From Oscillospiraceae bacterium (GTDB lineage Bacteria > Bacillota > Clostridia > Oscillospirales > Oscillospiraceae): 64,000 bases of DNA. Under the pieces are notes generated by a model, which was not told where the DNA came from, did not search any database, and was given only the letters and a program-made list of their open reading frames with translations. This document shows, piece after piece, positions 1-64,000 of the stretch (the stretch's first letter is position 1; each line of letters begins with the position of its first letter). Made by a program: the position numbers and the translations under genes. Location of the stretch: contig JAGAUY010000023.1 in NCBI GenBank assembly GCA_017620525.1, positions 45,397 to 109,396 on the forward strand. Direction: 5' to 3'.

Positions 1-549
1 CGCGGCGTTAAGAACGGTGCGGGTAAGCTCCAGCGTTCCCACGGCGATGCCATGGGTATGCTGGCAACTGTCATGAATGCCATCGCTGTGGCAGATGTTC
101 TGGACCAGCATGGTGTGGACGCTCGGGTGCTGACCGCAGTAGAGATGCACAAATTCGCCGAGTACTTCACCCGGGATACTGCAGAGCGGTACCTGAATGA
201 GGGCAAGGTCGTTCTCTTCGCCGCAGGCACCGGCAATCCCTATTTCTCCACCGATACCGGCGCTGTTCTGCGCGGTGTGGAGATCGAGGCAGATGCCATC
301 CTGATGGCAAAGAACGTGGATGCCATCTACTCTGCAGACCCCAACAAGGACCCCAACGCCATCAAGTATACCGAGCTGACCTACGGTGAAGCCCTGACCA
401 AGAACCTGAAGGCCACCGACATCACCGCCATGGCCCTGGCCATGGACAATGACAAGACCATGGTCTGCTTCGGCCTGGACGAGGAAAACAGCATTGTTCG
501 TGTGGTTCGCGGCGAAGCAATCGGAACCACCGTCAAAAACAAGTTTTAA
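1..549 (+). CDS. pyrH: UMP kinase (5' end outside window)
   Basis: UMP kinase converts UMP to UDP with ATP, the step feeding all pyrimidine nucleotides; it is a cytosolic hexamer of the amino-acid-kinase fold. The reading frame is open from base 1, so the N-terminal part (about 55-60 residues of a usual ~240) is missing and 182 residues are visible. Recognisable blocks are GNPYFSTDTGAVLRG (acceptor/ATP region), ILMAKNVDAIYSADP and the ALAMDND stretch near the C-terminus. The stop is 16 bases before frr, the standard pyrH-frr pairing in Firmicutes, so the two are almost certainly co-transcribed. Family identity is clear; only the start is unknown. Confidence 0.95.
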   Translation, partial: RGVKNGAGKLQRSHGDAMGMLATVMNAIAVADVLDQHGVDARVLTAVEMHKFAEYFTRDTAERYLNEGKVVLFAAGTGNPYFSTDTGAVLRGVEIEADAILMAKNVDAIYSADPNKDPNAIKYTELTYGEALTKNLKATDITAMALAMDNDKTMVCFGLDEENSIVRVVRGEAIGTTVKNKF

Positions 550-565
550 TTAGGAGGACTATACC

Positions 566-1120
566 ATGCCCGTAGATTTTAAGGATTACAGCAGAAGAAT
601 GGAAGGCGCCCTGAATCATCTGAACGACGAGTTCGGTGCTGTCCGCGCAGGCCGTGCCAATGCCAAGGTTCTGGACCGCATCACTGTTGAATATTATGGC
701 AGTGAGACTCCCCTGAATGGAGTTGCAACCATTTCTTCCCCCGATGCCCGTACCCTGGTCATCGCACCCTGGGATTCCAAGCTGCTCAAGGACATCTGCA
801 AGGCCATCCAGATCTCTGATCTGGGCATCAATCCCCAGAACGACGGTAAGGTCGTCCGCCTGGTGTTCCCCCAGCTGACTGAGGAGCGCCGTAAGGAACT
901 GACCAAGCAGGTCAAGAAGTATGCCGAGGAAGCCAAAGTCGCCATGCGCAACATCCGCCGTGATGGTATGGACTATGTCAAGAAGCTGAAGAAGGCTTCC
1001 GAGATCACCGAGGACGACCAGAAGAAGGCAGAGAAGGATCTGCAGGATCTGCTCGATAAGTACATCAAGCGTGTGGACGAGGCAACTGCCGCCAAGGAAA
1101 AGGAACTGATGGCTATCTGA
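566..1120 (+). CDS. frr: ribosome recycling factor
   Basis: Ribosome recycling factor splits post-termination ribosomes together with EF-G. The 184-residue length is exactly that of the family. Typical features are the GAVRAGRANAKVLDRI helix near residues 24-39, the beta domain with VEYYGSETPLNGVATIS, and the C-terminal three-helix bundle rich in Lys/Glu ending DEATAAKEKELMAI. The ATG is preceded by AGGAGG about 8 bases upstream. It follows pyrH directly; uppS follows after 124 bases containing a strong hairpin, so frr may be the end of one transcription unit with partial read-through into the isoprenoid genes. Confidence 0.97.
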   Translation: MPVDFKDYSRRMEGALNHLNDEFGAVRAGRANAKVLDRITVEYYGSETPLNGVATISSPDARTLVIAPWDSKLLKDICKAIQISDLGINPQNDGKVVRLVFPQLTEERRKELTKQVKKYAEEAKVAMRNIRRDGMDYVKKLKKASEITEDDQKKAEKDLQDLLDKYIKRVDEATAAKEKELMAI

Positions 1121-1187
1121 AGCTTCGCCGTTGCTGTCTGTTTTTCAGCGGTATCCGGATCGAGCGTGCTTTCGTGTTTTGATTTTC

Positions 1188-1214
1188 TGATGGGGGCGCT
1201 GGGCGCCCCCATCA
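1188..1214 (+). terminator. perfect 12-bp hairpin between frr and uppS, without a T-run
   Basis: A perfect inverted repeat TGATGGGGGCGC / GCGCCCCCATCA with a 3-base loop lies between frr and uppS. There is no T tract after it, so it is not a canonical intrinsic terminator. It may attenuate transcription, or stabilise or process the mRNA between the two gene groups. Confidence 0.5.
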
Positions 1215-1244
1215 TACTGCCATCTGCCGAAAGAGGTTTATCGT

Positions 1245-1973
1245 ATGACCCAAACAGAGAATAATACCCAAAAACTCCCGGCGCCGGAGCATATTGCCAT
1301 TATCATGGACGGAAATGGACGCTGGGCCAAAAACCGCGGCCTGCCCCGGACAGCCGGCCATGCCGCCGGCGGCGAGGCATTTCGCCGCATTGCAAATTAC
1401 TGCCGCACCCTGGGCGTCAAATATCTGACGGTCTATGCTTTCTCCACGGAAAACTGGAAAAGAAGCCAGGAGGAAGTGGCAGGCATCATGAGACTGCTGG
1501 GAAAGTACCTGCAGGAAGCGCTGCGGGATATGGAGAAAAATGCGGTCACCTTCAGATTCTTCGGTGATCTGAGCAAACTCAGTCCGCAGCTGCAGAAGCT
1601 GTGCCGGGATGCGGAATCCCGTTCCTCCCAGTACCATGAGGTCCAGGTGAACTTTTGCCTGAACTATGGCGGCCGGGATGAGATCGTCCACGCTGCCAGA
1701 GCCTTTGCCCGTGATGTGGCGGAGGGAAAACACCAGCCGGAAGAACTGACGGAAGCGATGCTCTCTTCCTACCTGTACTCGGGGGACGTCCCTGATCCGG
1801 AGCTGATCATCCGGCCCTCCGGTGAGAAGCGCATCAGCAATTTCCTGCTGTGGCAGTCTGCCTATTCGGAATTTGTGTTTATGAATGTACTGTGGCCTGA
1901 TTTCGGTCCGAAGGATCTGGATGAAGCCATTGAAGAATACCATCGGCGCAACCGCCGATTTGGAGGGACATAA
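1245..1973 (+). CDS. uppS: isoprenyl transferase (undecaprenyl diphosphate synthase)
   Basis: Cis-prenyltransferase that condenses farnesyl-PP with eight isopentenyl-PP units to give undecaprenyl-PP, the lipid carrier for peptidoglycan and other wall polymers. The 242-residue product carries IIMDGNGRWAKNRG at residues 19-32, with the catalytic Asp at 22 and the substrate-binding Arg/His residues following. The C-terminal signature RPSGEKRISNFLLWQSAYSEF is present (Pro replaces the usual Thr after the first Arg). It lies in the order uppS-cdsA-dxr-rseP-ispG common in Firmicutes, so isoprenoid precursor synthesis (dxr, ispG) and its use (uppS) are co-located. An AAAGAGG ribosome site precedes the ATG. 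Confidence 0.96.
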   Translation: MTQTENNTQKLPAPEHIAIIMDGNGRWAKNRGLPRTAGHAAGGEAFRRIANYCRTLGVKYLTVYAFSTENWKRSQEEVAGIMRLLGKYLQEALRDMEKNAVTFRFFGDLSKLSPQLQKLCRDAESRSSQYHEVQVNFCLNYGGRDEIVHAARAFARDVAEGKHQPEELTEAMLSSYLYSGDVPDPELIIRPSGEKRISNFLLWQSAYSEFVFMNVLWPDFGPKDLDEAIEEYHRRNRRFGGT

Positions 1974-1979
1974 AGAGAA

Positions 1980-2801
1980 ATGAAAACAAGAATCATTGCA
2001 GCTGCCGTGCTGATCCCTGTGCTGCTGGTGCTTCTGCTGGCTGCGCCGAAAATTGTGACCGCGGTCATCTGGGGCATTTTGCTGGCAGTCGGCGCATATG
2101 AGCTGCTGTATCGGACGGATCTGGTCCGGGAAGCGCGTCTGGTGATCTATTCCGCGGTTATGGCCTTCGCCATTGCCATGTGGAGCTTTTGGGACGCGGT
2201 ACATGCCTGGGGCATGATCGGTCTGATGCTTTTCATCATGCTGCTGTTCGCGGAGATGATGATGTCTCATGTGAAGATCACCTTCGACAAGATCTGTATG
2301 TGTCTGGTGGCGGGCGTACTGGTGCCGCTTCTGCTGAGCAGTCTGATCCGGATCCACACCATGAAGATCGGAAAGTTTATGGTGTTGATCCCCTTTATTG
2401 TGGCATTCGCTTCCGATTCCGGCGCGTATTTTGCGGGCCGCTACTTCGGCGCCCATAAGCTGGCACCTGTCATCAGCCCTCACAAGACAGTGGAAGGCGC
2501 CGTCGGCGGTGTGATCTGCGCGGTGTTGTGCATGATCATTTATGCGGTGGTGCTGGATCTGCCTGTGGAGCTTTTCAATTTCAACGTCAATTACCTGTAT
2601 GCGGCGCTGTACGGCCTGCTGGGCAGTCTGGTCGGCATTGTGGGCGACCTGTGCTTCTCCGTCATCAAGCGGCAGACCGGCATCAAAGACTATGGCAATC
2701 TGATACCCGGCCACGGTGGCTTCCTGGACCGTTTTGATTCCATGATGCTCGTTGGCCCCCTGATGGAAGCACTGATGCTTCTGATTCCTGTGGCGGTGTA
2801 A
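1980..2801 (+). CDS. cdsA: phosphatidate cytidylyltransferase
   Basis: Integral membrane enzyme making CDP-diacylglycerol from phosphatidate and CTP, the branch point for phospholipid synthesis. The 273-residue protein is strongly hydrophobic, with about eight membrane segments. It ends with the CDP-DAG synthase signature: SVIKRQTGIKDYGN followed by LIPGHGGFLDRFD near residues 224-250, containing the conserved Lys-Asp and His-Gly-Gly...Asp-Arg-x-Asp residues. Only 6 bases separate it from uppS and 4 from dxr, so translation is probably coupled along this stretch. Confidence 0.96.
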   Translation: MKTRIIAAAVLIPVLLVLLLAAPKIVTAVIWGILLAVGAYELLYRTDLVREARLVIYSAVMAFAIAMWSFWDAVHAWGMIGLMLFIMLLFAEMMMSHVKITFDKICMCLVAGVLVPLLLSSLIRIHTMKIGKFMVLIPFIVAFASDSGAYFAGRYFGAHKLAPVISPHKTVEGAVGGVICAVLCMIIYAVVLDLPVELFNFNVNYLYAALYGLLGSLVGIVGDLCFSVIKRQTGIKDYGNLIPGHGGFLDRFDSMMLVGPLMEALMLLIPVAV

Positions 2802-2805
2802 GAAT

Positions 2806-3963
2806 ATGATGAAATGTGTCAGTATTTTAGGCTCTACCGGCTCCATCGGCCGGCAGAGCCTGGACATTATCAGCCGCCTTCCGGACGTGAAGGTGGCGGC
2901 GCTCACAGCCGGTACCGGTGTGGAGCGCATGGCGGAGCAGTGCCGCGCGTTTCAGCCCCGGCTTGCCGTTATGGCGACCCAGGAGGCTGCGAAGGAACTG
3001 GCAGAGCGGATTGTGGATCTTCCTGTTAAGATCTCCTTTGGCGAAGAAGGCCTGATTGAGGCTGCCACTATGGAGGAAGCCGACTGCGTCATCACGGCTG
3101 TGGTGGGCATGGTGGGTCTGAAGCCCACTCTGGCGGCAATCCGTCAGGGCAAACGCATCGGACTTGCCAACAAAGAGACGCTGGTCTGTGCCGGTGAGTT
3201 GGTCATGGCGGAAGCGAAGCGCTGCGGTGCGGAGATCATCCCCGTGGATTCGGAGCATTCGGCCATCTTCCAGTGCCTGATGGGCAGCCGTGACCGCAGC
3301 GAAATCAAGCGCATCATTCTGACCTGTTCCGGCGGTCCCTTCTTCGGCATGGAGAAGGAGCAGCTGAAGTCCGTGACCAAGGAGGACGTTCTGCGTCATC
3401 CTACCTGGAAAATGGGTCCCAAGATCACGGTGGACTGTGCCACGCTGATGAACAAGGGCCTGGAAGTGATCGAAGCCATGCGGCTGTACGATCTGCCTCT
3501 GGAACAGGTGGATGTGGTCATTCACCGCCAGAGCATTGTCCACAGCCTGGTGGAATTTGTGGACGGCGCTGTGATGGCGCAGATGGGCGCGCCGGATATG
3601 CGTCTTCCCATCCAGCTGGCCCTGACGTATCCCGCCCGGACGGTCTGCCCCGTGGATCCGCTGGATCTGACAGCCTGCGGCAATCTGAGCTTCTTCAAGC
3701 CGGATCTGGAGACGTTCCCCTGTCTTGCTCTGGCCCGGGAATGTGCAGCCAAGGGCGGTACGGCCTGTCCTGCCATGAACGGTGCCAATGAAGAGGCGGT
3801 AGCCATGTACCTGCGCGGCGAGATCGGTTTCTATGATATCTACCGTTTGGTCTGTGAAGCTGTGGAGGAAGTGCCCTTTATCCAGAATCCGACTCTGGAT
3901 CAGATTCTGGAGGCCGACCGTCTGGCACGTTTGAGTGTCAAGACCCGTGCAATATCCAATTGA
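2806..3963 (+). CDS. dxr: 1-deoxy-D-xylulose 5-phosphate reductoisomerase
   Basis: Second enzyme of the MEP isoprenoid pathway; it converts DXP to 2-C-methyl-D-erythritol 4-phosphate with NADPH and a divalent metal. The 385-residue product has the N-terminal NADPH loop LGSTGSIGRQSLDI at about residues 8-21. It has the metal-binding block VDSEHSAIFQCL, and the later blocks MGPKITVDCATLMNKGLEV and NGANEEAV. Two ATG codons are adjacent (2806, 2809), and either may initiate. It sits four bases after cdsA. With ispG two genes downstream, the window shows that the organism uses the MEP rather than the mevalonate route. Confidence 0.97.
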   Translation: MMKCVSILGSTGSIGRQSLDIISRLPDVKVAALTAGTGVERMAEQCRAFQPRLAVMATQEAAKELAERIVDLPVKISFGEEGLIEAATMEEADCVITAVVGMVGLKPTLAAIRQGKRIGLANKETLVCAGELVMAEAKRCGAEIIPVDSEHSAIFQCLMGSRDRSEIKRIILTCSGGPFFGMEKEQLKSVTKEDVLRHPTWKMGPKITVDCATLMNKGLEVIEAMRLYDLPLEQVDVVIHRQSIVHSLVEFVDGAVMAQMGAPDMRLPIQLALTYPARTVCPVDPLDLTACGNLSFFKPDLETFPCLALARECAAKGGTACPAMNGANEEAVAMYLRGEIGFYDIYRLVCEAVEEVPFIQNPTLDQILEADRLARLSVKTRAISN

Positions 3964-3979
3964 TTAAGGAGTCCTGTTT

Positions 3980-5041
3980 TTGAGTATTCTTTTTGCGATT
4001 ATCCTGTTCAGTTTGCTGATTTTTGTCCACGAACTGGGCCATTTTGCGGCAGCAAAGCTTTCCGGTGTTCAGGTCAATGAGTTTTCCATGTTCATGGGCC
4101 CGGCGATTTTCAAGAAGCAGGTGGGGGAGACTCTGTACACCATCCGTTGTATTCCTGTCGGCGGTTTCTGCGCCATGGAGGGAGAGGATGAGGATACGGA
4201 CAATCCCAGATCCTTTCAGAAGGCGGCCTGGTGGAAGCGTCTGATCATTCTGATTGCCGGTGCGGCGATGAATTTCATTGCGGGCGTTGCCCTCCTTGGA
4301 ATCGTTTATGCGCCGGCCCAGCAGTTTGCGGTTCCCGTGGTGGATTTCTTCGAAGAAGGCTGCGCTCTTTACGGAGAGGAAGGTCTGCTGGAAGGGGACC
4401 GGCTTCTGGAACTGGACGGCGAAAGGATCTATGTTGCAGCTGATTTTTCCACGATTTTGTCACTGTTTCCCGGAGACACCCATGATCTGGTGCTCGAGCG
4501 GAACGGCAAGCGGGTTGAACTGAACGATTTTGTCATGGAGAAGCGGGAATTTCCCGACGGAAACGGCGGAACCAGCCTGCGCTATGGATTCAATTTCGGC
4601 ATTGTTGAGGCGACGTTTGGAAGCAAGATTCAGTATATCTGGAATTCCGCTCTGGATACGGTCCGGCTGGTGCGGCTGAGCCTGCAGATGCTGGTGCGCG
4701 GTCAGGTGGGCATTCAGGACATGGGCGGCCCTGTGATGATCGTGGATCAGATGAACCAGGTGGCCCAGGCTTCCGAGACCGCATCGGATGCACTGCTGAA
4801 TATGCTCTATTTCGGCGGTTTTATCGCCATCAATCTGGCGGTTATGAATCTGCTGCCCATTCCTGCGCTGGACGGCGGCAGAGTGGTCTGTCTGCTGATT
4901 ACCACGGCGGTGGAAGCTGTGACCCGCAGGAAAATCAATCCCAAATACGAAGGCTATCTCCACGGCGCGGGAATGATCCTGCTGCTGGGACTGATGGCTC
5001 TGATCATGTTCAAAGATATTTTTGTCATTATGAAGAGGTAA
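3980..5041 (+). CDS. rseP: RIP metalloprotease (site-2 protease, RseP family)
   Basis: Intramembrane zinc protease that cleaves membrane anchors, such as anti-sigma factors or remnant signal peptides. The HExxH zinc motif HELGH is at residues 17-21 inside the first membrane segment. A PDZ-like region occupies the middle (about residues 115-200), and the third zinc ligand motif NLLPIPALDGGRVV is near residue 290. The 353-residue length is typical. The start is TTG at 3980, with AAGGAG ending 9 bases upstream; no in-frame ATG precedes the HELGH helix. Placement between dxr and ispG is common in Firmicutes and need not mean a role in isoprenoid synthesis. Confidence 0.95.
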   Translation: MSILFAIILFSLLIFVHELGHFAAAKLSGVQVNEFSMFMGPAIFKKQVGETLYTIRCIPVGGFCAMEGEDEDTDNPRSFQKAAWWKRLIILIAGAAMNFIAGVALLGIVYAPAQQFAVPVVDFFEEGCALYGEEGLLEGDRLLELDGERIYVAADFSTILSLFPGDTHDLVLERNGKRVELNDFVMEKREFPDGNGGTSLRYGFNFGIVEATFGSKIQYIWNSALDTVRLVRLSLQMLVRGQVGIQDMGGPVMIVDQMNQVAQASETASDALLNMLYFGGFIAINLAVMNLLPIPALDGGRVVCLLITTAVEAVTRRKINPKYEGYLHGAGMILLLGLMALIMFKDIFVIMKR

Positions 5042-5046
5042 CACTT

Positions 5047-6084
5047 ATGACAAGACAGATAAATGTTGGCGGTGTGGCCATTGGCGGCGGTGCCCCTGTG
5101 GTTATCCAGTCTATGCTGAATACCAAGACCACCGACGTGGCAGGCAGCCTTACTCAGATCAATCAGCTGAAGGCAGCCGGCTGCCAGATCGCAAGACTGG
5201 CAGTTCCCAATATGGAAGCTGCCCGTACGTTTGCGCAGATCTGCGCCCACAGTCCGTTGCCCCTGGTGGCCGATATCCATTTTGACTATAAGCTGGCCAT
5301 TGCCGCTGCGGAAGGCGGCGCGTCCAAGATCCGTATCAACCCCGGCAACATCGGCGGTGAGGACCGGGTCCAGGCGGTGGTGGAAGTCTGTAAGGATAAG
5401 AAGATCCCCATCCGGATCGGCGTCAACGGCGGCAGCCTCGACAAGAAGCTGCTGGAAAAGTACGGCCACCCCACTGCGGATGCGCTGGTAGAAAGTGCAT
5501 TCCAGCATCTGGAACTGCTGGAAAAGTTCGGATTTTATGACACCTGCGTGTCCATGAAGTCCTCCACCGTTCCCACTATGGTTGAAGCAGTGCGAAAGTT
5601 CCGGGCAAAGTGTGATTATCCCATTCATATCGGTGTCACAGAGACCGGTCCCGTGAAGCAGGGCCTGATCAAATCTGCCATGGGCATTGGTGCGCTGCTG
5701 CTTGATGGCATCGGTGATACCATCCGTGTCAGTCTGACCGATGATCCCGTGGAGGAGATCTACGCTGCCAAGGACATTCTGAAGGCTGCCGGCCTGCGCA
5801 GGGAGGGTGTCAACATCGTATCCTGTCCCACCTGCGGCCGTACCCGGATCAATCTGATCGACCTGGTGAACCAGGTGGACGCTGCACTGAAGGACTGCGA
5901 GAAGCCCATCACGGTTGCCGTCATGGGCTGCGTGGTCAATGGTCCCGGTGAGGCCCGGGAAGCCGATATCGGTATTGCCGGCGGCGACGGCTGGGGAATG
6001 ATCTTTGAGAAGGGCGAGCAGGTGGAAAAGCTTCCCTATGAGCAGCTGCTGCCTGCGCTGCTGAAGCGGATCGAGAATATGTGA
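5047..6084 (+). CDS. ispG: 4-hydroxy-3-methylbut-2-en-1-yl diphosphate synthase (flavodoxin)
   Basis: IspG (GcpE) reductively opens MEcPP to HMBPP, the penultimate MEP-pathway step, using a [4Fe-4S] cluster. The 345-residue protein starts with the TIM-barrel block VAIGGGAPVVIQSMLNTKTTD. It carries the cluster-binding cysteines in VSCPTCGRTRINLI (about residues 258-271) and MGCVVNGPGEA (about 297-307). The ATG lies five bases after the rseP stop. The gene is immediately followed by a GC-rich palindromic element before polC, described separately. Confidence 0.97.
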   Translation: MTRQINVGGVAIGGGAPVVIQSMLNTKTTDVAGSLTQINQLKAAGCQIARLAVPNMEAARTFAQICAHSPLPLVADIHFDYKLAIAAAEGGASKIRINPGNIGGEDRVQAVVEVCKDKKIPIRIGVNGGSLDKKLLEKYGHPTADALVESAFQHLELLEKFGFYDTCVSMKSSTVPTMVEAVRKFRAKCDYPIHIGVTETGPVKQGLIKSAMGIGALLLDGIGDTIRVSLTDDPVEEIYAAKDILKAAGLRREGVNIVSCPTCGRTRINLIDLVNQVDAALKDCEKPITVAVMGCVVNGPGEAREADIGIAGGDGWGMIFEKGEQVEKLPYEQLLPALLKRIENM

Positions 6085-6085
6085 A

Positions 6086-6167
6086 TTGTAGGGGGGCGAT
6101 GCCCACATCGCCCCCCTTACAACTGTTGTATATCCCAGAGGGCCGGTGTGGGCATCGGCCCCTATAC
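6086..6167. repeat. small interspersed palindromic element with inverted ends between ispG and polC
   Basis: About 80 bases contain two GC-rich hairpins. Hairpin 1 (6086-6122) pairs GGGGGGCGATG with CATCGCCCCCC, flanked by TTGTA/TACAA. Hairpin 2 (6140-6161) pairs GGGCCGGTG with CATCGGCCC. Read from the right end, the sequence TATAGGGGCCGATGCCCAC closely matches the left end GTAGGGGGGCGATGCCCAC, so the two ends form inverted copies of one unit of roughly 27 bases. This looks like a MITE/REP-type element. It keeps the polC frame open upstream and separates polC from ispG. Confidence 0.7.
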
Positions 6168-6176
6168 CGATTGCAT

Positions 6177-9100
6177 ATGGCTGAACAAGTATTATTCAAC
6201 AATATGTTCCCGGACTATGAGCCGCCTGAGGCGCTGGCAAGCGCGCTTTCTCAGGCGGCTGTTGTTGCTGCGGACATTGATCCTGCTGCCCGGAAGGTGT
6301 CGGTTGCGATCCATTCGGAAACCTATATTCCCAAGCGTCTGCTGGATCAGGCAGCGAAGGAGATCTGTATCCTCTATGGCCTGGTGGATTTCTCTTTGAC
6401 GGCTGTTCACCCTGCTTCGCAGCTGCATCAGATTGAACCGGAAGAATTGCGGGATCTGTTTGTGGCGCAGAATTCCATGGCCCGGGGTACTCTTGCGGGA
6501 GCCAAATGGGTCTGGAATGATGAGGAGCTGACCATCCGACTGCTGGCCAACGGCAAAAAGTCTCTGGAGGAGAACGTACCTGCCGTTCAGAATGCGCTGC
6601 GGGAACGCTTTGCCGTGCCTGTGACCATCCGCATCGAAGCGGGACAGGCCCTGGAAGGCCAGGCGCTCTTCGATGCCATGGAGTCCATGCGCGCCAATAT
6701 GATCGAGACGATGCCTGCTGCGGCATTCCAGCCGAAGAAGGAGGAAAAGGCTGCCGCTCCTAGTGAAGCTTTCTACGGAAAACCCTTCCGGGGGACTGCC
6801 ACACCCATGAAGGATGTGGGTCTGGATCTGGGCACCATCATCGTTGAAGGCAAAGTTTTCAATGTGGAGCACAAGGAGCTGAAAAAGCGAAATGCCTGGG
6901 TGATCAAATTCGACATGACGGACAACACCAATTCCGTCCGGATCAGCAGATTTATGGAGGCGAATGAAGCCAAACCCATTTTGGAGAATGTGAAAGTTGG
7001 CAGTATCCTTCAGGTTCAGGGTAGACCTGTTGAGGACCGTTTTGAAAACGAGATGGTCCTGAAACCCTTTGCAATGATGCCCGGTTCCATGCCCAAGCGC
7101 AAGGACACCGCGCCCAACGGCAAGCGTGTGGAGCTCCATCTGCACACTACCATGTCCAATATGGATGCTCTGACAGATACTGCTGCGGCGGTCAAACAGG
7201 CGGCTGCCTGGGGCCACCGGGCCATCGCCATTACGGATCACGGTGTTGCCCAGTCCTTCCCGGATGCCATGAAGGCTGCTTCCAAAGCAAAGGTGGCAGG
7301 AACCGATGAGAATATCAAGATCCTCTACGGCTGCGAGGGTTACTATGTCAATGACGTGGATGACCGCATCGTGGTTCATGGTAATCGGGACATGACTTTC
7401 GACCAGGAATTTGTGGCCTTCGACCTGGAGACCACCGGCCTTTCCTCCCGGACCGACCGCATCATCGAGATCGGTGCGGTGATCCTGAAAAACGGCAGGG
7501 AAGTGGACCGTTTCCAGACCTTTGTGGATCCCGAGCGGAAGCTGGAAAAGAAAATCGTGGATCTGACGGGCATTACGGACGAGATGCTGGCGGGGGCTCC
7601 AAAGATCGAGAAAGTACTGCCTGAATTCCTGAAATTCATCGGCGATCGTGTTCTGGTTGCCCACAATTCCGATTTTGATACCGGCTTTATCCGGGCGGAA
7701 TGCAGCCGCCAGGGACTGCCTTATACCTATACCGCAGCGGATACGCTGATCCTTTCTCAGAATCTGCTGCCCCAGCTGAGCAAGTTCAAGCTGGATATTG
7801 TCTCCAATGCACTGAGTCTGCCGGATTTCAACCATCACCGCGCCGCCGACGACGCCATGACTTGTGGTCTGATCATGGCAAAGCTCATGCAGAAGCTGGA
7901 AGAGGAGCACGACATCCATAATCTCCAGGCGGTCAATCCTGCCATGACTCAGCTTCGTTCCAAGGGCCGCATTGCCGACCGCCATGCCCGGCATATTATC
8001 CTGTTTGCCAAGAATCAGGTGGGACTGCGCAATCTCTATCATCTGATCTCCGATGCCAATTTGAAGTATTTCAAGCGTGTTCCCAGAATCCCCAAGTCCG
8101 AGCTGCTGGCGCTGCGGGAGGGCTTAATCATCGGTTCCGCCTGCGAAGCCGGTGAACTCTTCCAGGCCATCCTGGACCGCAAGAGCGACGATGAACTCAA
8201 GCGCCTGGCATCGTTTTATGATTTCCTGGAGATCCAGCCTCTGGCCAACAATATGTTTATGCTCGCCAAGGGCATGGCCAAGGATGTGGAGGAGCTGCGG
8301 GAATACAACCGCACCATTGTCCGATTGGGCGAGGAACTGGGAAAACCTGTGGTTGCCACCGGTGACGTCCATTTCCTCAATCCGGAAGATGAGGTATTCC
8401 GTCATATTCTTCTTGCTACCAAGGGCTTTGATGATGCGGACAAGGAGAATCCTCTGTATTTCCGCACCACCGATGATATGCTGCGGGAATTCAGCTATCT
8501 GGGCGAGGAAAAGGCCTACGAGGTGGTGGTCACCAATCCCAACATGATCGCCGACATGGTGGAAACCCTGCGGCCGGTGCCCCACAATCTGTTCGCTCCC
8601 AAGATTGAAAACTCTGTGGAGGACCTGAAAAGTCTGGTCTATGGCAAGTTCCACCGGCTTTACGGAGACAATCCTCCGGAGCTGTTCGTCAAACGCGTTG
8701 AAACGGAACTGCACGACATCATCTCCTGCCATTACGACGTGATCTATATGTCTGCCCAGAAGCTGGTGCAGAATAGTCTGGAGCATGGTTATCTGGTCGG
8801 TTCCCGAGGCTCCGTCGGTTCGTCGATTGTTGCCTATATGTCCGGCATCACGGAGGTCAATTCTTTCCCGCCCCATTACCGCTGCCCCAATCCGGAGTGC
8901 AAGCATACTGTTCTGGATGTACCCAGGGAATTCAACTGCGGTGCGGACCTTCCCGACGCGGTCTGCCCCAAGTGCGGCGCCCAGATGGAGAAGGACGGCT
9001 TCAATATTCCCTTTGAAACTTTCCTTGGTTTCGGCGGCGACAAGGTTCCGGATATCGACCTGAACTTCTCCGGTGAATATCAGGCAAGAGCCCATGCCTA

Positions 9101-10475
9101 TTGCGTGGAGCTGTTTGGCAAATCCCATGTGTTCCGGGCCGGCACTGTCGGTACCGTTGCGGAAAAGACTGCCTTCGGCTATGTGAAGAAGTACCTTTCC
9201 GAGCGTGGAAAAACCGCCTCCCGGGCGGAGGAAGCAAGACTTGCCGCCGGCTGTGTCGGTGTCCGCCGCACCACAGGCCAGCATCCCGGCGGTCTGGTTG
9301 TCATTCCGCAGGAAAATGAGATCTGGGACTTCTGTCCGGTGCAGCATCCCGCCGACGATCCCAATGCAGACCAGATCACCACCCATTTTGAATACCACTC
9401 CATGGAGGAGAACCTTTTGAAGCTGGATATGTTGGGCCATGATGATCCCACCATGATCCGCATGATGGAGGACATGACCGGTGTGGATGCAAAGACCATC
9501 CCATTGGATGACAAGAATACCATGTCCATTTTCACGTCCTCCAAAGTGTTGGGCTATGAAAACGACAAGATCCTTGGTCCTACCGGTGCTGTGGCGGTGC
9601 CGGAGTTCAATACCCGCTTTACCCGCGGTGTTCTGCTGGATACCATGCCCACAAAGTTCGATTTCCTGGTTCGTATCTCCGGCTATACCCACGGTACGGA
9701 CGTTTGGCTGGGTAATGCCCGGGATCTGATTACCTCCAAAACCGCAACGGTGGACGGCACCATCGGATGTCGAGACGATATTATGATCTACCTGATCTCC
9801 TGCGGAATGCCGGAGAAACGGGCTTTCAAGATTATGGAGTCTGTCCGAAAGGGCAGGGGACTGCCCGACGGCGCGGAGGAGGAAATGGTGGCTGCCGGCG
9901 TGCCGGACTGGTACATCGGTTCGTGCAAGAAGATCAAGTATCTCTTCCCGAAAGCCCATGCCGTGGCCTATGTTATGATGGCTTTCCGTATTGCCTGGTT
10001 CAAGGTCTATCATCCCCTTGCGTTCTACGCGGCTTATTTCTACCGCCGCAGCCAGAAGGGCGGCTTTGACGCGGTGCTGATGACCCAGGGCCTGGAATCT
10101 GTCCTTGCAAATATTGATGCCATCGACAGCAATGAGAATGCCACCGATAAGGATCAGGATCTGCTGACCACGCTGGAAGTTGTCTATGAGTTCTACATCC
10201 GCGGTCTGGAGTTCCTGCCTATTGACATCTATGAATCCCATGCCACCAAATTTCTCATCAAGGATGGAAAGCTGCTGCCTCCTTTTGTGTCTATCTCCGG
10301 CCTCGGCGAAAACGCTGCCTGGGACCTGATGAAAGGCAGAGAAGGCAAAACATTCCTTTCCATCGAGGAAGTGGCTGCAGCCTGCCCAAAGGTTTCCAAG
10401 ACCCATATTCAGATGCTGAAAGATGCCGGCGCTTTCGGCAGTCTGCCTGATACCAGTCAGGTTAGTTTTTTCTGA
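6177..10475 (+). CDS. polC: DNA polymerase III alpha subunit, PolC type
   Basis: Gram-positive replicative polymerase with built-in proofreading, 1432 residues from this start. In order: an N-terminal domain; an OB-fold (about residues 215-305); the first half of the PHP domain (KRVELHLHTTMSNMDALTD near 316); an inserted DEDDh exonuclease starting FVAFDLETTG near 412; the rest of PHP; a zinc-finger segment with CPNPEC and CPKCG near 901-935; and the polymerase core with the catalytic aspartates in PDIDLNFSGEYQ near 960. The frame is open back to 6081 through the palindromic element, but that extension is repeat-encoded. ATG 6177 (MAEQVLFNN) is the first plausible start, although no clear Shine-Dalgarno sequence precedes it; ATG 6204 is an alternative. 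Confidence 0.95.
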   Translation: MAEQVLFNNMFPDYEPPEALASALSQAAVVAADIDPAARKVSVAIHSETYIPKRLLDQAAKEICILYGLVDFSLTAVHPASQLHQIEPEELRDLFVAQNSMARGTLAGAKWVWNDEELTIRLLANGKKSLEENVPAVQNALRERFAVPVTIRIEAGQALEGQALFDAMESMRANMIETMPAAAFQPKKEEKAAAPSEAFYGKPFRGTATPMKDVGLDLGTIIVEGKVFNVEHKELKKRNAWVIKFDMTDNTNSVRISRFMEANEAKPILENVKVGSILQVQGRPVEDRFENEMVLKPFAMMPGSMPKRKDTAPNGKRVELHLHTTMSNMDALTDTAAAVKQAAAWGHRAIAITDHGVAQSFPDAMKAASKAKVAGTDENIKILYGCEGYYVNDVDDRIVVHGNRDMTFDQEFVAFDLETTGLSSRTDRIIEIGAVILKNGREVDRFQTFVDPERKLEKKIVDLTGITDEMLAGAPKIEKVLPEFLKFIGDRVLVAHNSDFDTGFIRAECSRQGLPYTYTAADTLILSQNLLPQLSKFKLDIVSNALSLPDFNHHRAADDAMTCGLIMAKLMQKLEEEHDIHNLQAVNPAMTQLRSKGRIADRHARHIILFAKNQVGLRNLYHLISDANLKYFKRVPRIPKSELLALREGLIIGSACEAGELFQAILDRKSDDELKRLASFYDFLEIQPLANNMFMLAKGMAKDVEELREYNRTIVRLGEELGKPVVATGDVHFLNPEDEVFRHILLATKGFDDADKENPLYFRTTDDMLREFSYLGEEKAYEVVVTNPNMIADMVETLRPVPHNLFAPKIENSVEDLKSLVYGKFHRLYGDNPPELFVKRVETELHDIISCHYDVIYMSAQKLVQNSLEHGYLVGSRGSVGSSIVAYMSGITEVNSFPPHYRCPNPECKHTVLDVPREFNCGADLPDAVCPKCGAQMEKDGFNIPFETFLGFGGDKVPDIDLNFSGEYQARAHAYCVELFGKSHVFRAGTVGTVAEKTAFGYVKKYLSERGKTASRAEEARLAAGCVGVRRTTGQHPGGLVVIPQENEIWDFCPVQHPADDPNADQITTHFEYHSMEENLLKLDMLGHDDPTMIRMMEDMTGVDAKTIPLDDKNTMSIFTSSKVLGYENDKILGPTGAVAVPEFNTRFTRGVLLDTMPTKFDFLVRISGYTHGTDVWLGNARDLITSKTATVDGTIGCRDDIMIYLISCGMPEKRAFKIMESVRKGRGLPDGAEEEMVAAGVPDWYIGSCKKIKYLFPKAHAVAYVMMAFRIAWFKVYHPLAFYAAYFYRRSQKGGFDAVLMTQGLESVLANIDAIDSNENATDKDQDLLTTLEVVYEFYIRGLEFLPIDIYESHATKFLIKDGKLLPPFVSISGLGENAAWDLMKGREGKTFLSIEEVAAACPKVSKTHIQMLKDAGAFGSLPDTSQVSFF

Positions 10476-10516
10476 TGGTTTATTGGAATTACTGCAAGTT
10501 ATTTGAATATTCTATG

Positions 10517-10549
10517 AAAAAACCGCTTCCTGCCCAGAGGCGGTTTTTT
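10517..10549 (+). terminator. terminator after polC
   Basis: AAAAAACCGC pairs with GCGGTTTTTT around a 13-base loop, 40 bases after the polC stop. The T-run makes this a convincing intrinsic terminator, closing the pyrH-polC cluster. Confidence 0.85.
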
Positions 10550-10626
10550 GAACGGTTATTTTTCACGAAAAAATGTATATATTTCAACATGAACTCGTAA
10601 CGTTCTACAAAATGTCCGCAATGCAC

Positions 10627-10655
10627 TTGCGTTTGTCTTTCTGCGGAGATATAAT
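10627..10655 (+). promoter_or_regulatory. sigma-A promoter for the amino-acid symporter
   Basis: TTGCGT, 17-base spacer, TATAAT. The -10 box ends 34 bases before the preferred start at 10690, so the longer in-frame start at 10573 would lie upstream of the transcript. Confidence 0.7.
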
Positions 10656-10689
10656 GTGTTCCATATCTGGGAAAGAGAGGAACCAATGT

Positions 10690-12120
10690 ATGACTTTGAG
10701 TGAATTTGTGAAAAGGATGAATGACATTGCCTGGGGACCCTGGATGCTGATCCTCCTGGTGGGCACCGGCATTTACCTGAGCGCCCGTGTGGGATTCATT
10801 CAGTTCCGGAAATTCGGTTATGTGATGAAGAACACCCTCGGCAAGATGTTTACCAAGCAGACAGCCGGTGAGGGTGAAGTAACGCCGCTGCAGGCAGTCT
10901 CCACCGCGCTTGCCGCAACTGTCGGCACCGGCAATATCGCCGGTGTCACCGGCGCCATTGTGGTGGGCGGTCCCGGTGCAGTTTTCTGGATGTGGATTTC
11001 CGCTCTGTTTGGCATGGTTACCAAGTATGCGGAGGTAGTTCTGTCCATTCGCTATCGTGAGCGTAATGCCAAGGGCGAGTGGGTCGGCGGTCCGATGTAC
11101 TACATCAAAAACGGCATGGGTAAGAATTGGAACTGGCTGGCGGTTTTGTTCTGTGTGCTGGGTGCCCTGGCGGCATTCGGTATCGGCAACATGACGCAGG
11201 TTAATACCATCGCCAAGTCCATCAACACGGCCATCGATGCTTTCGGCGGCAATACTGCGGCTTTTGCAGTTTCGCTGTTTGGCCAGAGTGTGCCGGTATC
11301 GAGCCTGATTATCGGCGCTGTGATTTCCGTAATCGTTGGTCTGGTTCTTTTCGGCGGTGTGAAGCGGATCGGTTCTGTTGCGGAGAAGCTGGTTCCTTTC
11401 ATGGCGGTGATCTATATCATCTGCAGCCTCAGCGTAATCGTGATGAATGCCGGTTCTTTGGGAACGGTTTTCGCGATGATCTTCAAGGGCGCTTTCAGCG
11501 CGGAGGCCGCGCTGGGCGGTGCTTTCGGCATTACCATCATGACGACCATCCAGAAGGGTGTCGGCCGTGGTGTCTTTTCCAATGAAGCAGGCCTCGGCTC
11601 CGCGCCCATTGCCCATGCGGCATCTTCTGAGTCTGACCCCGTGAAGCAGGGTGTCTACGGCATCTTTGAAGTCTTTATGGACACCATCATTATTTGTACC
11701 ATGACAGCGCTGACGCTGCTTTGCGGCATTGAAGATGGTGTGGCAGTTACCTGGGGTGCAAGCGCCGGTGCGGAACTGATCAGCGCATCCTTCGGTACGA
11801 TTTTTGGCGAACGGATCGGCGCTCTGATCGTGGCTGTGTGCCTGTCTCTGTTTGCGCTGACCACAATCCTCAGCTGGTCTCTCTACGGCACCCGCTGCAG
11901 CGAGTTCCTGGTGGGCACCAAGTGGACGCTGGTATTCCAGATCGCTTTTGTCATCGTACTGATCTTTGGCGCGGCACTGGAACTGGAGCTGGCTTGGAAC
12001 ATCGCCGATACACTGAACGGTTTCATGGCGATCCCCAACCTCATCGCGCTGCTGGGACTGTCCGGTGTCGTGATCAAGCTGACGAAAGATCATTTCTCCA
12101 AAGCAAACCAGAATTCCTGA
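10690..12120 (+). CDS. alanine/glycine:cation symporter (AGCS family)
   Basis: Sodium- or proton-coupled uptake of alanine or glycine across the cytoplasmic membrane. The 476-residue product is highly hydrophobic, with about 11 membrane segments. AGCS hallmarks include VGTGNIAGVTGAIVVGGPGA (about residues 80-99), KYAEVVLSIRYR, GGPMYYI, and the central block GRGVFSNEAGLGSAPIAHAA. An upstream in-frame start exists at 10573, but it precedes the promoter, and AGAGAGG lies 9 bases before ATG 10690. The gene is flanked by its own promoter and a terminator, so it is monocistronic. Substrate (Ala versus Gly or Gln) cannot be read from sequence. Confidence 0.93.
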   Translation: MTLSEFVKRMNDIAWGPWMLILLVGTGIYLSARVGFIQFRKFGYVMKNTLGKMFTKQTAGEGEVTPLQAVSTALAATVGTGNIAGVTGAIVVGGPGAVFWMWISALFGMVTKYAEVVLSIRYRERNAKGEWVGGPMYYIKNGMGKNWNWLAVLFCVLGALAAFGIGNMTQVNTIAKSINTAIDAFGGNTAAFAVSLFGQSVPVSSLIIGAVISVIVGLVLFGGVKRIGSVAEKLVPFMAVIYIICSLSVIVMNAGSLGTVFAMIFKGAFSAEAALGGAFGITIMTTIQKGVGRGVFSNEAGLGSAPIAHAASSESDPVKQGVYGIFEVFMDTIIICTMTALTLLCGIEDGVAVTWGASAGAELISASFGTIFGERIGALIVAVCLSLFALTTILSWSLYGTRCSEFLVGTKWTLVFQIAFVIVLIFGAALELELAWNIADTLNGFMAIPNLIALLGLSGVVIKLTKDHFSKANQNS

Positions 12121-12128
12121 GATCAAAT

Positions 12129-12157
12129 GGGGATGGCGGAAGCCATCCCCGTTTTTT
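12129..12157 (+). terminator. terminator after the symporter gene
   Basis: GGGGATGGC pairs with GCCATCCCC around a 4-base loop, followed by GTTTTTT. It is a canonical intrinsic terminator nine bases after the stop codon. Confidence 0.9.
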
Positions 12158-12163
12158 GTACAA

Positions 12164-12192
12164 TTGCAATTGAAATATACATATGCTATACT
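12164..12192 (+). promoter_or_regulatory. sigma-A promoter for the nucleoside phosphorylase
   Basis: TTGCAA, 17-base spacer, TATACT. It places the transcript start near 12199, upstream of ATG 12228 and downstream of the alternative in-frame start at 12183. Confidence 0.65.
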
Positions 12193-12227
12193 GTTCTTAT
12201 CAATCAATTCAGATAAGGGTGATACAT

Positions 12228-12992
12228 ATGCAGGAAACTGAAAAGCAATATCACATTCATTGCAGCGAGGGCGATGTTGGCCGCTATGTGATCCTCCCCG
12301 GCGACCCGGGACGCTGCGAAGCCATCGCGCAGTATTTCGACGATCCGATCCACATCGGCATGAACCGTGAGTACAATATCTGGACCGGTTACCTGCTGGG
12401 AGAAAAGGTCAGTGTCTGTTCCACCGGCATAGGCGGGCCTTCTGCCGCCATTGCCATGGAAGAATTGACTTCCATTGGCGCGGATACTTATGTGCGTGTG
12501 GGAACTTGTGGAGGTATCCATCTGGATGTGCTTCCGGGTGATGTAGTCGTGGCCACCGGTGCCATCCGTTACGAGCATACCTCCATGGAGTATGCGCCCA
12601 TTGAGTTTCCCGCGGTGCCGGATTTTGATGTCACTTGTGCTCTGAAAGAGGCTGGTGAGGAGCTTGGATACCGGATCCATACCGGTGTGGTCCAGTGCAA
12701 GGATTCTTTCTACGGCCAGCATAGCCCCCGGAAATCTCCTGTGTCCTATGAGCTTCTGCAGAAGTGGGAAAGTTGGAAGCGTCTCGGCGTCAAGGCCAGC
12801 GAGATGGAGTCTGCCGCGCTGTTTGTGGTGGCTGCGGCGCTGGGTGTGCGCTGCGGCAGCTGTTTCCATGCGGTATGGAATCAGGAGCGGGAGGCAGCAG
12901 GCTTGTTTATGCCCATGACGGAGGATACTTCCGGAGCGATCAGAGTGGGCATCGAAGCCGTGAAAAAGCTGATCCAGCAGGATAGAAAGTAA
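12228..12992 (+). CDS. uridine phosphorylase-type nucleoside phosphorylase
   Basis: Phosphorolysis of a nucleoside to free base plus (deoxy)ribose-1-phosphate for salvage. The 254-residue protein fits the NP-I family of uridine/purine phosphorylases: [10 protein letters not shown] at residues 22-31 (phosphate-binding Gly/Arg), [35 protein letters not shown], and the ribose-binding block [15 protein letters not shown]. The insert pattern and total length are closest to uridine phosphorylase, but purine activity cannot be excluded by eye. AAGGG lies 9-10 bases before ATG 12228. The preceding in-frame ATG at 12183 is within the -10 box region and is rejected. Confidence 0.88.
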
Positions 12993-12998
12993 AGTGAA

Positions 12999-13022
12999 GC
13001 CGCCGTTCAGAAGAACGGCGGC
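12999..13022. terminator. hairpin between convergent genes
   Basis: GCCGCCGTTC pairs perfectly with GAACGGCGGC around a 4-base loop between two convergent genes. The T-run is poor on both strands, so termination may be partial or factor-assisted. Confidence 0.6.
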
Positions 13023-13028
13023 TGATTA

Positions 13029-13217
13029 TTATGTGTTGTCCTTCTGGTATGCACCCAAGACGACAATGCAGATCCCGGCGATGCCGGAGAATAATCCGAT
13101 CGTGTTGACGGACATCAGATCACCGAGAAGCGGGATTTTGACGATGCCATTGATGTCGGCAAGGATCAGCAGAATCCCGAACAGGATGAGTCCCAGGCCC
13201 ATAAGCTGCTTTTTCAT
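13029..13217 (-). CDS. small two-helix membrane protein
   Basis: 62-residue hydrophobic protein of unrecognised family. Two membrane helices are visible: LGLILFGILLILADI (about residues 8-22) and TIGLFSGIAGICIVVLGAY (about 39-57), joined by a short loop. The start MKKQLM has a typical small-membrane-protein N-terminus. It begins five bases after the stop of the 13223-13540 gene, so it is the last gene of a three-gene minus-strand operon beginning with the thioesterase. No function is proposed. Confidence 0.7.
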   Translation of the reverse strand: MKKQLMGLGLILFGILLILADINGIVKIPLLGDLMSVNTIGLFSGIAGICIVVLGAYQKDNT

Positions 13218-13222
13218 GGTGA

Positions 13223-13540
13223 TTACTCCATATATCCCACGAAACCGAGGCTCAGGTAATCCAGATACACATGCTTGTCGGGAGTTTTGCCCATGGTGAC
13301 CCGGTGGCAGTGGACTTCCCAGACGGGATTGCCGTTCAGAATGTTTTTTTTGATCTCAAAGACATGGTTCCAGCTGCGGCCTTCCATATACTGCTCTTCC
13401 CGGACAAAGCGGATCAGTTCCAGCCGCCGGAAATTAAAGGTGGGAAAAGCGTTTTTGATGCAGGCTTCGAAGAGCGTTTCTGCATCCCGGACAGAGCCCA
13501 GATCAAAGGTGCTCCGGATCATAGCGCTGTAGTTTTCCAT
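13223..13540 (-). CDS. conserved hypothetical protein, 105 residues
   Basis: Unrecognised soluble protein. The start MENYSAMIRSTFDLG is chosen because GAAAGGAGG lies at ideal spacing upstream; the frame is open 18 codons further, but that part overlaps the thioesterase gene end. The sequence has no membrane segment and is mixed alpha/beta, with several aromatic and charged residues (EEQYMEGRSWNHVFEIKK; VHCHRV). It lies between a FlK-like thioesterase and a small membrane protein in one operon. A small ligand-binding or cystatin-like fold is conceivable, but nothing in the sequence proves it. Confidence 0.75.
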   Translation of the reverse strand: MENYSAMIRSTFDLGSVRDAETLFEACIKNAFPTFNFRRLELIRFVREEQYMEGRSWNHVFEIKKNILNGNPVWEVHCHRVTMGKTPDKHVYLDYLSLGFVGYME

Positions 13541-13568
13541 AGCTGCTCCTCCTTTCGGATATTCGGAA

Positions 13569-13958
13569 TCAGAGTTTCGCGTAGGTTTTGTCAAGGAATT
13601 TCTGGCTGTTGACGATCACGCGCTTGTGAGTTCCCTTTCCAATCTCGCCGGCTTCATCAAAAGCGCGGACTTCAAAGGTAATGACCTTACCCTCAACAGC
13701 GGTGACTTCGGCCTCTGCCCGGACTTCCAGTCCCACAGGTGTTGCGGAAATATGCTGAATGTTCAACTCCGTACCAACGGTGGTTTCGGTATCCTTCAGA
13801 CATTCTGCGATGGCTTCACAGGCGGCGCCCTCCATCATGGCAGCCATGCAAGGGGTGGCATAGACCATCAGGTCGCCGGAGCCGACTTCCTTTGCCGTAT
13901 CCTCCCGCTCCACGAGCGTTCCGACTTCGGCCTTCATTCCAACAGTTATTTCCATCAT
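13569..13958 (-). CDS. hotdog-fold thioesterase, fluoroacetyl-CoA thioesterase (FlK)-like
   Basis: Hotdog-fold acyl-CoA thioesterase of about 129 residues. The FlK catalytic triad (Thr42, Glu50, His76 in Streptomyces FlK) has clear counterparts at constant offset: Thr35 in YATPCM, Glu43 in MMEGAA and His69 in LNIQH. The C-terminal strand FDEAGEIGKGTHKRVIV is also typical. ATG 13958 is preferred over GTG 13964 because AAAGGA then has normal spacing. It leads a three-gene operon with a consensus promoter. The natural substrate in gut Clostridia is unknown, and fluoroacetate itself is unlikely to be the main one. Confidence 0.85.
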   Translation of the reverse strand: MMEITVGMKAEVGTLVEREDTAKEVGSGDLMVYATPCMAAMMEGAACEAIAECLKDTETTVGTELNIQHISATPVGLEVRAEAEVTAVEGKVITFEVRAFDEAGEIGKGTHKRVIVNSQKFLDKTYAKL

Positions 13959-13978
13959 AATCACGTCCTTTCATGTTC

Positions 13979-14007
13979 AATATATCTTAAAATCACGGGA
14001 GTGTCAA
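13979..14007 (-). promoter_or_regulatory. consensus promoter of the thioesterase operon
   Basis: On the minus strand TTGACA, 17-base spacer, TATATT: an almost perfect sigma-A promoter 20 bases upstream of the thioesterase start, divergent from the pncB promoter. Confidence 0.8.
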
Positions 14008-14076
14008 TGTGAAATTGCAGTTTGCCGGCCTTGCTGCCATGCATTGATGCATCGTCATATTCACTGTAAAAAAGTG

Positions 14077-14105
14077 TTGCAAATCGATATAAACAGATTT
14101 ATAAT
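14077..14105 (+). promoter_or_regulatory. promoter of nicotinate phosphoribosyltransferase
   Basis: TTGCAA, 17-base spacer, TATAAT, about 32 bases upstream of ATG 14138. Confidence 0.8.
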
Positions 14106-14137
14106 ATAGTCACTAAAAAGGAATGGAGTTGTTTACT

Positions 14138-15592
14138 ATGGTAATTAACGACAAGCTGAATCTGACCATGCTCTGCGACTTCTATGAACTGACCATGAGC
14201 CAGGGCTATTTCGCCAACGGATACAAAGACCGTATCACCTATTTCGACGTTTTCTTCCGTCAGTGCCCCGATGGCGGCGGTTTTGCGATCGCTGCAGGTC
14301 TGGAGCAGATCATTCACTATATTCAGGAACTGCACTTTGATCCTGAGGATATCGAGTATCTGCGCAGCCGCAAGATCTTCAGTGAGGAATTCCTGGCCTA
14401 TCTGGCCGATTTCCGCTTCACCGGCGACATCTGGGCTGTCCCTGAAGGAACGCCCATTTTCCCCAGGGAGCCCATCATCACGGTCCGCGCTCCTGCCATT
14501 CAGGCCCAGCTGATCGAGACTTATCTGCTGCTGTGCATCAACCATCAGAGTCTGATCGCCACCAAGGCCAACCGTGTGGTCCGTGCGGCACAGGGCCGTA
14601 CCGTCCTGGAATTCGGATCCCGCCGTGCACAGGGCGCTGACGCTGCCATTCTGGGCGCCCGCGCTGCCTATATCGGCGGCTGCAACGGCACGGCCTGCAC
14701 CATTTCCGACCAGCTCTTCGGCGTCTATGCCGGCGGCACCATGGCCCATGCCTGGGTCCAGATGTTCGATACCGAATATGAAGCTTTCAAGGCGTATGTC
14801 GAGATGTACCCCAACAATGCCACTTTGCTGGTTGATACCTACAATACCCTGAAATCCGGTGTTCCCAATGCCATCCGGGTGTTCAATGAGGTCCTGAAAC
14901 CCAAGGGTATCACCAAGTGCGGCATTCGTCTGGATTCCGGTGATATGACCTACCTGACCCGCAAGGCCCGCCAGATGCTGGACGAAGCCGGCTGGACTGA
15001 GTGCCAGATCAGCGTTTCCAATTCTCTGGATGAATACATCATTCAGGATATCCTCCGTCAGGGTGCCCAGATCGATATGTTCGGTGTGGGTGAGCGTCTG
15101 ATCACCGCTAAGAGTGAGCCTGTTTTCGGCGGCGTTTACAAGCTGGTGGCCGTGGAGGACAAGAATGGTGCGGTGCTTCCCAAAATCAAGATCTCCGAAA
15201 ACGTTGGCAAGATTACCAATCCGCACTATAAGAAGCTCTATCGCTTCTTCGGCAAGGACACCGGAAAGGCCATCGCGGACTATCTGTGCGTCCATGACGA
15301 AGTGGTGGACGATACCAAGAATCTGGAGATCTTCGATCCCGATGCCACCTGGAAGCGCAAGAATGTCTATAATTTTACGGCCAAGGAGCTGCAGGTCCCC
15401 ATCTTCCAGAATGGTAAGCTGGTCTATACCTGTCCGACGCTGAAAGAGATCCGAGACTACTGCCTGAAGCAGGTGGACACCCTGTGGGATGAAATCAAAC
15501 GTTTTGACAATCCCCAGACCTACTTTGTGGATCTGTCCCAGAAGCTGTGGGACATCAAGTATGACCTGCTGAAAACCAACAGCTGCAGATGA
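14138..15592 (+). CDS. pncB: nicotinate phosphoribosyltransferase
   Basis: Preiss-Handler salvage enzyme converting nicotinate and PRPP to nicotinate mononucleotide. The 484-residue product shows the family's N-terminal LTMLCDFYELTMSQGYF, the block VLEFGSRRAQGADAAI (around residues 154-169), and the phosphate/PRPP region IRLDSGDMTYLTRKARQML. An in-frame ATG lies 15 bases upstream (14123), but GGAG at 14125-14128 fits ATG 14138 better. The gene ends in an ATGA overlap with a small membrane protein gene, so the two are translationally coupled, which suggests linked function in niacin uptake or salvage. Confidence 0.93.
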   Translation: MVINDKLNLTMLCDFYELTMSQGYFANGYKDRITYFDVFFRQCPDGGGFAIAAGLEQIIHYIQELHFDPEDIEYLRSRKIFSEEFLAYLADFRFTGDIWAVPEGTPIFPREPIITVRAPAIQAQLIETYLLLCINHQSLIATKANRVVRAAQGRTVLEFGSRRAQGADAAILGARAAYIGGCNGTACTISDQLFGVYAGGTMAHAWVQMFDTEYEAFKAYVEMYPNNATLLVDTYNTLKSGVPNAIRVFNEVLKPKGITKCGIRLDSGDMTYLTRKARQMLDEAGWTECQISVSNSLDEYIIQDILRQGAQIDMFGVGERLITAKSEPVFGGVYKLVAVEDKNGAVLPKIKISENVGKITNPHYKKLYRFFGKDTGKAIADYLCVHDEVVDDTKNLEIFDPDATWKRKNVYNFTAKELQVPIFQNGKLVYTCPTLKEIRDYCLKQVDTLWDEIKRFDNPQTYFVDLSQKLWDIKYDLLKTNSCR

Positions 15593-16083
15593 GGAACAAT
15601 CAGGCACGGGTGATCGCTCTTGGCGGAATGATGGCAGCGGTTGCCGTTGTGATCATGTGCCTGGGCGGTATGATCCCCCTTGCTACGTTCATTTGTCCGA
15701 TTCTGTGCATCATGCTGGAGCAGTTTGTGCTGCAGATGTGCGGCAGCCGGATTGGCTGGGCCTGGTATGGCGCGGTGGCGATACTGAGTGTGCTGACGGG
15801 ACCCGATAAAGAGGCGGCGGCGGTGTTTGCGGTGCTGGGATATTATCCGATGCTCAAACCCTGTCTTGACCGGATGAAGCTGGGATTGCTTGTGAAAGTG
15901 CTTCTGTTCAATGCGGTGATTGTGCTGATGTATTGGGTATTGATCCGTCTGCTTGGGATGGATCAGATCGTGTCGGACTATGAGCAGCTCGGTGAGGCCA
16001 TGACCGCAGTCATGCTGATTCTAGGAAATATGACCTTTTTCATGCTGGATAAGGTCTTGGGCAAACGACTGTGCAGAAGATAA
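15589..16083 (+). CDS. small polytopic membrane protein coupled to pncB
   Basis: 164-residue hydrophobic protein with about five membrane helices. The N-terminal segment ALGGMMAAVAVVIMCLGGMI followed by a short polar turn resembles the first helix of ECF-transporter substrate-binding (S) subunits. The central LTGPDKEAAAVFAVLGYYP and the helix around LLVKVLLFNAVIVLMYWVLI are also clear. The start overlaps the pncB stop by four bases (ATGA). Because S subunits are usually encoded beside genes for metabolism of their vitamin, a niacin or precursor uptake role is a reasonable hypothesis. I do not recognise the exact family, and no ECF ATPase is in the window. Confidence 0.8.
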   Translation: MRNNQARVIALGGMMAAVAVVIMCLGGMIPLATFICPILCIMLEQFVLQMCGSRIGWAWYGAVAILSVLTGPDKEAAAVFAVLGYYPMLKPCLDRMKLGLLVKVLLFNAVIVLMYWVLIRLLGMDQIVSDYEQLGEAMTAVMLILGNMTFFMLDKVLGKRLCRR

Positions 16084-16090
16084 TAATGCA

Positions 16091-16117
16091 ACGGGCCGGG
16101 TAATCCCGGCCCGTTTT
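16091..16117 (+). terminator. terminator after the pncB operon
   Basis: ACGGGCCGGG pairs with CCCGGCCCGT around TAAT, followed by a short T-run. The GIY-YIG gene begins 13 bases later, so it may depend on read-through. Confidence 0.85.
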
Positions 16118-16129
16118 GTCGGAGGAAAC

Positions 16130-16381
16130 ATGGAGAAGAAATGGTATTTGTATATGCTCGAGTGTAAGGACGGCACATTGTACACCGGAATTACGGACGA
16201 TGTCCTGCGCCGTTTCAAAGCTCACAGTGAGGGAAAGGGCGCCAAATACACCCGCGGCAGGGGGCCGCTGAAGCTGGTCTACAGTGAAGAATGCGGCACC
16301 CACTCCGATGCGCTGAAGCGCGAGCGGCAGGTCAAGTCGCTTACCAGGCCGGAAAAGCTGGAGCTCATCGGGAAAAGTTAA
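16130..16381 (+). CDS. GIY-YIG nuclease superfamily protein (YhbQ/UPF0213-like)
   Basis: 83-residue stand-alone GIY-YIG domain. The diagnostic elements are WYLYMLECKDGTLYTGIT at residues 5-22 (the GIY and YIG counterparts), the conserved Arg in DDVLRRFKAH, and the C-terminal ALKRERQVKSLTRPEK (catalytic Glu in KRERQ). Members are implicated in DNA processing or repair, but the role of these small stand-alone proteins is not well settled. The start has GGAGG upstream. It sits alone between terminators and other promoters. Confidence 0.92.
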   Translation: MEKKWYLYMLECKDGTLYTGITDDVLRRFKAHSEGKGAKYTRGRGPLKLVYSEECGTHSDALKRERQVKSLTRPEKLELIGKS

Positions 16382-16403
16382 GAAATACTTAAACCGGGAA
16401 TGG

Positions 16404-16432
16404 TTGCATTCGACAGTACCGGTTTCTATAAT
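16404..16432 (+). promoter_or_regulatory. promoter of the YwaF-like gene
   Basis: TTGCAT, 17-base spacer, TATAAT, about 36 bases before ATG 16468. Arms AAACCGG (16391-16397) and CCGGTTT (16419-16425) form an inverted repeat bracketing the -35 box, a possible operator. Confidence 0.65.
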
Positions 16433-16467
16433 ATTGCCAGAAACTGACGCAGAAAGAAGCTGTAGTG

Positions 16468-17196
16468 ATGGACTATTTTTGGCATACTTCCGATACGATT
16501 CCCGCCGGAGTGGGATTCTCCCATTTTGACAGAGTACACCTTGGCTGGCTGGCCGCATTCGCAACGGTCACAGTCGTTTCCTGCATTGCCTACCGCCGCA
16601 TGAATTCCGGGGGCAGAAGTCTCTTTCGTCAGATGCTTGCCTGCCTGCTTATTGCCGACGAGCTGTTCAAGCTGATCCCTATGCTCTTTTTGGGCACCTT
16701 TCGGCTGGCATATCTGCCTTTTCAGCTTTGCAGCATCAATATTTTCCTGATCGTTTATCATGCCTGGCGTTCTGGAAAGGTTATCGGGAACTTTCTGTAC
16801 ACCGTCTGCATCCCCGGCGCGCTGGCAGCGCTGCTGTTTCCCAGCTGGACGAAGCTTCCGGGACTGAACTATATGTGCATCCACAGCTTCACGGTCCATA
16901 TTCTTCTGATCCTGTATCCTGTGGTGCTGACAGCGGCAGGGGAGATCCGGCCGGAAGTGAAGCTGATTCCAAAGTCTTTGCTTCTGCTTCTCGCGCTTGC
17001 CGGTGTGGCATTGCTGCTGAATCTTCTCTGGGATACGAATTTCATGTTCCTGATGTATGTGGGCAAGGGCAATCCCCTGTACCTGTTTGAAAAGGCCTGG
17101 GGAAGCCACCTGCTGGGTTTCCCAGTCATCATTGCGGGTGTGATCGTGGTGCTCCATGCACCGTGGATACTGTACCGGAAACTGAAAAAAAGATAG
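16468..17196 (+). CDS. YwaF family integral membrane protein
   Basis: 242-residue polytopic protein with about six to seven membrane helices. It resembles the TIGR02206/YwaF family: an N-terminal FSHFDRVHLGWLAAF, the helix segment RLAYLPFQLCSINIFLIVYH containing the conserved Pro-x-x-x-Cys, and the C-terminal LWDTNFMFLMYVGKGNPLYL typical of these proteins. Function of the family is unknown. GTG 16465 is three bases upstream of the chosen ATG. The gene has its own promoter and a bidirectional terminator behind it. Confidence 0.82.
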   Translation: MDYFWHTSDTIPAGVGFSHFDRVHLGWLAAFATVTVVSCIAYRRMNSGGRSLFRQMLACLLIADELFKLIPMLFLGTFRLAYLPFQLCSINIFLIVYHAWRSGKVIGNFLYTVCIPGALAALLFPSWTKLPGLNYMCIHSFTVHILLILYPVVLTAAGEIRPEVKLIPKSLLLLLALAGVALLLNLLWDTNFMFLMYVGKGNPLYLFEKAWGSHLLGFPVIIAGVIVVLHAPWILYRKLKKR

Positions 17197-17197
17197 G

Positions 17198-17228
17198 AAA
17201 AATCCCACCGGAACCGGTGGGATTTTTT
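17198..17228. terminator. bidirectional terminator
   Basis: AAAAATCCCACCGG pairs with CCGGTGGGATTTTT around a 2-base gap between convergent genes; A/T tails on both sides serve both strands. Confidence 0.9.
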
Positions 17229-17239
17229 GCTGTACTGCG

Positions 17240-18160
17240 TTACAGTTCTTCGCTGACTGCCAACAGGAGAATGCCGATGATCACAACGGCAATGAAAGCA
17301 TAGGTTTTCCAGGAAAGCTTTTCTTTCAGGAAAATGCGGGAAAGCAGCAGGGAAACGATGCACACAGAGGAAATGATCGGTGCTGCAATTGCGCCGTTTC
17401 CGCTCAGGGCATACACATAAGTAAACTGACCGGCGGTTTCAAATACCGCAGCGAGGATCTTATCCTTGTGCTGGGGAATGGGGCCGAACTTCACTTTCTT
17501 GGCCTTCATGAAGATGAACAGGCCCAGAGCAATCAGGGCGAAGGTCAGCTCGTAGCTGGTATTGGCGACATCTTCGATGGTTTCTTCCGTGACGCCGATC
17601 AGGGGGGTGCTGGCGAAGTCGTCCAGATAGAAAATATCCACAAAGGAGCCGAATGCATCCAGCAGGGCATAAACAAAGGGCATGCAGAATGCGATGATGG
17701 CAAGTTTCTTGCCCAGATTCTTCTTTCTCTGGGTTTCACCCTTGTTTTCCAGGAAGCCTACGCCCAGAACGCCGATCACAATGATGATGATGGCGATCAC
17801 GGAAAGGGGAGACAGGGACTCTTTCAGGATGATTACACACAGCAGGCTGCAGATCGCGCCGGAGGTGTTCTCGATGGGGTCGGAAATGGACTCCTCCAAA
17901 AACCGCATTCCGAAATAGGAAAAGGCCATGGATACGATATACAGCATAGATACCGGCAGATAGACGATCAGGTTAATGGGATTGTAGCCAATGTTCTTCG
18001 TCAGCAGGGTAAAGATGGCATGGGCACCCATGACAACACCCACCCAGACGCAAATCTTCAGATGGGAATATTTTTCATTGGGCAGTGCGCCTTTTTTGTA
18101 AAACAGTTCTGCGGTGCCCCACAGAAGCGCGGTTGCGATGGAAAAGAATAGCCAGGACAT
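17240..18160 (-). CDS. EamA/DMT family transporter
   Basis: 306-residue protein with ten predicted membrane helices in two EamA repeats (about residues 1-140 and 155-303), the drug/metabolite transporter fold. The N-terminal LFFSIATALLWGTAELFYKK and the second-repeat end ISSVCIVSLLLSRIFLKEKL followed by a terminal helix are typical. A polar loop of about 45 residues (DIFYLDDFASTP...) separates the repeats. It is the third gene of an operon with an AbrB-type regulator and a methionine gamma-lyase-like enzyme, 12 bases behind the latter. Transport of an amino acid or sulfur compound related to that enzyme is a plausible inference. Confidence 0.9.
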   Translation of the reverse strand: MSWLFFSIATALLWGTAELFYKKGALPNEKYSHLKICVWVGVVMGAHAIFTLLTKNIGYNPINLIVYLPVSMLYIVSMAFSYFGMRFLEESISDPIENTSGAICSLLCVIILKESLSPLSVIAIIIIVIGVLGVGFLENKGETQRKKNLGKKLAIIAFCMPFVYALLDAFGSFVDIFYLDDFASTPLIGVTEETIEDVANTSYELTFALIALGLFIFMKAKKVKFGPIPQHKDKILAAVFETAGQFTYVYALSGNGAIAAPIISSVCIVSLLLSRIFLKEKLSWKTYAFIAVVIIGILLLAVSEEL

Positions 18161-18172
18161 ATTGTTTCCTCC

Positions 18173-19456
18173 TTAAATCGTTACCAGGCCTGCATCCACC
18201 ATCTTCTGAAGGCTCAGCAGAATGCCCAGTTTTGCGTGGTTCCAGGTCAGACCGCCCTGGAAATAGACTGCATAGGGGGGACGGATGGGACCGTCGGCAG
18301 ACAGCTCCATGGTGCTGCCCTGAATGAAAGCACCGGCAGCCATGATCACCTGATTTTCATAACCGGGCATATCGCCGGGAATGGGGGTTGCGAAGCTGTC
18401 AACGGGTGCAGCGGACTGGATGCCCTTGCAGAAGGCGACCATGCCTGCTTCACTGCCCAGTTCCACGGCCTGGATGATGTCGTGGCGGCTTTCGGTGGCA
18501 TTGGGGAAGCAGGGGAAGCCCAGCGGCTCATAAAGATTCGCGGCAAAAATGGCTCCCTTTTCCGCACTGGCAGTCACGCAGGGGGACAGGAAGAAGCCCT
18601 GGTACAGCTGGGTCATCAGGCCGAAGTTCGCGCCCACTTCCTGGCCCAGACCGGGAGCGGACAGACGATAGGCACAGCGGTCGATGCAGGCCCGGGTGCC
18701 GGCGATATAGCCGCCGCTGGATGCCAGACCACCGCCGGGATTTTTAATCAGGGAGCCGACGATCATGTCGGCACCGACGTCGGAGGGCTCAATGGTCTCG
18801 ACAAATTCACCGTAACAGTTATCAACCATTACCACCACATCGGGCTTGACGCTCTTGCAGAAAGCGATCAGTTCGCCAATCTGGGTAACGGAGAAGGTGG
18901 GGCGGGTGGCATAACCCTTGGAACGCTGAATGGTGATCAGCTTGGTTTTCTCATTGATCGCAGCGCGGATGCCTTCATAATCGAAGGAGCCGTCGGCCAG
19001 CAGGTCCACCTGGCGGTAGGAAACGCCGTACTCAGCCAGGGAACAGGGAGAGGGGCGGATGCCGATAACTTCCTGCAGCGTGTCATAGGGAAGACCCACG
19101 GGAGAGAGCAGCTCATCGCCGGGCAGCAGATTGGCGCTGAGGGCAACAGTCAGAGCATGGGTGCCGCAGGTGATATGAGGACGTACCAGAGCTGCTTCTG
19201 TGTGGAATACGTCGGCATAAACCTGTTCCAGCTTGTCGCGGCCTTCATCATTGTAACCGTAACCGGAAGAAGCGGCAAAGCAGGTGGCGCTGACGCGGTT
19301 CTTGCGGAATGCAGCCAGGACTTTTGCCTGGTTATACTCAGCCACCCGGTCGATTGCTTCGAAACGGTCCTTCAGACGCTCAATTGCCTCCTCGCCGTAC
19401 TGGTAAACGGCGGGGGAGATGCCCATACTTTCATAAATCTCGGTTAATTCTTTCAT
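18173..19456 (-). CDS. methionine gamma-lyase family protein (aluminum resistance protein family)
   Basis: 427-residue PLP-dependent enzyme of the family annotated as aluminum resistance/methionine gamma-lyase-like (PF06838 type). Visible blocks are FAASSGYGYNDEGRDKLEQ, the cofactor region RPHITCGTHALTVALSANL, the Asp that contacts the pyridine nitrogen in VVVMVDNCYGEFVE, and the Lys-containing SLIKNPGGGLASSGGY that should carry PLP. Sequence identifies the fold, but the actual reaction is not established for this family. The start is five bases after the stop of the AbrB-like gene, so the two are tightly linked. Confidence 0.9.
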   Translation of the reverse strand: MKELTEIYESMGISPAVYQYGEEAIERLKDRFEAIDRVAEYNQAKVLAAFRKNRVSATCFAASSGYGYNDEGRDKLEQVYADVFHTEAALVRPHITCGTHALTVALSANLLPGDELLSPVGLPYDTLQEVIGIRPSPCSLAEYGVSYRQVDLLADGSFDYEGIRAAINEKTKLITIQRSKGYATRPTFSVTQIGELIAFCKSVKPDVVVMVDNCYGEFVETIEPSDVGADMIVGSLIKNPGGGLASSGGYIAGTRACIDRCAYRLSAPGLGQEVGANFGLMTQLYQGFFLSPCVTASAEKGAIFAANLYEPLGFPCFPNATESRHDIIQAVELGSEAGMVAFCKGIQSAAPVDSFATPIPGDMPGYENQVIMAAGAFIQGSTMELSADGPIRPPYAVYFQGGLTWNHAKLGILLSLQKMVDAGLVTI

Positions 19457-19460
19457 CAGT

Positions 19461-19697
19461 TCAATCCTCGTTTTCTACGGAATGGAATATTCTGGTTGCC
19501 AGATCATTCAGAGTCTCAGGCTTGGTTACGATCAAACCGGTCTCGGTTTTGCCGAGAATCAGCAGTGTATCACCGGGTTCAATGCCAAAAAAATCCCGTG
19601 CCTCTTTTGGAATGACGATCTGCCCCCGGTCACCGACTTTTGCAGTGCCGAAGACCCGCTGCTTGCCTTTGCCCAGAATGTGCTTGCCGCCAGCCAT
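19461..19697 (-). CDS. AbrB/SpoVT-type transcriptional regulator
   Basis: 78-residue protein with an N-terminal swapped-hairpin AbrB domain: GTAKVGDRGQIVIPKEARDF at about residues 17-36, followed by GIEPGDTLLILGKTETGLIV. It binds DNA as a dimer or tetramer. It leads the operon with the methionine gamma-lyase-like and EamA genes, so local control of that operon and itself is likely. A tandem 9-base repeat in its 5' leader (19720-19737) is a candidate binding site. GGAAGGAGG precedes the ATG. Confidence 0.93.
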   Translation of the reverse strand: MAGGKHILGKGKQRVFGTAKVGDRGQIVIPKEARDFFGIEPGDTLLILGKTETGLIVTKPETLNDLATRIFHSVENED

Positions 19698-19719
19698 GGC
19701 AATCCTCCTTCCGAAATGT

Positions 19720-19737
19720 CATATTTTTCATATTTTT
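19720..19737. repeat. tandem 9-base repeat in the leader of the AbrB-like operon
   Basis: Two perfect consecutive copies of CATATTTTT lie between the promoter and the ribosome site of the AbrB-like gene. AbrB-type proteins often bind A/T-rich repeated sites, so this may be an autoregulatory operator. Confidence 0.5.
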
Positions 19738-19748
19738 CGCACCGAAAA

Positions 19749-19777
19749 ATTATATCGAAAACCGCCCCGATTGTCAA
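19749..19777 (-). promoter_or_regulatory. perfect consensus promoter nested in the preceding terminator
   Basis: On the minus strand TTGACA, 17-base spacer, TATAAT: perfect hexamers at optimal spacing. The -35 box lies in the loop of the terminator of the upstream metallopeptidase gene. Confidence 0.85.
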
Positions 19778-19788
19778 TATCGGGGCGG
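19762..19788 (-). terminator. terminator of the metallopeptidase operon
   Basis: On the minus strand CCGCCCCGAT pairs with ATCGGGGCGG, followed by TTTTC. It sits 24 bases after the metallopeptidase stop and physically overlaps the next promoter. Confidence 0.8.
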
Positions 19789-19812
19789 CAATTCTTATTA
19801 TGAAAGTGGGAC

Positions 19813-20538
19813 TCAGTCGTTCCTGCGCCGGCCGCCGCCGAAAAGGACAATCAGACGCAGCAGCTGGGCCAGCGCCACGGCGGTGGCGGCGACATAGGTC
19901 ATGGCAGCGGCGGAAAGGGTCTTCTTCGCGCCGCGCTGTTCTTCTCCGGTCAGAAGACCTCCGGTTTCGATGGCCTTCATGGCCCGTCCGCTGGCATTGA
20001 ATTCCACGGGCAGTGTTACCAGCTGGAATACCAGGGAGAAGCCGAAGCAGGCAATGCCGGCATAAACGAATCCATAAGAGAAATTACCCAGCGCGGACAT
20101 CACAATGCCCAGAAGAATCAGAGGCATAGCCAGTTTTGAGCCGAAATTGGTGATGGGAATGATGGCGGCCCGGAGTTTGATGGGGCCATAATTGTGCGCG
20201 TACTGCACGGCGTGACCGGCTTCGTGGCAGGCAACGCCGATGGCAGCCACGGAAGTGGAATTGTAAACGGAATCGGACAGGCGGATGACATTGGTTTTCG
20301 GATCGAAATGATCCGTCAGATTGCCTCCCACCCGCTCGATACGCACACCGCCCACACCGTTGGCGGCCAGAACACGCTGGGCAGCCTGGGCACCGGTGAT
20401 GTGCCGGATAGAGTGTACCTGGGAATACTTCTTAAAGGTGGAGTTAACCCGGCTGCTTGCCCACAGGGACAGAATCATACAGGGCAGCACCAGGACGAGA
20501 TACGTCCAGTCAAAGCCGTAATAATAGGGATAGGGCAT
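19813..20538 (-). CDS. zinc metallopeptidase, YugP family
   Basis: 241-residue membrane metallopeptidase. The zinc motif HEAGH is in GVACHEAGHAVQYAHNYGP (around residues 102-120), preceded by the family block FDPKTNVIRLSDSVYN and followed by three or four membrane helices. An N-terminal helix (WTYLVLVLPCMILSLWASS) anchors the protein. The C-terminal segment GRAMKAIETGGLL and the final Arg-rich tail are typical of YugP. The substrate is unknown. It lies 28 bases behind a TIGR04255 gene and has AGGAGG before the ATG, so both are probably one transcript. Confidence 0.93.
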   Translation of the reverse strand: MPYPYYYGFDWTYLVLVLPCMILSLWASSRVNSTFKKYSQVHSIRHITGAQAAQRVLAANGVGGVRIERVGGNLTDHFDPKTNVIRLSDSVYNSTSVAAIGVACHEAGHAVQYAHNYGPIKLRAAIIPITNFGSKLAMPLILLGIVMSALGNFSYGFVYAGIACFGFSLVFQLVTLPVEFNASGRAMKAIETGGLLTGEEQRGAKKTLSAAAMTYVAATAVALAQLLRLIVLFGGGRRRND

Positions 20539-20566
20539 ATTTTACCTCCTAAGGTATCGGGATTTC

Positions 20567-21352
20567 TCAGACGGCCCGGGGATCCATGGCATCGTGGGTT
20601 ACGTCCGTAACAGCGCCCCGAAAAATTGAGTCCGCCTGGATGTGCAGGGTCTGCAATGCGCTGGCGGAGAGCTTGATCTCCAGAGGTCCGTTCATGTAAA
20701 GATCCTGGTCAAAGACAAATTTAACTTCATTGTCCGGCTGGCCCTGACGCTTCACGAGACCGGGGCCGGCGTGGAGCTTCACTCGGCAGCCGCCTCTGAG
20801 GGCCATTTCCGTGTCCACGCTGCAGCGTGTGGCATTGAGCTCAATCACATCCTCCTCAGCCAGGGGTCCGAGATAGCAGGGTGCAAACATTTCCCGGAAG
20901 GGAGTGCCCTCCAGATCCAGTTCCTTGCGGGAGAAGAAATTCAGATACCGCAGTCCCACGCGCTCAAAGAAAGCAGGGTGGTAGGTCTGGATGAAGGCAG
21001 CCAGGGGTTTGTCGAGTTTTGCGGCGAAGTCCTCCCATCTGGTGTAGCGGGAGCAGGACAGGGAAATGAACCGGCTGGTCAGATTGACACGCCAAACACC
21101 ATCGGCAGAGAAAAACTGGTAATTTGTGATGGGATCCTGCTTCTGCAGCGTCATATTGCCAGGGATGCCGGCGAGTTTTGGTGCGGGAGTCTCCTTTCGG
21201 GAGGAGTATCTGGGATATTCATCCCGGATGATCTCCTGAAATGCGGCGGGCAGATTTGTCTGGATGGAGAGGATCTCCGGAAAACGGAGCTGACAGATGA
21301 CTTCCGCCAGCTGATTCTTTTTGTAAATACATCGATCTTCGTGAGAAAACAT
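20567..21352 (-). CDS. TIGR04255 family protein
   Basis: 261-residue soluble protein of a family of unknown function recognised by its opening pattern, KNQLAEVICQLRFPEILSIQ, in which the N-terminus leads into a beta-strand with the Arg-Phe pair. Further family-like features are WRVNLTSRFISLSCSRYTRWEDF and FERVGLRYLNFF in the middle. It has no signal peptide or membrane helix. ATG 21352 is preferred (ATG 21358 is six bases upstream, close to the GGGG). It has a near-consensus promoter and heads a two-gene unit with the YugP metallopeptidase. In other genomes such proteins are often near defence-like genes, but nothing of that kind is seen here. Confidence 0.8.
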   Translation of the reverse strand: MFSHEDRCIYKKNQLAEVICQLRFPEILSIQTNLPAAFQEIIRDEYPRYSSRKETPAPKLAGIPGNMTLQKQDPITNYQFFSADGVWRVNLTSRFISLSCSRYTRWEDFAAKLDKPLAAFIQTYHPAFFERVGLRYLNFFSRKELDLEGTPFREMFAPCYLGPLAEEDVIELNATRCSVDTEMALRGGCRVKLHAGPGLVKRQGQPDNEVKFVFDQDLYMNGPLEIKLSASALQTLHIQADSIFRGAVTDVTHDAMDPRAV

Positions 21353-21382
21353 AGTCATTCCCCATTCATTATAGTTTGTTTC

Positions 21383-21411
21383 ATTATACTCTTTTTATGA
21401 GGCGATGGCAA
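21383..21411 (-). promoter_or_regulatory. promoter of the TIGR04255-metallopeptidase unit
   Basis: On the minus strand TTGCCA, 17-base spacer, TATAAT, 30 bases upstream of the preferred start. Confidence 0.75.
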
Positions 21412-21449
21412 GGGGCCCGGCCGGGACATTCGTTTCGAATTTGTAAATA

Positions 21450-21477
21450 TTGATATTCCGGGAAAATCTGTTATAAT
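21450..21477 (+). promoter_or_regulatory. promoter of nrdG-dut
   Basis: TTGATA, 16-base spacer, TATAAT, about 62 bases upstream of the nrdG start; divergent from the preceding promoter. Confidence 0.65.
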
Positions 21478-21539
21478 GACAAAGTGCGCGCTCCGTTTTC
21501 TCATAAAGCGGAGCAGAAAACAGGAAAGGTATTATACCG

Positions 21540-22091
21540 ATGAATTACGCAACGATAAAAAACTGCGACATTGCCAACGGTCCCGGCGTCCGGGTCAGTC
21601 TGTTTGTGTCCGGCTGCACCCATCGCTGTCCCGGCTGCTTCAATGAGATCGCGTGGGACTTTGATTACGGCGAACCTTTCACCCGCCAGACCATTGATGC
21701 TGTTGTCAATATGCTCCGTCCCGCCTATATCCGGGGCCTGACCCTCCTGGGCGGCGAACCCTTTGAGCCTCAGAACCAGCAGCCCATTGTGGAGCTGCTG
21801 CGGCAGGTGAAGAAAGAACTGCCGGACAAGAGCATCTGGGCATTCTCCGGTTATCTGTTTGACAGGGATATTCTTTCCGGACGCCTCGGTCCCTGGGAAG
21901 TAACAAAGGAATATCTGAGCTATCTGGATGTGTTGGTGGACGGACCGTTTGTTCAGAGCCGGAAGAATCTGTCTCTGCGGTTCCGGGGTTCTGAGAATCA
22001 AAGACTGATCGATGTGCCCGCCTCTCTGGAGAGAGGAGAAGTCGTATTGTGGAACGATTGGCAGGCAGAAGGAAAGGGGTTAAGAAAATGA
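21540..22091 (+). CDS. nrdG: anaerobic ribonucleoside-triphosphate reductase activating protein
   Basis: Radical-SAM activase that installs the glycyl radical on NrdD so that ribonucleotides can be reduced without oxygen. The 183-residue product carries the cluster motif CTHRCPGC (CxxxCxxC) at about residues 22-29, the SAM-binding GGEPFEPQN, and the family C-terminal block LVDGPFVQSRKNLSLRFRGS. nrdD is not adjacent, unlike the common nrdD-nrdG arrangement, so it must be elsewhere. The stop overlaps the start of dut (ATGA), coupling activase and dUTPase synthesis, both serving dNTP supply. Confidence 0.94.
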   Translation: MNYATIKNCDIANGPGVRVSLFVSGCTHRCPGCFNEIAWDFDYGEPFTRQTIDAVVNMLRPAYIRGLTLLGGEPFEPQNQQPIVELLRQVKKELPDKSIWAFSGYLFDRDILSGRLGPWEVTKEYLSYLDVLVDGPFVQSRKNLSLRFRGSENQRLIDVPASLERGEVVLWNDWQAEGKGLRK

Positions 22092-22525
22092 ATGGCATCC
22101 GAGTAAAGAAACTGCGTGAAAACGCGATGATCCCCACCTATGGTTCACGGGAAGCGGCAGGTGCGGACCTGTATGCCTGTTTGGATGAGGCTGTAACCAT
22201 CCTGCCCGGACAGACGGCATTCATTCCCACGGGACTGGCTATGGAGGTTCCCAGGGGCTGCGCCGGCCTGGTGTATGCCCGCAGCGGACTGGCCTGCAAA
22301 CGCGGTCTGGCTCCTGCAAACAAGGTGGGCGTTATTGACAGCGACTACCGGGGCGAGGTGATGGTGGCTCTGCACAATCACGGTGAGCAGGAGCAGACCA
22401 TCAGCAATGGTGAACGCGTTGCCCAGCTGCTGATCACGCCGGTTCTGACACCTGCGTATGAGGTGGTTGAGGATCTTTCCGACACCGGCCGCGGTTCCGG
22501 CGGCTTCGGTTCCACAGGTCGGTGA
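22088..22525 (+). CDS. dut: dUTP diphosphatase
   Basis: Trimeric dUTPase hydrolysing dUTP to dUMP and PPi, which limits uracil in DNA and supplies thymidylate precursor. The 145-residue protein has all five motifs: AGADLYACLD; the Ser-containing YARSGLACKRGL; NKVGVIDSDYRGEV with the catalytic Asp; GERVAQLLI; and the C-terminal RGSGGFGSTGR arm. The start at 22088 overlaps the nrdG stop by four bases, with AAAGGGG upstream. The frame is open 13 codons further, inside nrdG, but this lacks a ribosome site. Confidence 0.95.
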   Translation: MNGIRVKKLRENAMIPTYGSREAAGADLYACLDEAVTILPGQTAFIPTGLAMEVPRGCAGLVYARSGLACKRGLAPANKVGVIDSDYRGEVMVALHNHGEQEQTISNGERVAQLLITPVLTPAYEVVEDLSDTGRGSGGFGSTGR

Positions 22526-22669
22526 GTGTATCATTGGCAATAAAGATGTAAAAAGAGTGTAAAAATAAAATCAAAATCATGTAAAATTTTACTGTACTTT
22601 TTCGACGGGATTCTTTATAATAAAAGAGAGCCTGTGCATCAGGCCAACTAATAAACAGGAGTTTTATCT

Positions 22670-24472
22670 ATGGAGATTTTAACTGCCATCATCCAACTGC
22701 TGGGCGGTCTGGCCATGTTCCTCTACGGCATTGAGGTCATGGGCGACGGCCTGAAGAACAGTTCCGGCGCCGCGCTGAAGCGTGTGCTGGAGAAAGTCAC
22801 CGGAAATGTCATCATGGGTGTCATCACCGGCGCATTGGTGACCGCTGTTATCCAGAGTTCCACTGCTACCATTGTCCTGACGGTTGCGCTGATCGGTGCA
22901 GGTGTGCTGAATCTGAAGCAGGCTGTTTCCATCGTCATGGGTGCCAACATCGGTACAACTGTCACCGCACAGATCATCCGTCTGGGTTCCATCGAGTCCG
23001 ATGGCAGCTGGCTGCTGTGGCTGTTCGACACGGACACCTTGGCTCCCATCGCCCTGATCATCGGCATCATTCTGCTGATGTTCATCAAGAGCAAGTCTTC
23101 CAAGCCTATCGGTGATATCTGCATCGGCTTTGGTGTGCTGTTCATCGGTCTGAATCTGATGACTGACGGTGTCAAGCCTCTGATCGGTACCGGTGCATTC
23201 ACCGCATTTATGACATTCCTGCAGAATCCTCTGTTTGGCATTCTCTTTGGACTGATTCTGACCGTCATTGTGCAGAGTTCTTCTGCAACGGTCGGTATGC
23301 TGCAGACGGTTGCATCTGTTCCGGGATCCGGCATGACTTTTGCCATGGCTTACCCTATTATCATGGGTATCAACCTGGGCACCTGCGTGACTACCGCTAT
23401 GGTCTGCTCCATCGGTTCTTCCAAGGATGCCAAGCGTACCGGCGTAGTACACATCGTGTTCAACACCATCGGTACTATCCTCTTTATGATCGTCATGACG
23501 ATTATGCAGCAGAACGAGGTGTTTGGCATCGGCTATTGGATCCGCGAGGTTGACAGTGGCATCATCGCAAATTTCCAGACAGTTTTCAACCTGATCACCG
23601 CCATCGTGCTGATTCCCTTCACCAGCTGGCTGGTAAAGCTGTCCATGATGATTGTCCGGGAGGAAAAGCCCGAAGAGCAGCGTCATCCCGAACTGCATAC
23701 CCTGGACGAGAAGCTGTATATCTCTCCTGCTGTTGCCATCAGCGAAGCAACCAAGGCCGTTGCTGCGATGGGCATTGTCGCCAGAGACAATTTCTCCAGA
23801 GGCTGCGCTCAGCTGTTCAAGTATGATGAAACCAAGCTTGCTGAGATTGACGCAGATGAGGATTGCCTGGATCAGTTTGCTGATCATTCCGACCGTTTCC
23901 TGATCGGTCTGGGCAAGTCTGTTGAGACTGAAGCGGAGGATCGTCAGCTGGATATGCTGATGCAGACCGTTCCCAGCTTCGAGCGTATTGGCGACTATGC
24001 CACCAACCTGGTAGAGCTGGCCCAGAAGCTTCATGCCGAGGGAAGCGACTTCTCCGACATGGCAAAGCAGGAGCTGAAGCTGCTGGGTGATGCAGTCAAT
24101 GAGATTCTGAACATCACGGTTGAGGCATTTGCCAACAATGACGATCAGGCTGCCAAGGCCATTGAACCTCTTGAAGAGACCATCGATGATATGGTTATGA
24201 TTCTGAAGGACCGCCATACCAAGCGTCTGAAGAACGGCGCCTGCAGTGTCGGCTCCGGCCTGGTATTTATGGAGTGCCTGACCTATTTCGAGCGTGCATC
24301 CGACCAGTGTTCTTCCATCGCCGTGATGATGCTGGCACGCAACAATGAAGAGATCCTTGAGAATCATTATGACTATCTGCGGGAGATCCATGCAGGCAGC
24401 GACGAAGCATACAATGCTGAGAAGAAGCGCCGCCGTGAGCAGTATATCAAGCCTCTGAAGGAAATCAAGTAA
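22670..24472 (+). CDS. Na/Pi cotransporter family protein with PhoU-like domain
   Basis: 600-residue protein with two inverted Na/Pi-cotransporter repeats carrying the QSSTAT (residues 62-67) and QSSSAT (about 202-207) motifs. About nine membrane helices reach to roughly residue 325, and then a cytosolic PhoU-like helical domain spans about 345-590. The family imports or exports phosphate with sodium; in Firmicutes several members are NptA/YjbB-like, and direction is not certain. A -10-like TATAAT lies at 22616-22621 but its -35 is weak. The gene is monocistronic, with a long palindromic terminator after it. Confidence 0.93.
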   Translation: MEILTAIIQLLGGLAMFLYGIEVMGDGLKNSSGAALKRVLEKVTGNVIMGVITGALVTAVIQSSTATIVLTVALIGAGVLNLKQAVSIVMGANIGTTVTAQIIRLGSIESDGSWLLWLFDTDTLAPIALIIGIILLMFIKSKSSKPIGDICIGFGVLFIGLNLMTDGVKPLIGTGAFTAFMTFLQNPLFGILFGLILTVIVQSSSATVGMLQTVASVPGSGMTFAMAYPIIMGINLGTCVTTAMVCSIGSSKDAKRTGVVHIVFNTIGTILFMIVMTIMQQNEVFGIGYWIREVDSGIIANFQTVFNLITAIVLIPFTSWLVKLSMMIVREEKPEEQRHPELHTLDEKLYISPAVAISEATKAVAAMGIVARDNFSRGCAQLFKYDETKLAEIDADEDCLDQFADHSDRFLIGLGKSVETEAEDRQLDMLMQTVPSFERIGDYATNLVELAQKLHAEGSDFSDMAKQELKLLGDAVNEILNITVEAFANNDDQAAKAIEPLEETIDDMVMILKDRHTKRLKNGACSVGSGLVFMECLTYFERASDQCSSIAVMMLARNNEEILENHYDYLREIHAGSDEAYNAEKKRRREQYIKPLKEIK

Positions 24473-24480
24473 CGCAACTG

Positions 24481-24512
24481 AAAACGCGCCTGCCGATCGG
24501 CAGGCGCGTTTT
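24481..24512. terminator. bidirectional terminator between the Na/Pi gene and glnN
   Basis: A 32-base perfect palindrome, AAAACGCGCCTGCCGA / TCGGCAGGCGCGTTTT, with tails usable from both convergent genes. Confidence 0.9.
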
Positions 24513-24517
24513 TGCGT

Positions 24518-26602
24518 TTAATAGAACAGAAGATCCGCGTAAGTGGGGAAAGGCCAGTAGTCCTTGGCGGTGAGTTTTTCCAGCGCATCCGCCTGTTCCC
24601 GGACGGAATTCATATCGGGGATGATCGTGTCGTGGCAGTACAGTGCTGTGTCCTCCGGTGTCCCGGGGAGCTGCTGCAGATCCAACCGCAGCTTTTCACA
24701 GGCATCGTACAGCCAGTCGCAGTGAGTCGTCAGTTTCGCGATGAGGCTGCTTTCCGCTTTGCAGGCGGCGCCAATGGATTTCTTGGCGATCAGTCCGTCG
24801 GTCAGGGCATGGCTATATCGCAGTGCGGCAGGAAGGATCTGACAGGTTGCCATATCCAGCATGGTCTTTGCTTCGATCGCCAGGTGCTTGTTGTAGCTTT
24901 CCAGATGAATGGCGAATCTTGCCCGGAATTCGTGCTCTGTAAAGATCCCGTGCCGGGTGACCAGATCGATGTTCTTTTCGGAAACATAGGTGGGCAGACA
25001 GACCGCGGTGGAGCTGAGATTGCTCAGACCCCGGCGGGCGGCCTCTTCCTCCCATTGCTGGGAATAACCATTGCCGCTGAAAATGATCCGTTTATGGTCG
25101 CTCAGAGCCTGACAAACCAGCTTCTGCAGAGCAGAATCAAAATCATCGGTGCTCTCCAGAACGTCGGCAAATTTACGCAGCTCCTCTGCCATGATGGTAT
25201 TCAGGGCGATATTGGGGCCGGCGACGGACTGGGAGGAGCCGGGCATACGGAATTCGAATTTGTTGCCGGTGAATGCCAGGGGACTGGTACGGTTCCGGTC
25301 TGTGGTGTCCTTGGGGATGGCGGGCATAGCGTCCACACCGATGCGCATCATACTCTTGGTGGGATCGGTGTAATTGGTGCCCCGCACGATGGAGTCCACC
25401 ACCGCATTCAGCTCATCACCGAGATAGATGGAGACGATGGCAGGCGGTGCCTCGTTGGAACCCAGACGGTGGTCATTACCGGCGGAGGCCACGGTACAGC
25501 GGAGGAAATCCTGATATTCGTCCACGCCCTGGATAAATGCTGCCAGGAACACCAGGAACCGGGCATTCTGGCGGGGTGTCCTGCCGGGACTGAACAGATT
25601 TTTTCCGGTATCCGTTGCCAGAGACCAGTTGTTGTGCTTGCCGGAGCCGTTGATGCCGGCGAAGGGCTTTTCATGGAGCAGGCAGACCAGATCATGCTTG
25701 GCGGCGCATTTTTTCATGATCTCCATGGCCAGCTGGTTGGAATCGCAGGCATGGACAGCGCCGGAGTAGATGGGCGCCATTTCGTGCTGACAGGGAGCGG
25801 CTTCGTTGTGCTTTGTCTTCGACAGGACGCCGAGTCTCCACAGCTGTTCATCCAAATCTTTCATATAGGAAGAGACCCGGGTGCGGATGGCTCCGAAATA
25901 GTGATCATCCAGTTCCTGACCCTTTGGTGCAGGGGCGCCGAAGAGGGTTCTGCCGGTGAGCCGCAGGTCTTCCCGCTGGGCATACAGAGCCTTGGGCAGC
26001 AGGAAATATTCCTGCTCCGCACCGACGCAGGCGATGACCCGTTTGGTGTCGGAGTCGCCGAAGAGTCGGAGGATGCGCAGAGCTTCTCTGGAAACCTCCT
26101 CGCAGGAGCGCAGCAGAGGTGTCTTCTTGTCCAGCGCGTCGCCGTTGTAGGAGAAGAAGCAGGTGGGGATATACAGGCTGCCGTCTTTGATAAATGCAAA
26201 GGAAGTAGGATCCCATGCGGTATAGCCCCGGGCTTCGAAGGTTGCCCGCAGACCGCCGGAAGGGAAGGAGGAAGCATCGGGTTCACCCCGTACCAGTTCT
26301 TTGCCGGAGAAGTCCATCAGAACGCCGCCGTCACCGGTGGGAGTGATGAAGGAGTCGTGCTTTTCTGCGGTGATGCCGGTCATCGGTTGAAACCAGTGGG
26401 TATAGTGGGTGGCGCCTTTTTCAATGGCCCAATCTTTCATGGCATTGGCGATGGCGTTGGCATTGTCCAGGGACAGCGATGTGCCGGTGCTGATGCACTG
26501 CTTCCATGCTTCATAGACAGCGGGATCCAGCCGCTGCTTCATGGAGGCTTCCGTAAAAACATCGCTTCCAAAGATTTCCGGTATGTTGACGACCTGATTC
26601 AT
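24518..26602 (-). CDS. glnN: glutamine synthetase type III
   Basis: ATP-dependent amidation of glutamate to glutamine. At 694 residues it is of the large GSIII class, typical of Bacteroides and many Clostridia. The visible start is MNQVVNIPEIFGSDVFTEA; signature regions are ACVGAEQEYFLL (metal-binding glutamates), KHNEAAPCQHEMAPIYSG and FAGINGSGKHNNWSL, followed by GNDHRLGSNEAPPAIVSIYLG. The longer in-frame extension to 26668 lacks a ribosome site, whereas AAAGGA precedes ATG 26602. It diverges from a PLP aminotransferase gene across a long A/T-rich intergenic region, pointing to nitrogen-responsive control there. Confidence 0.95.
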   Translation of the reverse strand: MNQVVNIPEIFGSDVFTEASMKQRLDPAVYEAWKQCISTGTSLSLDNANAIANAMKDWAIEKGATHYTHWFQPMTGITAEKHDSFITPTGDGGVLMDFSGKELVRGEPDASSFPSGGLRATFEARGYTAWDPTSFAFIKDGSLYIPTCFFSYNGDALDKKTPLLRSCEEVSREALRILRLFGDSDTKRVIACVGAEQEYFLLPKALYAQREDLRLTGRTLFGAPAPKGQELDDHYFGAIRTRVSSYMKDLDEQLWRLGVLSKTKHNEAAPCQHEMAPIYSGAVHACDSNQLAMEIMKKCAAKHDLVCLLHEKPFAGINGSGKHNNWSLATDTGKNLFSPGRTPRQNARFLVFLAAFIQGVDEYQDFLRCTVASAGNDHRLGSNEAPPAIVSIYLGDELNAVVDSIVRGTNYTDPTKSMMRIGVDAMPAIPKDTTDRNRTSPLAFTGNKFEFRMPGSSQSVAGPNIALNTIMAEELRKFADVLESTDDFDSALQKLVCQALSDHKRIIFSGNGYSQQWEEEAARRGLSNLSSTAVCLPTYVSEKNIDLVTRHGIFTEHEFRARFAIHLESYNKHLAIEAKTMLDMATCQILPAALRYSHALTDGLIAKKSIGAACKAESSLIAKLTTHCDWLYDACEKLRLDLQQLPGTPEDTALYCHDTIIPDMNSVREQADALEKLTAKDYWPFPTYADLLFY

Positions 26603-26824
26603 GGGAACACATCCTTTCGATGCATATGTCGAAGATGGAAATGAAAGAATTGCATGAATAAATTGCATTTCTGTGTATTTTTGTAAAAATTAATACTTTC
26701 TGGGGGCGGATATCCCATCTTTTCAAAACTTACAGCAAAAATTAGTAAATATATCTAAAATTGTATGCGATTTATTGTGAGATTGCAAGGAGTGAAAATG
26801 TATAAAAAAGGGTTCTGAAAGACA

Positions 26825-26868
26825 TTTGTTTTGTACATGTAAACAAAAAATAAAGTTAGGTAACCTAA
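26825..26868. promoter_or_regulatory. two adjacent palindromes, candidate operators
   Basis: TTTGTTT-TGTACATGT-AAACAAA (23 bases) is followed after 8 bases by TTAGGTAACCTAA (13 bases, dyad around a central A). They sit 25 bases upstream of the -35 box of the aminotransferase promoter. The binding protein is unknown. Confidence 0.45.
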
Positions 26869-26892
26869 AAATGAATTTTTGAAATAAAGATA

Positions 26893-26921
26893 TTGCATTT
26901 TTCGGATGGAAAGCGTATAAT
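26893..26921 (+). promoter_or_regulatory. promoter of the aminotransferase gene
   Basis: TTGCAT, 17-base spacer, TATAAT, about 41 bases upstream of ATG 26963. Confidence 0.8.
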
Positions 26922-26962
26922 ATGCCCATAATGCCGTAAAGATTTTGGAAAGGATGATGGAA

Positions 26963-28264
26963 ATGGCCACCTATTCTTGCAGAAGCAGAGAAGAGCTTCG
27001 CATGGAGTTTAAGAAGATGATTGCCCGCTATGAGGACCTCAAACATGAGAATCTGAATCTGGATATGTCCCGCGGCAAGCCCAGCAAAAAGCAGTTGGAT
27101 CTGGTCAGCGATATGCTGACAATCCTGGATGATCCTCAGGATTGCATTATTGATAATAACGATGCCCGCAACTATGGTGATCTGGCCGGCTTGCAGTGCG
27201 CCAGAGAATACTGGGCAGATGTTCTGGGATGCAAGCCCAGTGAGACCTTCGTGGGCGGCAATGCCAGCCTGAGTCTCATGTACGATCTGATCTCCCGTGC
27301 CTATACCCACGGCCTGGCTGACAGCGAACGTCCCTGGTGCAAGGAAAACCGCATCAAGTTCCTGTGCCCCAGTCCCGGATATGATCGTCATTTTCGGATT
27401 ACCGAAAGCTTTGGCTTTGAGCTGATTACAGTGCCTATGCACCCCACCGGTCCCGATATGAACGTAGTGGAATTGCTGGTCCAGGACCCCATGGTTAAGG
27501 GCATCTGGTGTGTTCCCAAGTATTCCAACCCCCAGGGTTATTCCTATGCTGAGGAGATTGTGGACCGCCTTGCCAACCTGAAGCCTGCTGCCCCCGACTT
27601 TGTCATCATGTGGGATAATGCCTACTGCGTCCATGAGTTCGACGGTGAGTTTGAACCATTCCGGGATATCATTTCTCTGTGCCGCGAGGCGGGCCGTCCC
27701 AACATGGCTTATGAGTTTGCATCCACTTCCAAGATCACCTATCCCGGTGCGGGCATCTCTGTCATGGCCTCTTCTGAGGAGAACATCAAGTATCACTCCA
27801 AGCTGATCGGTGTTCAGACCATTTCCTATGACAAGATCAACCAGCTGCGCCATGTGAAGTATCTGAAGGACAAAGAGCACACCCTGGAGCTGATGAAGAA
27901 GCACGCTGAGATCATGGGACCCAAGTTTGCCATGGTTCTGAAGATCCTGCGCAAGCAGGTCACCAATAAAGGTATCGCACACTGGCACCACCCCAAGGGC
28001 GGCTACTTTGTCTGCATCGCCGCCATGCCGGGTACCGCCAGACGCACACTGGAGCTGTGCAGCAGAGCGGGTGTTCATTTGACGGAAGCCGGTGCTACGT
28101 ACCCCTATGGCGTGGATCCTCACGACTCCATGATCCGTCTTGCACCCAGTATGCCTCCCATTGAGGAACTGGAGAAGGCCATGAATGTGTTCTGTACCTG
28201 CCTGAAGATCGCTGCACTGGAGAAGTACCTGGGTATCACTCTGGAAAAGGTTCTGGAGCAGTAA
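26963..28264 (+). CDS. PLP-dependent aminotransferase, fold type I (aspartate aminotransferase-like)
   Basis: 433-residue aminotransferase resembling the family once called putative aspartate aminotransferase (PF12897 type). Visible blocks are LNLDMSRGKPSKKQLDL near the N-terminus, VGGNASLSLMYDL (cofactor phosphate region), WCVPKYSNPQGYSYAEE, WDNAYCVHEF (cofactor Asp and Tyr), and the Schiff-base Lys in FASTSKITYPGAG. The C-terminal RLAPSMPP supplies the substrate carboxylate Arg. Several nearby ATGs compete; ATG 26963 has GGAAAGG at good spacing. The amino donor is unproven. The aro operon in this window lacks an aromatic aminotransferase, so this enzyme is a candidate partner, as are others elsewhere. 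Confidence 0.88.
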   Translation: MATYSCRSREELRMEFKKMIARYEDLKHENLNLDMSRGKPSKKQLDLVSDMLTILDDPQDCIIDNNDARNYGDLAGLQCAREYWADVLGCKPSETFVGGNASLSLMYDLISRAYTHGLADSERPWCKENRIKFLCPSPGYDRHFRITESFGFELITVPMHPTGPDMNVVELLVQDPMVKGIWCVPKYSNPQGYSYAEEIVDRLANLKPAAPDFVIMWDNAYCVHEFDGEFEPFRDIISLCREAGRPNMAYEFASTSKITYPGAGISVMASSEENIKYHSKLIGVQTISYDKINQLRHVKYLKDKEHTLELMKKHAEIMGPKFAMVLKILRKQVTNKGIAHWHHPKGGYFVCIAAMPGTARRTLELCSRAGVHLTEAGATYPYGVDPHDSMIRLAPSMPPIEELEKAMNVFCTCLKIAALEKYLGITLEKVLEQ

Positions 28265-28273
28265 TGAATTAGG

Positions 28274-28313
28274 AAAAAACAGACTTCTTCCGTTTCGGGG
28301 GGGTCTGTTTTTT
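28274..28313 (+). terminator. terminator after the aminotransferase
   Basis: AAAAAACAGAC pairs with GTCTGTTTTTT across an 18-base loop, ten bases after the stop codon. Confidence 0.85.
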
Positions 28314-28314
28314 C

Positions 28315-28343
28315 TTGCTTTTTTCTTTGCGGTGTGGTATGAT
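28315..28343 (+). promoter_or_regulatory. promoter of the structured RNA
   Basis: TTGCTT, 17-base spacer, TATGAT immediately behind the previous terminator. It would start a transcript near 28350. Confidence 0.7.
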
Positions 28344-28349
28344 CGAGTC

Positions 28350-28538
28350 AGAAAAGTTCATGTTTGCCGAAAGGAGTGTGCCTGATGCGCTGGGTCATGG
28401 GTTTTGCGTTTCTTGCCAAAGGAAACCCTTAAGACTTTGCATAGGGGCACTATGCCCATTTTCAGGAGCACTTATCTTATTCGGCAGAAGGTGAACGCGT
28501 GATTTTGAGCCGCGTGCCTTTGGCATGCGGTTTTTTGC
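28350..28538 (+). ncRNA. structured RNA of about 190 nt, candidate 6S RNA
   Basis: This stretch has its own promoter, no credible reading frame, and a terminal hairpin with T-run. Paired elements: TGCCGAA (28365-28371) with TTCGGCA (28480-28486); AGTGTGCCTGA (28375-28385) with TCAGGAGCACT (28462-28472), ten of eleven pairs; an apical stem GGGTTT (28399-28404) with AAACCC (28423-28428); and a small hairpin GGGCA/TGCCC (28445-28457). A long closing stem, an open central region with a small hairpin on its 3' side and an apical stem-loop is the layout of 6S RNA, which binds sigma-A RNA polymerase. The CCTTAAGACT after the apical stem also recalls CCUUAAAACU in E. coli 6S. A riboswitch for the downstream MFS gene is the main alternative. 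Confidence 0.5.
28510..28536 (+). terminator. terminator of the structured RNA
   Basis: CCGCGTGCC pairs with GGCATGCGG (one G-T pair) around TTT, followed by TTTTTT. It lies 34 bases before the MFS start, so it ends the small RNA or acts as an attenuator for that gene. Confidence 0.85.
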
Positions 28539-28570
28539 GCCCTTTTGCCCCTGGAGAAAGGACGTTTTAT

Positions 28571-29767
28571 ATGAATTTGAAGAGACAATTGTGTTATCTG
28601 AACTTATTTGGCTTCGTGACCTGCCTTCGGATCCCGGACGCGATCTGGGTGGTGCTGCTGGCAGCGAGAGGCTTCAGCCTGTGGCAGATCGGTCTTGCGG
28701 AGGGAATCTTTCACGTCGTCAGTCTTCTGAGCGAGATCCCGTCCGGCATGGCGGCTGATCTGCTGGGCAGGCGACGGTGTTTGGCTGCCGCGGGTGTCTG
28801 CGGATTTATCAGCGCCGTGGTCATGGCGCTCAGCGCGGGATTTCCGGGAGTCTGCCTGTCGATGGCTTTTTCGGCGCTGGCATGCAGCTTCATTTCCGGA
28901 TGTGACGAAGCGGTGCTGTATGACAGCCTGCTGCAGGCAGGCGCGGAAAAGGAGTATCTTTCAGTCAGCGGCCGATATATCCAGATACAGAATCTGGGCA
29001 GTATGCTCAGCAATGCGGCATGTTTTCTGGCGGGAATGATGAGTTACGTCGGTGTGTACCTGCTCGACAGCGCGGTCTGCCTGGTTCGCGTACTGCTGGC
29101 ACTGGGCCTGACGGAGCCTGCCGTTACCAAGAATCAGGCTGCCCGGCAGAAGGATCCATTCCGGGATCTGCGCAAACGGTACCGGGAGCATGTTGCGGAG
29201 GTTCTTTCATTCCTGCGGGGCAATCCCCGGGCGGCTGTTCTGATGATGGGAGACGGCCTGATCGGACTGCCCAGCTACCTGACGCTGATGTTTTTGCAGC
29301 AGCGGCTCAGCGAGCAGGGGATCGGCGCCATGTGGTTGGGACTTCCGGTCATGTGCATCAGCCTTTCCCGCATGGCTGGTGTGGCGCTGGGAGAACGGCT
29401 GCGGCCCAAAGGAATGAGACGGCTGTATGCAGCTGCGGCGCTGCTGGTAGGTGCTGGGACTGTTGCTGCCGGCACCGCACCGGTTATTCCGTCGGTACTG
29501 GGCGCGATGGCGGCAGCGGCGGCGATGGACCTGTGGATCCTGCATCTGCAGAAGCATTTGAACAGCCTGTTTCCCAGTGACCGCCGAGCCACGCTGGTCA
29601 GCGTCAATATGATGGCATACAGCCTTCTGATGATTGCTGCCAGCCCGTTGGTGGGATGGCTCGGAGATTTGGGCGGCAGTGCCGGCACCGGACTGTGCGC
29701 TCTGGGTGCGGCGGTGGCATTATCCGGTATTTTTTCTTTACTTTTTCGCTGTGATGGGGTAAACTGA
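28571..29767 (+). CDS. MFS transporter
   Basis: 398-residue major facilitator with twelve predicted helices. The first loop carries SLWQIGLAEGIFHVVSLLSE, and the A-like motif GMAADLLGRRRCL follows helix 2 (about residues 60-72), typical of drug/H+ antiporter-type MFS proteins. The start MNLKRQLCYLN has AAAGGA upstream; the longer frame from 28499 overlaps the terminator and is rejected. There is no promoter between the terminator and this gene, so expression depends on read-through from the upstream RNA or a weak internal start. The substrate is unknown. Confidence 0.87.
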   Translation: MNLKRQLCYLNLFGFVTCLRIPDAIWVVLLAARGFSLWQIGLAEGIFHVVSLLSEIPSGMAADLLGRRRCLAAAGVCGFISAVVMALSAGFPGVCLSMAFSALACSFISGCDEAVLYDSLLQAGAEKEYLSVSGRYIQIQNLGSMLSNAACFLAGMMSYVGVYLLDSAVCLVRVLLALGLTEPAVTKNQAARQKDPFRDLRKRYREHVAEVLSFLRGNPRAAVLMMGDGLIGLPSYLTLMFLQQRLSEQGIGAMWLGLPVMCISLSRMAGVALGERLRPKGMRRLYAAAALLVGAGTVAAGTAPVIPSVLGAMAAAAAMDLWILHLQKHLNSLFPSDRRATLVSVNMMAYSLLMIAASPLVGWLGDLGGSAGTGLCALGAAVALSGIFSLLFRCDGVN

Positions 29768-29791
29768 AAGAAAAAACGGAGGTACATACAG

Positions 29792-30430
29792 ATGGCAACA
29801 CCAAAGGAACTCTACTACGAAAAGCGGGCAGGGATTCTCATCCGGAACCTGGAAAACCGCCATTTTGAGGCCTGTTACTGCGCAAATAAAGAAGAAGCGC
29901 TGCGCAGGATCCTGGAGATGATTCCGGATGGTTCTTCCATCGGCTGGGGCGGCACGCTGACCTGCCAGCAGCTGGGTCTGATGGAAGCGCTCCACGCAGG
30001 CAATTACAACTGCATGGACCGGGATCGCTGCGAGACTCCCGAGGCCCGGGAAAAGCTTCAGCGGGAGATGTTCTTTGCCGACTGGTTCATCACCGGCGCC
30101 AACGCGCTGAGTCTCGATGGCCAGATGGTCAATATTGACGGCACCGGCAACCGCGTGGCCCCCATCGTCTACGGTCCCCGGAATGTGCTGGTAGTGGCTG
30201 GCATGAACAAGGTGAGCGACTCCCTGGAGGATGCGCTCAGCCGTGCCAGAACCATAGCTGCCCCCATGAACAAGCAGCGTTTCCCCAATCAGACCCCTTG
30301 TGAGGTCACCGGTACCTGCGGCGACTGCAAGACAGAAGGCTGCATCTGCAATCAGATCCTGGTTACCCGCCATTGCCGTCCTGCCGGACGCATCAAGTTT
30401 ATCCTGATCGGTGAAGATCTTGGCATGTAA
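29792..30430 (+). CDS. LUD domain protein (lactate utilization LutC/YkgG family)
   Basis: 212-residue protein with a LUD domain: GSSIGWGGTLTCQQLGLMEA near residues 46-65, FFADWFITGANALSLDGQMV, and IVYGPRNVLVVAGMNKV. Members such as LutC take part in L-lactate oxidation, but many clostridial stand-alone copies have no lutA/lutB partners, as here. A C-terminal cysteine-rich stretch, CEVTGTCGDCKTEGCICNQ, could bind a metal or Fe-S cluster. CGGAGG precedes the ATG, and it lies 24 bases behind the MFS gene, so the two may be co-transcribed. Confidence 0.87.
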   Translation: MATPKELYYEKRAGILIRNLENRHFEACYCANKEEALRRILEMIPDGSSIGWGGTLTCQQLGLMEALHAGNYNCMDRDRCETPEAREKLQREMFFADWFITGANALSLDGQMVNIDGTGNRVAPIVYGPRNVLVVAGMNKVSDSLEDALSRARTIAAPMNKQRFPNQTPCEVTGTCGDCKTEGCICNQILVTRHCRPAGRIKFILIGEDLGM

Positions 30431-30437
30431 TTTTGGT

Positions 30438-30466
30438 ATCCTGCCGCGCAATGCGGCAGGATATTT
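30438..30466 (+). terminator. terminator after the LUD gene
   Basis: ATCCTGCCGC pairs with GCGGCAGGAT around a 5-base loop, then ATTTT; eight bases after the stop. Confidence 0.8.
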
Positions 30467-30478
30467 TACTGACCCTAC

Positions 30479-30507
30479 TTGCGAAGTGCGGTTAATGGTG
30501 CTATAAT
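30479..30507 (+). promoter_or_regulatory. promoter of the GtrA-family gene
   Basis: TTGCGA, 17-base spacer, TATAAT, ending 31 bases before the start codon. Confidence 0.7.
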
Positions 30508-30538
30508 ACTTGCTGCAATTTGTCCTGGAGGCTAATAT

Positions 30539-30955
30539 ATGATGAAGAAAATCCTAGCTTTGATCGAAAAATACTACGATATTCTGTCCTATCTGTTCTT
30601 TGGTGTTCTGACCACCGTAGTGAACTATCTGATCTATCTGCCCTGCTATAATGTCTGGGGATTCAGCGCTACGCTCAGCAATGTGATCGCCTGGGTGGCG
30701 GCAGTAGCTTTTGCCTATCTGACCAACAAACCCTTCGTGTTCAAGAGCAACGACTGGTCTGCCAAAACGGTGGTTCCGGAGCTGACAAAATTCGTGGGGT
30801 GCCGGTTGGGTTCCGGTGTGATGGAGACCATCATTATTTTTGTGACGGTGGATATTCTGTGCTGGAACGGCAATATCATGAAGCTGTTCACCAATGTGAT
30901 GGTTATCGTTGTTAACTATCTGGCAAGCAAATTGCTGGTTTTTCGCAAGAAGTGA
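30539..30955 (+). CDS. GtrA family membrane protein
   Basis: 138-residue protein with four membrane helices and the GtrA pattern: YLFFGVLTTVVNYLIYLPCY (helix 1), a second helix ending FAYLTNKPFVFKS, and a C-terminal NYLASKLLVFRKK. GtrA-type proteins are thought to flip or help transfer lipid-linked sugars for cell-surface polysaccharides. The N-terminus has two adjacent ATGs, with CTGGAGG 7 bases upstream of the first. It is monocistronic, between its own promoter and terminator, with no glycosyltransferase adjacent. Confidence 0.9.
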   Translation: MMKKILALIEKYYDILSYLFFGVLTTVVNYLIYLPCYNVWGFSATLSNVIAWVAAVAFAYLTNKPFVFKSNDWSAKTVVPELTKFVGCRLGSGVMETIIIFVTVDILCWNGNIMKLFTNVMVIVVNYLASKLLVFRKK

Positions 30956-30965
30956 ATATGGAAAG

Positions 30966-30987
30966 AAGAGCCGCAAGGCTCTTTTTT
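30966..30987 (+). terminator. terminator after the GtrA gene
   Basis: AAGAGCC pairs with GGCTCTT around GCAA, followed by a T-run. Confidence 0.85.
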
Positions 30988-31079
30988 CATATTCCACAAA
31001 CATTTTATTTACAATTTGTTTCGACTTTCAACATCTTATGTGATACAATATCCATAATACTAACATGGGGTGATTTGCC

Positions 31080-31781
31080 ATGGCATTCGTAGAGTTTCAG
31101 AACGTTGGAAAGACCTATCGCATGGGCGAGGTGGAGATCAATGCGCTCCACGACACGTCTTTTGAAATTGAAAAAGGCGAACTGGTGGTCATCGTCGGTC
31201 CCTCCGGTGCGGGTAAGACCACGCTTCTGAATATTCTGGGCGGCATGGATACGCTGTCTGAGGGAAAGGTGTTTCTCGATGGCCGGGAGATTTCCGGACT
31301 GAACCGCAAGCAGTTGACCCAGTACCGCCGTGATGACGTGGGGTTTGTGTTTCAGTTCTATAATCTCATCGGCAATCTGACGGCTCTCGAGAATGTGGAA
31401 CTGGCAAATCAGATCTGTAAGGAACCTCTGGACGCGGCAAAGGTGCTGCGGGATGTGGGACTGGAAGCGCGGCAGAAGAACTTCCCCAGCCAGCTTTCCG
31501 GCGGCGAGCAGCAGCGTGTGGCGATTGCCCGGGCCCTGGCCAAGAATCCGAAGCTGCTGCTGTGTGATGAACCCACCGGCGCGCTGGACTATCAGACCGG
31601 CAAGGCGATTTTGCAGCTGCTTCAGGATACTGGCAGAAAAACCGGTATGACCGTCATCATCATCACCCATAACGGTGCCCTGACTGCCATGGCAGACCGG
31701 GTGATCCGGGTCAGAAGCGGAACGGTAGCCTCTGTGACGCTCAATGAGTATCCTCAGAATATTCAGGAGATCGAATGGTAA
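31080..31781 (+). CDS. ABC transporter ATP-binding protein (MacB/LolD type)
   Basis: 233-residue nucleotide-binding subunit. The Walker A is GPSGAGKTT at residues 40-48, the Q-loop [17 protein letters not shown], the signature [15 protein letters not shown], and Walker [13 protein letters not shown] followed by the switch His in IITHNG. The arrangement fits the MacB/LolD/FtsE group, which energise FtsX-type permeases for mechanotransmission or extrusion. GGGGTGA lies 6 bases before the ATG. An extended -10-like TG-A-TACAAT is at 31041-31049. The stop overlaps the start of the permease gene, so the two proteins form one exporter. Confidence 0.95.
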
Positions 31782-34700
31782 TGAAAAAGAATGCGATGCG
31801 CAAAAACCTGCGTCAATCCATCCTGAAATCATTGGGACGATATATTGCCATCGTTGCCATCATTGCTCTGGGCGCCAGTATGTTTGTGGGTCTGCTGATG
31901 ACCAAATCGGACATGGTAGCCACCGGCCAGAAGTACATGGACGAAAAGAATATGTTCGACCTGCGCCTGCTGAGCAGCTACGGCTGGAGTCCGGACCAGG
32001 TGGAAGATGTTGCCCAAATGGAGGGCGTCATAGACGCTGAGGGCATGGTATACATGGACGTGATCGTCAAGGCCGGCGAAGCAGATGAGGAATCCGTCTA
32101 CCGGTTCTACTCCATGCCGAAGCAGGTCAACCAGCTGACGCTGCGCGGCGGCCGGATGCCGGAATCTCCCGATGAATGCCTGATTGACGGGTTCCACACC
32201 ACGGATGATATTCTGGGTAGCACTATCACCGTATCTGAAAACAATTCAGACGATACGCTGGATGCGATGGTCTACGGAACCTATACCGTGGTCGGCTATG
32301 TGTCCACCCCTCTGTATATGGACATGAACCGGGGCAATACCTCTGTTGGCAGCGGCAGCCTGACAAATTATCTGGTTATCCCCGATGATGGATTTGATGT
32401 GGATTACTTCACCGAGATCAATGTGACCATTGACGGTGAGTACGATATTTATACCGACGAATACAACAACGCCATGGAAGCCATGGCAGACCGGCTGGAG
32501 CCTCAGCTGGATCCGCTGGCGCAGGACCGGCTGGTCCAGGTGCGCGAGGATGCCACTCAGGCATACTATGACGGTATGCTGGAGTATTACGAGGGTGTCG
32601 AAGCATTCAACGAGGGCAGGGAAGAGGTGCTGCGGGAACTTGCTGACGCGCAGAAGAAGCTTCTCGATGGTGAAAAGGAAATAGAGGAGAATGAGAAGCT
32701 CCTGATCGACGGTGAGAAGCAGATCAATGAGGCCAAGCAGACGCTGAAGGAAAGCGAAAAGACACTTCTGGAATCAAAGAAGACCCTTGCAAGCACGAAA
32801 GCGTCGGCCTATAAGCAGATCTCCGATTCCACCACGTCTTTACTGGCGCAGTTTGAATCGCTGTCGGCAGATCTGACATCCCTTCAGGGGGAGATGACTG
32901 TGCTGCAGGCGAAGAGTCTGGAGCTGAATGCTGCGATCCTGGAACTGGAGACGGAACTGACGCTGATCGATTCCCAGATCAATATGACAAATTCCATGAT
33001 CGGAATCCTGGATACCAGCATCTCCACTTCCCAGCAGGCGCTGGATTTGGCAAAGCAGAATGGCGCGGATGAAGCGACCATTGCCCAGATGGAGCAGGAG
33101 CTTCAGCAGCTGCGCGCTTCCCGGGATTCGTATGCGCAGCAGCTTGCTCAGCAGCAGGCGGATCGGGCTGCTGTCGAAGCGGAGTTGGCACCATATTACG
33201 AGCAGCAGGCTGCGCTGGAAGCTGAGCAGGAGGCTTTGCAGAGTCAGATTTCCCAGCTTGAGGAATCCATCAGTTCTTTGACAGAGGATCTTCTGTCCCT
33301 GGCGGCCATGCAGGCAGTGATGGATGCAGAGTTTGAATCCGCTGACGCGCAGCTGGAAGCGGGTGAAGCTCAGATCGAGGCTGCCTATGTGGAGCTGGAG
33401 CTGCGGGAGCAGGAGCTGATCGACGGCAAGGCTGCGCTGGAAGAAGCAAAGCTTGAGCTGGAAGACGGCTGGAAAGAATACCGTGAGGGTAAGGCCGAAG
33501 CCGAACAGGAGCTGGCCGACGCGGAAGCGGAACTGGCCGAAGCCGAACAGAAGCTGGCTGATGCCCTGGAGACCATTCAGGGCATGACTGAGAATTCTGT
33601 TTTTGTGCTGGACAGAACCAGCAATCTGGGTTACAACTCCCTGGACAGTGCATCGGATATTGTTCAGGGTGTTTCCAGGGTATTCCCGGCATTTTTCCTG
33701 CTGATTGCGGCGTTGGTGTGCATTACCACCATGACCCGAATGATCGACGAGGAGCGTACCCAGATCGGTACGCTCAAGGCGCTTGGATACAGCAATAGCG
33801 CCATCATCAGCAAATACCTGTTCTATGCGGGCAGCGGTGCAGTGGTTGGCTGCGGTCTGGGTGTCATCGTGGGCAGCATTGTGTTCCCCACGATCCTCTG
33901 GCAGGCATATAAGATCATGCTGTATATCACTCCCGGCATCGTGCTGCGGTTTAACTGGATCCTCTGTTTTGCCGTGGTCGCGGCCTATACCATTGTGATG
34001 CTTCTGGTCACCTGGTACTGCTGCCGCAGAGCGCTGCAGGAGGAGCCTGCGGAGCTGATCCGCCCCAAATCTCCGGAAGCGGGCAAGAAGATATTCCTGG
34101 AATATTTCCCCTTCTGGCATAAGATCAGCTTCCTGAATAAAGTTACCATCCGTAATATTTTCCGCTACCGACAGCGCTTTGCCATGATGATGGTGGGCAT
34201 CGGCGGCTGTACGGCGCTGCTTCTGACGGGATTTGGCCTGCGTGATTCCATTGTTAACATTGTGGATTTCCAGTTTGATGAAGTGACGGTTTATGATATG
34301 CAGGTCTACTTCACGGATGGACAGACCGAGGCCGAGAAAGCGGAATTCCGCCAGGATGTGGAAGGAAGCGTCAGCGATGTAATGTTTTATCACCAGGAGA
34401 GTGTGGAACTGGATTTCGACAATCAGATGCGTGAGATCTACATGATGGCTGCGGACAGCGAGATACAGCGGTTTGTGGATTTCCACAGCGGAGATCAGCC
34501 TCTGGATATGCCCGGTGTTAACGAAGTGCTGCTGACGGTGGGTGTGGCGGAGGCCATGGGCATCGACATAGGCGACCGTGTCACCATGCGCAGCGCGGAT
34601 ATGGAAGTGCTGGATCTGACAGTTTCCGGTATTTATGACAACAATGTTTACAACTATGCGGTTGTGATCCCGGAGACCATCGAAACGCAGTGGGGGCAGG

Positions 34701-35248
34701 CGCCGGATGAGCAGATGGCGCTGGTCCATGTTGCGCAGGATCGGAGTTCTCATGAGGTCAGTGCCATGATCTCCGGATTGTCCGATGTGATGAATGTTTC
34801 CGTCAGCGAAGACCTGGCCGGAATGGTCGGCTCCATGATGGAGGCGCTGGATCTGGTGGTTTGGGTCATCGTGTTCTGCGCGGGACTGCTGGCGGTGACT
34901 GTGCTTTATAATTTGACCAATATCAATATCAATGAACGCATCCGGGAGATCGCGACCATCAAGGTTCTTGGCTTCAATGCCACAGAGACGGCAGCTTATG
35001 TGTTCAAGGAGAATCTGGCTCTGACGGTGATTGGCGCCGTGGTGGGTCTGCCGCTGGGTTATCTGCTGCTGGTATTTGTCATGAGTCAGATCAAGATCGA
35101 CTTCTGCTGGTTCCAGGCCCGAGCCTCGGCACTGTCATGTATGCTGGCGCTGGTGCTGACACTGTTGTCGTCACTGGTGGTGGATGTTATTTTCTACCAC
35201 AAGCTGGACCGCATCAATATGGCAGAAGCGCTGAAATCCGTAGAGTAA
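31775..35248 (+). CDS. FtsX-like ABC permease with a long extracytoplasmic coiled coil
   Basis: 1157-residue permease. A membrane helix at about 21-44 is followed by an extracellular domain. A coiled coil of about 330 residues (roughly 271-604) follows, dense in Glu, Lys, Gln, Ala and Leu, with repeats such as ELADAQKKLLDGEKEIEE and QELADAEAELAEAEQKL. An FtsX domain comes next (about 632-760, containing TMIDEERTQIGTLKALGYS-like sequence), then a second extracellular domain and a final FtsX domain (about 1030-1157, with ATIKVLGFNATETAAYV). ATG 31775 and ATG 31781 are both possible starts; AGGAG fits the first. The long coil may reach across the cell wall to a partner such as a hydrolase, by analogy with FtsX-type mechanotransmission. 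Confidence 0.9.
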   Translation: MVMKKNAMRKNLRQSILKSLGRYIAIVAIIALGASMFVGLLMTKSDMVATGQKYMDEKNMFDLRLLSSYGWSPDQVEDVAQMEGVIDAEGMVYMDVIVKAGEADEESVYRFYSMPKQVNQLTLRGGRMPESPDECLIDGFHTTDDILGSTITVSENNSDDTLDAMVYGTYTVVGYVSTPLYMDMNRGNTSVGSGSLTNYLVIPDDGFDVDYFTEINVTIDGEYDIYTDEYNNAMEAMADRLEPQLDPLAQDRLVQVREDATQAYYDGMLEYYEGVEAFNEGREEVLRELADAQKKLLDGEKEIEENEKLLIDGEKQINEAKQTLKESEKTLLESKKTLASTKASAYKQISDSTTSLLAQFESLSADLTSLQGEMTVLQAKSLELNAAILELETELTLIDSQINMTNSMIGILDTSISTSQQALDLAKQNGADEATIAQMEQELQQLRASRDSYAQQLAQQQADRAAVEAELAPYYEQQAALEAEQEALQSQISQLEESISSLTEDLLSLAAMQAVMDAEFESADAQLEAGEAQIEAAYVELELREQELIDGKAALEEAKLELEDGWKEYREGKAEAEQELADAEAELAEAEQKLADALETIQGMTENSVFVLDRTSNLGYNSLDSASDIVQGVSRVFPAFFLLIAALVCITTMTRMIDEERTQIGTLKALGYSNSAIISKYLFYAGSGAVVGCGLGVIVGSIVFPTILWQAYKIMLYITPGIVLRFNWILCFAVVAAYTIVMLLVTWYCCRRALQEEPAELIRPKSPEAGKKIFLEYFPFWHKISFLNKVTIRNIFRYRQRFAMMMVGIGGCTALLLTGFGLRDSIVNIVDFQFDEVTVYDMQVYFTDGQTEAEKAEFRQDVEGSVSDVMFYHQESVELDFDNQMREIYMMAADSEIQRFVDFHSGDQPLDMPGVNEVLLTVGVAEAMGIDIGDRVTMRSADMEVLDLTVSGIYDNNVYNYAVVIPETIETQWGQAPDEQMALVHVAQDRSSHEVSAMISGLSDVMNVSVSEDLAGMVGSMMEALDLVVWVIVFCAGLLAVTVLYNLTNININERIREIATIKVLGFNATETAAYVFKENLALTVIGAVVGLPLGYLLLVFVMSQIKIDFCWFQARASALSCMLALVLTLLSSLVVDVIFYHKLDRINMAEALKSVE

Positions 35249-35251
35249 TTG

Positions 35252-35286
35252 AAAAACCGGCTGTTGCATTGCAACAGCCGGTTTTT
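35252..35286. terminator. bidirectional terminator between the ABC operon and the aro operon
   Basis: AAAAACCGGCTGTTGC pairs perfectly with GCAACAGCCGGTTTTT around ATT. It ends both the ABC transporter operon and the convergent aromatic operon. Confidence 0.95.
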
Positions 35287-35287
35287 A

Positions 35288-35719
35288 TTATGCATAATGC
35301 TCTTTCAGATAGAGAATCGCTTCCCGGTAGCCCTCAAAGCCGTGCCCCTTGATGGTGTGGACACAGGCCATACCCGCATAGGAAATCTGCCGGAAGGACT
35401 CTCTGGCATCCACGTCGGAGATGTGGACCTCCACCGCCGGGATGGACACTGCCTTCAGCGCATCCAGAATGGCAACGGAGGTATGGGTATAGGCAGCCGG
35501 GTTGATGACGATACCGTCAACGCGGCCGTACGCCCACTGGATCTTGTCTACAAGATCGCCTTCATGATTGGACTGGTACTGCTCGATATCCAGTCCTTCC
35601 TCCCGGGCGGTTTTATCGATCAGAGCCAGAAGATCGGCGAAGGTGTTTTTGCCGTAGATACCCGGCTCACGGATACCCAGCATATTCAAATTGGGACCAT
35701 TGATGACCAGGATTTTCAT
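35288..35719 (-). CDS. aroQ: 3-dehydroquinate dehydratase, type II
   Basis: Third shikimate-pathway step, 3-dehydroquinate to 3-dehydroshikimate, by the dodecameric type II enzyme. The 143-residue protein has GPNLNMLGIREPGIYG (catalytic Tyr22 and the mobile-loop Arg), QSNHEGDLVDKIQWA, INPAAYTHTSVAI, and VEVHISDVDARESFR with the catalytic His. It is the last gene of the aromatic operon and its ATG overlaps the stop of the fused aroE/K gene by four bases. Confidence 0.97.
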   Translation of the reverse strand: MKILVINGPNLNMLGIREPGIYGKNTFADLLALIDKTAREEGLDIEQYQSNHEGDLVDKIQWAYGRVDGIVINPAAYTHTSVAILDALKAVSIPAVEVHISDVDARESFRQISYAGMACVHTIKGHGFEGYREAILYLKEHYA

Positions 35720-36930
35720 GGCAGTACCTCCAGGATCTGTGTGGCGGTGCCTTCGGCATCGCCATTGTTATCAATTTGGAAGTCAGCAAAGGCCTCGTAG
35801 AGAGGCTTTCGCACTTTATACATATCAGAAAGCCGGTTCGCCTGGGACAGGGGCCGTCCGTCGGTGGGAAGCTTCTCAAGATCCCGATTCAGGCAGAAGA
35901 TCGTACCGTTCTGATGGAGCAGAGGATAATTGCGTGCCTTTGTCACGCAGCCGCCGCCGGTGGCGATGACCAGTCCGGACTGCCTGCCCAGTTCTTTCAG
36001 GACTTCTGTTTCCAGCCTCCGGAAGCCTTCTTCTCCCTCTGCGGCAAAGATGTCCGGGATGGATCTTCCGTTTTTTTCCACCAGGTATGCATCTGCATCG
36101 ACAAACCGCTTGCCCAGCCTTTCTGCCAGCAGTCTACCGACTGTGGATTTGCCGCATCCGGGCATACCGATGAGAACGATGTTCTCCATTTGCCGCCGCA
36201 GGGAGGTGTGAATGGGCAGGATCTTTTCGTCGGAAATGGACGAACCGGTGAACCATTCGGCGCTTTCCTTTGCCTGCGCCACCAGCATCAGCAGACCGTT
36301 CATGGTCACGAGGCCCTTGTTCTGTGCATCCAGAAGGATCTGCGTGCGGGCAGGATTGTAGATTACATCCAGAACGCCTTCCAGGCGGGGGAACAGTTCC
36401 AGATCAACGGGGGAAACGCCGACCTTCGGATACATTCCCACAGGCGTTGCGTTGACGATCAGTGCGGCATCCGCGTGAAGATGCAGATTATTGTAGCAAT
36501 TCGATCCGTTTCTGGAAATGACGACCACTTCCGCGCCCAGCTCTTCCAGCACGGCAACGGCCGTATTGGATGCTCCGCCGGAGCCGAGAACCAAAGCTTT
36601 CTTACCGGCAACGTCCAGTCCGCTGGTACGGACCATGGTCAGGAAACCGAAATAGTCCGTATTATGACCGATCAGTTTGCCATCCCGGCGGATGATGGTG
36701 TTCACTGCCCCCAGACGCTTCGCCCGGGGAGACAGTTCATCCAGGAAGGAAATGACGTCCTTTTTATAGGGGACGGTTACATTCAGACCCTGAAAATCAC
36801 CGTTTCGCAGGAAATCTTCCAGTTCCTCCGGCTCTTTTTCGAAAAGCTCATAGGAATAGTCCGCCAGCCGGGTGTGGATCTGAGGGGAGTAACTGTGGCC
36901 CAGCTTCCGCCCGAGCAGTCCGCACTTCAT
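35716..36930 (-). CDS. aroE/aroK: fused shikimate dehydrogenase - shikimate kinase
   Basis: A 404-residue bifunctional protein. Residues 1 to about 240 are shikimate dehydrogenase: GHSYSP (Ser13/Ser15 bind shikimate), catalytic Lys56 in VTVPYKKDV, Asp92 in GHNTDYFGF, the NADP loop LVLGSGGASNTAV, and NATPVGMYP. Residues 248-404 are shikimate kinase: Walker A GMPGCGKST at 255-263, DADAYLVEK, and ATGGGCVTK. The frame continues without a break, with a short linker (LPIHTSLRRQ), so this is a true fusion of consecutive or near-consecutive steps. The start is MKCGLLGRK, whose ATG shares one base with the pheA stop (TGATG). Such fusions are known in some Clostridia. Confidence 0.95.
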   Translation of the reverse strand: MKCGLLGRKLGHSYSPQIHTRLADYSYELFEKEPEELEDFLRNGDFQGLNVTVPYKKDVISFLDELSPRAKRLGAVNTIIRRDGKLIGHNTDYFGFLTMVRTSGLDVAGKKALVLGSGGASNTAVAVLEELGAEVVVISRNGSNCYNNLHLHADAALIVNATPVGMYPKVGVSPVDLELFPRLEGVLDVIYNPARTQILLDAQNKGLVTMNGLLMLVAQAKESAEWFTGSSISDEKILPIHTSLRRQMENIVLIGMPGCGKSTVGRLLAERLGKRFVDADAYLVEKNGRSIPDIFAAEGEEGFRRLETEVLKELGRQSGLVIATGGGCVTKARNYPLLHQNGTIFCLNRDLEKLPTDGRPLSQANRLSDMYKVRKPLYEAFADFQIDNNGDAEGTATQILEVLP

Positions 36931-38072
36931 CACACGACCTCGCAGTAGCTGCCCAGATACTTGAATTCCTCGCACAGCTCGTCCAGTTCGCACATCAGCT
37001 GGATGAATTCTTCGGAATAGATGGAAGTTTCCAGGTCGAAATAGAACATGAATTCAAAGTCCCGGTCGGGAATGGGACGGGATTCCAGCTTGGTGACATT
37101 GATGCCCAGAGTGTAAAGGCGAGCCAGGACCTTATACAGGGAACCGGGACGATGGGGCAGGACCATCATGATGCTGGTCTTGTCGGAACCGGGGTAAATC
37201 TCCATGTTCTTGCTGATGCAGATAAAGCGGGTCCGGTTATTTCCCTTGTCCTGAATGGAGGCTGCCAGGGTATTCAGACTGTACAGTTCGGCGCAGCTGC
37301 GGCTGCTGAGGGCAGCCACATCCGTGCGGCCGGACTTGGAGACCATCTCTGCGGCCACGGCGGTATTTTCAACGGGGATAACCTTCACACCGGGCATGGT
37401 CTTCAGAAACTCGGAGCACTGGTTGATGGCCTGCTCATGGGAGAAGATCTCCTTGATGCCGTCCTTGGTGGCACCGGGGTTGGCCAGCAGATTGTGATCC
37501 ACCTTCAGGCGGAATGTGCGCACAATGGAGAAATTGTGCTTGATCATCAGATCATAGACCTTCTTGACAGAACCTGCCGTGGAGTTTTCCAGGGGCAGGA
37601 TGCCGTACTGGCAGAGACCCTTTTCAATGGCGCCGAACACACCTTCGAAGTTCTTGAAGTACATGATGAAAGGGGATTTGAACATTTTCTCGCAGGCGAT
37701 CTGGGAATATGCGCCCTCCACACCCTGGCAGGCCACCATGGGGGCCTGGGGGAACAGCCTGGGAGTCTTTTCAATCGCCTCGGTGATCTCGTGGTACAGA
37801 GGTGTCAGCGTGTCAGAGCGCTTGGACTGGTAGCTGCGGCTCAGTTCGAAAAGCATGGAGTACAGCACACGGGTGTAGTTGGCCATTTCGGGGCCAGCCT
37901 TTTCGGCTACATCCTGCAGCTTTTCCCGTTCACGCACGGGCATCAGGATGGGCAGATTGTTTTCCTTCTTGTAGTCGGCGATCTGAGCGGCAACGTCCAT
38001 ACGCTGTCCGAAGAGCTTTACCAGCTGGTCATCGATCTGGTCGATTTGTCCGCGAAGTTCGTTGAGATCCAT
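36930..38072 (-). CDS. pheA: bifunctional chorismate mutase / prephenate dehydratase
   Basis: 380 residues in three parts. A chorismate mutase domain (about 1-90) contains LRGQIDQIDDQLVKLFGQRM. A prephenate dehydratase domain (about 108-285) has YSQIACEKMF, GILPLENSTAGSV and the NNRTRF motif. An ACT regulatory domain (about 295-375) has HRPGSLYKVLARLYTLG and the ESRP motif that binds phenylalanine. It makes phenylpyruvate from chorismate and is expected to be feedback-inhibited by Phe. AGGAGGA lies 9 bases before the ATG. It follows aroC by one base. Confidence 0.96.
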   Translation of the reverse strand: MDLNELRGQIDQIDDQLVKLFGQRMDVAAQIADYKKENNLPILMPVREREKLQDVAEKAGPEMANYTRVLYSMLFELSRSYQSKRSDTLTPLYHEITEAIEKTPRLFPQAPMVACQGVEGAYSQIACEKMFKSPFIMYFKNFEGVFGAIEKGLCQYGILPLENSTAGSVKKVYDLMIKHNFSIVRTFRLKVDHNLLANPGATKDGIKEIFSHEQAINQCSEFLKTMPGVKVIPVENTAVAAEMVSKSGRTDVAALSSRSCAELYSLNTLAASIQDKGNNRTRFICISKNMEIYPGSDKTSIMMVLPHRPGSLYKVLARLYTLGINVTKLESRPIPDRDFEFMFYFDLETSIYSEEFIQLMCELDELCEEFKYLGSYCEVV

Positions 38073-38073
38073 G

Positions 38074-39165
38074 TTAATTCTTCCTCCTGTTGGTCTGGGT
38101 GTTGCCCAGAATCATGTCATAAATTGCGATAGCCGCGGCGGCTTCCATGACCGGTACGGCCCGGGGAACGATGCAGGGGTCGTGGCGGCCCTTGATTTCA
38201 AGAGTTTGTTCTTCCATGCGGGAGAGGGAAACGCTTTTCTGAGGGCAGGAGATGGAGGGAGTCGCCTTTATGGCGGCGGTAAAGATCTCCGGCATACCGT
38301 TGGTAATGCCGCCCTGAATACCACCTGCATTATTGGTCTGGGTGACGATTTTTCCGTCCAGAATGGTAAAGTCATCGTTACTCTGGCTGCCGGGAAGGCA
38401 GGCACAGTCGAAACCGATGCCGAATTCCACACCCTTGACAGCCGGAATACCATAGACAATCTGGGCAATCCGGCTTTCCACACCGCCGAACATGGGTTCA
38501 CCGATACCGGCCGGAAGGCCGGTGACTGCGCACTCAATGATACCGCCCACGCTGTCACCGGCGGATCTTACCTGTGCGATGCAATCGCGCATGGCTGCGC
38601 CGGCTTCCGGATCCAGAACAGGGAAATCGGAATGGATGGATTCAAGTTCCGGATCGATTGGGTCAAAGTAGGTGTCACCGCATTCACCGATGGCAAGGAT
38701 ATGGGCGCCGATGCAGATGCCCATCTCTTCCAGCCACTGCTTGCAAAGGCCTCCAGCGATGCACAGGGGAGCGGTCAGTCTGCCGGAGAAATGTCCGCCT
38801 CCGGCAGCATCCTGGAAACCGCCGTATTTGATATTTGCGGTGTAGTCCGCATGGCCGGGGCGGGGGCAGTCGAGGAGATTCCTGTAGTCTCCGGAGCGGG
38901 TATTTTTGTTGTGAATGACTGCGGCGATGGGAGCACCGCAGGTATAGCCGTCGAGAATTCCGGCCAGAAATTCCGGCCGGTCCTCTTCCCGGCGGGGGGT
39001 GGACCAGTCATTTTGACCCGGTGCCCGGCGGTTCAGAAAAATCTGAAGTTTCTCCGTATCAACGGGAAGCCCTGCCGGAATACCGTCCAGGGTCATACCG
39101 ATGCCGGCGCCGTGGGACTGACCGAAAATGGAGAGTTTTAAGTTTTCACCGTAGGTACTGCTCAT
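38074..39165 (-). CDS. aroC: chorismate synthase
   Basis: Last common step, EPSP to chorismate, needing reduced FMN. The 363-residue protein opens with STYGENLKLSIFGQSHGAGI, has RRAPGQNDWSTPRREEDR, RPGHADYTANIKYGG, and the flavin-binding GHFSGRLTAPL. It ends NNAGGIQGGITNGMPE and RHDPCIVPRAVPVMEA, all family hallmarks. The start overlaps the end of aroA by 20 bases, with AGGAGG inside aroA. Confidence 0.97.
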   Translation of the reverse strand: MSSTYGENLKLSIFGQSHGAGIGMTLDGIPAGLPVDTEKLQIFLNRRAPGQNDWSTPRREEDRPEFLAGILDGYTCGAPIAAVIHNKNTRSGDYRNLLDCPRPGHADYTANIKYGGFQDAAGGGHFSGRLTAPLCIAGGLCKQWLEEMGICIGAHILAIGECGDTYFDPIDPELESIHSDFPVLDPEAGAAMRDCIAQVRSAGDSVGGIIECAVTGLPAGIGEPMFGGVESRIAQIVYGIPAVKGVEFGIGFDCACLPGSQSNDDFTILDGKIVTQTNNAGGIQGGITNGMPEIFTAAIKATPSISCPQKSVSLSRMEEQTLEIKGRHDPCIVPRAVPVMEAAAAIAIYDMILGNTQTNRRKN

Positions 39166-40312
39166 AATTACCTCCTAACCGGCGATATTCGTCCCAGAAT
39201 TTGGGATAGGACTTCTGCACTGCTTCCGCACCCAGGATGGTAACCGGACCGCTGCAGACGGTGGCGGCAATGGCGGCGGACATGGCGATGCGGTGATCGT
39301 TCTGGGCATGTACAGTGCCGCCGGTATATCCGGTGCCCCAGACGGTCAGGGTATCTTCCGTTGCTTCCGCCTTGCCCCCCAGAGCCTCAATCATGGCGAT
39401 GGTGGATGCCACACGGTCGGATTCCTTGATGCGCAGTCTCTGAATGTTGTGGAAGGCTGCGCCGGACTTTGCACCGGCAGTGATGGCAAGAATAGGGACC
39501 AGATCGGGGATGTCTGCGGCATCCACGGTGGTGAACTGTTTCAGCAGCGGCAGGATCCGCGCTGCTGCCCGGTCTCCCTGTGGTGACTCCGGATTCAGAT
39601 TCTCCACTTCAATGTCATTTCCCAGTGCTTTGGCAGCCAGAAAAAATGCGCCGTTGCTCCAGTCACCTTCCACCTGGATGGCGCCGGGGGAGTGGTATTT
39701 TGGAGCGCAGAACAGTTCCATGGCCCTGCGGGTCATGTCAATGTAAGGAGCGGATTCGATTTTGCCTGTGACCTCCAGGTGGCTTTTCCCCGGGATCAGA
39801 GACTGGGCGAAAAGAAGTCCTGTGATAAACTGGCTGGAAACGCTGCCGCTGATGGAATAAGCACCGCTTTTCAGTTTGCCCTGACAGCGGATGGTATCCG
39901 GAGAGGGACGGGTCAGGGTACAACCCATCCGCTCCATCTCCTCCCACAGAGGGGACAGAGGGCGCTGAGGCAGTCTTCCTTCCATGCGGAAGGTGGCGTT
40001 TACACCAAGTGCGCCGGCGATGGGCAGCATAAAGCGCAGGGTAGAGCCGCTTTCGCAGCAGTTCAGCGTGGCAGATACAGGAACTTTTCGGATGGGTTCC
40101 GCGCGGTAGCCGGTTTCAGTTCTTGTGATCACGGCTCCCAGTGCGTTCAGGCAGTCAGCGGTAGCTTCGATATCCCGGTTGGTGTCGGGACAGTGGAGCT
40201 GCGTGGGTGCATCTGCAAAGGCGGCACAGATCAGAAGCCTGTGCGCCTGGGATTTGGAAGGGATGGCGGTTACGGTGCCGCTGAGCCTTCCGGGGGTTAT
40301 TGTGATGTCCAT
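39146..40312 (-). CDS. aroA: 3-phosphoshikimate 1-carboxyvinyltransferase (EPSP synthase)
   Basis: Transfers enolpyruvate from PEP to shikimate-3-phosphate. The 388-residue product is about 40 residues shorter than the typical enzyme, but the active-site blocks are present: IPSKSQAHRLLICAAF, NCCESGSTLRFMLPIAGAL, SSQFITGLLFA, EGDWSNGAFFLAA, RLRIKESDRV and NDHRIAMS. The start MDITITPGRL is one base after the aroB stop; the longer frame to 40384 lies inside aroB. The Gly-rich LPIAGAL region differs from the LGNAGTA class I signature, so glyphosate sensitivity class is uncertain by eye. Confidence 0.95.
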   Translation of the reverse strand: MDITITPGRLSGTVTAIPSKSQAHRLLICAAFADAPTQLHCPDTNRDIEATADCLNALGAVITRTETGYRAEPIRKVPVSATLNCCESGSTLRFMLPIAGALGVNATFRMEGRLPQRPLSPLWEEMERMGCTLTRPSPDTIRCQGKLKSGAYSISGSVSSQFITGLLFAQSLIPGKSHLEVTGKIESAPYIDMTRRAMELFCAPKYHSPGAIQVEGDWSNGAFFLAAKALGNDIEVENLNPESPQGDRAAARILPLLKQFTTVDAADIPDLVPILAITAGAKSGAAFHNIQRLRIKESDRVASTIAMIEALGGKAEATEDTLTVWGTGYTGGTVHAQNDHRIAMSAAIAATVCSGPVTILGAEAVQKSYPKFWDEYRRLGGNYEQYLR

Positions 40313-40313
40313 A

Positions 40314-41366
40314 TCAAAGACCTGCCTTGATAAAGGATTGGATTTCGCTGACGGGGGTGGGAGCGATGCGGCAGAAGCCGACACGCTCGGGGATGATGAG
40401 ATTCACGGTGCCGCCGCTGCGTTTTTTGTCCGACAGGGCGGAACGGTAAAGGTCTTCGGCGCTGTAATCACAGCTCATGGGAAGACCGAATGTTTCAAGA
40501 ACCTCGAGAACCGTATTTCGGGTTTCTTCGCTGCAGATTCCGCAGACAGCTGCGGCACGGGTGACGATGGCCGTGCCGATGGCCACAGCACTGCCGTGGG
40601 ATATTCCGAAATGGGACTGTGCCTCGATACCGTGACCGACGGTGTGTCCCAGATTCAGGCGCATTCTGGCACCGGTGTCGAATTCATCCTCGGCGACCAC
40701 ATCCCGTTTCAATTCCACACAGCGGGTAATAACTGCTTCCCGGTCAAATTCCATTCCGCGGGTCCGAAGATGCTCAAACAGGTCAGGATCGTAGAGAATT
40801 CCATATTTGATGACCTCGGCGCAGCCGTCCCGGAAAATATCCGGGGGCAGGGTGTTGAGGGTATCAATGTCGCACAGTACCAGGCTTGGCTGATAGAATG
40901 CGCCGCAGAGGTTTTTGCCCGCGGGAAGATCAATGGCTGTCTTGCCGCCGACGGAGGAATCCACCGCAGCAAGCAAAGTTGTGGGCACCTGAATGAACCG
41001 GATTCCCCGAAGATAAGTGGCGGCGGCGAATCCCGCAAGATCTCCGACGACACCGCCGCCCAGGGCGATGATCAAATCGCTTCGGGTCAGCTGGTTTTCT
41101 GCCAGAAAGTTGACGAGCTGCAGATAGGTCTCACCGCTTTTGCTGGCTTCGCCGGCAGGAAATACAAAGCTGACGGTTTCAAAGCCTGCGCCGTTCATAC
41201 TCTTTTCGGCAACGCCGCCGTAAAGAGGCCACACATTGGTTTCACTGATAATGGCAGCCTTTTTGGCTTTCGTCAGCTTCCGTGCCGCTTCGCCAAGACC
41301 CGGAAGCAGACCGGAGCCGATCTGAACTTCATAATTTCTGGACGCGGTTACGGGAACGGTTCTCAT
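40314..41366 (-). CDS. aroB: 3-dehydroquinate synthase
   Basis: Second shikimate step, DAHP to 3-dehydroquinate, zinc and NAD dependent. The 350-residue protein contains ALGGGVVGDLAGFAAATYLRG, PTTLLAAVDSSVGGKTAIDL, and the zinc region RMRLNLGHTVGHGIE with the metal-binding histidines. The annotated start MRTVPVTASRNYEV overlaps the tyrA stop by four bases (ATGA). An upstream frame of 54 codons is rejected because it lies wholly inside tyrA and is unrelated to AroB. Confidence 0.96.
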   Translation of the reverse strand: MRTVPVTASRNYEVQIGSGLLPGLGEAARKLTKAKKAAIISETNVWPLYGGVAEKSMNGAGFETVSFVFPAGEASKSGETYLQLVNFLAENQLTRSDLIIALGGGVVGDLAGFAAATYLRGIRFIQVPTTLLAAVDSSVGGKTAIDLPAGKNLCGAFYQPSLVLCDIDTLNTLPPDIFRDGCAEVIKYGILYDPDLFEHLRTRGMEFDREAVITRCVELKRDVVAEDEFDTGARMRLNLGHTVGHGIEAQSHFGISHGSAVAIGTAIVTRAAAVCGICSEETRNTVLEVLETFGLPMSCDYSAEDLYRSALSDKKRSGGTVNLIIPERVGFCRIAPTPVSEIQSFIKAGL

Positions 41367-42193
41367 CCGTCCACCTCTTCCTTGCGGCGCTTGCCTTCTT
41401 CCAGCAGCGCGGTGAGCGTGTCCATGTCTTTCCGGGCAATGGCATCCCGGTAAGCGCTCAGACTGTCGATGTAGAAATCCAGTTCGGAGAGGACGTTGTC
41501 CCTGTTTTCCATAAACAGTTCTGCCCACATGGGGGCATTCAGCCAGGCAACTCTGGTCAGATCCTTATAGCTGCCGGCAGAGAAACCTTTGTGATTCAGT
41601 GCAGTGGGGGACTTGATGAAGGCATTGCTGAGAATGTGAGGCATCTGAGAGGTAAAGGCGATCATCTTGTCATGGTCTTCCGCGGTAGTGACCGAGAAGG
41701 AGCCGAACTCACAGGGAGCCAGTGCGTTCTTGCAGCGCTCCAGCAGATCCATATCGTCGAATCGGGGCGGCACCAGCACCATGGGCTGCCCCTGATAGAG
41801 GGTGGCCCTGCTGTATTTGAAGCCGGAGAACTGGGAGCCTGCCATGGGATGGCCGCCCACGAAGGTAAAGCCATGTGCTTCCGCCAGGGGGAAACAACGC
41901 TCACAGATCTCCCGCTTGATGCCGCAGCAATCGATGACGAGGGCATCCTTCGATATCAGATGGGCATTCCGCTCCAGCCATGCGGCGCTGCCGCCGGGGT
42001 AGATGGCGAGCAAAATCAGATCGCACTGGGGGATGGTTTCTTCGTTCAGTTTGCCGTGAACGGCACCGGCCAGCATGGCAAACGAGAGCATACTCTCGTT
42101 TCGCTGAATGGCATAAACGGTGTGGCCGGCAATGGCATATGCCCGGGCCAGGCTGCCGCCGATGAGACCCAGACCCAGGATGCCGACGGTCAT
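41363..42193 (-). CDS. tyrA: prephenate dehydrogenase
   Basis: NAD(P)-dependent oxidative decarboxylation of prephenate to 4-hydroxyphenylpyruvate, the Tyr branch. The 276-residue product begins with the Rossmann loop GILGLGLIGGSLARAYA and has VIDCCGIKREI and GGHPMAGSQFSGF (catalytic His). No ACT domain is present at the C-terminus, unlike many Firmicute TyrA proteins, so any feedback control must act on the catalytic domain or at the RNA level. Its start overlaps the aroF stop by four bases (ATGA). Confidence 0.94.
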   Translation of the reverse strand: MTVGILGLGLIGGSLARAYAIAGHTVYAIQRNESMLSFAMLAGAVHGKLNEETIPQCDLILLAIYPGGSAAWLERNAHLISKDALVIDCCGIKREICERCFPLAEAHGFTFVGGHPMAGSQFSGFKYSRATLYQGQPMVLVPPRFDDMDLLERCKNALAPCEFGSFSVTTAEDHDKMIAFTSQMPHILSNAFIKSPTALNHKGFSAGSYKDLTRVAWLNAPMWAELFMENRDNVLSELDFYIDSLSAYRDAIARKDMDTLTALLEEGKRRKEEVDG

Positions 42194-43191
42194 AAGATGG
42201 CCTCCCGCACGCGGCGGATGCGGCGGTTCAGATCGTCAAACTGCGCGGGAGTCAGGGACTGAGCGCCGTCGCACAGGGCGCAGGCGGGATTGTTGTGGAC
42301 TTCCACCATGATGCCGTCGGCACCGGCAGCGGTGGCGGCAACTGCCATGGAGGGGATCAGCTTGATCTTGCCGGTGGCGTGGCTGGGGTCAATGACCACG
42401 GGCAGATGGCTCAGTTCATGCAGGGCGGGAACAGCGGACAGATCCAGGGTGTTTCTGGTGTAGGTCTCGAAAGTACGGATGCCGCGCTCGCAGAGGATAA
42501 CGTTCTCGTTACCCTCGCTCATGATGTACTCCGCGCTCATCAGAAGCTCCTGGAAGGTATTGGCCAGGCCGCGCTTGAGCAGAACGGGGGTCTTGGATTT
42601 GCCGATTTCTTTCAGAAGATCGAAATTCTGCATGTTTCTGGCACCGATCTGAATGATGTCCACATCCGCAAACAGGTCCAGATCGTTGATGTTCATCAGT
42701 TCCGTGATAATGGGAAGACCGGTTGCTTTCTTGGCCTTCAGCAGCAGCTTGATGCCCTCGCCCTTCATACCCTGGAAGGCATAGGGGGAGGTGCGGGGCT
42801 TGAATGCGCCGCCGCGGAGGATTTCCGCACCGGATTCCTTAACGGCAGTGGCGACCTCAATGATCTGCTCTTCAGACTCGACGGAGCAGGGACCTGCGAT
42901 AACGGCGAAATAGCCGCCGCCGATCCTGACGTTGCCTACTTCAATGATGGTGTCTTTGGGATGGAATTTCCGGTTGGCCTGCTTGAAGGGTTCGGAAACC
43001 CGTTTGACGGTCTCCACGATCTCAAGGCTCTTCAGCAGCTCCATATCCACCCGGCTGGTGTCGCCGATGAGGCCTAGGATGGTGATTTCCTGACCTTCGG
43101 ATACATGGACGTCCAGATTCATTCTCTTGAGCCAGTCGATCAGGTGCTGGGTCTGGTCGGGGGTGGTACCATGCTTCAATACTGCGATCAT
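42190..43191 (-). CDS. aroF: 3-deoxy-7-phosphoheptulonate synthase (DAHP synthase, type I-beta)
   Basis: First committed step, PEP plus erythrose-4-phosphate to DAHP. 333 residues: an N-terminal ferredoxin-like regulatory domain (about 1-70, [18 protein letters not shown]) like that of Thermotoga DAHP synthase, then the TIM barrel with [60 protein letters not shown] and IDPSHATGK. The regulatory domain suggests feedback inhibition by Tyr and/or Phe. The start ATG 43191 has GGAGA upstream. It leads the eight-gene aromatic operon, just behind an attenuator hairpin. Confidence 0.96.
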
Positions 43192-43213
43192 ACGATCATC
43201 TCCTAACAAAAAT

Positions 43214-43246
43214 AGCGCTGCACCGAGGCGATCTCGTTGCAGCGCT
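43214..43246 (-). terminator. attenuator terminator upstream of aroF
   Basis: On the minus strand AGCGCTGCA pairs with TGCAGCGCT (inner GAG/CTC), followed by ATTTTTG. It lies 22 bases before the aroF start and about 50 bases behind the leader peptide stop, so it would stop transcription before aroF unless prevented. Confidence 0.85.
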
Positions 43247-43295
43247 TGAAAATACCTTTTAAGCTCCTGTAAATTTACTGCAGCACAAATCGCTA

Positions 43296-43358
43296 TTACT
43301 TTTTACGGGTAAAAAAGTAATAGTAGCTAAAGTAAAACTTTGCAGCAGTGTTGACCAT
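43296..43358 (-). CDS. Phe/Tyr-rich leader peptide of the aromatic operon
   Basis: A 20-codon reading frame on the minus strand, with GGGAGG at good spacing before its ATG. It encodes MVNTAAK followed by FYFSYYYFFTR and KK. Eight of nine consecutive codons apart from one Ser are Phe or Tyr. It lies downstream of a consensus promoter and upstream of an intrinsic terminator. This is the classic design for ribosome-mediated attenuation: when Phe- or Tyr-tRNA is scarce the ribosome stalls in the run, changes the leader RNA fold, and lets polymerase pass into aroF. It is too short for ordinary gene finding. Function is inferred from architecture, not homology. Confidence 0.85.
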   Translation of the reverse strand: MVNTAAKFYFSYYYFFTRKK

Positions 43359-43390
43359 AAGAAAGGCCTCCCGGTACAGTAGCTGTGGAC

Positions 43391-43419
43391 ATTGTACCAC
43401 GGTACGCGGAAAAATGCAA
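43391..43419 (-). promoter_or_regulatory. promoter of the aromatic operon
   Basis: On the minus strand TTGCAT, 17-base spacer, TACAAT, giving a start near 43384, about 26 bases ahead of the leader peptide ATG. Confidence 0.8.
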
Positions 43420-43551
43420 GAGGGAATCGGGCTGAATGCGATATAATTTATCAGTTTCTGTCTGTCTCTTGCAAAATTCGACTATTTGGCATCATACCCG
43501 CTTTATTGGACCGAATCTATGTTAGGATATCCAAAAACAGGAGGTATCACC

Positions 43552-45693
43552 ATGGATTATCTGAAGGAACTGAACAAGGATCAATACGAAGCGGCGACGA
43601 CCACGGAGGGGTTCATCCGGGTGGTTGCAGGCGCCGGTTCCGGAAAGACCAAGACTCTGACAGCGCGGTTTATGTATCTGGTGGAGGCTCTGGGGATTTC
43701 CACCGCCAATATTCTATGCGTAACCTTCACCAACAAGGCTGCTGCGGAGATGAAAAAGCGTATCCGCCGACAGCTTCCGGATCAGGATCTGGGCCGGATC
43801 ACCACATTCCATGGCTTCTGCGTGGGTCTGCTGAAAGAGGACTGTCATGTGGTGCAGTATCCAACTACCTTCATCGTCCTGGACGAAGAGGACAAGGAAG
43901 CCATGCTGCGCACGGTCTTCGAGGATCTGGGGATCACGGGCAGGGATATGACCATCAAGGACGCGGTGGATTATATCGGCTGGCGCAAGGGCGGCAGGGG
44001 ATATGTGAAAACCCTCATCGATCCCAACATCGACCATATTCTGAGCCTTGTGGAATCCGCCGGTACCCTGAAGGACAAAGTCATGTACCGCTATTTCTAT
44101 GAGCAGCGCAAATGCTACGGACTGGATTTTGACGATCTGGTATACTTCACGCTGTACATCCTGGAGCACGACAAATCCACCCGGGAAAAGTGGCAGCAGC
44201 GGCTGGAGTATGTCATGGTGGACGAGTTTCAGGACATCGACAAGGATCAGTATGCGCTGGCGGACATACTGTCCGGCTATCATAAAAATCTTTTCGTGGT
44301 GGGAGATCCGGATCAGACCATCTATACCTGGCGGGGGGCGGATGTGAAATTTATCCTGGAATTTGACAGCCGTCATGAAAATGTCAAAACCATCTATCTC
44401 AATACAAATTACCGCAGTGTTCCTCAGATCCTCTCTGCCTCCAATGCGCTCATCGACAAGAACCGGGAAAGACTGAAAAAGCAGCTGACACCCGTCCGGC
44501 CGGATGCCCGTAAGCCGCTGTATTGCCATGCCCGCACCTCCCAGCTGGAAGCGGACTGGATGACGGCCCAGATGCGCGCCATGCACGAAGCGGGACGTGC
44601 CTATTCGGATATGGGGGTGCTGTACCGGGCGCATTATGTCTCCCGGGCCGTGGAAGAATCGCTGATTCGCAATAAGATCCCCTACGTCCTCTATTCCGGT
44701 GTGGAATTTTACAAGCGTAAAGAGATCAAGGATATCCTTTGCTATCTGCGCATGGTTTATTCCGGTGATGATGTCAGCTTTCTTCGCACTGTCAATGAAC
44801 CCCGCCGGGGTGTGGGCCGGACGCGGATCCGGGCGCTGAAGGAATACGCGGAGCTGAACCGCTGTAATCTGTATGAAGCGTTGCTCATAAATCTGGAGAC
44901 GGACTTGTTCCGCAGAAGCCGTGCCCGGGAATACGTCCGGCTGATCGAAAAATACCGGGCTGTATTCGACGGGATGGATCTGACGGATCTGCTCAGCGGC
45001 GTTCTCAGCGAAAGCGGCTATGAGCAGATGCTGCGTTCCTCCGGAGAAGAGGACCGCCTGGACAACCTGGCGGAACTGAAACAGGCCATCTATGATTTTG
45101 AGCGCAAGGCAGGGGAGGAGGTAAGCCTCGGCAACTACCTGGACCATGCGGCTCTGTTTACAAACATGGACCAGACCGAACGGGCACAGGCGGTGAAGCT
45201 GATGACTGTCCACGCGGCCAAGGGTCTGGAATTCCCGGTGGTGTTTCTGTGTGGTCTGTCCGAGGGGATTTTTCCCGGCAAGCGGGCCAACACCCGGGAG
45301 AAACTGGAAGAGGAGCGCCGCCTGGCCTATGTTGCCTTCACCCGGGCCAGAGACAAACTGTTTCTGTCCGATGCGGCCGGAGTGAATTACGACGGTTCTT
45401 TCCGCTATCCCAGCCGGTTCCTGTTCAATGCGGAAAAGCAGAATCTGGACTATGTGACGGAGCTGGATCCGGATCTGGTGGAGGATGCCATGGAGCACAT
45501 CCGCAAGACCGAAGCTATGGAATCGCCGTCTCAAAAGCAGGATGCGGCAGTGGGAAAACGGGTCTGTCATCCGGTATTCGGAGAAGGAACTGTGATCGGA
45601 ATCCCAAGAGGCCAGGAGGGTTATATCATCCAGTTCGACAAAATGGTGACGCCCAGAACCTTCGGTCCTTCGGTAAAGCTGATATTCCTGTAA
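43552..45693 (+). CDS. pcrA: ATP-dependent DNA helicase, UvrD/PcrA family
   Basis: Superfamily 1A 3'-5' helicase for repair and rolling-circle-type processes, 713 residues. Motif I is AGAGSGKT (residues 26-33), Ia VTFTNKAAAEMKKRI, motif II VMVDEFQDID, III VVGDPDQTIYTWRGA, IV LNTNYRS, V TVHAAKGLEFPVVFL and VI EERRLAYVAFTRARDKL. The C-terminus has the Tudor-like tail VGKRVCHPVFGEGTVIGI typical of PcrA, which contacts RNA polymerase. The start MDYLKELNKDQYEA has CAGGAGG upstream; the longer frame to 43486 lacks a ribosome site. It diverges from the aromatic operon. Confidence 0.94.
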   Translation: MDYLKELNKDQYEAATTTEGFIRVVAGAGSGKTKTLTARFMYLVEALGISTANILCVTFTNKAAAEMKKRIRRQLPDQDLGRITTFHGFCVGLLKEDCHVVQYPTTFIVLDEEDKEAMLRTVFEDLGITGRDMTIKDAVDYIGWRKGGRGYVKTLIDPNIDHILSLVESAGTLKDKVMYRYFYEQRKCYGLDFDDLVYFTLYILEHDKSTREKWQQRLEYVMVDEFQDIDKDQYALADILSGYHKNLFVVGDPDQTIYTWRGADVKFILEFDSRHENVKTIYLNTNYRSVPQILSASNALIDKNRERLKKQLTPVRPDARKPLYCHARTSQLEADWMTAQMRAMHEAGRAYSDMGVLYRAHYVSRAVEESLIRNKIPYVLYSGVEFYKRKEIKDILCYLRMVYSGDDVSFLRTVNEPRRGVGRTRIRALKEYAELNRCNLYEALLINLETDLFRRSRAREYVRLIEKYRAVFDGMDLTDLLSGVLSESGYEQMLRSSGEEDRLDNLAELKQAIYDFERKAGEEVSLGNYLDHAALFTNMDQTERAQAVKLMTVHAAKGLEFPVVFLCGLSEGIFPGKRANTREKLEEERRLAYVAFTRARDKLFLSDAAGVNYDGSFRYPSRFLFNAEKQNLDYVTELDPDLVEDAMEHIRKTEAMESPSQKQDAAVGKRVCHPVFGEGTVIGIPRGQEGYIIQFDKMVTPRTFGPSVKLIFL

Positions 45694-45732
45694 ACCGCAG
45701 TCTTGCTGCTGCAATTTGAACATATTAATTCT

Positions 45733-45751
45733 TGTCAGCGGCTGACAGTCT
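45733..45751 (+). terminator. weak terminator after the helicase gene
   Basis: TGTCAG pairs with CTGACA around CGG, followed by GTCTTTT; short and only moderately convincing. Confidence 0.45.
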
Positions 45752-45766
45752 TTTGCACATAGACAG

Positions 45767-45795
45767 TTGATTTTCTCAGCGGGAAATGATAATAT
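45767..45795 (+). promoter_or_regulatory. promoter of the DUF2500-asnA unit
   Basis: TTGATT, 17-base spacer, TAATAT, placing the transcript start near 45802; this rules out start codons before that point. Confidence 0.65.
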
Positions 45796-45829
45796 GATGC
45801 ATATTATTTCCGGTGAGGCGGTGTATAAC

Positions 45830-46204
45830 ATGGGCTTTGGATTTGACTTTGGATTCGGATTATTCCAGATTCTCTTTTTCCTGATGTTCTTCCTGGTTTT
45901 CGGCATGTTTATCGTGACGTTCATCAAAGGCATCGGCCAGTGGAACAAAAACAATCATTCCCCGAAGCTGACAGTGCCGGTCACGGTAGTGGCCAAGCGT
46001 ACCAATTTCAGCCGCCATACCCATGCCGGCGAGCATCACCACTCCACCACCTCCACCAGCTACTATGTGACTTTCCAGGTGGAAAGCGGAGACCGTATGG
46101 AGCTTCATGTGAACGGCTCCCAGTATGGCCTGATCGTGGAAGGGGACCGGGGAATGCTTACCTTCCAGGGCACCCGTTTCCTGGATTTCAAGAGACAGTT
46201 TTGA
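45830..46204 (+). CDS. DUF2500 family membrane-anchored protein
   Basis: 124 residues. An N-terminal membrane segment, FGLFQILFFLMFFLVFGMFIV (about residues 7-27), precedes a small cytosolic or external beta domain. That domain contains VTVVAKRTNFSR, a His-rich stretch (HTHAGEHHHS), TSTSYYVTFQVESGDRMEL and VEGDRGMLTFQGTRFL. This layout matches DUF2500 proteins, whose function is unknown. The upstream in-frame region overlaps the promoter, so MGFGFDFG at 45830 is the preferred start. It lies 19 bases before asnA. Confidence 0.82.
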   Translation: MGFGFDFGFGLFQILFFLMFFLVFGMFIVTFIKGIGQWNKNNHSPKLTVPVTVVAKRTNFSRHTHAGEHHHSTTSTSYYVTFQVESGDRMELHVNGSQYGLIVEGDRGMLTFQGTRFLDFKRQF

Positions 46205-46223
46205 ATGAAAGTTGGCGATTTTG

Positions 46224-47234
46224 ATGAATAAGATCTACATTCCTGAGGGGTATAAGCCCATACTGGACGAGTACGATACCCAGCGGGCCATTGCCTACAT
46301 CAAAAAGACGTTTCAGGATGAATTCTCCAATGCGCTGAATCTGAAGCGTGTTTCCGCGCCTCTGTTCGTCACGGAGGATTCCGGTCTGAACGACAATCTG
46401 AATGGTTATGAACGGCCCGTGGATTTCGACATTCCCGCCGTGGGCAAGCACGCGCAGGTGGTACATTCTCTGGCGAAGTGGAAGCGTCTGGCGCTGAAGC
46501 GCTACAATTTCGGCATTGGCGGCGGTCTTTACACGGATATGAACGCCATTCGCCGGGATGAGGACCTGGATAATATCCATTCCATCTATGTGGACCAGTG
46601 GGACTGGGAGAAGATCATCACCCGGGAAAACCGGAATTCTGAATATCTGAAACTGATCGTCCGGGCCATCGTCCGGGCTATCTGCGATACCAACGACCGG
46701 CTCCACGTCCGTTTTCCGCAGCTGCATGTGGAACTGAAACGGGAGGTTTCCTTCATAACTTCTCAGGCGCTGGAGGATATGTATCCCGACCTGAAGACCG
46801 GCTCCGAACGTGAGAAGGCATATGTAAAGGATCATCATACCGCCTGCATCATGCAGATCGGCGACAAGCTCCGCTCCGGCAGACCCCATGACGGCCGTGC
46901 GCCGGACTATGACGACTGGCGTCTCAACTGCGACATTTTCTTCTGGGACGAGGTCCTTGGCCGTCCGCTGGAGATCTCCTCCATGGGTATCCGTGTGGAT
47001 GCGGCATCGCTGGAGCGTCAGCTTCGGATCTCCGGCTGCGATGACCGGCGGGAGCTTCCTTTCCACAAAATGCTCCTTAATGACGAACTGCCGCTGACCA
47101 TCGGTGGCGGTATCGGACAGAGCCGTCTGAGTATGCTGATGATGGGCTGCGCCCACATTGGAGAGGTCCAGTCCAGCGTCTGGGACCAGCAGACGATGGA
47201 TGCCTGCGAAAAGGCCGGCATCAGACTCCTTTGA
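46224..47234 (+). CDS. asnA: aspartate-ammonia ligase (asparagine synthetase A)
   Basis: Ammonia-dependent synthesis of asparagine from aspartate and ATP, related to class II aminoacyl-tRNA synthetases. 336 residues: N-terminal FQDEFSNALNLKRVSAPLFV, SGLNDNLNGYERPVDFDI, VHSLAKWKRLAL, the ATP/aspartate site LYTDMNAIRRDE with VDQWDWEKII, and the motif 3-like GGGIGQSRLSML near the end. The chosen ATG 46224 is downstream of TTG 46212; ribosome sites are weak for both. A terminator follows. Confidence 0.95.
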   Translation: MNKIYIPEGYKPILDEYDTQRAIAYIKKTFQDEFSNALNLKRVSAPLFVTEDSGLNDNLNGYERPVDFDIPAVGKHAQVVHSLAKWKRLALKRYNFGIGGGLYTDMNAIRRDEDLDNIHSIYVDQWDWEKIITRENRNSEYLKLIVRAIVRAICDTNDRLHVRFPQLHVELKREVSFITSQALEDMYPDLKTGSEREKAYVKDHHTACIMQIGDKLRSGRPHDGRAPDYDDWRLNCDIFFWDEVLGRPLEISSMGIRVDAASLERQLRISGCDDRRELPFHKMLLNDELPLTIGGGIGQSRLSMLMMGCAHIGEVQSSVWDQQTMDACEKAGIRLL

Positions 47235-47243
47235 GATCACTGT

Positions 47244-47269
47244 AAAAGTCCCGGGAAACCGGGACTTTT
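47244..47269 (+). terminator. terminator after asnA
   Basis: AAAAGTCCCGG pairs with CCGGGACTTTT around GAAA, ten bases after the stop. Confidence 0.88.
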
Positions 47270-47350
47270 CTCCTGAACCGACTGGAATAATATGGATGTA
47301 CACAATCCGACGGAATTTGTGCAAAAACCAATAAATGGTGCAAAAACATC

Positions 47351-47380
47351 TTGAAAATGTATCGGAATCTCCATTATAAT
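47351..47380 (+). promoter_or_regulatory. promoter of the PaaK-like gene
   Basis: TTGAAA, 18-base spacer, TATAAT, 30 bases upstream of the TTG start. Confidence 0.75.
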
Positions 47381-47410
47381 ACCAGTAAGTAAAAATGGGA
47401 GGTGTTGGCA

Positions 47411-48349
47411 TTGAACGATGTGATCTATGATAAGCTCTGCGCAATGGAAACGACGCCCCAATCTATGGAAGATACCGTGCGGTTCATTTCCGACAGACTG
47501 CGTGTCTTTCTGCATCCCAATGAACAGGTACTGGTCTGTTATCCCAATTCCGGGCCCTACAGCTTCGGCGCGATATTGGAGCGCGCCATCCGTGCCTGTG
47601 ACTGTATGCCCGTTTTCTGGGGGCCTGATTACCGGTGGAAAACACTGCTGCGTCAGGCATTCACCATGTATGCCACCACCATTTTCGGTCCTCCGCTGGT
47701 GGTTTTGGGACTGATGAAAATGGCAAAGGCTACCAATACACCGCTGTATGCCCACAATGTGCTGCTGGGTGGCTATCCCTATGCCAGCTGGATGGTGGAG
47801 GGGATCAAGAAGGGCCTGGACTGCAATATCTGGGGCTGCTATTCTGTCGGTCCCGGTCCGGTGGTAGCGGGTTTTACCTGCAATCGGGAGGCCGGAATCC
47901 ATCTGCGGGAAGATTTGTTCGACGTGGTCATTCTCGACGACGACGGCAATCCGCTGCCCGATCCCCAGCGGGGCCATCTGGTTCTGACCTACAGGAAGGA
48001 TCCACAGTTGGTATATGACACGGAGGAATCTGCCAGACTTCTGCATCAGCCCTGTTCCTGCGGCAGCGATGCGCCCCGGATCATCGAGACGCTCTATGTG
48101 GGCAAGGATGATCCCACGAAGAAGATTCTGGAGGAACGTTTTCTGGCCTGGTCCAGCATTCTCGACTACCGGGTGGAGAAAACGCCCTGCGGCATTGCTC
48201 TGGAGCTGGTGGTGTTTCCCGGTGAGCCTCTGCCGGAAATTCCCAATTGCGCCAAGCTGACTATCCGTCCATGGGATCCGGAAACAGATGTACCCTTCTG
48301 TATGGATAATCTGAAGAAATTGGCGGAAAAAGATTGGCAAAATTGTTGA
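47411..48349 (+). CDS. shortened phenylacetate-CoA ligase (PaaK)-like protein
   Basis: 312 residues related to the adenylate-forming PaaK group, whose usual length is about 430. The recognisable part is the middle-to-end: LGGYPYASWMVEGIKKGLDC, GCYSVGPGPVVAG (counterpart of the YGxTExxGPG motif), AGIHLREDLFDVVILDDDGN, RGHLVLTYRKDPQ, and a CSCGSDAPRI pair of cysteines as in PaaK. The N-terminal part is short, and the Ser/Gly-rich ATP loop is reduced to YPNSGPYSFG, so ligase activity is doubtful. GGGAGG fits TTG 47411; GTG and TTG codons just upstream are alternatives. It is monocistronic. The stop is embedded in the next promoter. Confidence 0.75.
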   Translation: MNDVIYDKLCAMETTPQSMEDTVRFISDRLRVFLHPNEQVLVCYPNSGPYSFGAILERAIRACDCMPVFWGPDYRWKTLLRQAFTMYATTIFGPPLVVLGLMKMAKATNTPLYAHNVLLGGYPYASWMVEGIKKGLDCNIWGCYSVGPGPVVAGFTCNREAGIHLREDLFDVVILDDDGNPLPDPQRGHLVLTYRKDPQLVYDTEESARLLHQPCSCGSDAPRIIETLYVGKDDPTKKILEERFLAWSSILDYRVEKTPCGIALELVVFPGEPLPEIPNCAKLTIRPWDPETDVPFCMDNLKKLAEKDWQNC

Positions 48350-48374
48350 CAATTTCGCTTCTTTCCTGTAGAAT
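48346..48374 (+). promoter_or_regulatory. promoter of the T-box/alaS transcript
   Basis: TTGACA, 17-base spacer, TAGAAT. The TGA stop of the preceding gene lies inside the -35 box. Confidence 0.8.
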
Positions 48375-48380
48375 ACAGAG

Positions 48381-48605
48381 GATATGCAAAAGCAGTGCGG
48401 AAACCAAGCGGCGGGAAGGTCCATAGCGAGAGGGAAGCGGTGAAAGCCCTCGGCCGGAATGCAGCAAGCCATTTCCAAGCGGCCCGGGATGACCGGGACG
48501 GGTGCTCCCGTTACAGAGCGTCTAAGATGTCCCCCTTCCGGGGATAATTAGGGTGGTACCGCGTATTTTCACGCCCCTATCTTTTGGTAGGGGCGTTATA
48601 TTTTT
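48381..48605 (+). promoter_or_regulatory. T-box riboswitch upstream of alaS
   Basis: Leader of about 225 bases with the T-box sequence AGGGTGGTACCGCG at 48550-48563. It is followed by an intrinsic terminator ACGCCCCTAT / GTAGGGGCGT (48571-48596) and a T-rich tail. CCCGTTACAGAGCG upstream is typical of the stem II region. Uncharged tRNA binds the leader, and pairing of the tRNA 3' end to the bulge favours the antiterminator, allowing alaS expression when alanyl-tRNA is short. Alanine specificity is inferred from the downstream gene; I did not assign the specifier codon. Confidence 0.93.
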
Positions 48606-48687
48606 TATGCCGGACTTATCTTTTGTCTGCCGCATCAAAAAATATTGTAATTCATTCATGTTGTAATTTATTTTGGAGGTAATTCCT

Positions 48688-51327
48688 ATGAATCCCAAGC
48701 CTTACGGCGTAAATGAGCTGCGCGAGATGTTCCTGAGCTTCTTTGAGTCCAAGAACCATCTGCGTCTGCCCAGCTTTTCCCTGATTCCCCAGAATGATGC
48801 ATCTCTGCTGCTGATCAACTCCGGCATGGCCCCCATGAAGCCCTATTTCAAGGGTGAGGTGGAGCCTCCCCGCCGCCGTGTCTGCACCTGCCAGAAGTGC
48901 ATCCGTACCGGTGACATTGAGAACATCGGTAAGACCGCCCGCCACGGCACCTACTTTGAGATGCTGGGCAACTTCTCCTTCGGTGATTACTTCAAGCACG
49001 AGGCAATTTCCTGGTGCTGGGAGTTCCTGACCGAAGTCGTCGGCCTGGATAAGGACCGTCTGTATCCTTCCATCTATGAGAACGACGACGAGGCTTTCGA
49101 GATCTGGAACAAGGAGATCGGCATTCCTGCTGACCGCATCTTCCGTTTCGGCAAGTCCGACAACTTCTGGGAGCATGGCTCCGGTCCCTGCGGTCCCTGC
49201 TCCGAGGTTTACTACGACCGCGGTGAGAAGTACGGCTGTGGCAAGCCTGGCTGCACCGTCGGCTGCGACTGCGACCGCTACATGGAAGTCTGGAACAACG
49301 TCTTCTCCCAGTTTGACAACGATGGTCACGGCAACTACACTGAACTGGTGCAGAAGAACATCGATACCGGCATGGGCCTGGAGCGTCTGGCTGTTGTCTG
49401 CCAGGATGTAAACTCCCTGTTCGATGTTGATACCGTCATGAACATCACCAACCATGTTACCGCCATCACCGGTGCTGCCTATGGTCAGAGTTATAAGACC
49501 GACGTCTCTTTGCGCGTCATTACTGACCACATCCGCGCTTCCACCTTCATGATCGCTGACGGCGTTCTGCCCTCCAACGAGGGCCGCGGCTATGTTCTGC
49601 GCCGTCTGCTGCGCCGTGCTGCCCGTCATGGCAAGCTGCTGGGTGTCAACAAGCCCTTCCTGTTTGAGGTTGTCGGCACCGTTATCAAGGAGAACGAGAC
49701 CCACTATGGCTACCTGCGTGAGCGCGCTGAGTATATCACCCGCATCGTCAAGATCGAGGAAGAGAACTTTGCCCGCACCATTGATACCGGTATGACTATC
49801 TTCAATACCAAGATGGCTGAGCATAAAGCCAAGGGTGAGACTGTCTTCTCCGGTGAGGATGCATTCCTGCTGGCTGATACCTATGGTTTCCCTGTGGACC
49901 TGACCGTGGAAATGGTTGAGGACGAGGGTATGACTCTGGATATGGACAAGTTCACTGAGTGCCGTGAAGAGCAGCGTGTCCGCGCCCGCGAGGCCCGCAA
50001 GGCTCTGGGCGACCTGGGCTGGGCAGGTGTTGACCTGGGCAAGGAGATCCCTGAGACCCAGTTCCTGGGTTACGACAGCCTGAATGCCAATGGCAAGATC
50101 CTGGCCATCGTCGCTGACGATGAGACTCAGGAGACCATCGGTGAAGGCGCCGAGGCCATCCTGGTCCTGGACCAGACCACCATGTATGCTGAGATGGGCG
50201 GCCAGGTTGCCGACCACGGCGTGATTTGCTGCGCTGACGGCGCATTTACCGTCAACAACGTCCAGAAGAACAAGGGCGGCAAGTACCTGCACTATGGTAA
50301 GGTCACTTCCGGTGTTCTGTCCGTTGGCGATGCTGTCAGCATCAGTGTGGATGCTGAGCGCCGCAAGGCCATCATGCGTGCCCACTCTGCGACCCACCTG
50401 CTGCAGAAGGCTCTGCAGGAGGTTCTGGGCGACCATGTCCATCAGGCAGGTTCTCTGGTTGAACCCGATCATCTGCGCTTTGACTTCACCCATTACTCTG
50501 CCATGACCGCTGAAGAGATCGCCAGGGTCAATGCCATCGTTCAGGAGGCTGTCCTGGAGGGTTACACCATCGATACCCGCGAGATGTCCATCGACGAGGC
50601 CAAGGCCATGGGTGCTATGGCTCTGTTCAGCGAAAAGTACGGTGATACCGTCCGCGTTGTCAACATGGGCGGCTACTCCGTCGAGCTGTGCGGCGGCACC
50701 CATCTGAACAACACTGCCAAGATCGGTTCCTTCCAGGTTGACGGCGAAGGCTCCGTTGCTTCCGGTGTGCGCCGTATCGAGGCCATCACCGGCAAGGCAG
50801 TTATGGCCAAGCTGGAAAACACTCAGGATATGCTGGCTGAAGCTGCTTCCAAGCTGAAGACCAAGCCTGCGGATCTGGCAAACCGTGTCCAGGCTCAGAT
50901 CGATGAGATCAAGGAGCTGAAGAAGACCATCGAGCAGTTCAAAGCCAAGGAAGCTGCCGGTGCTGTTGACCAGATGCTCTTCGGTGCCAAGGATATTTCC
51001 GGTCTGAAGGTTCTGACCGCTTCCGTTCCCGGCGCTGATGCCGGTAAGCTGCGTCAGATCGGCGACACCCTGCGTGACAAGGCATCCAATGTGGTTGCCG
51101 TTCTGTCTTCCGTCAACGGTGATAAGATCTCCTTCCTGGCTGTCTGCGGCAAGGATGCCGTCAAGGCTGGCATCAAGGCAGGCGAGCTGGTGAAGATGGT
51201 CTGTACCACTTGCGGCGGCTCCGGCGGCGGCAAGCCTGATTCCGCCATGGGCGGCGGCAAGGACGCTTCCAAGATCGACGAGGCTCTGGCCAAGGTCACT
51301 GAGTTCGTTGCTTCCAAGTTGGGTTAA
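48688..51327 (+). CDS. alaS: alanyl-tRNA synthetase
   Basis: Charges tRNA-Ala; 879 residues, full length. Catalytic core blocks are FFESKNHLRLPSFSLIPQ, RVCTCQKCIRTGDIENIG and HGTYFEMLGNFSFGDYFK, a zinc-type cysteine region (GCGKPGCTVGCDCD), and motif 3 in NEGRGYVLRRLLRRAARHG. The editing domain has AHSATHLLQKAL and ELCGGTHLNNT with the zinc-binding His/Cys residues. The C-terminal C-Ala domain is Gly-rich (CGGSGGGKPDSAMGGG). GGAGG lies 8 bases before ATG 48688. It is regulated by the upstream T-box. Codon use is strongly biased, as in highly expressed genes. Confidence 0.98.
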   Translation: MNPKPYGVNELREMFLSFFESKNHLRLPSFSLIPQNDASLLLINSGMAPMKPYFKGEVEPPRRRVCTCQKCIRTGDIENIGKTARHGTYFEMLGNFSFGDYFKHEAISWCWEFLTEVVGLDKDRLYPSIYENDDEAFEIWNKEIGIPADRIFRFGKSDNFWEHGSGPCGPCSEVYYDRGEKYGCGKPGCTVGCDCDRYMEVWNNVFSQFDNDGHGNYTELVQKNIDTGMGLERLAVVCQDVNSLFDVDTVMNITNHVTAITGAAYGQSYKTDVSLRVITDHIRASTFMIADGVLPSNEGRGYVLRRLLRRAARHGKLLGVNKPFLFEVVGTVIKENETHYGYLRERAEYITRIVKIEEENFARTIDTGMTIFNTKMAEHKAKGETVFSGEDAFLLADTYGFPVDLTVEMVEDEGMTLDMDKFTECREEQRVRAREARKALGDLGWAGVDLGKEIPETQFLGYDSLNANGKILAIVADDETQETIGEGAEAILVLDQTTMYAEMGGQVADHGVICCADGAFTVNNVQKNKGGKYLHYGKVTSGVLSVGDAVSISVDAERRKAIMRAHSATHLLQKALQEVLGDHVHQAGSLVEPDHLRFDFTHYSAMTAEEIARVNAIVQEAVLEGYTIDTREMSIDEAKAMGAMALFSEKYGDTVRVVNMGGYSVELCGGTHLNNTAKIGSFQVDGEGSVASGVRRIEAITGKAVMAKLENTQDMLAEAASKLKTKPADLANRVQAQIDEIKELKKTIEQFKAKEAAGAVDQMLFGAKDISGLKVLTASVPGADAGKLRQIGDTLRDKASNVVAVLSSVNGDKISFLAVCGKDAVKAGIKAGELVKMVCTTCGGSGGGKPDSAMGGGKDASKIDEALAKVTEFVASKLG

Positions 51328-51338
51328 TTTAATTGTTG

Positions 51339-51363
51339 TTGGGCGCCGCTGTGCGGCGCCCAA
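51339..51363 (+). terminator. hairpin after alaS
   Basis: TTGGGCGCCGC pairs perfectly with GCGGCGCCCAA around TGT; the following TTCTT tail is a weak T-run. Confidence 0.7.
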
Positions 51364-51387
51364 TTCTTATGGAAAGGGGCTGTGGCG

Positions 51388-53631
51388 ATGCGCAAATTGA
51401 TGTGGTTTACAATTGGCTTCGGTGCAGCCTGCGGCATCTGCGCGTGGCTGTGGGAGATTGGGTGGCTTGCATGGATTGCCGGGGGAGTGGCTGCGCTGTC
51501 CGGATGTCTGATGATACCCGGCAGGAGGGTTCCGGCGTTCAGACGCATATCTGCTCTGCTGTTGGGAGCTGCGGCAGGACTGCTGTGGTTCCAGGGATAT
51601 TCGTCATATTATCTTTCCCATGCAAATGCGCTGGACGGACAGATTGTCGAAGTGACTGCTTGCTGCAGTGATTATGGTTATGCCACAGAATACGGCACTG
51701 CCGTGGATACGGTGGTATATCTGGAGGGGAATGTATATCTGACCCGGCTTTATTTCAACGGTGAGATTTCCTTCGAGCCAGGAGATTATATCCGGGGAAC
51801 CTTTCGTTTTCAGGTCACGACTCCCGGCGGAGCGGAGAACGCCACCCATCATCAGGGAAAAGGAATCTTCCTGCTGGGTTTTCAGAGTGATGATGCGCAG
51901 CTGGCAAAGGGTGAGGAACTTCCGTGGTATCTGTATCCGGCTGTGCTTCGCAGACAGCTGATTTCCATCATCAACGATTGTTTTCCGGAAGATGCTGCCT
52001 CCTTCGCCCGGGCGCTGCTGCTGGGTGAGCGGAGCGGTATCAGCTACGAGACGAACACATCCTTCAAAATTACAGGAATCATGCACATTATTGCGGTATC
52101 CGGCCTGCATGTGTCGATCCTCTTCGGCTTTGTTCACACGATATGCTTTAGGCGCCGGGTTCCCACCGCGATTCTGGGCATCTTTTCTCTGATCCTGTTT
52201 GCTGCGGCGGCTGGCTTTACACCGTCTGTTACCCGCGCGTGCATCATGCAGATACTGATGCTGATCGCGATGCTCTTTGACCGGGAGTATGATGCACCGA
52301 CAGAACTGGCCTTTTCCGCTCTGGCCATGATGCTTGTCAATCCGCTGGTGATTACGTCTGTCAGTTTTCAGCTGTCTGTCGGCTGCATGGCAGGCATCTT
52401 TGTGTTCCATGAAAAGATCCACAGCTGGATAACTGCTAAACTGGGGTGCGGTAAAGATCAGCGCTTTGTCCGCATCAAGCGCTGGTTTTCCGGTTCTGTT
52501 TCGGTGACATTAAGCGCCATGACGCTGACCACACCGCTGGTAGCGCACTATTTCGGCACAGTCAGCCTGACCGGTGTACTGACGAATCTTCTGACCCTCT
52601 GGGCGGTGAACTTTATTTTCTATGGCATCATTCTCGTCTGCATTGCCGGATCTGTGCTGCCGGCAGCCGGAGCGCTTCTTGCACATCTGGTCACGTGGCT
52701 GATCCGTTATGTTCTGATCGTTGCCGGCGTCCTTTCAAAATTTCCGCTGGCTGCGGTGTATACCAGAAGCATTTATATCGTTTTCTGGCTGATTTTCATA
52801 TATGTGCTTATGGCAGTGTTTCTTTTCAGCAGAAACCGCCGTACCGGTATGCTGATATGCTGCGGGGTGATTGGGTTATGCTTCGCACTGGCCGCTTCCT
52901 GGATCGAGCCTCTGACGGACGGATGCCGTATGACGGTTCTGGATGTGGGGCAGGGGCAGAGCATCATCCTCCAGAGTGAGGGGAAAACATATCTTGTTGA
53001 CTGCGGCGGCAGTTACGATGAGGATGCCGCAGACGCTGCGGCAGAAACACTGATGAGCCAGGGAATCTTCCGCCTGGACGGCATTATCCTGACCCATTAC
53101 GACCGGGACCATTCCGGCGGTCTGCCGTACCTGTTGACCCGAATCCCGGCGGACGCGCTTCTGATGCCTGATGCGTCGGATGAAAAAGGCATCGGCGCTC
53201 AGCTGGCATCTATGATCGATGGCAGTGTCATTTATGTCTCGGATACGCTGGCACTGACCTATGGAGACACTGAACTGACGGTTTTTGGTCCCGCCGTAAC
53301 CAATTCCGGCAATGAAAGCAGCCTGGCTGTCTTGTTCCAAGCGGAAAAATGTGATATACTGATTACCGGCGACCGCAGTGAATTCGGAGAACGAATGCTG
53401 ATGCGTCAGACTGGTCTGCCCCGGCTGGAGGTTCTGGTCGCAGGGCATCACGGCGCCAAGAGTTCCACCAGTATGGAACTGCTGGAGGTGACAAAACCTG
53501 CCATTGTGGCGATTTCCGTGGGAGAGAATTACTACGGACATCCGTCCCAGGAGCTTTTAGCCCGCCTTGCGGCATACGGCTGTCTTGTATACCGGACGGA
53601 TTACGACGGAAATCTGATTTTCAGGAGGTGA
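51388..53631 (+). CDS. comEC: ComEC/Rec2-type DNA internalization protein
   Basis: 747 residues. Two N-terminal membrane helices are followed by an OB-like DUF4131 region. The Competence domain with about eight helices begins near residue 200 and holds HIIAVSGLHVSILFG. The metallo-beta-lactamase domain (about 515-747) has DVGQGQSIILQS, THYDRDHSGGLPYLL, ITGDRSEFGE and GHHGAKSSTSMELL. The protein forms the channel for single-stranded DNA uptake, and the lactamase-like domain may degrade the other strand. No other com genes are in the window. AAGGGG fits ATG 51388. holA follows after 4 bases, a common pairing. Confidence 0.94.
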   Translation: MRKLMWFTIGFGAACGICAWLWEIGWLAWIAGGVAALSGCLMIPGRRVPAFRRISALLLGAAAGLLWFQGYSSYYLSHANALDGQIVEVTACCSDYGYATEYGTAVDTVVYLEGNVYLTRLYFNGEISFEPGDYIRGTFRFQVTTPGGAENATHHQGKGIFLLGFQSDDAQLAKGEELPWYLYPAVLRRQLISIINDCFPEDAASFARALLLGERSGISYETNTSFKITGIMHIIAVSGLHVSILFGFVHTICFRRRVPTAILGIFSLILFAAAAGFTPSVTRACIMQILMLIAMLFDREYDAPTELAFSALAMMLVNPLVITSVSFQLSVGCMAGIFVFHEKIHSWITAKLGCGKDQRFVRIKRWFSGSVSVTLSAMTLTTPLVAHYFGTVSLTGVLTNLLTLWAVNFIFYGIILVCIAGSVLPAAGALLAHLVTWLIRYVLIVAGVLSKFPLAAVYTRSIYIVFWLIFIYVLMAVFLFSRNRRTGMLICCGVIGLCFALAASWIEPLTDGCRMTVLDVGQGQSIILQSEGKTYLVDCGGSYDEDAADAAAETLMSQGIFRLDGIILTHYDRDHSGGLPYLLTRIPADALLMPDASDEKGIGAQLASMIDGSVIYVSDTLALTYGDTELTVFGPAVTNSGNESSLAVLFQAEKCDILITGDRSEFGERMLMRQTGLPRLEVLVAGHHGAKSSTSMELLEVTKPAIVAISVGENYYGHPSQELLARLAAYGCLVYRTDYDGNLIFRR

Positions 53632-53635
53632 AACC

Positions 53636-54682
53636 ATGGCAAAAAAAACTGCTCAGAATGATGCATTTCAGGAATTGAAAGCTGCCATCCGCAGCAAAGA
53701 CCTGGGAAGGCTCTATATTTTCCATGGTGAGGAGACCTTCCTGATGGACCATTACTTCGGCCAGATGAAGAAGATCCTGCTGGATGATCTGACAGAGTCG
53801 TTTAATTTCCACAAGCTGAATAATGAGACCTTTGATCTTCAGACTTTTGGCGACAGTGTCGAGAATATGCCCATGATGGCAGAGCACACGCTGGTCCATG
53901 TGGATGAGATCGACCTGTTCAAACTGCCGGAAGGGGAGCGCAGCAAGATGGCGGAGCTGCTGTCGGATATTCCGGAATGGTGTACGGTGGTATTTACCTA
54001 TGAGACCGTTTCCTGGAAGCCGGACAAGCGGCTGAAGAAACTCTGGGAGGCCATCGATAATAATGCTTCCATTGTGGAGTTTGCCAAGCAGGGACAGCGG
54101 GAACTGATTTCCTGGGTAAGCCGGCATTTTGCTGCACGCGGAAAGCGGATCTCCAATGAGCTGTGCGCTTACCTTATCGATATCACCGGCGGTACCATGA
54201 CCGCTCTGAACGGAGAGATCAGTAAGATTGCAGCCTTCTCCGGTGCGGATGAAATCAAAAGATCCGACATCGATGCGGTTACCGAACCTGTGATGGATGC
54301 GGTGGTATTTCAGATGACGGATCTGATGGGCGAGGGTAAATACGGTCCCGCGCTTGTGAAATTGCAGACGCTTCTGAAGATGCAGCAGGAACCGCTGGCG
54401 ATCCTGGGTGCGGTGGGAGGCCATTTCCGCCGCCTGAGCACCGCCAGAACGCTGCTGGACAACGGCAAGGGATCCGGTGAATTGATGAAGCTCTGCGGCA
54501 TTGCGGACTATCCCGCCCGAAAGTCCATGGATGCCGCCCGACGTTTCCGACCTGAGTTCTGCCGCACAGCGGCGGAGCTGGTGCTGGAGACGGACTATAA
54601 AATGAAAACATCCTATGATGACCCGGAGCGGCTGCTGGAGATGCTGATCCTGGAATTGGCACAGGAGGCGCGACGTGGTTAA
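53636..54682 (+). CDS. holA: DNA polymerase III delta subunit
   Basis: Clamp-loader wrench subunit that opens the beta clamp. 348 residues; the family pattern includes LGRLYIFHGEETFLMDHYFG near the N-terminus, then a degenerate AAA+ domain and the helical collar with ALVKLQTLLKMQQEPLAILGAVGGHFRRL. AGGAGG precedes the ATG at 4-5 bases. The end overlaps rnmV by eight bases, so these genes form one translationally linked group with comEC. Confidence 0.93.
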   Translation: MAKKTAQNDAFQELKAAIRSKDLGRLYIFHGEETFLMDHYFGQMKKILLDDLTESFNFHKLNNETFDLQTFGDSVENMPMMAEHTLVHVDEIDLFKLPEGERSKMAELLSDIPEWCTVVFTYETVSWKPDKRLKKLWEAIDNNASIVEFAKQGQRELISWVSRHFAARGKRISNELCAYLIDITGGTMTALNGEISKIAAFSGADEIKRSDIDAVTEPVMDAVVFQMTDLMGEGKYGPALVKLQTLLKMQQEPLAILGAVGGHFRRLSTARTLLDNGKGSGELMKLCGIADYPARKSMDAARRFRPEFCRTAAELVLETDYKMKTSYDDPERLLEMLILELAQEARRG

Positions 54683-55274
54683 AATCAAAGAAGCCATCGT
54701 GGTGGAAGGCCGCTACGATAAAAATACACTGAGCCAGATTGTGGATGCTCCCATTCTGGAGACATCCGGATTCGGCATATTCAAGAATAAGGAACAGATG
54801 GTACTGCTGCGCAAGGTCGCAGAAAAACGCGGACTGATCGTCTTTACTGACGCGGACGGAGCGGGTTTTGTGATCCGCAACCATATCAAGTCGGCCATTC
54901 CCAATCAGTACCTCAAACATGCCTACACCCCGGACATCCTGGGCAAGGAGCGCCGCAAGCGTGAACCCGGCAAGGAAGGCAAGCTGGGTGTGGAGGGCAT
55001 GAAGGGCGATGTGATCATCGAATCCCTGCGCCGGGCGGGAGCAACCTTCGAAGGGGAGACAAACGCAGAATCCGCAAAGCAGATCACCAAGGCGGATCTG
55101 ATGGAGCTGGGTCTCTACGGTCCCGGCAGCGCAGACCGCCGCGCCATGCTGATCAAAAAACTGAGATTCCCGGAGAAGATCAGCACCAACGGCTTCCTTC
55201 AGGCGTTGAACCTGCTCTATTCTCCGGAAGAACTGAACATGATCATTGATACATTGGAGATAAGCAATGGTTGA
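54675..55274 (+). CDS. rnmV: ribonuclease M5
   Basis: TOPRIM nuclease that matures 5S rRNA in low-GC Gram-positives. 199 residues: the TOPRIM glutamate block IKEAIVVEGRYDKN, the acidic FTDADGAGFVIRN, then GVEGMKGDVIIESLRRAGA and the C-terminal MLIKKLRFPEKISTNGF, all typical. The start is GTG 54675 with AGGAGG 6 bases upstream, overlapping holA. The usual neighbour ksgA is absent; an ABC-F gene follows instead, overlapping by eight bases. Confidence 0.94.
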   Translation: MVKIKEAIVVEGRYDKNTLSQIVDAPILETSGFGIFKNKEQMVLLRKVAEKRGLIVFTDADGAGFVIRNHIKSAIPNQYLKHAYTPDILGKERRKREPGKEGKLGVEGMKGDVIIESLRRAGATFEGETNAESAKQITKADLMELGLYGPGSADRRAMLIKKLRFPEKISTNGFLQALNLLYSPEELNMIIDTLEISNG

Positions 55275-57129
55275 TATACAGGTAAAAAACTTAACAAAAT
55301 TCTTTGTCATCGGCGAGAATCTGCTGGAGGGCCTGAGTTTTGAAGTTCAGGAAGGGGAGTGCGTCGCCATTCTTGGCCGCAACGGCTGCGGAAAAACGAC
55401 CCTTTTTAAGATCCTCACCGGCGAGATGGACTATGACGACGGCGAAGTATACGTCAATCCCAATAAAAAGCTGGGTCTGATCTCCCAGATCCCCAAATTT
55501 CCCTGGGGCTACACCGTTGAGGATGTGCTGCGCTCTGCTTATGCAGACGTCATGGCATTCAAGCGGAAGATGGAGGCACTGGAAAAGGCCATGGCCTTTG
55601 GCGCCAGTGAGGAGCAGCTGCGTGAATATGACGATCTGACCAACCGCTTCCAGTCCGGCGGCGGCTACGATATGGACGTTGAAGTGGACAAGATCTGTAA
55701 CGGTCTGGGCATAACCCCGGATCAGCGGGTGCAGGAGTTTGATTCGCTTTCCGGCGGTGAGCGGACGAGAGTGAATCTTGCCCGTCTTCTGCTGGAAAAA
55801 ACGGAGATCCTGCTGCTGGATGAGCCTACAAACCACCTGGATCTGAGCAGCGTCGAATGGCTGGAAGGTTACATCAAGGCTTTCAAAGGTACGGTCCTGA
55901 CGATATCCCATGACCGATATTTCCTGGACCGTGTGGCCCAGCGGGTCATCGAAATCACAGATGGTCATGCGGAATTCTATTCCGGCAACTATTCTTTTTA
56001 TATGGATGAAAAGCAGGCCAGATTTGACCTGCAGATGAAGCAGTACCAGCAGGAGCAGGCAAAGCTCAAGCAGCTGGGCTACACCGTTGAGCGTATGAAG
56101 GGGTGGGGTATCAACAACCGGACACTCTACCGCCGTGCCATGTCCATCCAGCACCGCATGGAACGCATCAAAAAGACAGAGCGGCCCAAGACCGAGAAGA
56201 CCATGAAGGCATCCTTCGGCGAGAAGGATTTCTCCGGCGATGTGGTGTTCAATTTGAAGAATATGGCCAAGTCCTTTGGTGAGCGTACGCTGTTTTCCGA
56301 TGTGAATCTGAAGGTCGAGGGCGGTGAACGCATTGCCGTTCTGGGTGACAACGGCACCGGTAAATCCACATTCATCAAGTGTCTGTTGGGCGAAGAGGAC
56401 TGCCTGGGCAAGATCCAGTTTGGTCCAACGGTAAAATGGGGATACTTACCCCAGATCATTCATTTTGACCATCCGGAGCGCAGCCTCTACGACACTATGC
56501 TCTATGAAAAGAACTGTTCTCCTCAGGTGGCCCGTGACCGCCTGGGCCAGTTCCTCTTCCAGGGTGAGGATGTGTTCAAGCTGGTTGGAGATCTGTCCGG
56601 CGGCGAGCAGAGCCGTCTGCGGTTGTGTATGCTGATGGACGAGAAGATCAACCTGTTGATTCTGGATGAACCGACAAACCATCTGGACATCGCTTCCAGA
56701 GAGTGGGTGGAAGCTGCCATCGAGGAATTTGAGGGTGTGCTGCTGTTTGTCTCCCATGACCGTTATTTCATCGAGAAATTTGCCGAGCGCATCTGGCTTC
56801 TGGAGGACGGACAGATCCGTGATTTCAAATGCGGATATCAGAAATACCGTTCCATTCTGGAGCATGAAGCCGCTGCCAAGCCTGTGGTGGCGAACACCCC
56901 CAAGCCGAAGAAGGAAAAGCCCAAGGGAGGCACCAAGGATACGGACAAGCTGATCCGCAAACTGGAACGGGAGATTGAGAAGCAGGAAAAAGTCGTATCG
57001 GAGTTCGACACCATGATTGAAGCGGCTTCCGCAGACTATCAGGAGCTGACCCGCCTGCTGGAAGAGAAGGAAGCGGCGGAAATGGTTCTGATGGACCTGA
57101 TGGAGCAGTGGGAAGCTGCTCAGGAGTAA
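55267..57129 (+). CDS. ABC-F family ATP-binding protein
   Basis: 620-residue duplicated ATPase without membrane domain, of the ABC-F group that binds the ribosomal E site. The first cassette has Walker A GRNGCGKT (37-44), signature LSGGERTRVNLARLL, and Walker B LLLDEPTNHLDLSS. An interdomain linker (about 245-300, KLKQLGYTVERMKGWGINNR) follows. The second cassette has Walker A GDNGTGKST (360-368), LSGGEQSRLRLCML and LILDEPTNHLDIAS. The C-terminal tail (about 570-620) is a coiled coil, KLIRKLEREIEKQEKVVSEF. This resembles the EttA/Uup/YdiF set more than antibiotic-resistance types, though resistance cannot be excluded. It overlaps rnmV, suggesting translation-linked function. Confidence 0.9.
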   Translation: MVDIQVKNLTKFFVIGENLLEGLSFEVQEGECVAILGRNGCGKTTLFKILTGEMDYDDGEVYVNPNKKLGLISQIPKFPWGYTVEDVLRSAYADVMAFKRKMEALEKAMAFGASEEQLREYDDLTNRFQSGGGYDMDVEVDKICNGLGITPDQRVQEFDSLSGGERTRVNLARLLLEKTEILLLDEPTNHLDLSSVEWLEGYIKAFKGTVLTISHDRYFLDRVAQRVIEITDGHAEFYSGNYSFYMDEKQARFDLQMKQYQQEQAKLKQLGYTVERMKGWGINNRTLYRRAMSIQHRMERIKKTERPKTEKTMKASFGEKDFSGDVVFNLKNMAKSFGERTLFSDVNLKVEGGERIAVLGDNGTGKSTFIKCLLGEEDCLGKIQFGPTVKWGYLPQIIHFDHPERSLYDTMLYEKNCSPQVARDRLGQFLFQGEDVFKLVGDLSGGEQSRLRLCMLMDEKINLLILDEPTNHLDIASREWVEAAIEEFEGVLLFVSHDRYFIEKFAERIWLLEDGQIRDFKCGYQKYRSILEHEAAAKPVVANTPKPKKEKPKGGTKDTDKLIRKLEREIEKQEKVVSEFDTMIEAASADYQELTRLLEEKEAAEMVLMDLMEQWEAAQE

Positions 57130-57147
57130 AGGGCGGCATTTTTCAGG

Positions 57148-57176
57148 TTGACACTTTCCTGCAACCGGCCTATAAT
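57148..57176 (+). promoter_or_regulatory. strong promoter of the Mrp-type ATPase
   Basis: TTGACA, 17-base spacer, TATAAT; perfect consensus, 36 bases before the start codon. Confidence 0.88.
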
Positions 57177-57212
57177 ATTGTAAGATCATTAATTTAAGGA
57201 GCGAATTATTCC

Positions 57213-58037
57213 ATGAGTTCTTGTAGTGGTAACTGCAGCAGCTGCAGCTCTGATTGCGGCGATCGCAAGGCAGAGAGCCTGCTGGCAGCGCTGAATCCCC
57301 ATTCCACCGTTAAGAAGGTCATTGCCGTTGTCTCCGGCAAGGGCGGCGTCGGTAAGTCCACCGTCACTTCCATGCTGGCTGTGGCCATGGCCCGTAATGG
57401 CAAGCGTGTTGGTGTTCTGGACGCTGACATCACCGGTCCTTCCGCACCCACCGCATTCGGTGTCACCGAATGTCAGGGCGCAACCGAAGAGGGCCTGTAT
57501 CCTGCCATGACCCGCAGCGGTATCCAGGTCATGTCCATCAACCTGCTGCTGGACAACCCCGCCGATCCCGTTGTCTGGCGCGGCCCCGTCATCGCCGGTG
57601 CTGTCAAGCAGTTCTGGACGGACGTTATCTGGGAAGATGTGGACTATATGTTTGTCGATATGCCTCCCGGAACCGGCGATGTACCCCTGACTGTCTTCCA
57701 GAGCCTGCCCATTGACGGCGTGGTCATTGTCACCACCCCCCAGGATCTGGTTTCCATGATCGTCTCCAAGGCGGTCAAGATGGCCAACATGATGCACATT
57801 CCCGTGCTGGGCTTCGTGGAGAACTACAGCTATCTGAAGTGCCCCGACTGCGGCAAGAAGATCGAGGTCTTTGGACCTTCCCATCTGGATGAGGTTGCTG
57901 CACAGTTCGGCCTTCCCGTCCTGGCCCGCCTGCCCATCGATCCCAGTGTAGCGCAGGCTTACGACAACGGTCTGATGGAGACTGTCTACACCAACGACGT
58001 TGAAGGTGTTATTGAAGCAATTGAAAAGGCTGAATAA
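57213..58037 (+). CDS. Mrp/NBP35 family P-loop ATP-binding protein (Fe-S cluster carrier type)
   Basis: 274 residues. The P-loop is SGKGGVGKST at residues 41-50, with Mrp blocks DADITGPSAPTAFG, VVWRGPVIAGAVKQF, DYMFVDMPPGTGDVPLT, and a conserved late CxxC in LKCPDCGKK. The N-terminus adds four cysteines at residues 4, 8, 11 and 15 (CxxxCxxCxxxC), similar to the cluster-binding N-terminus of NBP35. The family carries or transfers [4Fe-4S] clusters. It is monocistronic with a consensus promoter and terminator; codon use suggests high expression. Confidence 0.93.
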   Translation: MSSCSGNCSSCSSDCGDRKAESLLAALNPHSTVKKVIAVVSGKGGVGKSTVTSMLAVAMARNGKRVGVLDADITGPSAPTAFGVTECQGATEEGLYPAMTRSGIQVMSINLLLDNPADPVVWRGPVIAGAVKQFWTDVIWEDVDYMFVDMPPGTGDVPLTVFQSLPIDGVVIVTTPQDLVSMIVSKAVKMANMMHIPVLGFVENYSYLKCPDCGKKIEVFGPSHLDEVAAQFGLPVLARLPIDPSVAQAYDNGLMETVYTNDVEGVIEAIEKAE

Positions 58038-58056
58038 GCGGCTCTGACGACTTAAA

Positions 58057-58087
58057 AAACCGGTCCTTCGGGACCGGTTTCCTTTTT
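58057..58087 (+). terminator. terminator after the Mrp gene
   Basis: AAACCGGTCC pairs with GGACCGGTTT around the stable loop TTCG, then CCTTTTTT. Confidence 0.92.
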
Positions 58088-58120
58088 TATGAAAAGTGTC
58101 GGAATTTGCAAAGTTTTGTC

Positions 58121-58149
58121 TTGATTTGCACGGGTATTCACGGTATAAT
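58121..58149 (+). promoter_or_regulatory. promoter of the MBOAT-SGNH pair
   Basis: TTGATT, 17-base spacer, TATAAT, about 39 bases upstream of the MBOAT start. Confidence 0.75.
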
Positions 58150-58188
58150 TTTTAAAATTACGCTTTATGAAGAGATGGTAGACAGAAG

Positions 58189-59520
58189 ATGCAGTTTAAC
58201 AGTATTGAATTCCTATTTTGTTTCTTGCCGCTGTTTCTGGCGGTTTATCTGATCATACCGGCGCGTCTGAGAAATGCGGTCTTGATTCTGGGAAGCCTGT
58301 CCTTTTATGTTCTTTCCGGCAACGGTAATTATTGGTGGGCAGGAATTCTGGCAGTCAGCACTGCGCTGACGTATTTTGCGGGTTTGTCCCTGGCCAAATC
58401 CGGCAGGGGGAAACTGCTGGCGCTCTATCTGTCGCTGATGGGTCTGCTGCTGGCTTTTTTCAAACTCTACGCAGGAGGTATTTATCTGCCGGCAGGAATG
58501 AGCTTTTACCTGTTCCAGATGGCTGCTTATCTGATCGATGTGTACCGTCTTAAATTTGTGCCGGAACGGGACCTGCTGGCCTTTGGCGCACAGTTGACGT
58601 TCTTTCCGAAGCTCCTTTCCGGCCCGATGATGGACCCCCGCCGGCTTCAGCTGCACTGCAGGTACTGCACGCCCACCTACGAGGATTTCCACGACGGACT
58701 GCAGGAACTGATCATCGGCCTGTCTCTGAAAGTGCTCCTGGCCAACCGGCTGGGCGGTCTTTGGGCGCAGCCGTCGCTGATTGGTTATGAGCATATTTCC
58801 ACACCTGCCGCATGGCTGGGACTGATGGCCTTCACCATGCAGCTGTATTTTGATTTTTATGGTTACAGTCTGATGGCCATGGGCCTGGGACGGATGCTGG
58901 GTTATGATCTGCCGCGGAATTTTGATGATCCCTATGCCGCCGGATCGGTTTCTGAGTTTTACCGACGCTGGCATGTGACGCTGGGCGCCTGGTTCCGGGA
59001 ATATCTGTACATCCCCCTGGGCGGCAGCCGGAAGGGGATAAAACGCACGATCCTGAATCTGGCGGTGGTATGGCTGTTTACCGGTCTGTGGCATGGTGTG
59101 GGCGGCAATTATCTGCTGTGGGCAGGATTCCTCTGCCTGCTGATCATCAATGAGCGGCTGTGGCTTGGTGCGCTTCTGAAAAAGACCCATGTAATTTGCC
59201 ATGTTTACACAGTCTTCGTGATCCTGCTCAGCTGGATCCCTTTTGCCATTGGCGACTGGAACCGAATGACCGTCTTCGTTGGACGGCTGTTTGGTTTCTG
59301 CGGACAGGCGGCGAATCCCCGGGATTATGCGATTTGGGGCAATGATTACGCCCTGCTTCTTGCCGTCGGTGTGGTGCTGGCGACGCCCTTTCCCCGGAAG
59401 CTCTGGGAGAAGATCCGCCGCAGCACTCTGGCGGATGTGATGCTGTTTGTGCTGTTCTGGGCTGCGGTGTATTTGATTGCCACAGCAGCACAGGATCCGT
59501 TTCTGTATTTCCAGTACTAG
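58189..59520 (+). CDS. MBOAT family O-acyltransferase
   Basis: 443-residue multispanning protein of the AlgI/DltB-like membrane-bound O-acyltransferases. The N-terminus MQFNSIEFLFCFLPLFL is typical. The internal RNFDDPYAAGSVSEFYRRWH and FREYLYIPLGGSRKG precede the catalytic His302 in GLWHGVGGNYLLWAG. It probably moves acetyl or acyl groups across the membrane onto an extracellular polymer. It is followed after 8 bases by an SGNH hydrolase-like protein, the usual partner of such enzymes (compare AlgI with AlgJ/AlgX, or DltB with DltD). dltA/dltC are not nearby, so acetylation of a surface glycan is the more likely role. Confidence 0.92.
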   Translation: MQFNSIEFLFCFLPLFLAVYLIIPARLRNAVLILGSLSFYVLSGNGNYWWAGILAVSTALTYFAGLSLAKSGRGKLLALYLSLMGLLLAFFKLYAGGIYLPAGMSFYLFQMAAYLIDVYRLKFVPERDLLAFGAQLTFFPKLLSGPMMDPRRLQLHCRYCTPTYEDFHDGLQELIIGLSLKVLLANRLGGLWAQPSLIGYEHISTPAAWLGLMAFTMQLYFDFYGYSLMAMGLGRMLGYDLPRNFDDPYAAGSVSEFYRRWHVTLGAWFREYLYIPLGGSRKGIKRTILNLAVVWLFTGLWHGVGGNYLLWAGFLCLLIINERLWLGALLKKTHVICHVYTVFVILLSWIPFAIGDWNRMTVFVGRLFGFCGQAANPRDYAIWGNDYALLLAVGVVLATPFPRKLWEKIRRSTLADVMLFVLFWAAVYLIATAAQDPFLYFQY

Positions 59521-59528
59521 GAGGAGCT

Positions 59529-60416
59529 ATGAAGAAAATACCCCTTACACTAGTGTGTATGATTGTGATATCCTCCGTGCTGGTGGCCTGCCTCGGCGCA
59601 TATCTGAAGTATGAAGTGCTGAAGCCTCTGGATATCTTTCCAGAAGAAAATATTATGTCGGTGCCGTTCAAACTGCTGGCAGATCATGGAGCCATGTATA
59701 CCCTGCGCGCTGTGGCGCAGGAGGAGCTGCTTCCGCCGCCTACGGAGCCGCTGGTGCCTCCAACGCAAGCGCCTACCGAGCCTCCCACGGTGCCGCCGAC
59801 AGAACCTCCCACGGAGCCGCCTGTTATCGAGGTGGAGGAGAGTTGGTTTGATGACGTTCTGTTCATCGGCGATTCCAGAACAGTGGGTATGCGTGATTAT
59901 GCCCGGTTGGGAAATGCGGAGTATTTCTGCTCCGTCGGCATGACCCTTTTCAATGCAGAGAACACCTGGGCAGGGGATAAAAACTTCCAGTCCACCACCC
60001 TGGAGAATCTTCTGACAGAGCGTTCCTACGGAAAAATCTATATCATTCTGGGCATCAATGACTGCGGCTATCCCCATGATACCCTGATTGACAGCTATGA
60101 GGACCTGCTGAAACTGGTCCGGGAAAAGCAGCCGGATTCGGTTATCATTCTTCAGAGCATCATGGCAGTCAGCAAAAGCAAGGCCCGTTCCGCCTGGTAT
60201 TTCGGCATGGATAACATCAATGCCATCAATGAGCGCATCGCGGCTCTTGCCGATGGCGGGATGATCCGGTATGTGGACGTCAATGAATGGATCGCCAATG
60301 AGGATGGATATCTGCCGAATGATATGACAGGTGACGGCTGCCATCTGTTTGCGGACGGCTACCAGGCATGGGCCCAGTGGATCCTGGACAGCGCTGGAGA
60401 CCTGCGGATTCCGTAG
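59529..60416 (+). CDS. SGNH/GDSL hydrolase-like extracellular protein
   Basis: 295 residues. A signal anchor (LTLVCMIVISSVLVACLGAYL, about 6-26) is followed by a Pro/Thr-rich linker with PPTEP-type repeats (about 69-100). A SGNH domain then has block I FIGDSRTVG (Ser116), the GINDCG oxyanion block near residue 179, and the C-terminal GDGCHLFADGY with the catalytic Asp/His pair. The linker presumably projects the domain from the membrane. Together with the MBOAT gene it should form an O-acetylation machine for an envelope polymer. AGGAGG precedes the ATG. Confidence 0.9.
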   Translation: MKKIPLTLVCMIVISSVLVACLGAYLKYEVLKPLDIFPEENIMSVPFKLLADHGAMYTLRAVAQEELLPPPTEPLVPPTQAPTEPPTVPPTEPPTEPPVIEVEESWFDDVLFIGDSRTVGMRDYARLGNAEYFCSVGMTLFNAENTWAGDKNFQSTTLENLLTERSYGKIYIILGINDCGYPHDTLIDSYEDLLKLVREKQPDSVIILQSIMAVSKSKARSAWYFGMDNINAINERIAALADGGMIRYVDVNEWIANEDGYLPNDMTGDGCHLFADGYQAWAQWILDSAGDLRIP

Positions 60417-60454
60417 CGGATCATTCGTTTTCTGACGGCTTTCGACAGAAAAAC

Positions 60455-60483
60455 TTTACAAAAGAATCTGTATTTGGTATACT
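60455..60483 (+). promoter_or_regulatory. promoter of the phosphodiester glycosidase pair
   Basis: TTTACA, 17-base spacer, TATACT, 31 bases before the GTG start. Confidence 0.7.
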
Positions 60484-60514
60484 GAAAAAAAGAAACTGTA
60501 ATGGAGGAATACCT

Positions 60515-61702
60515 GTGGAATACGAAGAATTTAACTTCGATGACATTATGGCTGATGTACAGGCCCAGCTCAATGCCCCCCGGGAGCAGGAAGAGCCGGC
60601 ACCCAGGCCCCAGGAGCAGCCCCGAAAGAAGCCTTCCATGGCCCGCCGGATCGGCCGCTTTTTTGCCCGGCTTTTCATTTTTCTGGTAGTGACGGTGATG
60701 CTGCTGGCGGTGACGCTGTACGGTGTGATGTATGTCATCGCAAAGGGCCCGTCTCCCAGTGCCAGAGACATCTTTGTCATGTCTGTTCGTGAGACCAGTG
60801 CGGTTGGTTTCCTGGCCGATCTTTTCTTCACGGAGGAAGAGATTGCGGCGATTGAGAACAAGCCTGAGGTGGAGGAGTATGTGGAAACCGATACGTCTCT
60901 GATCAACATTGCCAAACCGGAAGAAAAGACGGAAGAAGAACAGGCGGAAGAGGAAGTGCAGGGTCCTGCAGCAGACGAATGGGGTCTTGTGGATGAGGAC
61001 GGTGACGGCATCATCATCGAGCCCGTCAAGGGTGAAGGCTACTCCGGCTATATGATGGTGGTTCTGGATCCTTCCCGGGTCATCATGGGCAGTGTGCCCA
61101 GTTCCTTTGGCGGCAGAGGCTACACCGTTGCGCAGATGGTAGAGCAGTTTGATGCGGTTGCGGGTATCAATGCCGGTGGTTTTGAGGACCCCGAGGGCAA
61201 GGGCAACGGCAGTATCCCCAATACCATGGTGGTCTATGAAGGCAAAGTCTACTACGAGAGTAAAGGCGTTCAGGACGGCTTCGTGGGAATCGACAGTGAC
61301 AACATTCTCCATGTGGGCAGGCTGACCTCCAAGGATATTCAGGAGAAGAAGATCCAGTACGGTGTCTGCTTTGGTCCTGTCCTCGTCTCCAACGGCGAGC
61401 CCTGTGATGTGGGCAGCAGCGGTGTCAATCCCCGTACCGCCATCGGACAGCGTTCCGACGGTGCGATCCTGATGCTGGTCATTGACGGCAGACAGGTTAT
61501 CAGCCTGGGTGCAACTTATCAGGATATGGTGGATATCTTTATGGAATACGGCGCGGTAAATGCCTGCAACCTGGATGGCGGATCTTCCAGCCTGATGTGG
61601 TTCGGCGGCGATTATATCAACAACTGTGCCTCTGTCATCGGTATTCGCCCGGTGCCCACCACCTTCTTGGTGCTGAAGGAAGGAGCTGCTGAAAATGAGT
61701 AA
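60515..61702 (+). CDS. phosphodiester glycosidase family protein, membrane-anchored
   Basis: 395 residues from a GTG start with GGAGG 7 bases upstream. An acidic and Pro-rich cytosolic N-terminus (about 1-45) precedes one membrane helix (LFIFLVVTVMLLAVTLYGVM, about 52-71), then an acidic linker rich in Glu. An NAGPA-type domain (about 175-390) contains VAGINAGGFEDPEGKGNGS, VNPRTAIGQRSDGAIL and the signature ACNLDGGSSSLMWF. Family members cleave GlcNAc-1-phosphodiester or similar linkages, so it may trim phosphodiester-linked sugars on the surface. It overlaps the next gene by eight bases. Confidence 0.9.
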   Translation: MEYEEFNFDDIMADVQAQLNAPREQEEPAPRPQEQPRKKPSMARRIGRFFARLFIFLVVTVMLLAVTLYGVMYVIAKGPSPSARDIFVMSVRETSAVGFLADLFFTEEEIAAIENKPEVEEYVETDTSLINIAKPEEKTEEEQAEEEVQGPAADEWGLVDEDGDGIIIEPVKGEGYSGYMMVVLDPSRVIMGSVPSSFGGRGYTVAQMVEQFDAVAGINAGGFEDPEGKGNGSIPNTMVVYEGKVYYESKGVQDGFVGIDSDNILHVGRLTSKDIQEKKIQYGVCFGPVLVSNGEPCDVGSSGVNPRTAIGQRSDGAILMLVIDGRQVISLGATYQDMVDIFMEYGAVNACNLDGGSSSLMWFGGDYINNCASVIGIRPVPTTFLVLKEGAAENE

Positions 61703-62813
61703 GTATTTGAATGCCGGCCAGACGAAAGTGAAGAAGTCCCGCTGGTGGCTGTTTTTCCTGCTTCTGTTCCTGTACGCGGCGGCATTTCTGGGAGCGGCAT
61801 ATTATGGCCTGAAGTATCTGTGGAGCTATCTGGAGAGTTATGAAGCATCCCGTCCCAAGATCGCGCTGAATGCGTATCTTGACAATCTGACTGATGAGCA
61901 TATCTGTGATATGGGTATGGCGGTTGCTGCTCAGGTAGATACCAGCCTTCAGAGCGAGGAGGAGTGCCGCGCAGTCATCCTGGAAGCCATCAGTGGCGGT
62001 GTGACCCACGCAAAGAAGTCCAGGGAATGTACGGATACCCGGCAGGTTTACGTCCTGCGCAGCGGCGGACAGGTCATCGGCGAGTTTGCCATTGAGTCCG
62101 GCGCGGCGGACGAATACGGCTTTACACCCTGGAGCCTGGTCAGTGAATCCTTCGACTTTTCCTTCCTGATCGGTGATACCGTGAGCATGACTGCGCCCAG
62201 CGACTACATCGTCAGCGTGAACGGTCATCAGCTGGGAAGCGAGTACATCATCGAGGACAACATCATTTATGAGGAGATCGCGGAGTATTACGAAGATTAT
62301 GAGATGCCCTACCGGGTGACTTATGAAGCCGGTCCTTTCCTGGGCCAGCTGGAGATCACAGCGGCGGATCCCGATGGAAACCCTGCGACCTTCGATGAAA
62401 ATACCGATTGGTCCCGGTTCTATCACAATTGCACCGAAGATGAGACCAAGGCTCTGGATGAGTTTACCGAGGAGTTTGTGGCCCGCTATGTGGCTTTTAC
62501 GGGTTCCAACAAGAATACCCGCTATGGTACATATGATAAGGTCATTGAGTACGTGGTGCCCGGCAGCGACCTGGCAACCCGGCTGAAGGCAGCCATTGAA
62601 GGCCTGCAGTTCGGCCAAAGCCGAGGTGATGAAGTCGTTTCCATCACGGCACACCACCAGATGCGTCTGGAAGAAGGCCGCTACATCTGTGATGTGACTT
62701 ACGAGGTCGATACCACTGGCAAGGAAGGTGTGGTGCGCACCAGCACCAGTGCCAAGCTGATCATCGTCGAAACGGATGCCGGCCTGAAGCTGGAATCCAT
62801 GAATATCTACTGA
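61695..62813 (+). CDS. single-pass extracytoplasmic protein of unknown function
   Basis: 372 residues. A basic N-terminus, then one membrane helix (WWLFFLLLFLYAAAFLGAAYYG, about 17-38), then an all-external region. That region may contain two related NTF2/cystatin-like units, each beginning with a helical stretch such as KIALNAYLDNLTDEHICD (about 55) and DEFTEEFVARYVAFTG (about 255). It has several acidic patches and few cysteines. I do not recognise a family. The eight-base overlap with the phosphodiester glycosidase gene says the two work together, probably at the cell surface. It ends at a strong terminator. Confidence 0.82.
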   Translation: MSKYLNAGQTKVKKSRWWLFFLLLFLYAAAFLGAAYYGLKYLWSYLESYEASRPKIALNAYLDNLTDEHICDMGMAVAAQVDTSLQSEEECRAVILEAISGGVTHAKKSRECTDTRQVYVLRSGGQVIGEFAIESGAADEYGFTPWSLVSESFDFSFLIGDTVSMTAPSDYIVSVNGHQLGSEYIIEDNIIYEEIAEYYEDYEMPYRVTYEAGPFLGQLEITAADPDGNPATFDENTDWSRFYHNCTEDETKALDEFTEEFVARYVAFTGSNKNTRYGTYDKVIEYVVPGSDLATRLKAAIEGLQFGQSRGDEVVSITAHHQMRLEEGRYICDVTYEVDTTGKEGVVRTSTSAKLIIVETDAGLKLESMNIY

Positions 62814-62815
62814 TT

Positions 62816-62850
62816 AAAAAATCCCATTGCCGTAGGCAATGGGATTTTTT
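62816..62850. terminator. bidirectional terminator
   Basis: AAAAAATCCCATTGC pairs with GCAATGGGATTTTTT around CGTAG between convergent genes; usable on both strands. Confidence 0.93.
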
Positions 62851-62853
62851 ATC

Positions 62854-63672
62854 TTACAGCAGATGACCAAGTACATACCACATGAGAAGCAGTACGATGA
62901 TCACGGGGATGTAGGCAGACAGTGCGGCAGCGGCAATGGTGACGATGCCGTAGCCCAGATATTCCAGCAGATAGACCAGAGCGCAAAGGATCAGTGTGGT
63001 GACGATTGCCTTACCCAGCAGTCTGCCGCCGGCGGAAGAAAAGAAGAAGGCATAAGCAGCGCCGAGAATGGGATTCACAACCGTCAGCATCAGGCTCAGG
63101 ACTACCTTCAAAACGCTCAGAAGCACCATAACGGCAAGAATACCGATCAGAATAATCGGGGCATATGTGAGCAGTACGCCGGGCAGATAGGCAGTTACAA
63201 GGCCAGTAACGATCAGCTGTGCCGCCATGGCCAGAACCACAGTCAGGAACCGATACATATACCAGGACAGAATGTTTCTGCCCTTCGGGATCCAGCAATC
63301 CAGCAGGTTTACGAGAAATGACAGGATCAGCATATTCAGAACCTGGAAGCAGATGGATGGGTAGTCGGATCCGGTAAAGGAGAAGATCAGCAGATATTCG
63401 CCATGGAAAGAAATAAATGGTAGGGGAGAGAGGAACCGTCCCAGATCTGCCGGATTAAACGTGTAAACCACGATGGTCACGGCATAGACGAACAGAATTC
63501 CGATGGCAGAAGAGACGCTGTGGTTCAGATCGGAGCGTTTACCGAACAGTACTCTTCCCAGTATGCCGAGCATCAAAGAACCGGCGGCAACGATCATCAG
63601 CAGACGAAGCATGGCAGTCAAATCGAAATCAGCGGGAAGATTCGAAGCCAACAGGTTAGCGATATAATCCAT
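62854..63672 (-). CDS. polytopic membrane protein, unknown
   Basis: 272-residue, strongly hydrophobic protein with seven or eight likely membrane helices. Near the N-terminus, LRLLMIVAAGSLMLGILGRVLFGKRSDLNHS is one helix plus a positively charged turn. Helices follow around residues 58-76 and 110-125, and four more lie in the C-terminal half, ending VIIVLLLMWYVLGHLL. A CvpA-like topology is suggested by the first third, but I cannot assign it. The start MDYIANLL has GGAGG 7 bases upstream, preferred over ATG 63684. It is behind the rplL terminator. Confidence 0.78.
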   Translation of the reverse strand: MDYIANLLASNLPADFDLTAMLRLLMIVAAGSLMLGILGRVLFGKRSDLNHSVSSAIGILFVYAVTIVVYTFNPADLGRFLSPLPFISFHGEYLLIFSFTGSDYPSICFQVLNMLILSFLVNLLDCWIPKGRNILSWYMYRFLTVVLAMAAQLIVTGLVTAYLPGVLLTYAPIILIGILAVMVLLSVLKVVLSLMLTVVNPILGAAYAFFFSSAGGRLLGKAIVTTLILCALVYLLEYLGYGIVTIAAAALSAYIPVIIVLLLMWYVLGHLL

Positions 63673-63698
63673 AGGGGCCTCCAAAGGGGAATAATGGA

Positions 63699-63724
63699 AA
63701 CAGCCGCCATTACTGGCGGCTGTT
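63699..63724 (-). terminator. terminator after rplL
   Basis: AACAGCCGCCA pairs with TGGCGGCTGTT around a 4-base loop, 21 bases after the rplL stop on the minus strand; the following TTTCC tail is short. Confidence 0.75.
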
Positions 63725-63745
63725 GTTTGTTCAGATAGAAATCAA

Positions 63746-64000
63746 TTACTTGATCTCTGCGTCTGCGCCAGCTTCCTTCAGCTCGGCGACCAGCTTCTCT
63801 GCGTCTTCCTTGGAGATAGCTTCCTTCAGGGTCTTGGGGCAGTTGTCAACCAGATCCTTAGCGTCCTTCAGGCCCAGGCCGGTAGCGGCACGGACAACCT
63901 TGATAACGCCCAGCTTGGAAGCGCCAGCGCTCTTCAGGATAACGTCGAACTCGGTCTTCTCCTCGACCTCAGCAGCGGCAGCAGCGGGAGCAGCAACAGC
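63746..64000 (-). CDS. rplL: 50S ribosomal protein L7/L12 (N-terminus outside window)
   Basis: The frame runs open to the window edge; 84 residues remain of about 122-125. They start in the Ala-rich hinge ([10 protein letters not shown]) and continue with the C-terminal factor-binding domain: [39 protein letters not shown] and the end [17 protein letters not shown]7/L12 forms the stalk that recruits GTPase translation factors. rplJ should lie beyond the window edge. Codon bias is strong, as expected for a ribosomal protein. Confidence 0.97.

Follow-up and report, generated by a model that had tools for sequence, protein, structure and literature searches.

The closest described systems are the pheA and pheST attenuators of enterobacteria (pheL), in which a short Phe-rich leader is joined to RNA segments capable of 1:2, 2:3 and 3:4 pairings and to an intrinsic terminator, with pheA under control. 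In classical attenuators the switch is kinetic. Aromatic genes of Firmicutes are usually described through T-boxes and TRAP, the latter controlling tryptophan genes in Bacillus.

Short aromatic leaders beside aromatic genes also appear in surveys of upstream ORFs. In work on five bacterial genomes, the Fig. 6b legend of Stav et al. (2019) lists two F/Y uORFs with shikimate metabolism genes (PMC6429828). The uORFC-13-1 motif is described as a uORF with Phe beside an intrinsic terminator, 5' of aroF in Acholeplasma, in a paper that also refers to a previous proposal of attenuation at E. coli aroF (PMC8632094). For other amino acids, accounts exist of His leader-peptide attenuators in Firmicutes, where T-boxes serve other species (PMC2965389, PMC9413887), of the His leaders of C. 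difficile and Bacillus (PMC4833913), and of a Leu-rich attenuator, supported by mutants, in the ilv-leu operon of S. aureus (PMC5794164). The trpB motif (SRC-39-1) is presented as a riboswitch candidate, classic attenuation being not excluded by its authors (PMC11109978). A search of the open-licence PMC literature (figures and supplements aside) turned up no paper in which a Phe/Tyr attenuator is described for the Oscillospirales aromatic operon.

The locus described here lies on the minus strand of the window, by which we mean the whole stretch of 64,000 nucleotides of Oscillospiraceae DNA that was analysed. It very probably encodes a ribosome-mediated transcription attenuator that would read charged tRNA-Phe and charged tRNA-Tyr together, ahead of a shikimate-Phe-Tyr operon. 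A sequence-only reading of the window had proposed such a combined Phe/Tyr switch before the whole aromatic operon; by computational inference the proposal is borne out by orthologous leaders, by the fit and covariation of antiterminator and terminator arms, by conserved F/Y identity of codons that lie outside the stem and by operon context, and on this basis attenuation is the best supported account. The leader, its codon content, the alternative pairings with their arm fit, the terminator and the gene order are shown by sequence or by comparison (Table 1).

Table 1. The leader and the aromatic operon behind it (window positions).
Feature	Position	Strand	Basis or detail
Sigma-70-type promoter TTGCAT-17-TACAAT	43391..43419	-	TTGCAT 43419-43414, TACAAT 43396-43391
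Ribosome-binding site GGGAGG of leader ORF	43367..43372	-	Sequence
Leader peptide ORF MVNTAAKFYFSYYYFFTRKK, 20 codons + TAA	43296..43358	-	ATG 43358, TAA 43298-43296
Region 1 (codons 4-6)	43341..43349	-	Paired with 43285-43277 in no-ribosome MFE
12-bp hairpin, Tyr/Phe codons 43323-43312 : Lys-Lys-stop codons 43304-43293	43293..43323	-	Leader fold
Region 2, antiterminator 5' arm	43277..43293	-	Arm fit, pair counts, window folding
Region 3, antiterminator 3' arm, common to terminator 5' arm and loop	43228..43243	-	Arm fit, pair counts, window folding
Intrinsic terminator, hairpin 43246-43214 and five T 43212-43208	43208..43246	-	Sequence, fold, relatives
Ribosome-binding site AGGAG of aroF	43200..43204	-	aroF ATG at 43191
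DAHP synthase (called aroF here), first operon gene	42190..43191	-	NF006421, 491.8 bits (cut-off 335)
Prephenate dehydrogenase (tyrA)	41363..42193	-	Best NF006307, E 3.1e-42, below curated cut-off
aroB, 3-dehydroquinate synthase	40314..41528	-	TIGR01357 above cut-off, match from residue 66
aroA, EPSP synthase	39146..40384	-	TIGR01356, E 2.9e-74, below curated cut-off
aroC, chorismate synthase	38074..39165	-	TIGR00033 above cut-off
pheA, chorismate mutase-prephenate dehydratase	36930..38072	-	NF008865 and NF007910, both below curated cut-offs
Fused shikimate dehydrogenase (N)-shikimate kinase (C)	35716..36993	-	aroE models within 18-262, kinase models within 264-425, below cut-offs
aroQ, type II 3-dehydroquinate dehydratase	35288..35719	-	TIGR01088 above cut-off

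The promoter, ribosome site, 20-codon frame, terminator and aroF ribosome site are all found at the minus-strand positions given by the earlier reading, and the CTGCAG at 43283-43278 that it had suggested as an antiterminator falls within a longer arm (43293-43277) pairing with 43243-43228. A frame of 20 codons is short enough for gene callers to usually skip. A simple consensus scanner listed neither the leader promoter nor the leader terminator: the promoter matches 8 of 12 consensus positions and was missed at the scanner's limit of 9, and the terminator hairpin has a bulge, which the stem rule probably disallows. Promoters with at least 9 of 12 positions occur in 31 of 37 upstream regions of the genus (the window itself having 8), compared to 12% of mononucleotide shuffles. 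The density of aromatic codons also departs from chance: when the 350-nt upstream region was dinucleotide-shuffled 2000 times, no shuffle reached the 8 F/Y in 10 residues seen in the window, and 12 reached 6. The leader RNA has a minimum free energy (MFE) of -56 kcal/mol (z = -3.4; one of 200 shuffles equally stable), the corresponding fold being a nested 1:2 structure that includes the 12-bp hairpin of Tyr/Phe with Lys-Lys-stop codons, followed by the terminator. The AAA:TTT pairing in this hairpin may explain why most leaders in the genus end in KK-stop.

Eight contiguous aromatic genes follow 3' of the leader; taken as ORFs, neighbours overlap or stand 1 nt apart. The codon run of the leader matches their products: the operon makes Phe and Tyr. 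Curated NCBIfam cut-offs are passed by DAHP synthase, aroB, aroC and aroQ; the other four genes match the appropriate families strongly by E-value, though below the cut-offs. The aroB ORF as called opens with GTG, and its true start is probably further in. The divergent neighbour (43552-45690, plus strand) is a UvrD-type helicase gene. At 31775-35248 (plus strand) lies the gene of a 1157-aa protein with SMC-like coiled-coil matches over residues 233-596, then LolC/E- and ADOP-type permease matches.

We infer transcription start, leader translation, stalling, kinetics and regulatory outcome as follows. RNA polymerase would start just 3' of the -10 box and a ribosome would begin the leader peptide. 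With Phe or Tyr scarce, the ribosome would stall in FYFSYYYFF (codons 8-16), covering region 1 and leaving region 2 (43293-43277) free to pair with region 3 (43243-43228) while region 4 is still to be transcribed; with 2:3 paired, no terminator would form and the eight-gene operon would be transcribed. With Phe and Tyr plentiful, the ribosome would reach the stop codon (43298-43296) and cover region 2, such that regions 3 and 4 would form the terminator. Where there is no ribosome, regions 1 and 2 could pair, and the terminator would be the equilibrium state.

In 37 leaders of the genus, region 2 has the consensus GCGATTTGTGCTGC, and its pairing partner, region 3, reads GCCGCACGAATTGC or a variant of it. 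Folding for mutually exclusive structures, the check named by the sequence-only reading, gives a positive answer: the computed 2:3 antiterminator and the terminator exclude each other through their common region 3. Arm permutations, pair counts and column shuffles – all of which ignore the relatedness of the leaders – were used to assess these pairings. Native 2:3 arms average -15.7 compared to -13.4 when permuted (30 distinct pairs) and native 3:4 arms -18.8 compared to -15.6 (34 distinct pairs), with none of 5000 permutations as good in either case; the arms of the 1:2 hairpin prefer their own partner weakly (39 of 5000 permutations as good). Hairpin and terminator together are 95.3% paired, with changes on both sides in 10 of 23 pairs, above all slid controls: for the 12-bp Tyr/Phe hairpin 95.6% of cells are paired in the 37 leaders and both sides change in three of 13 pairs, and for the terminator both sides change in seven of ten. 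The 2:3 antiterminator is 89.2% paired, with both-side changes in five of 12 pairs, and likewise exceeds all slid controls; against column shuffles the result is weaker, the number of pairs with both-side changes being reached by 7 of 500, the number of cells by 21 and the number of pair types by 254.

The duplex of regions 1 and 2 is stronger than in shuffles (-11.2 vs. -7.75 over 36 distinct genus pairs; none of 200 shuffles as good), and in the same 36 pairs coevolution of the two regions was not found (1024 of 5000 permutations as good). Beyond the genus, the 2:3 duplex averages -17.5 across 54 loci whose terminator is compact, compared to -11.9 for shuffles; the duplex reaches p <=0.05 in 31 of these loci and fails to do so in 23.

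The effect of ribosome position was modelled by masking the RNA up to a point 13 nt beyond the first base of the A-site codon, with transcription stopped at the end of region 3. Averaged over the F/Y codons, the probability of 2:3 pairing has a median of 0.92 in the 37 leaders; at the stop codon the median drops to 0.04, and 27 leaders have values below 0.2. When no ribosome is placed, the median becomes 0.43 and just 16 of 37 leaders fall below 0.2, and thus equilibrium folding does not show the protection by region 1 well. For the leader of the window, the strict measure of 2:3 pairing takes values of 0.54 when the ribosome sits on F/Y codons, 0.51 when there is none and 0.0 when it is at the stop: pairing is about equal for codons 1 to 18, the model separates the stop codon only, and suboptimal folds reveal competing registers. 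A ribosome placed at F16 leaves free RNA whose minimum-energy fold is the full antiterminator (-17.9 kcal/mol). Once the full leader is made, equilibrium favours the terminator wherever the ribosome stands (0.97 for the window and a median of 0.98 for the 37 leaders), and so the antitermination switch must be kinetic.

Related aroF genes were collected from 60 relatives, 49 of which gave a match (30 loci plus 20 further places were fetched), and from the best 80 loci among the listed matches of a genome-contig scan; the resulting 130 loci, less eight duplicates, gave 122 unique upstream regions. The leader score is the count of F/Y in 10 residues of a short frame (loose, at least 5; strong, at least 6). 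Frames with a loose score occur in 101 of the 122 regions; their rate is 7.9% in shuffles and 2.2% in random segments from the same contigs. For strong scores the figures are 93 regions, 1.1% and 0.4%. Some few of the 101 (L125, for example) are probably due to chance. A terminator-like hairpin (<= -9 kcal/mol, T-rich tail) lies 3' of the frame in 98 of the 101, compared to 26 with one shuffle per stretch, and hairpins of <= -15 kcal/mol in 92 compared to 10. With L125 left out, 100 leaders remain, of which 99 begin with ATG, 82 have an SD-like GGAG, AGGA, GAGG or AAGG at most 20 nt from the chosen start, 98 contain at least two F and at least two Y, and nine contain W. A Phe/Tyr run, a ribosome site and a terminator recur in many related Clostridia, a comparison that the earlier reading had proposed. 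Frames rich in L were also seen (25 of 122, compared to four with one shuffle each); they may be another frame of the same codons. The 21 regions scoring below 5 include two with aromatic leaders recognizable by eye (L047, L103), a truncated one (L100) and one whose start is uncertain (L138).

Where at least 8 kb of downstream sequence was available (50 loci), the 10 kb 3' of aroF contain tyrA in 44, aroB in 42, aroA in 44, aroC in 43, pheA in 41, aroE-K in 39 and aroQ in 32. Loci with a leader score below 5, such as L054, L073, L096 and L110, have aroF with few or no other operon genes; L069, L080, L103 and L106 combine a low score with much of the operon, and L102 has a leader but tyrA as its only other operon gene.

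Counted from the Tyr-Phe junction, three codon columns that lie outside the hairpin (-6, -5 and -4) encode F or Y in 78%, 84% and 100% of the 37 leaders and use TTT, TTC, TAT and TAC; columns -3 and -2 encode F or Y in 46% and 65%. Since columns -6 to -4 remain aromatic while their codons vary, the pattern points to selection on aromatic identity rather than on a single peptide or a single RNA stem. Peptide-specific arrest – the aromatic nascent peptide stalling the ribosome, as in TnaC, or sensing a free ligand instead of charged tRNA – would fit the similarity of the leader peptide within the genus, and a large aromatic run could perhaps slow translation; but a given codon column can have F in one leader and Y in another and, despite their common F/Y content, non-genus peptides reveal no fixed motif, making this explanation quite improbable.

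A covariance model was trained on the 37 leaders. Of 61 genomes of the genus, 49 have one full copy (additional weak rows are the opposite strand of the same hairpin) and the other 12, some of which are incomplete, have no match. In the order the model matches 47 of 295 genomes. The gene directly 3' of the match is aroF in 33 of 34 returned loci, seven of which are from the same genus, several being in the training set; of the 27 non-genus loci, 26 have aroF downstream and the other precedes a TrpB-like gene. A further 20 weaker or unresolved places have aroF at four, a TrpB-like gene at three (one being the exception among the 34, refetched) and no assignment at 13, which may be chance matches. 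A partial weak match (L177, G217:C16; E 3e-4) lies 0.5 kb before an ORF with no aromatic leader seen there; the start of this ORF suggests a possible tyrosyl-tRNA synthetase.

Beyond the family, 12 of 16 aroF regions from the rest of the order score at least 5 and nine at least 6. Regions from the class and the phylum were chosen as aroF matches starting near residue 1 (the best ones for other classes) and are not random samples; on this footing, 26 of 59 regions in class Clostridia score at least 6 (shuffles 1.9%) and one has a T-box, compared to three of 40 (shuffles 0.6%) in other classes of the phylum, where seven of the 40 regions have a T-box in the sense of aroF. For strong leaders, the class compared to the other classes gives Fisher p = 8.7e-5.

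The sequence-only reading had named, as one case against itself, orthologous leaders that keep the terminator and lose the peptide. Such leaders exist in two genomes of the same genus: L121 (G034) and L132 (G010) have a terminator hairpin before aroF, short 5' leaders and no F/Y frame. Both belong to divergent aroF genes (products 69% and 64% identical, respectively, to that of the window aroF), and we read them as losses or replacements, not as refutation. These two genomes, like the role of TRAP in Bacillus, also speak for control of the terminator by a TRAP-like RNA-binding protein, or by pausing alone, with the leader serving just to couple translation; the match between codon content and pathway products argues against it, and we think it less probable even than peptide arrest.

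None of 4227 Rfam families reaches its gathering score in the window, and at that level a T-box (RF00230) or other riboswitch and the Rfam amino-acid leaders (Phe, Trp, His, Leu, Thr) were rejected there. The possibility that a T-box, or another riboswitch binding tRNA or a metabolite, acts here with the ORF incidental is raised by the relatives: all 40 that were scanned contain T-box matches (37 over the family cut-off), and T-boxes lie directly 5' of other aroF copies in L133 and L136. Against this stand the result for the window and the retention of ORF start, SD and F/Y identity in relatives, and we give the possibility next to no weight. T-boxes precede some related aroF copies (L133, L136, L248, L259, L274, L279, L280, L284, L285 and L288); the Rfam scan of low-score regions covered 19 of the 21 (all but L106 and L110). 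None of the T-box-bearing aroF loci reaches a leader score of 5, and a T-box at aroF in relatives may mean that one sensing system has been exchanged for another before this gene. Equally negligible is a small protein with a job of its own, the hairpin being a plain terminator or processing site: the frame has an SD and is conserved within the genus, but among relatives its length and sequence vary, whereas its aromatic content and the RNA pairing are retained; of the 27 non-genus matches to the model, 26 precede aroF and the other a TrpB-like gene.

Three homologous leaders with Trp codons, KYWRYFNFTFYGF or KYWYFYF, stand before a gene for a TrpB-like PLP enzyme in L173, L174 and L191 (NF009057, E 9e-206 in L173 and 6.5e-204 in L191; L174 was judged by its similar start). 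These leaders run from 134 in L173, from 111 in L174 (reverse strand) and from 152 in L191 (genomes G039, G088 and G133). The terminator is followed in L173 and L174 by another short frame, MRIILYWRWRVRAVNK, which may be a tandem Trp leader. Within the genus of the window, trpE was found in none of 17 genomes (G000-G016; many incomplete, seven at least 90% complete) and trpD in none of eight (many likewise incomplete), suggesting that Trp synthesis has been lost; Phe and Tyr may thus be the only amino-acid products of the chorismate route in this genus. Of 71 genomes searched for trpD, W occurs in the aroF leader of six of 23 trpD-positive and three of 42 trpD-negative genomes, a trend only (Fisher p = 0.057). 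From this test G037, G084 and G461 were dropped for a leader score below 6 (G461 is trpD-positive and has W), G039, G088 and G133 entered without an aroF leader, and G414 entered by the second of its two aroF copies only. Since W is absent from the leader in 17 of the 23 trp-positive genomes, missing Trp synthesis does not by itself explain a leader with F and Y only.

A wider reading, which we consider evenly balanced between true and false, is that a single ancient family of aromatic attenuators, instead of T-boxes, controls the shikimate-Phe-Tyr operon in a large part of class Clostridia. Its RNA core and peptide would have been retuned to the pathway – mostly Phe/Tyr before aroF, Trp added before TrpB-like genes – and it would act as a two-input OR gate, with either shortage opening the pathway. 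A leader-peptide attenuator as frequent as this (strong leaders in 26 of 59 class regions; 12 of 16 at the looser score in the rest of the order) would change the default expectation for gut Clostridia. The two-amino-acid sensor is testable by simple codon swaps.

The candidate attenuator resembles enterobacterial pheL in its short aromatic leader, its predicted pairings, its terminator and the presence of pheA among the genes; it differs in combining Phe with Tyr, in its place before DAHP synthase and a shikimate-Phe-Tyr operon, in its occurrence in Clostridia and in having no Rfam match at gathering level. The F/Y uORFs of Stav et al. share both amino acids and pathway, a comparison made by description only, and may include relatives of the window leader (PMC6429828). 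Also by description, uORFC-13-1 is set apart: its 24 representatives come from Acholeplasma and environmental sequences, and the motif is characterized by at least one Phe codon, with no mixed F/Y run (PMC8632094). The His attenuators of Firmicutes are likewise regular leader-peptide attenuation, but for histidine, with hisS/hisZ genes and his operons (PMC2965389, PMC9413887), and S. aureus ilv-leu likewise joins leader peptide, terminator and antiterminator in a Firmicute, but for branched-chain amino acids (PMC5794164). The trpB motif, as described, has a terminator and an antiterminator arm, occurs in Firmicutes and Fusobacteria and lies occasionally 5' of trpB; with the leaders before TrpB-like genes it was compared by description (PMC11109978). 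The points of note are the two-amino-acid input, the breadth in Clostridia, and a position in which other classes more often carry T-boxes. As far as these sources describe them, F/Y or Phe uORFs at shikimate genes were already noted in 2019 and 2021, and the kind of attenuator is itself known; what would be new here, although overlap with the 2019 uORFs is possible, is a two-amino-acid Phe/Tyr leader of the aromatic operon in Clostridia.
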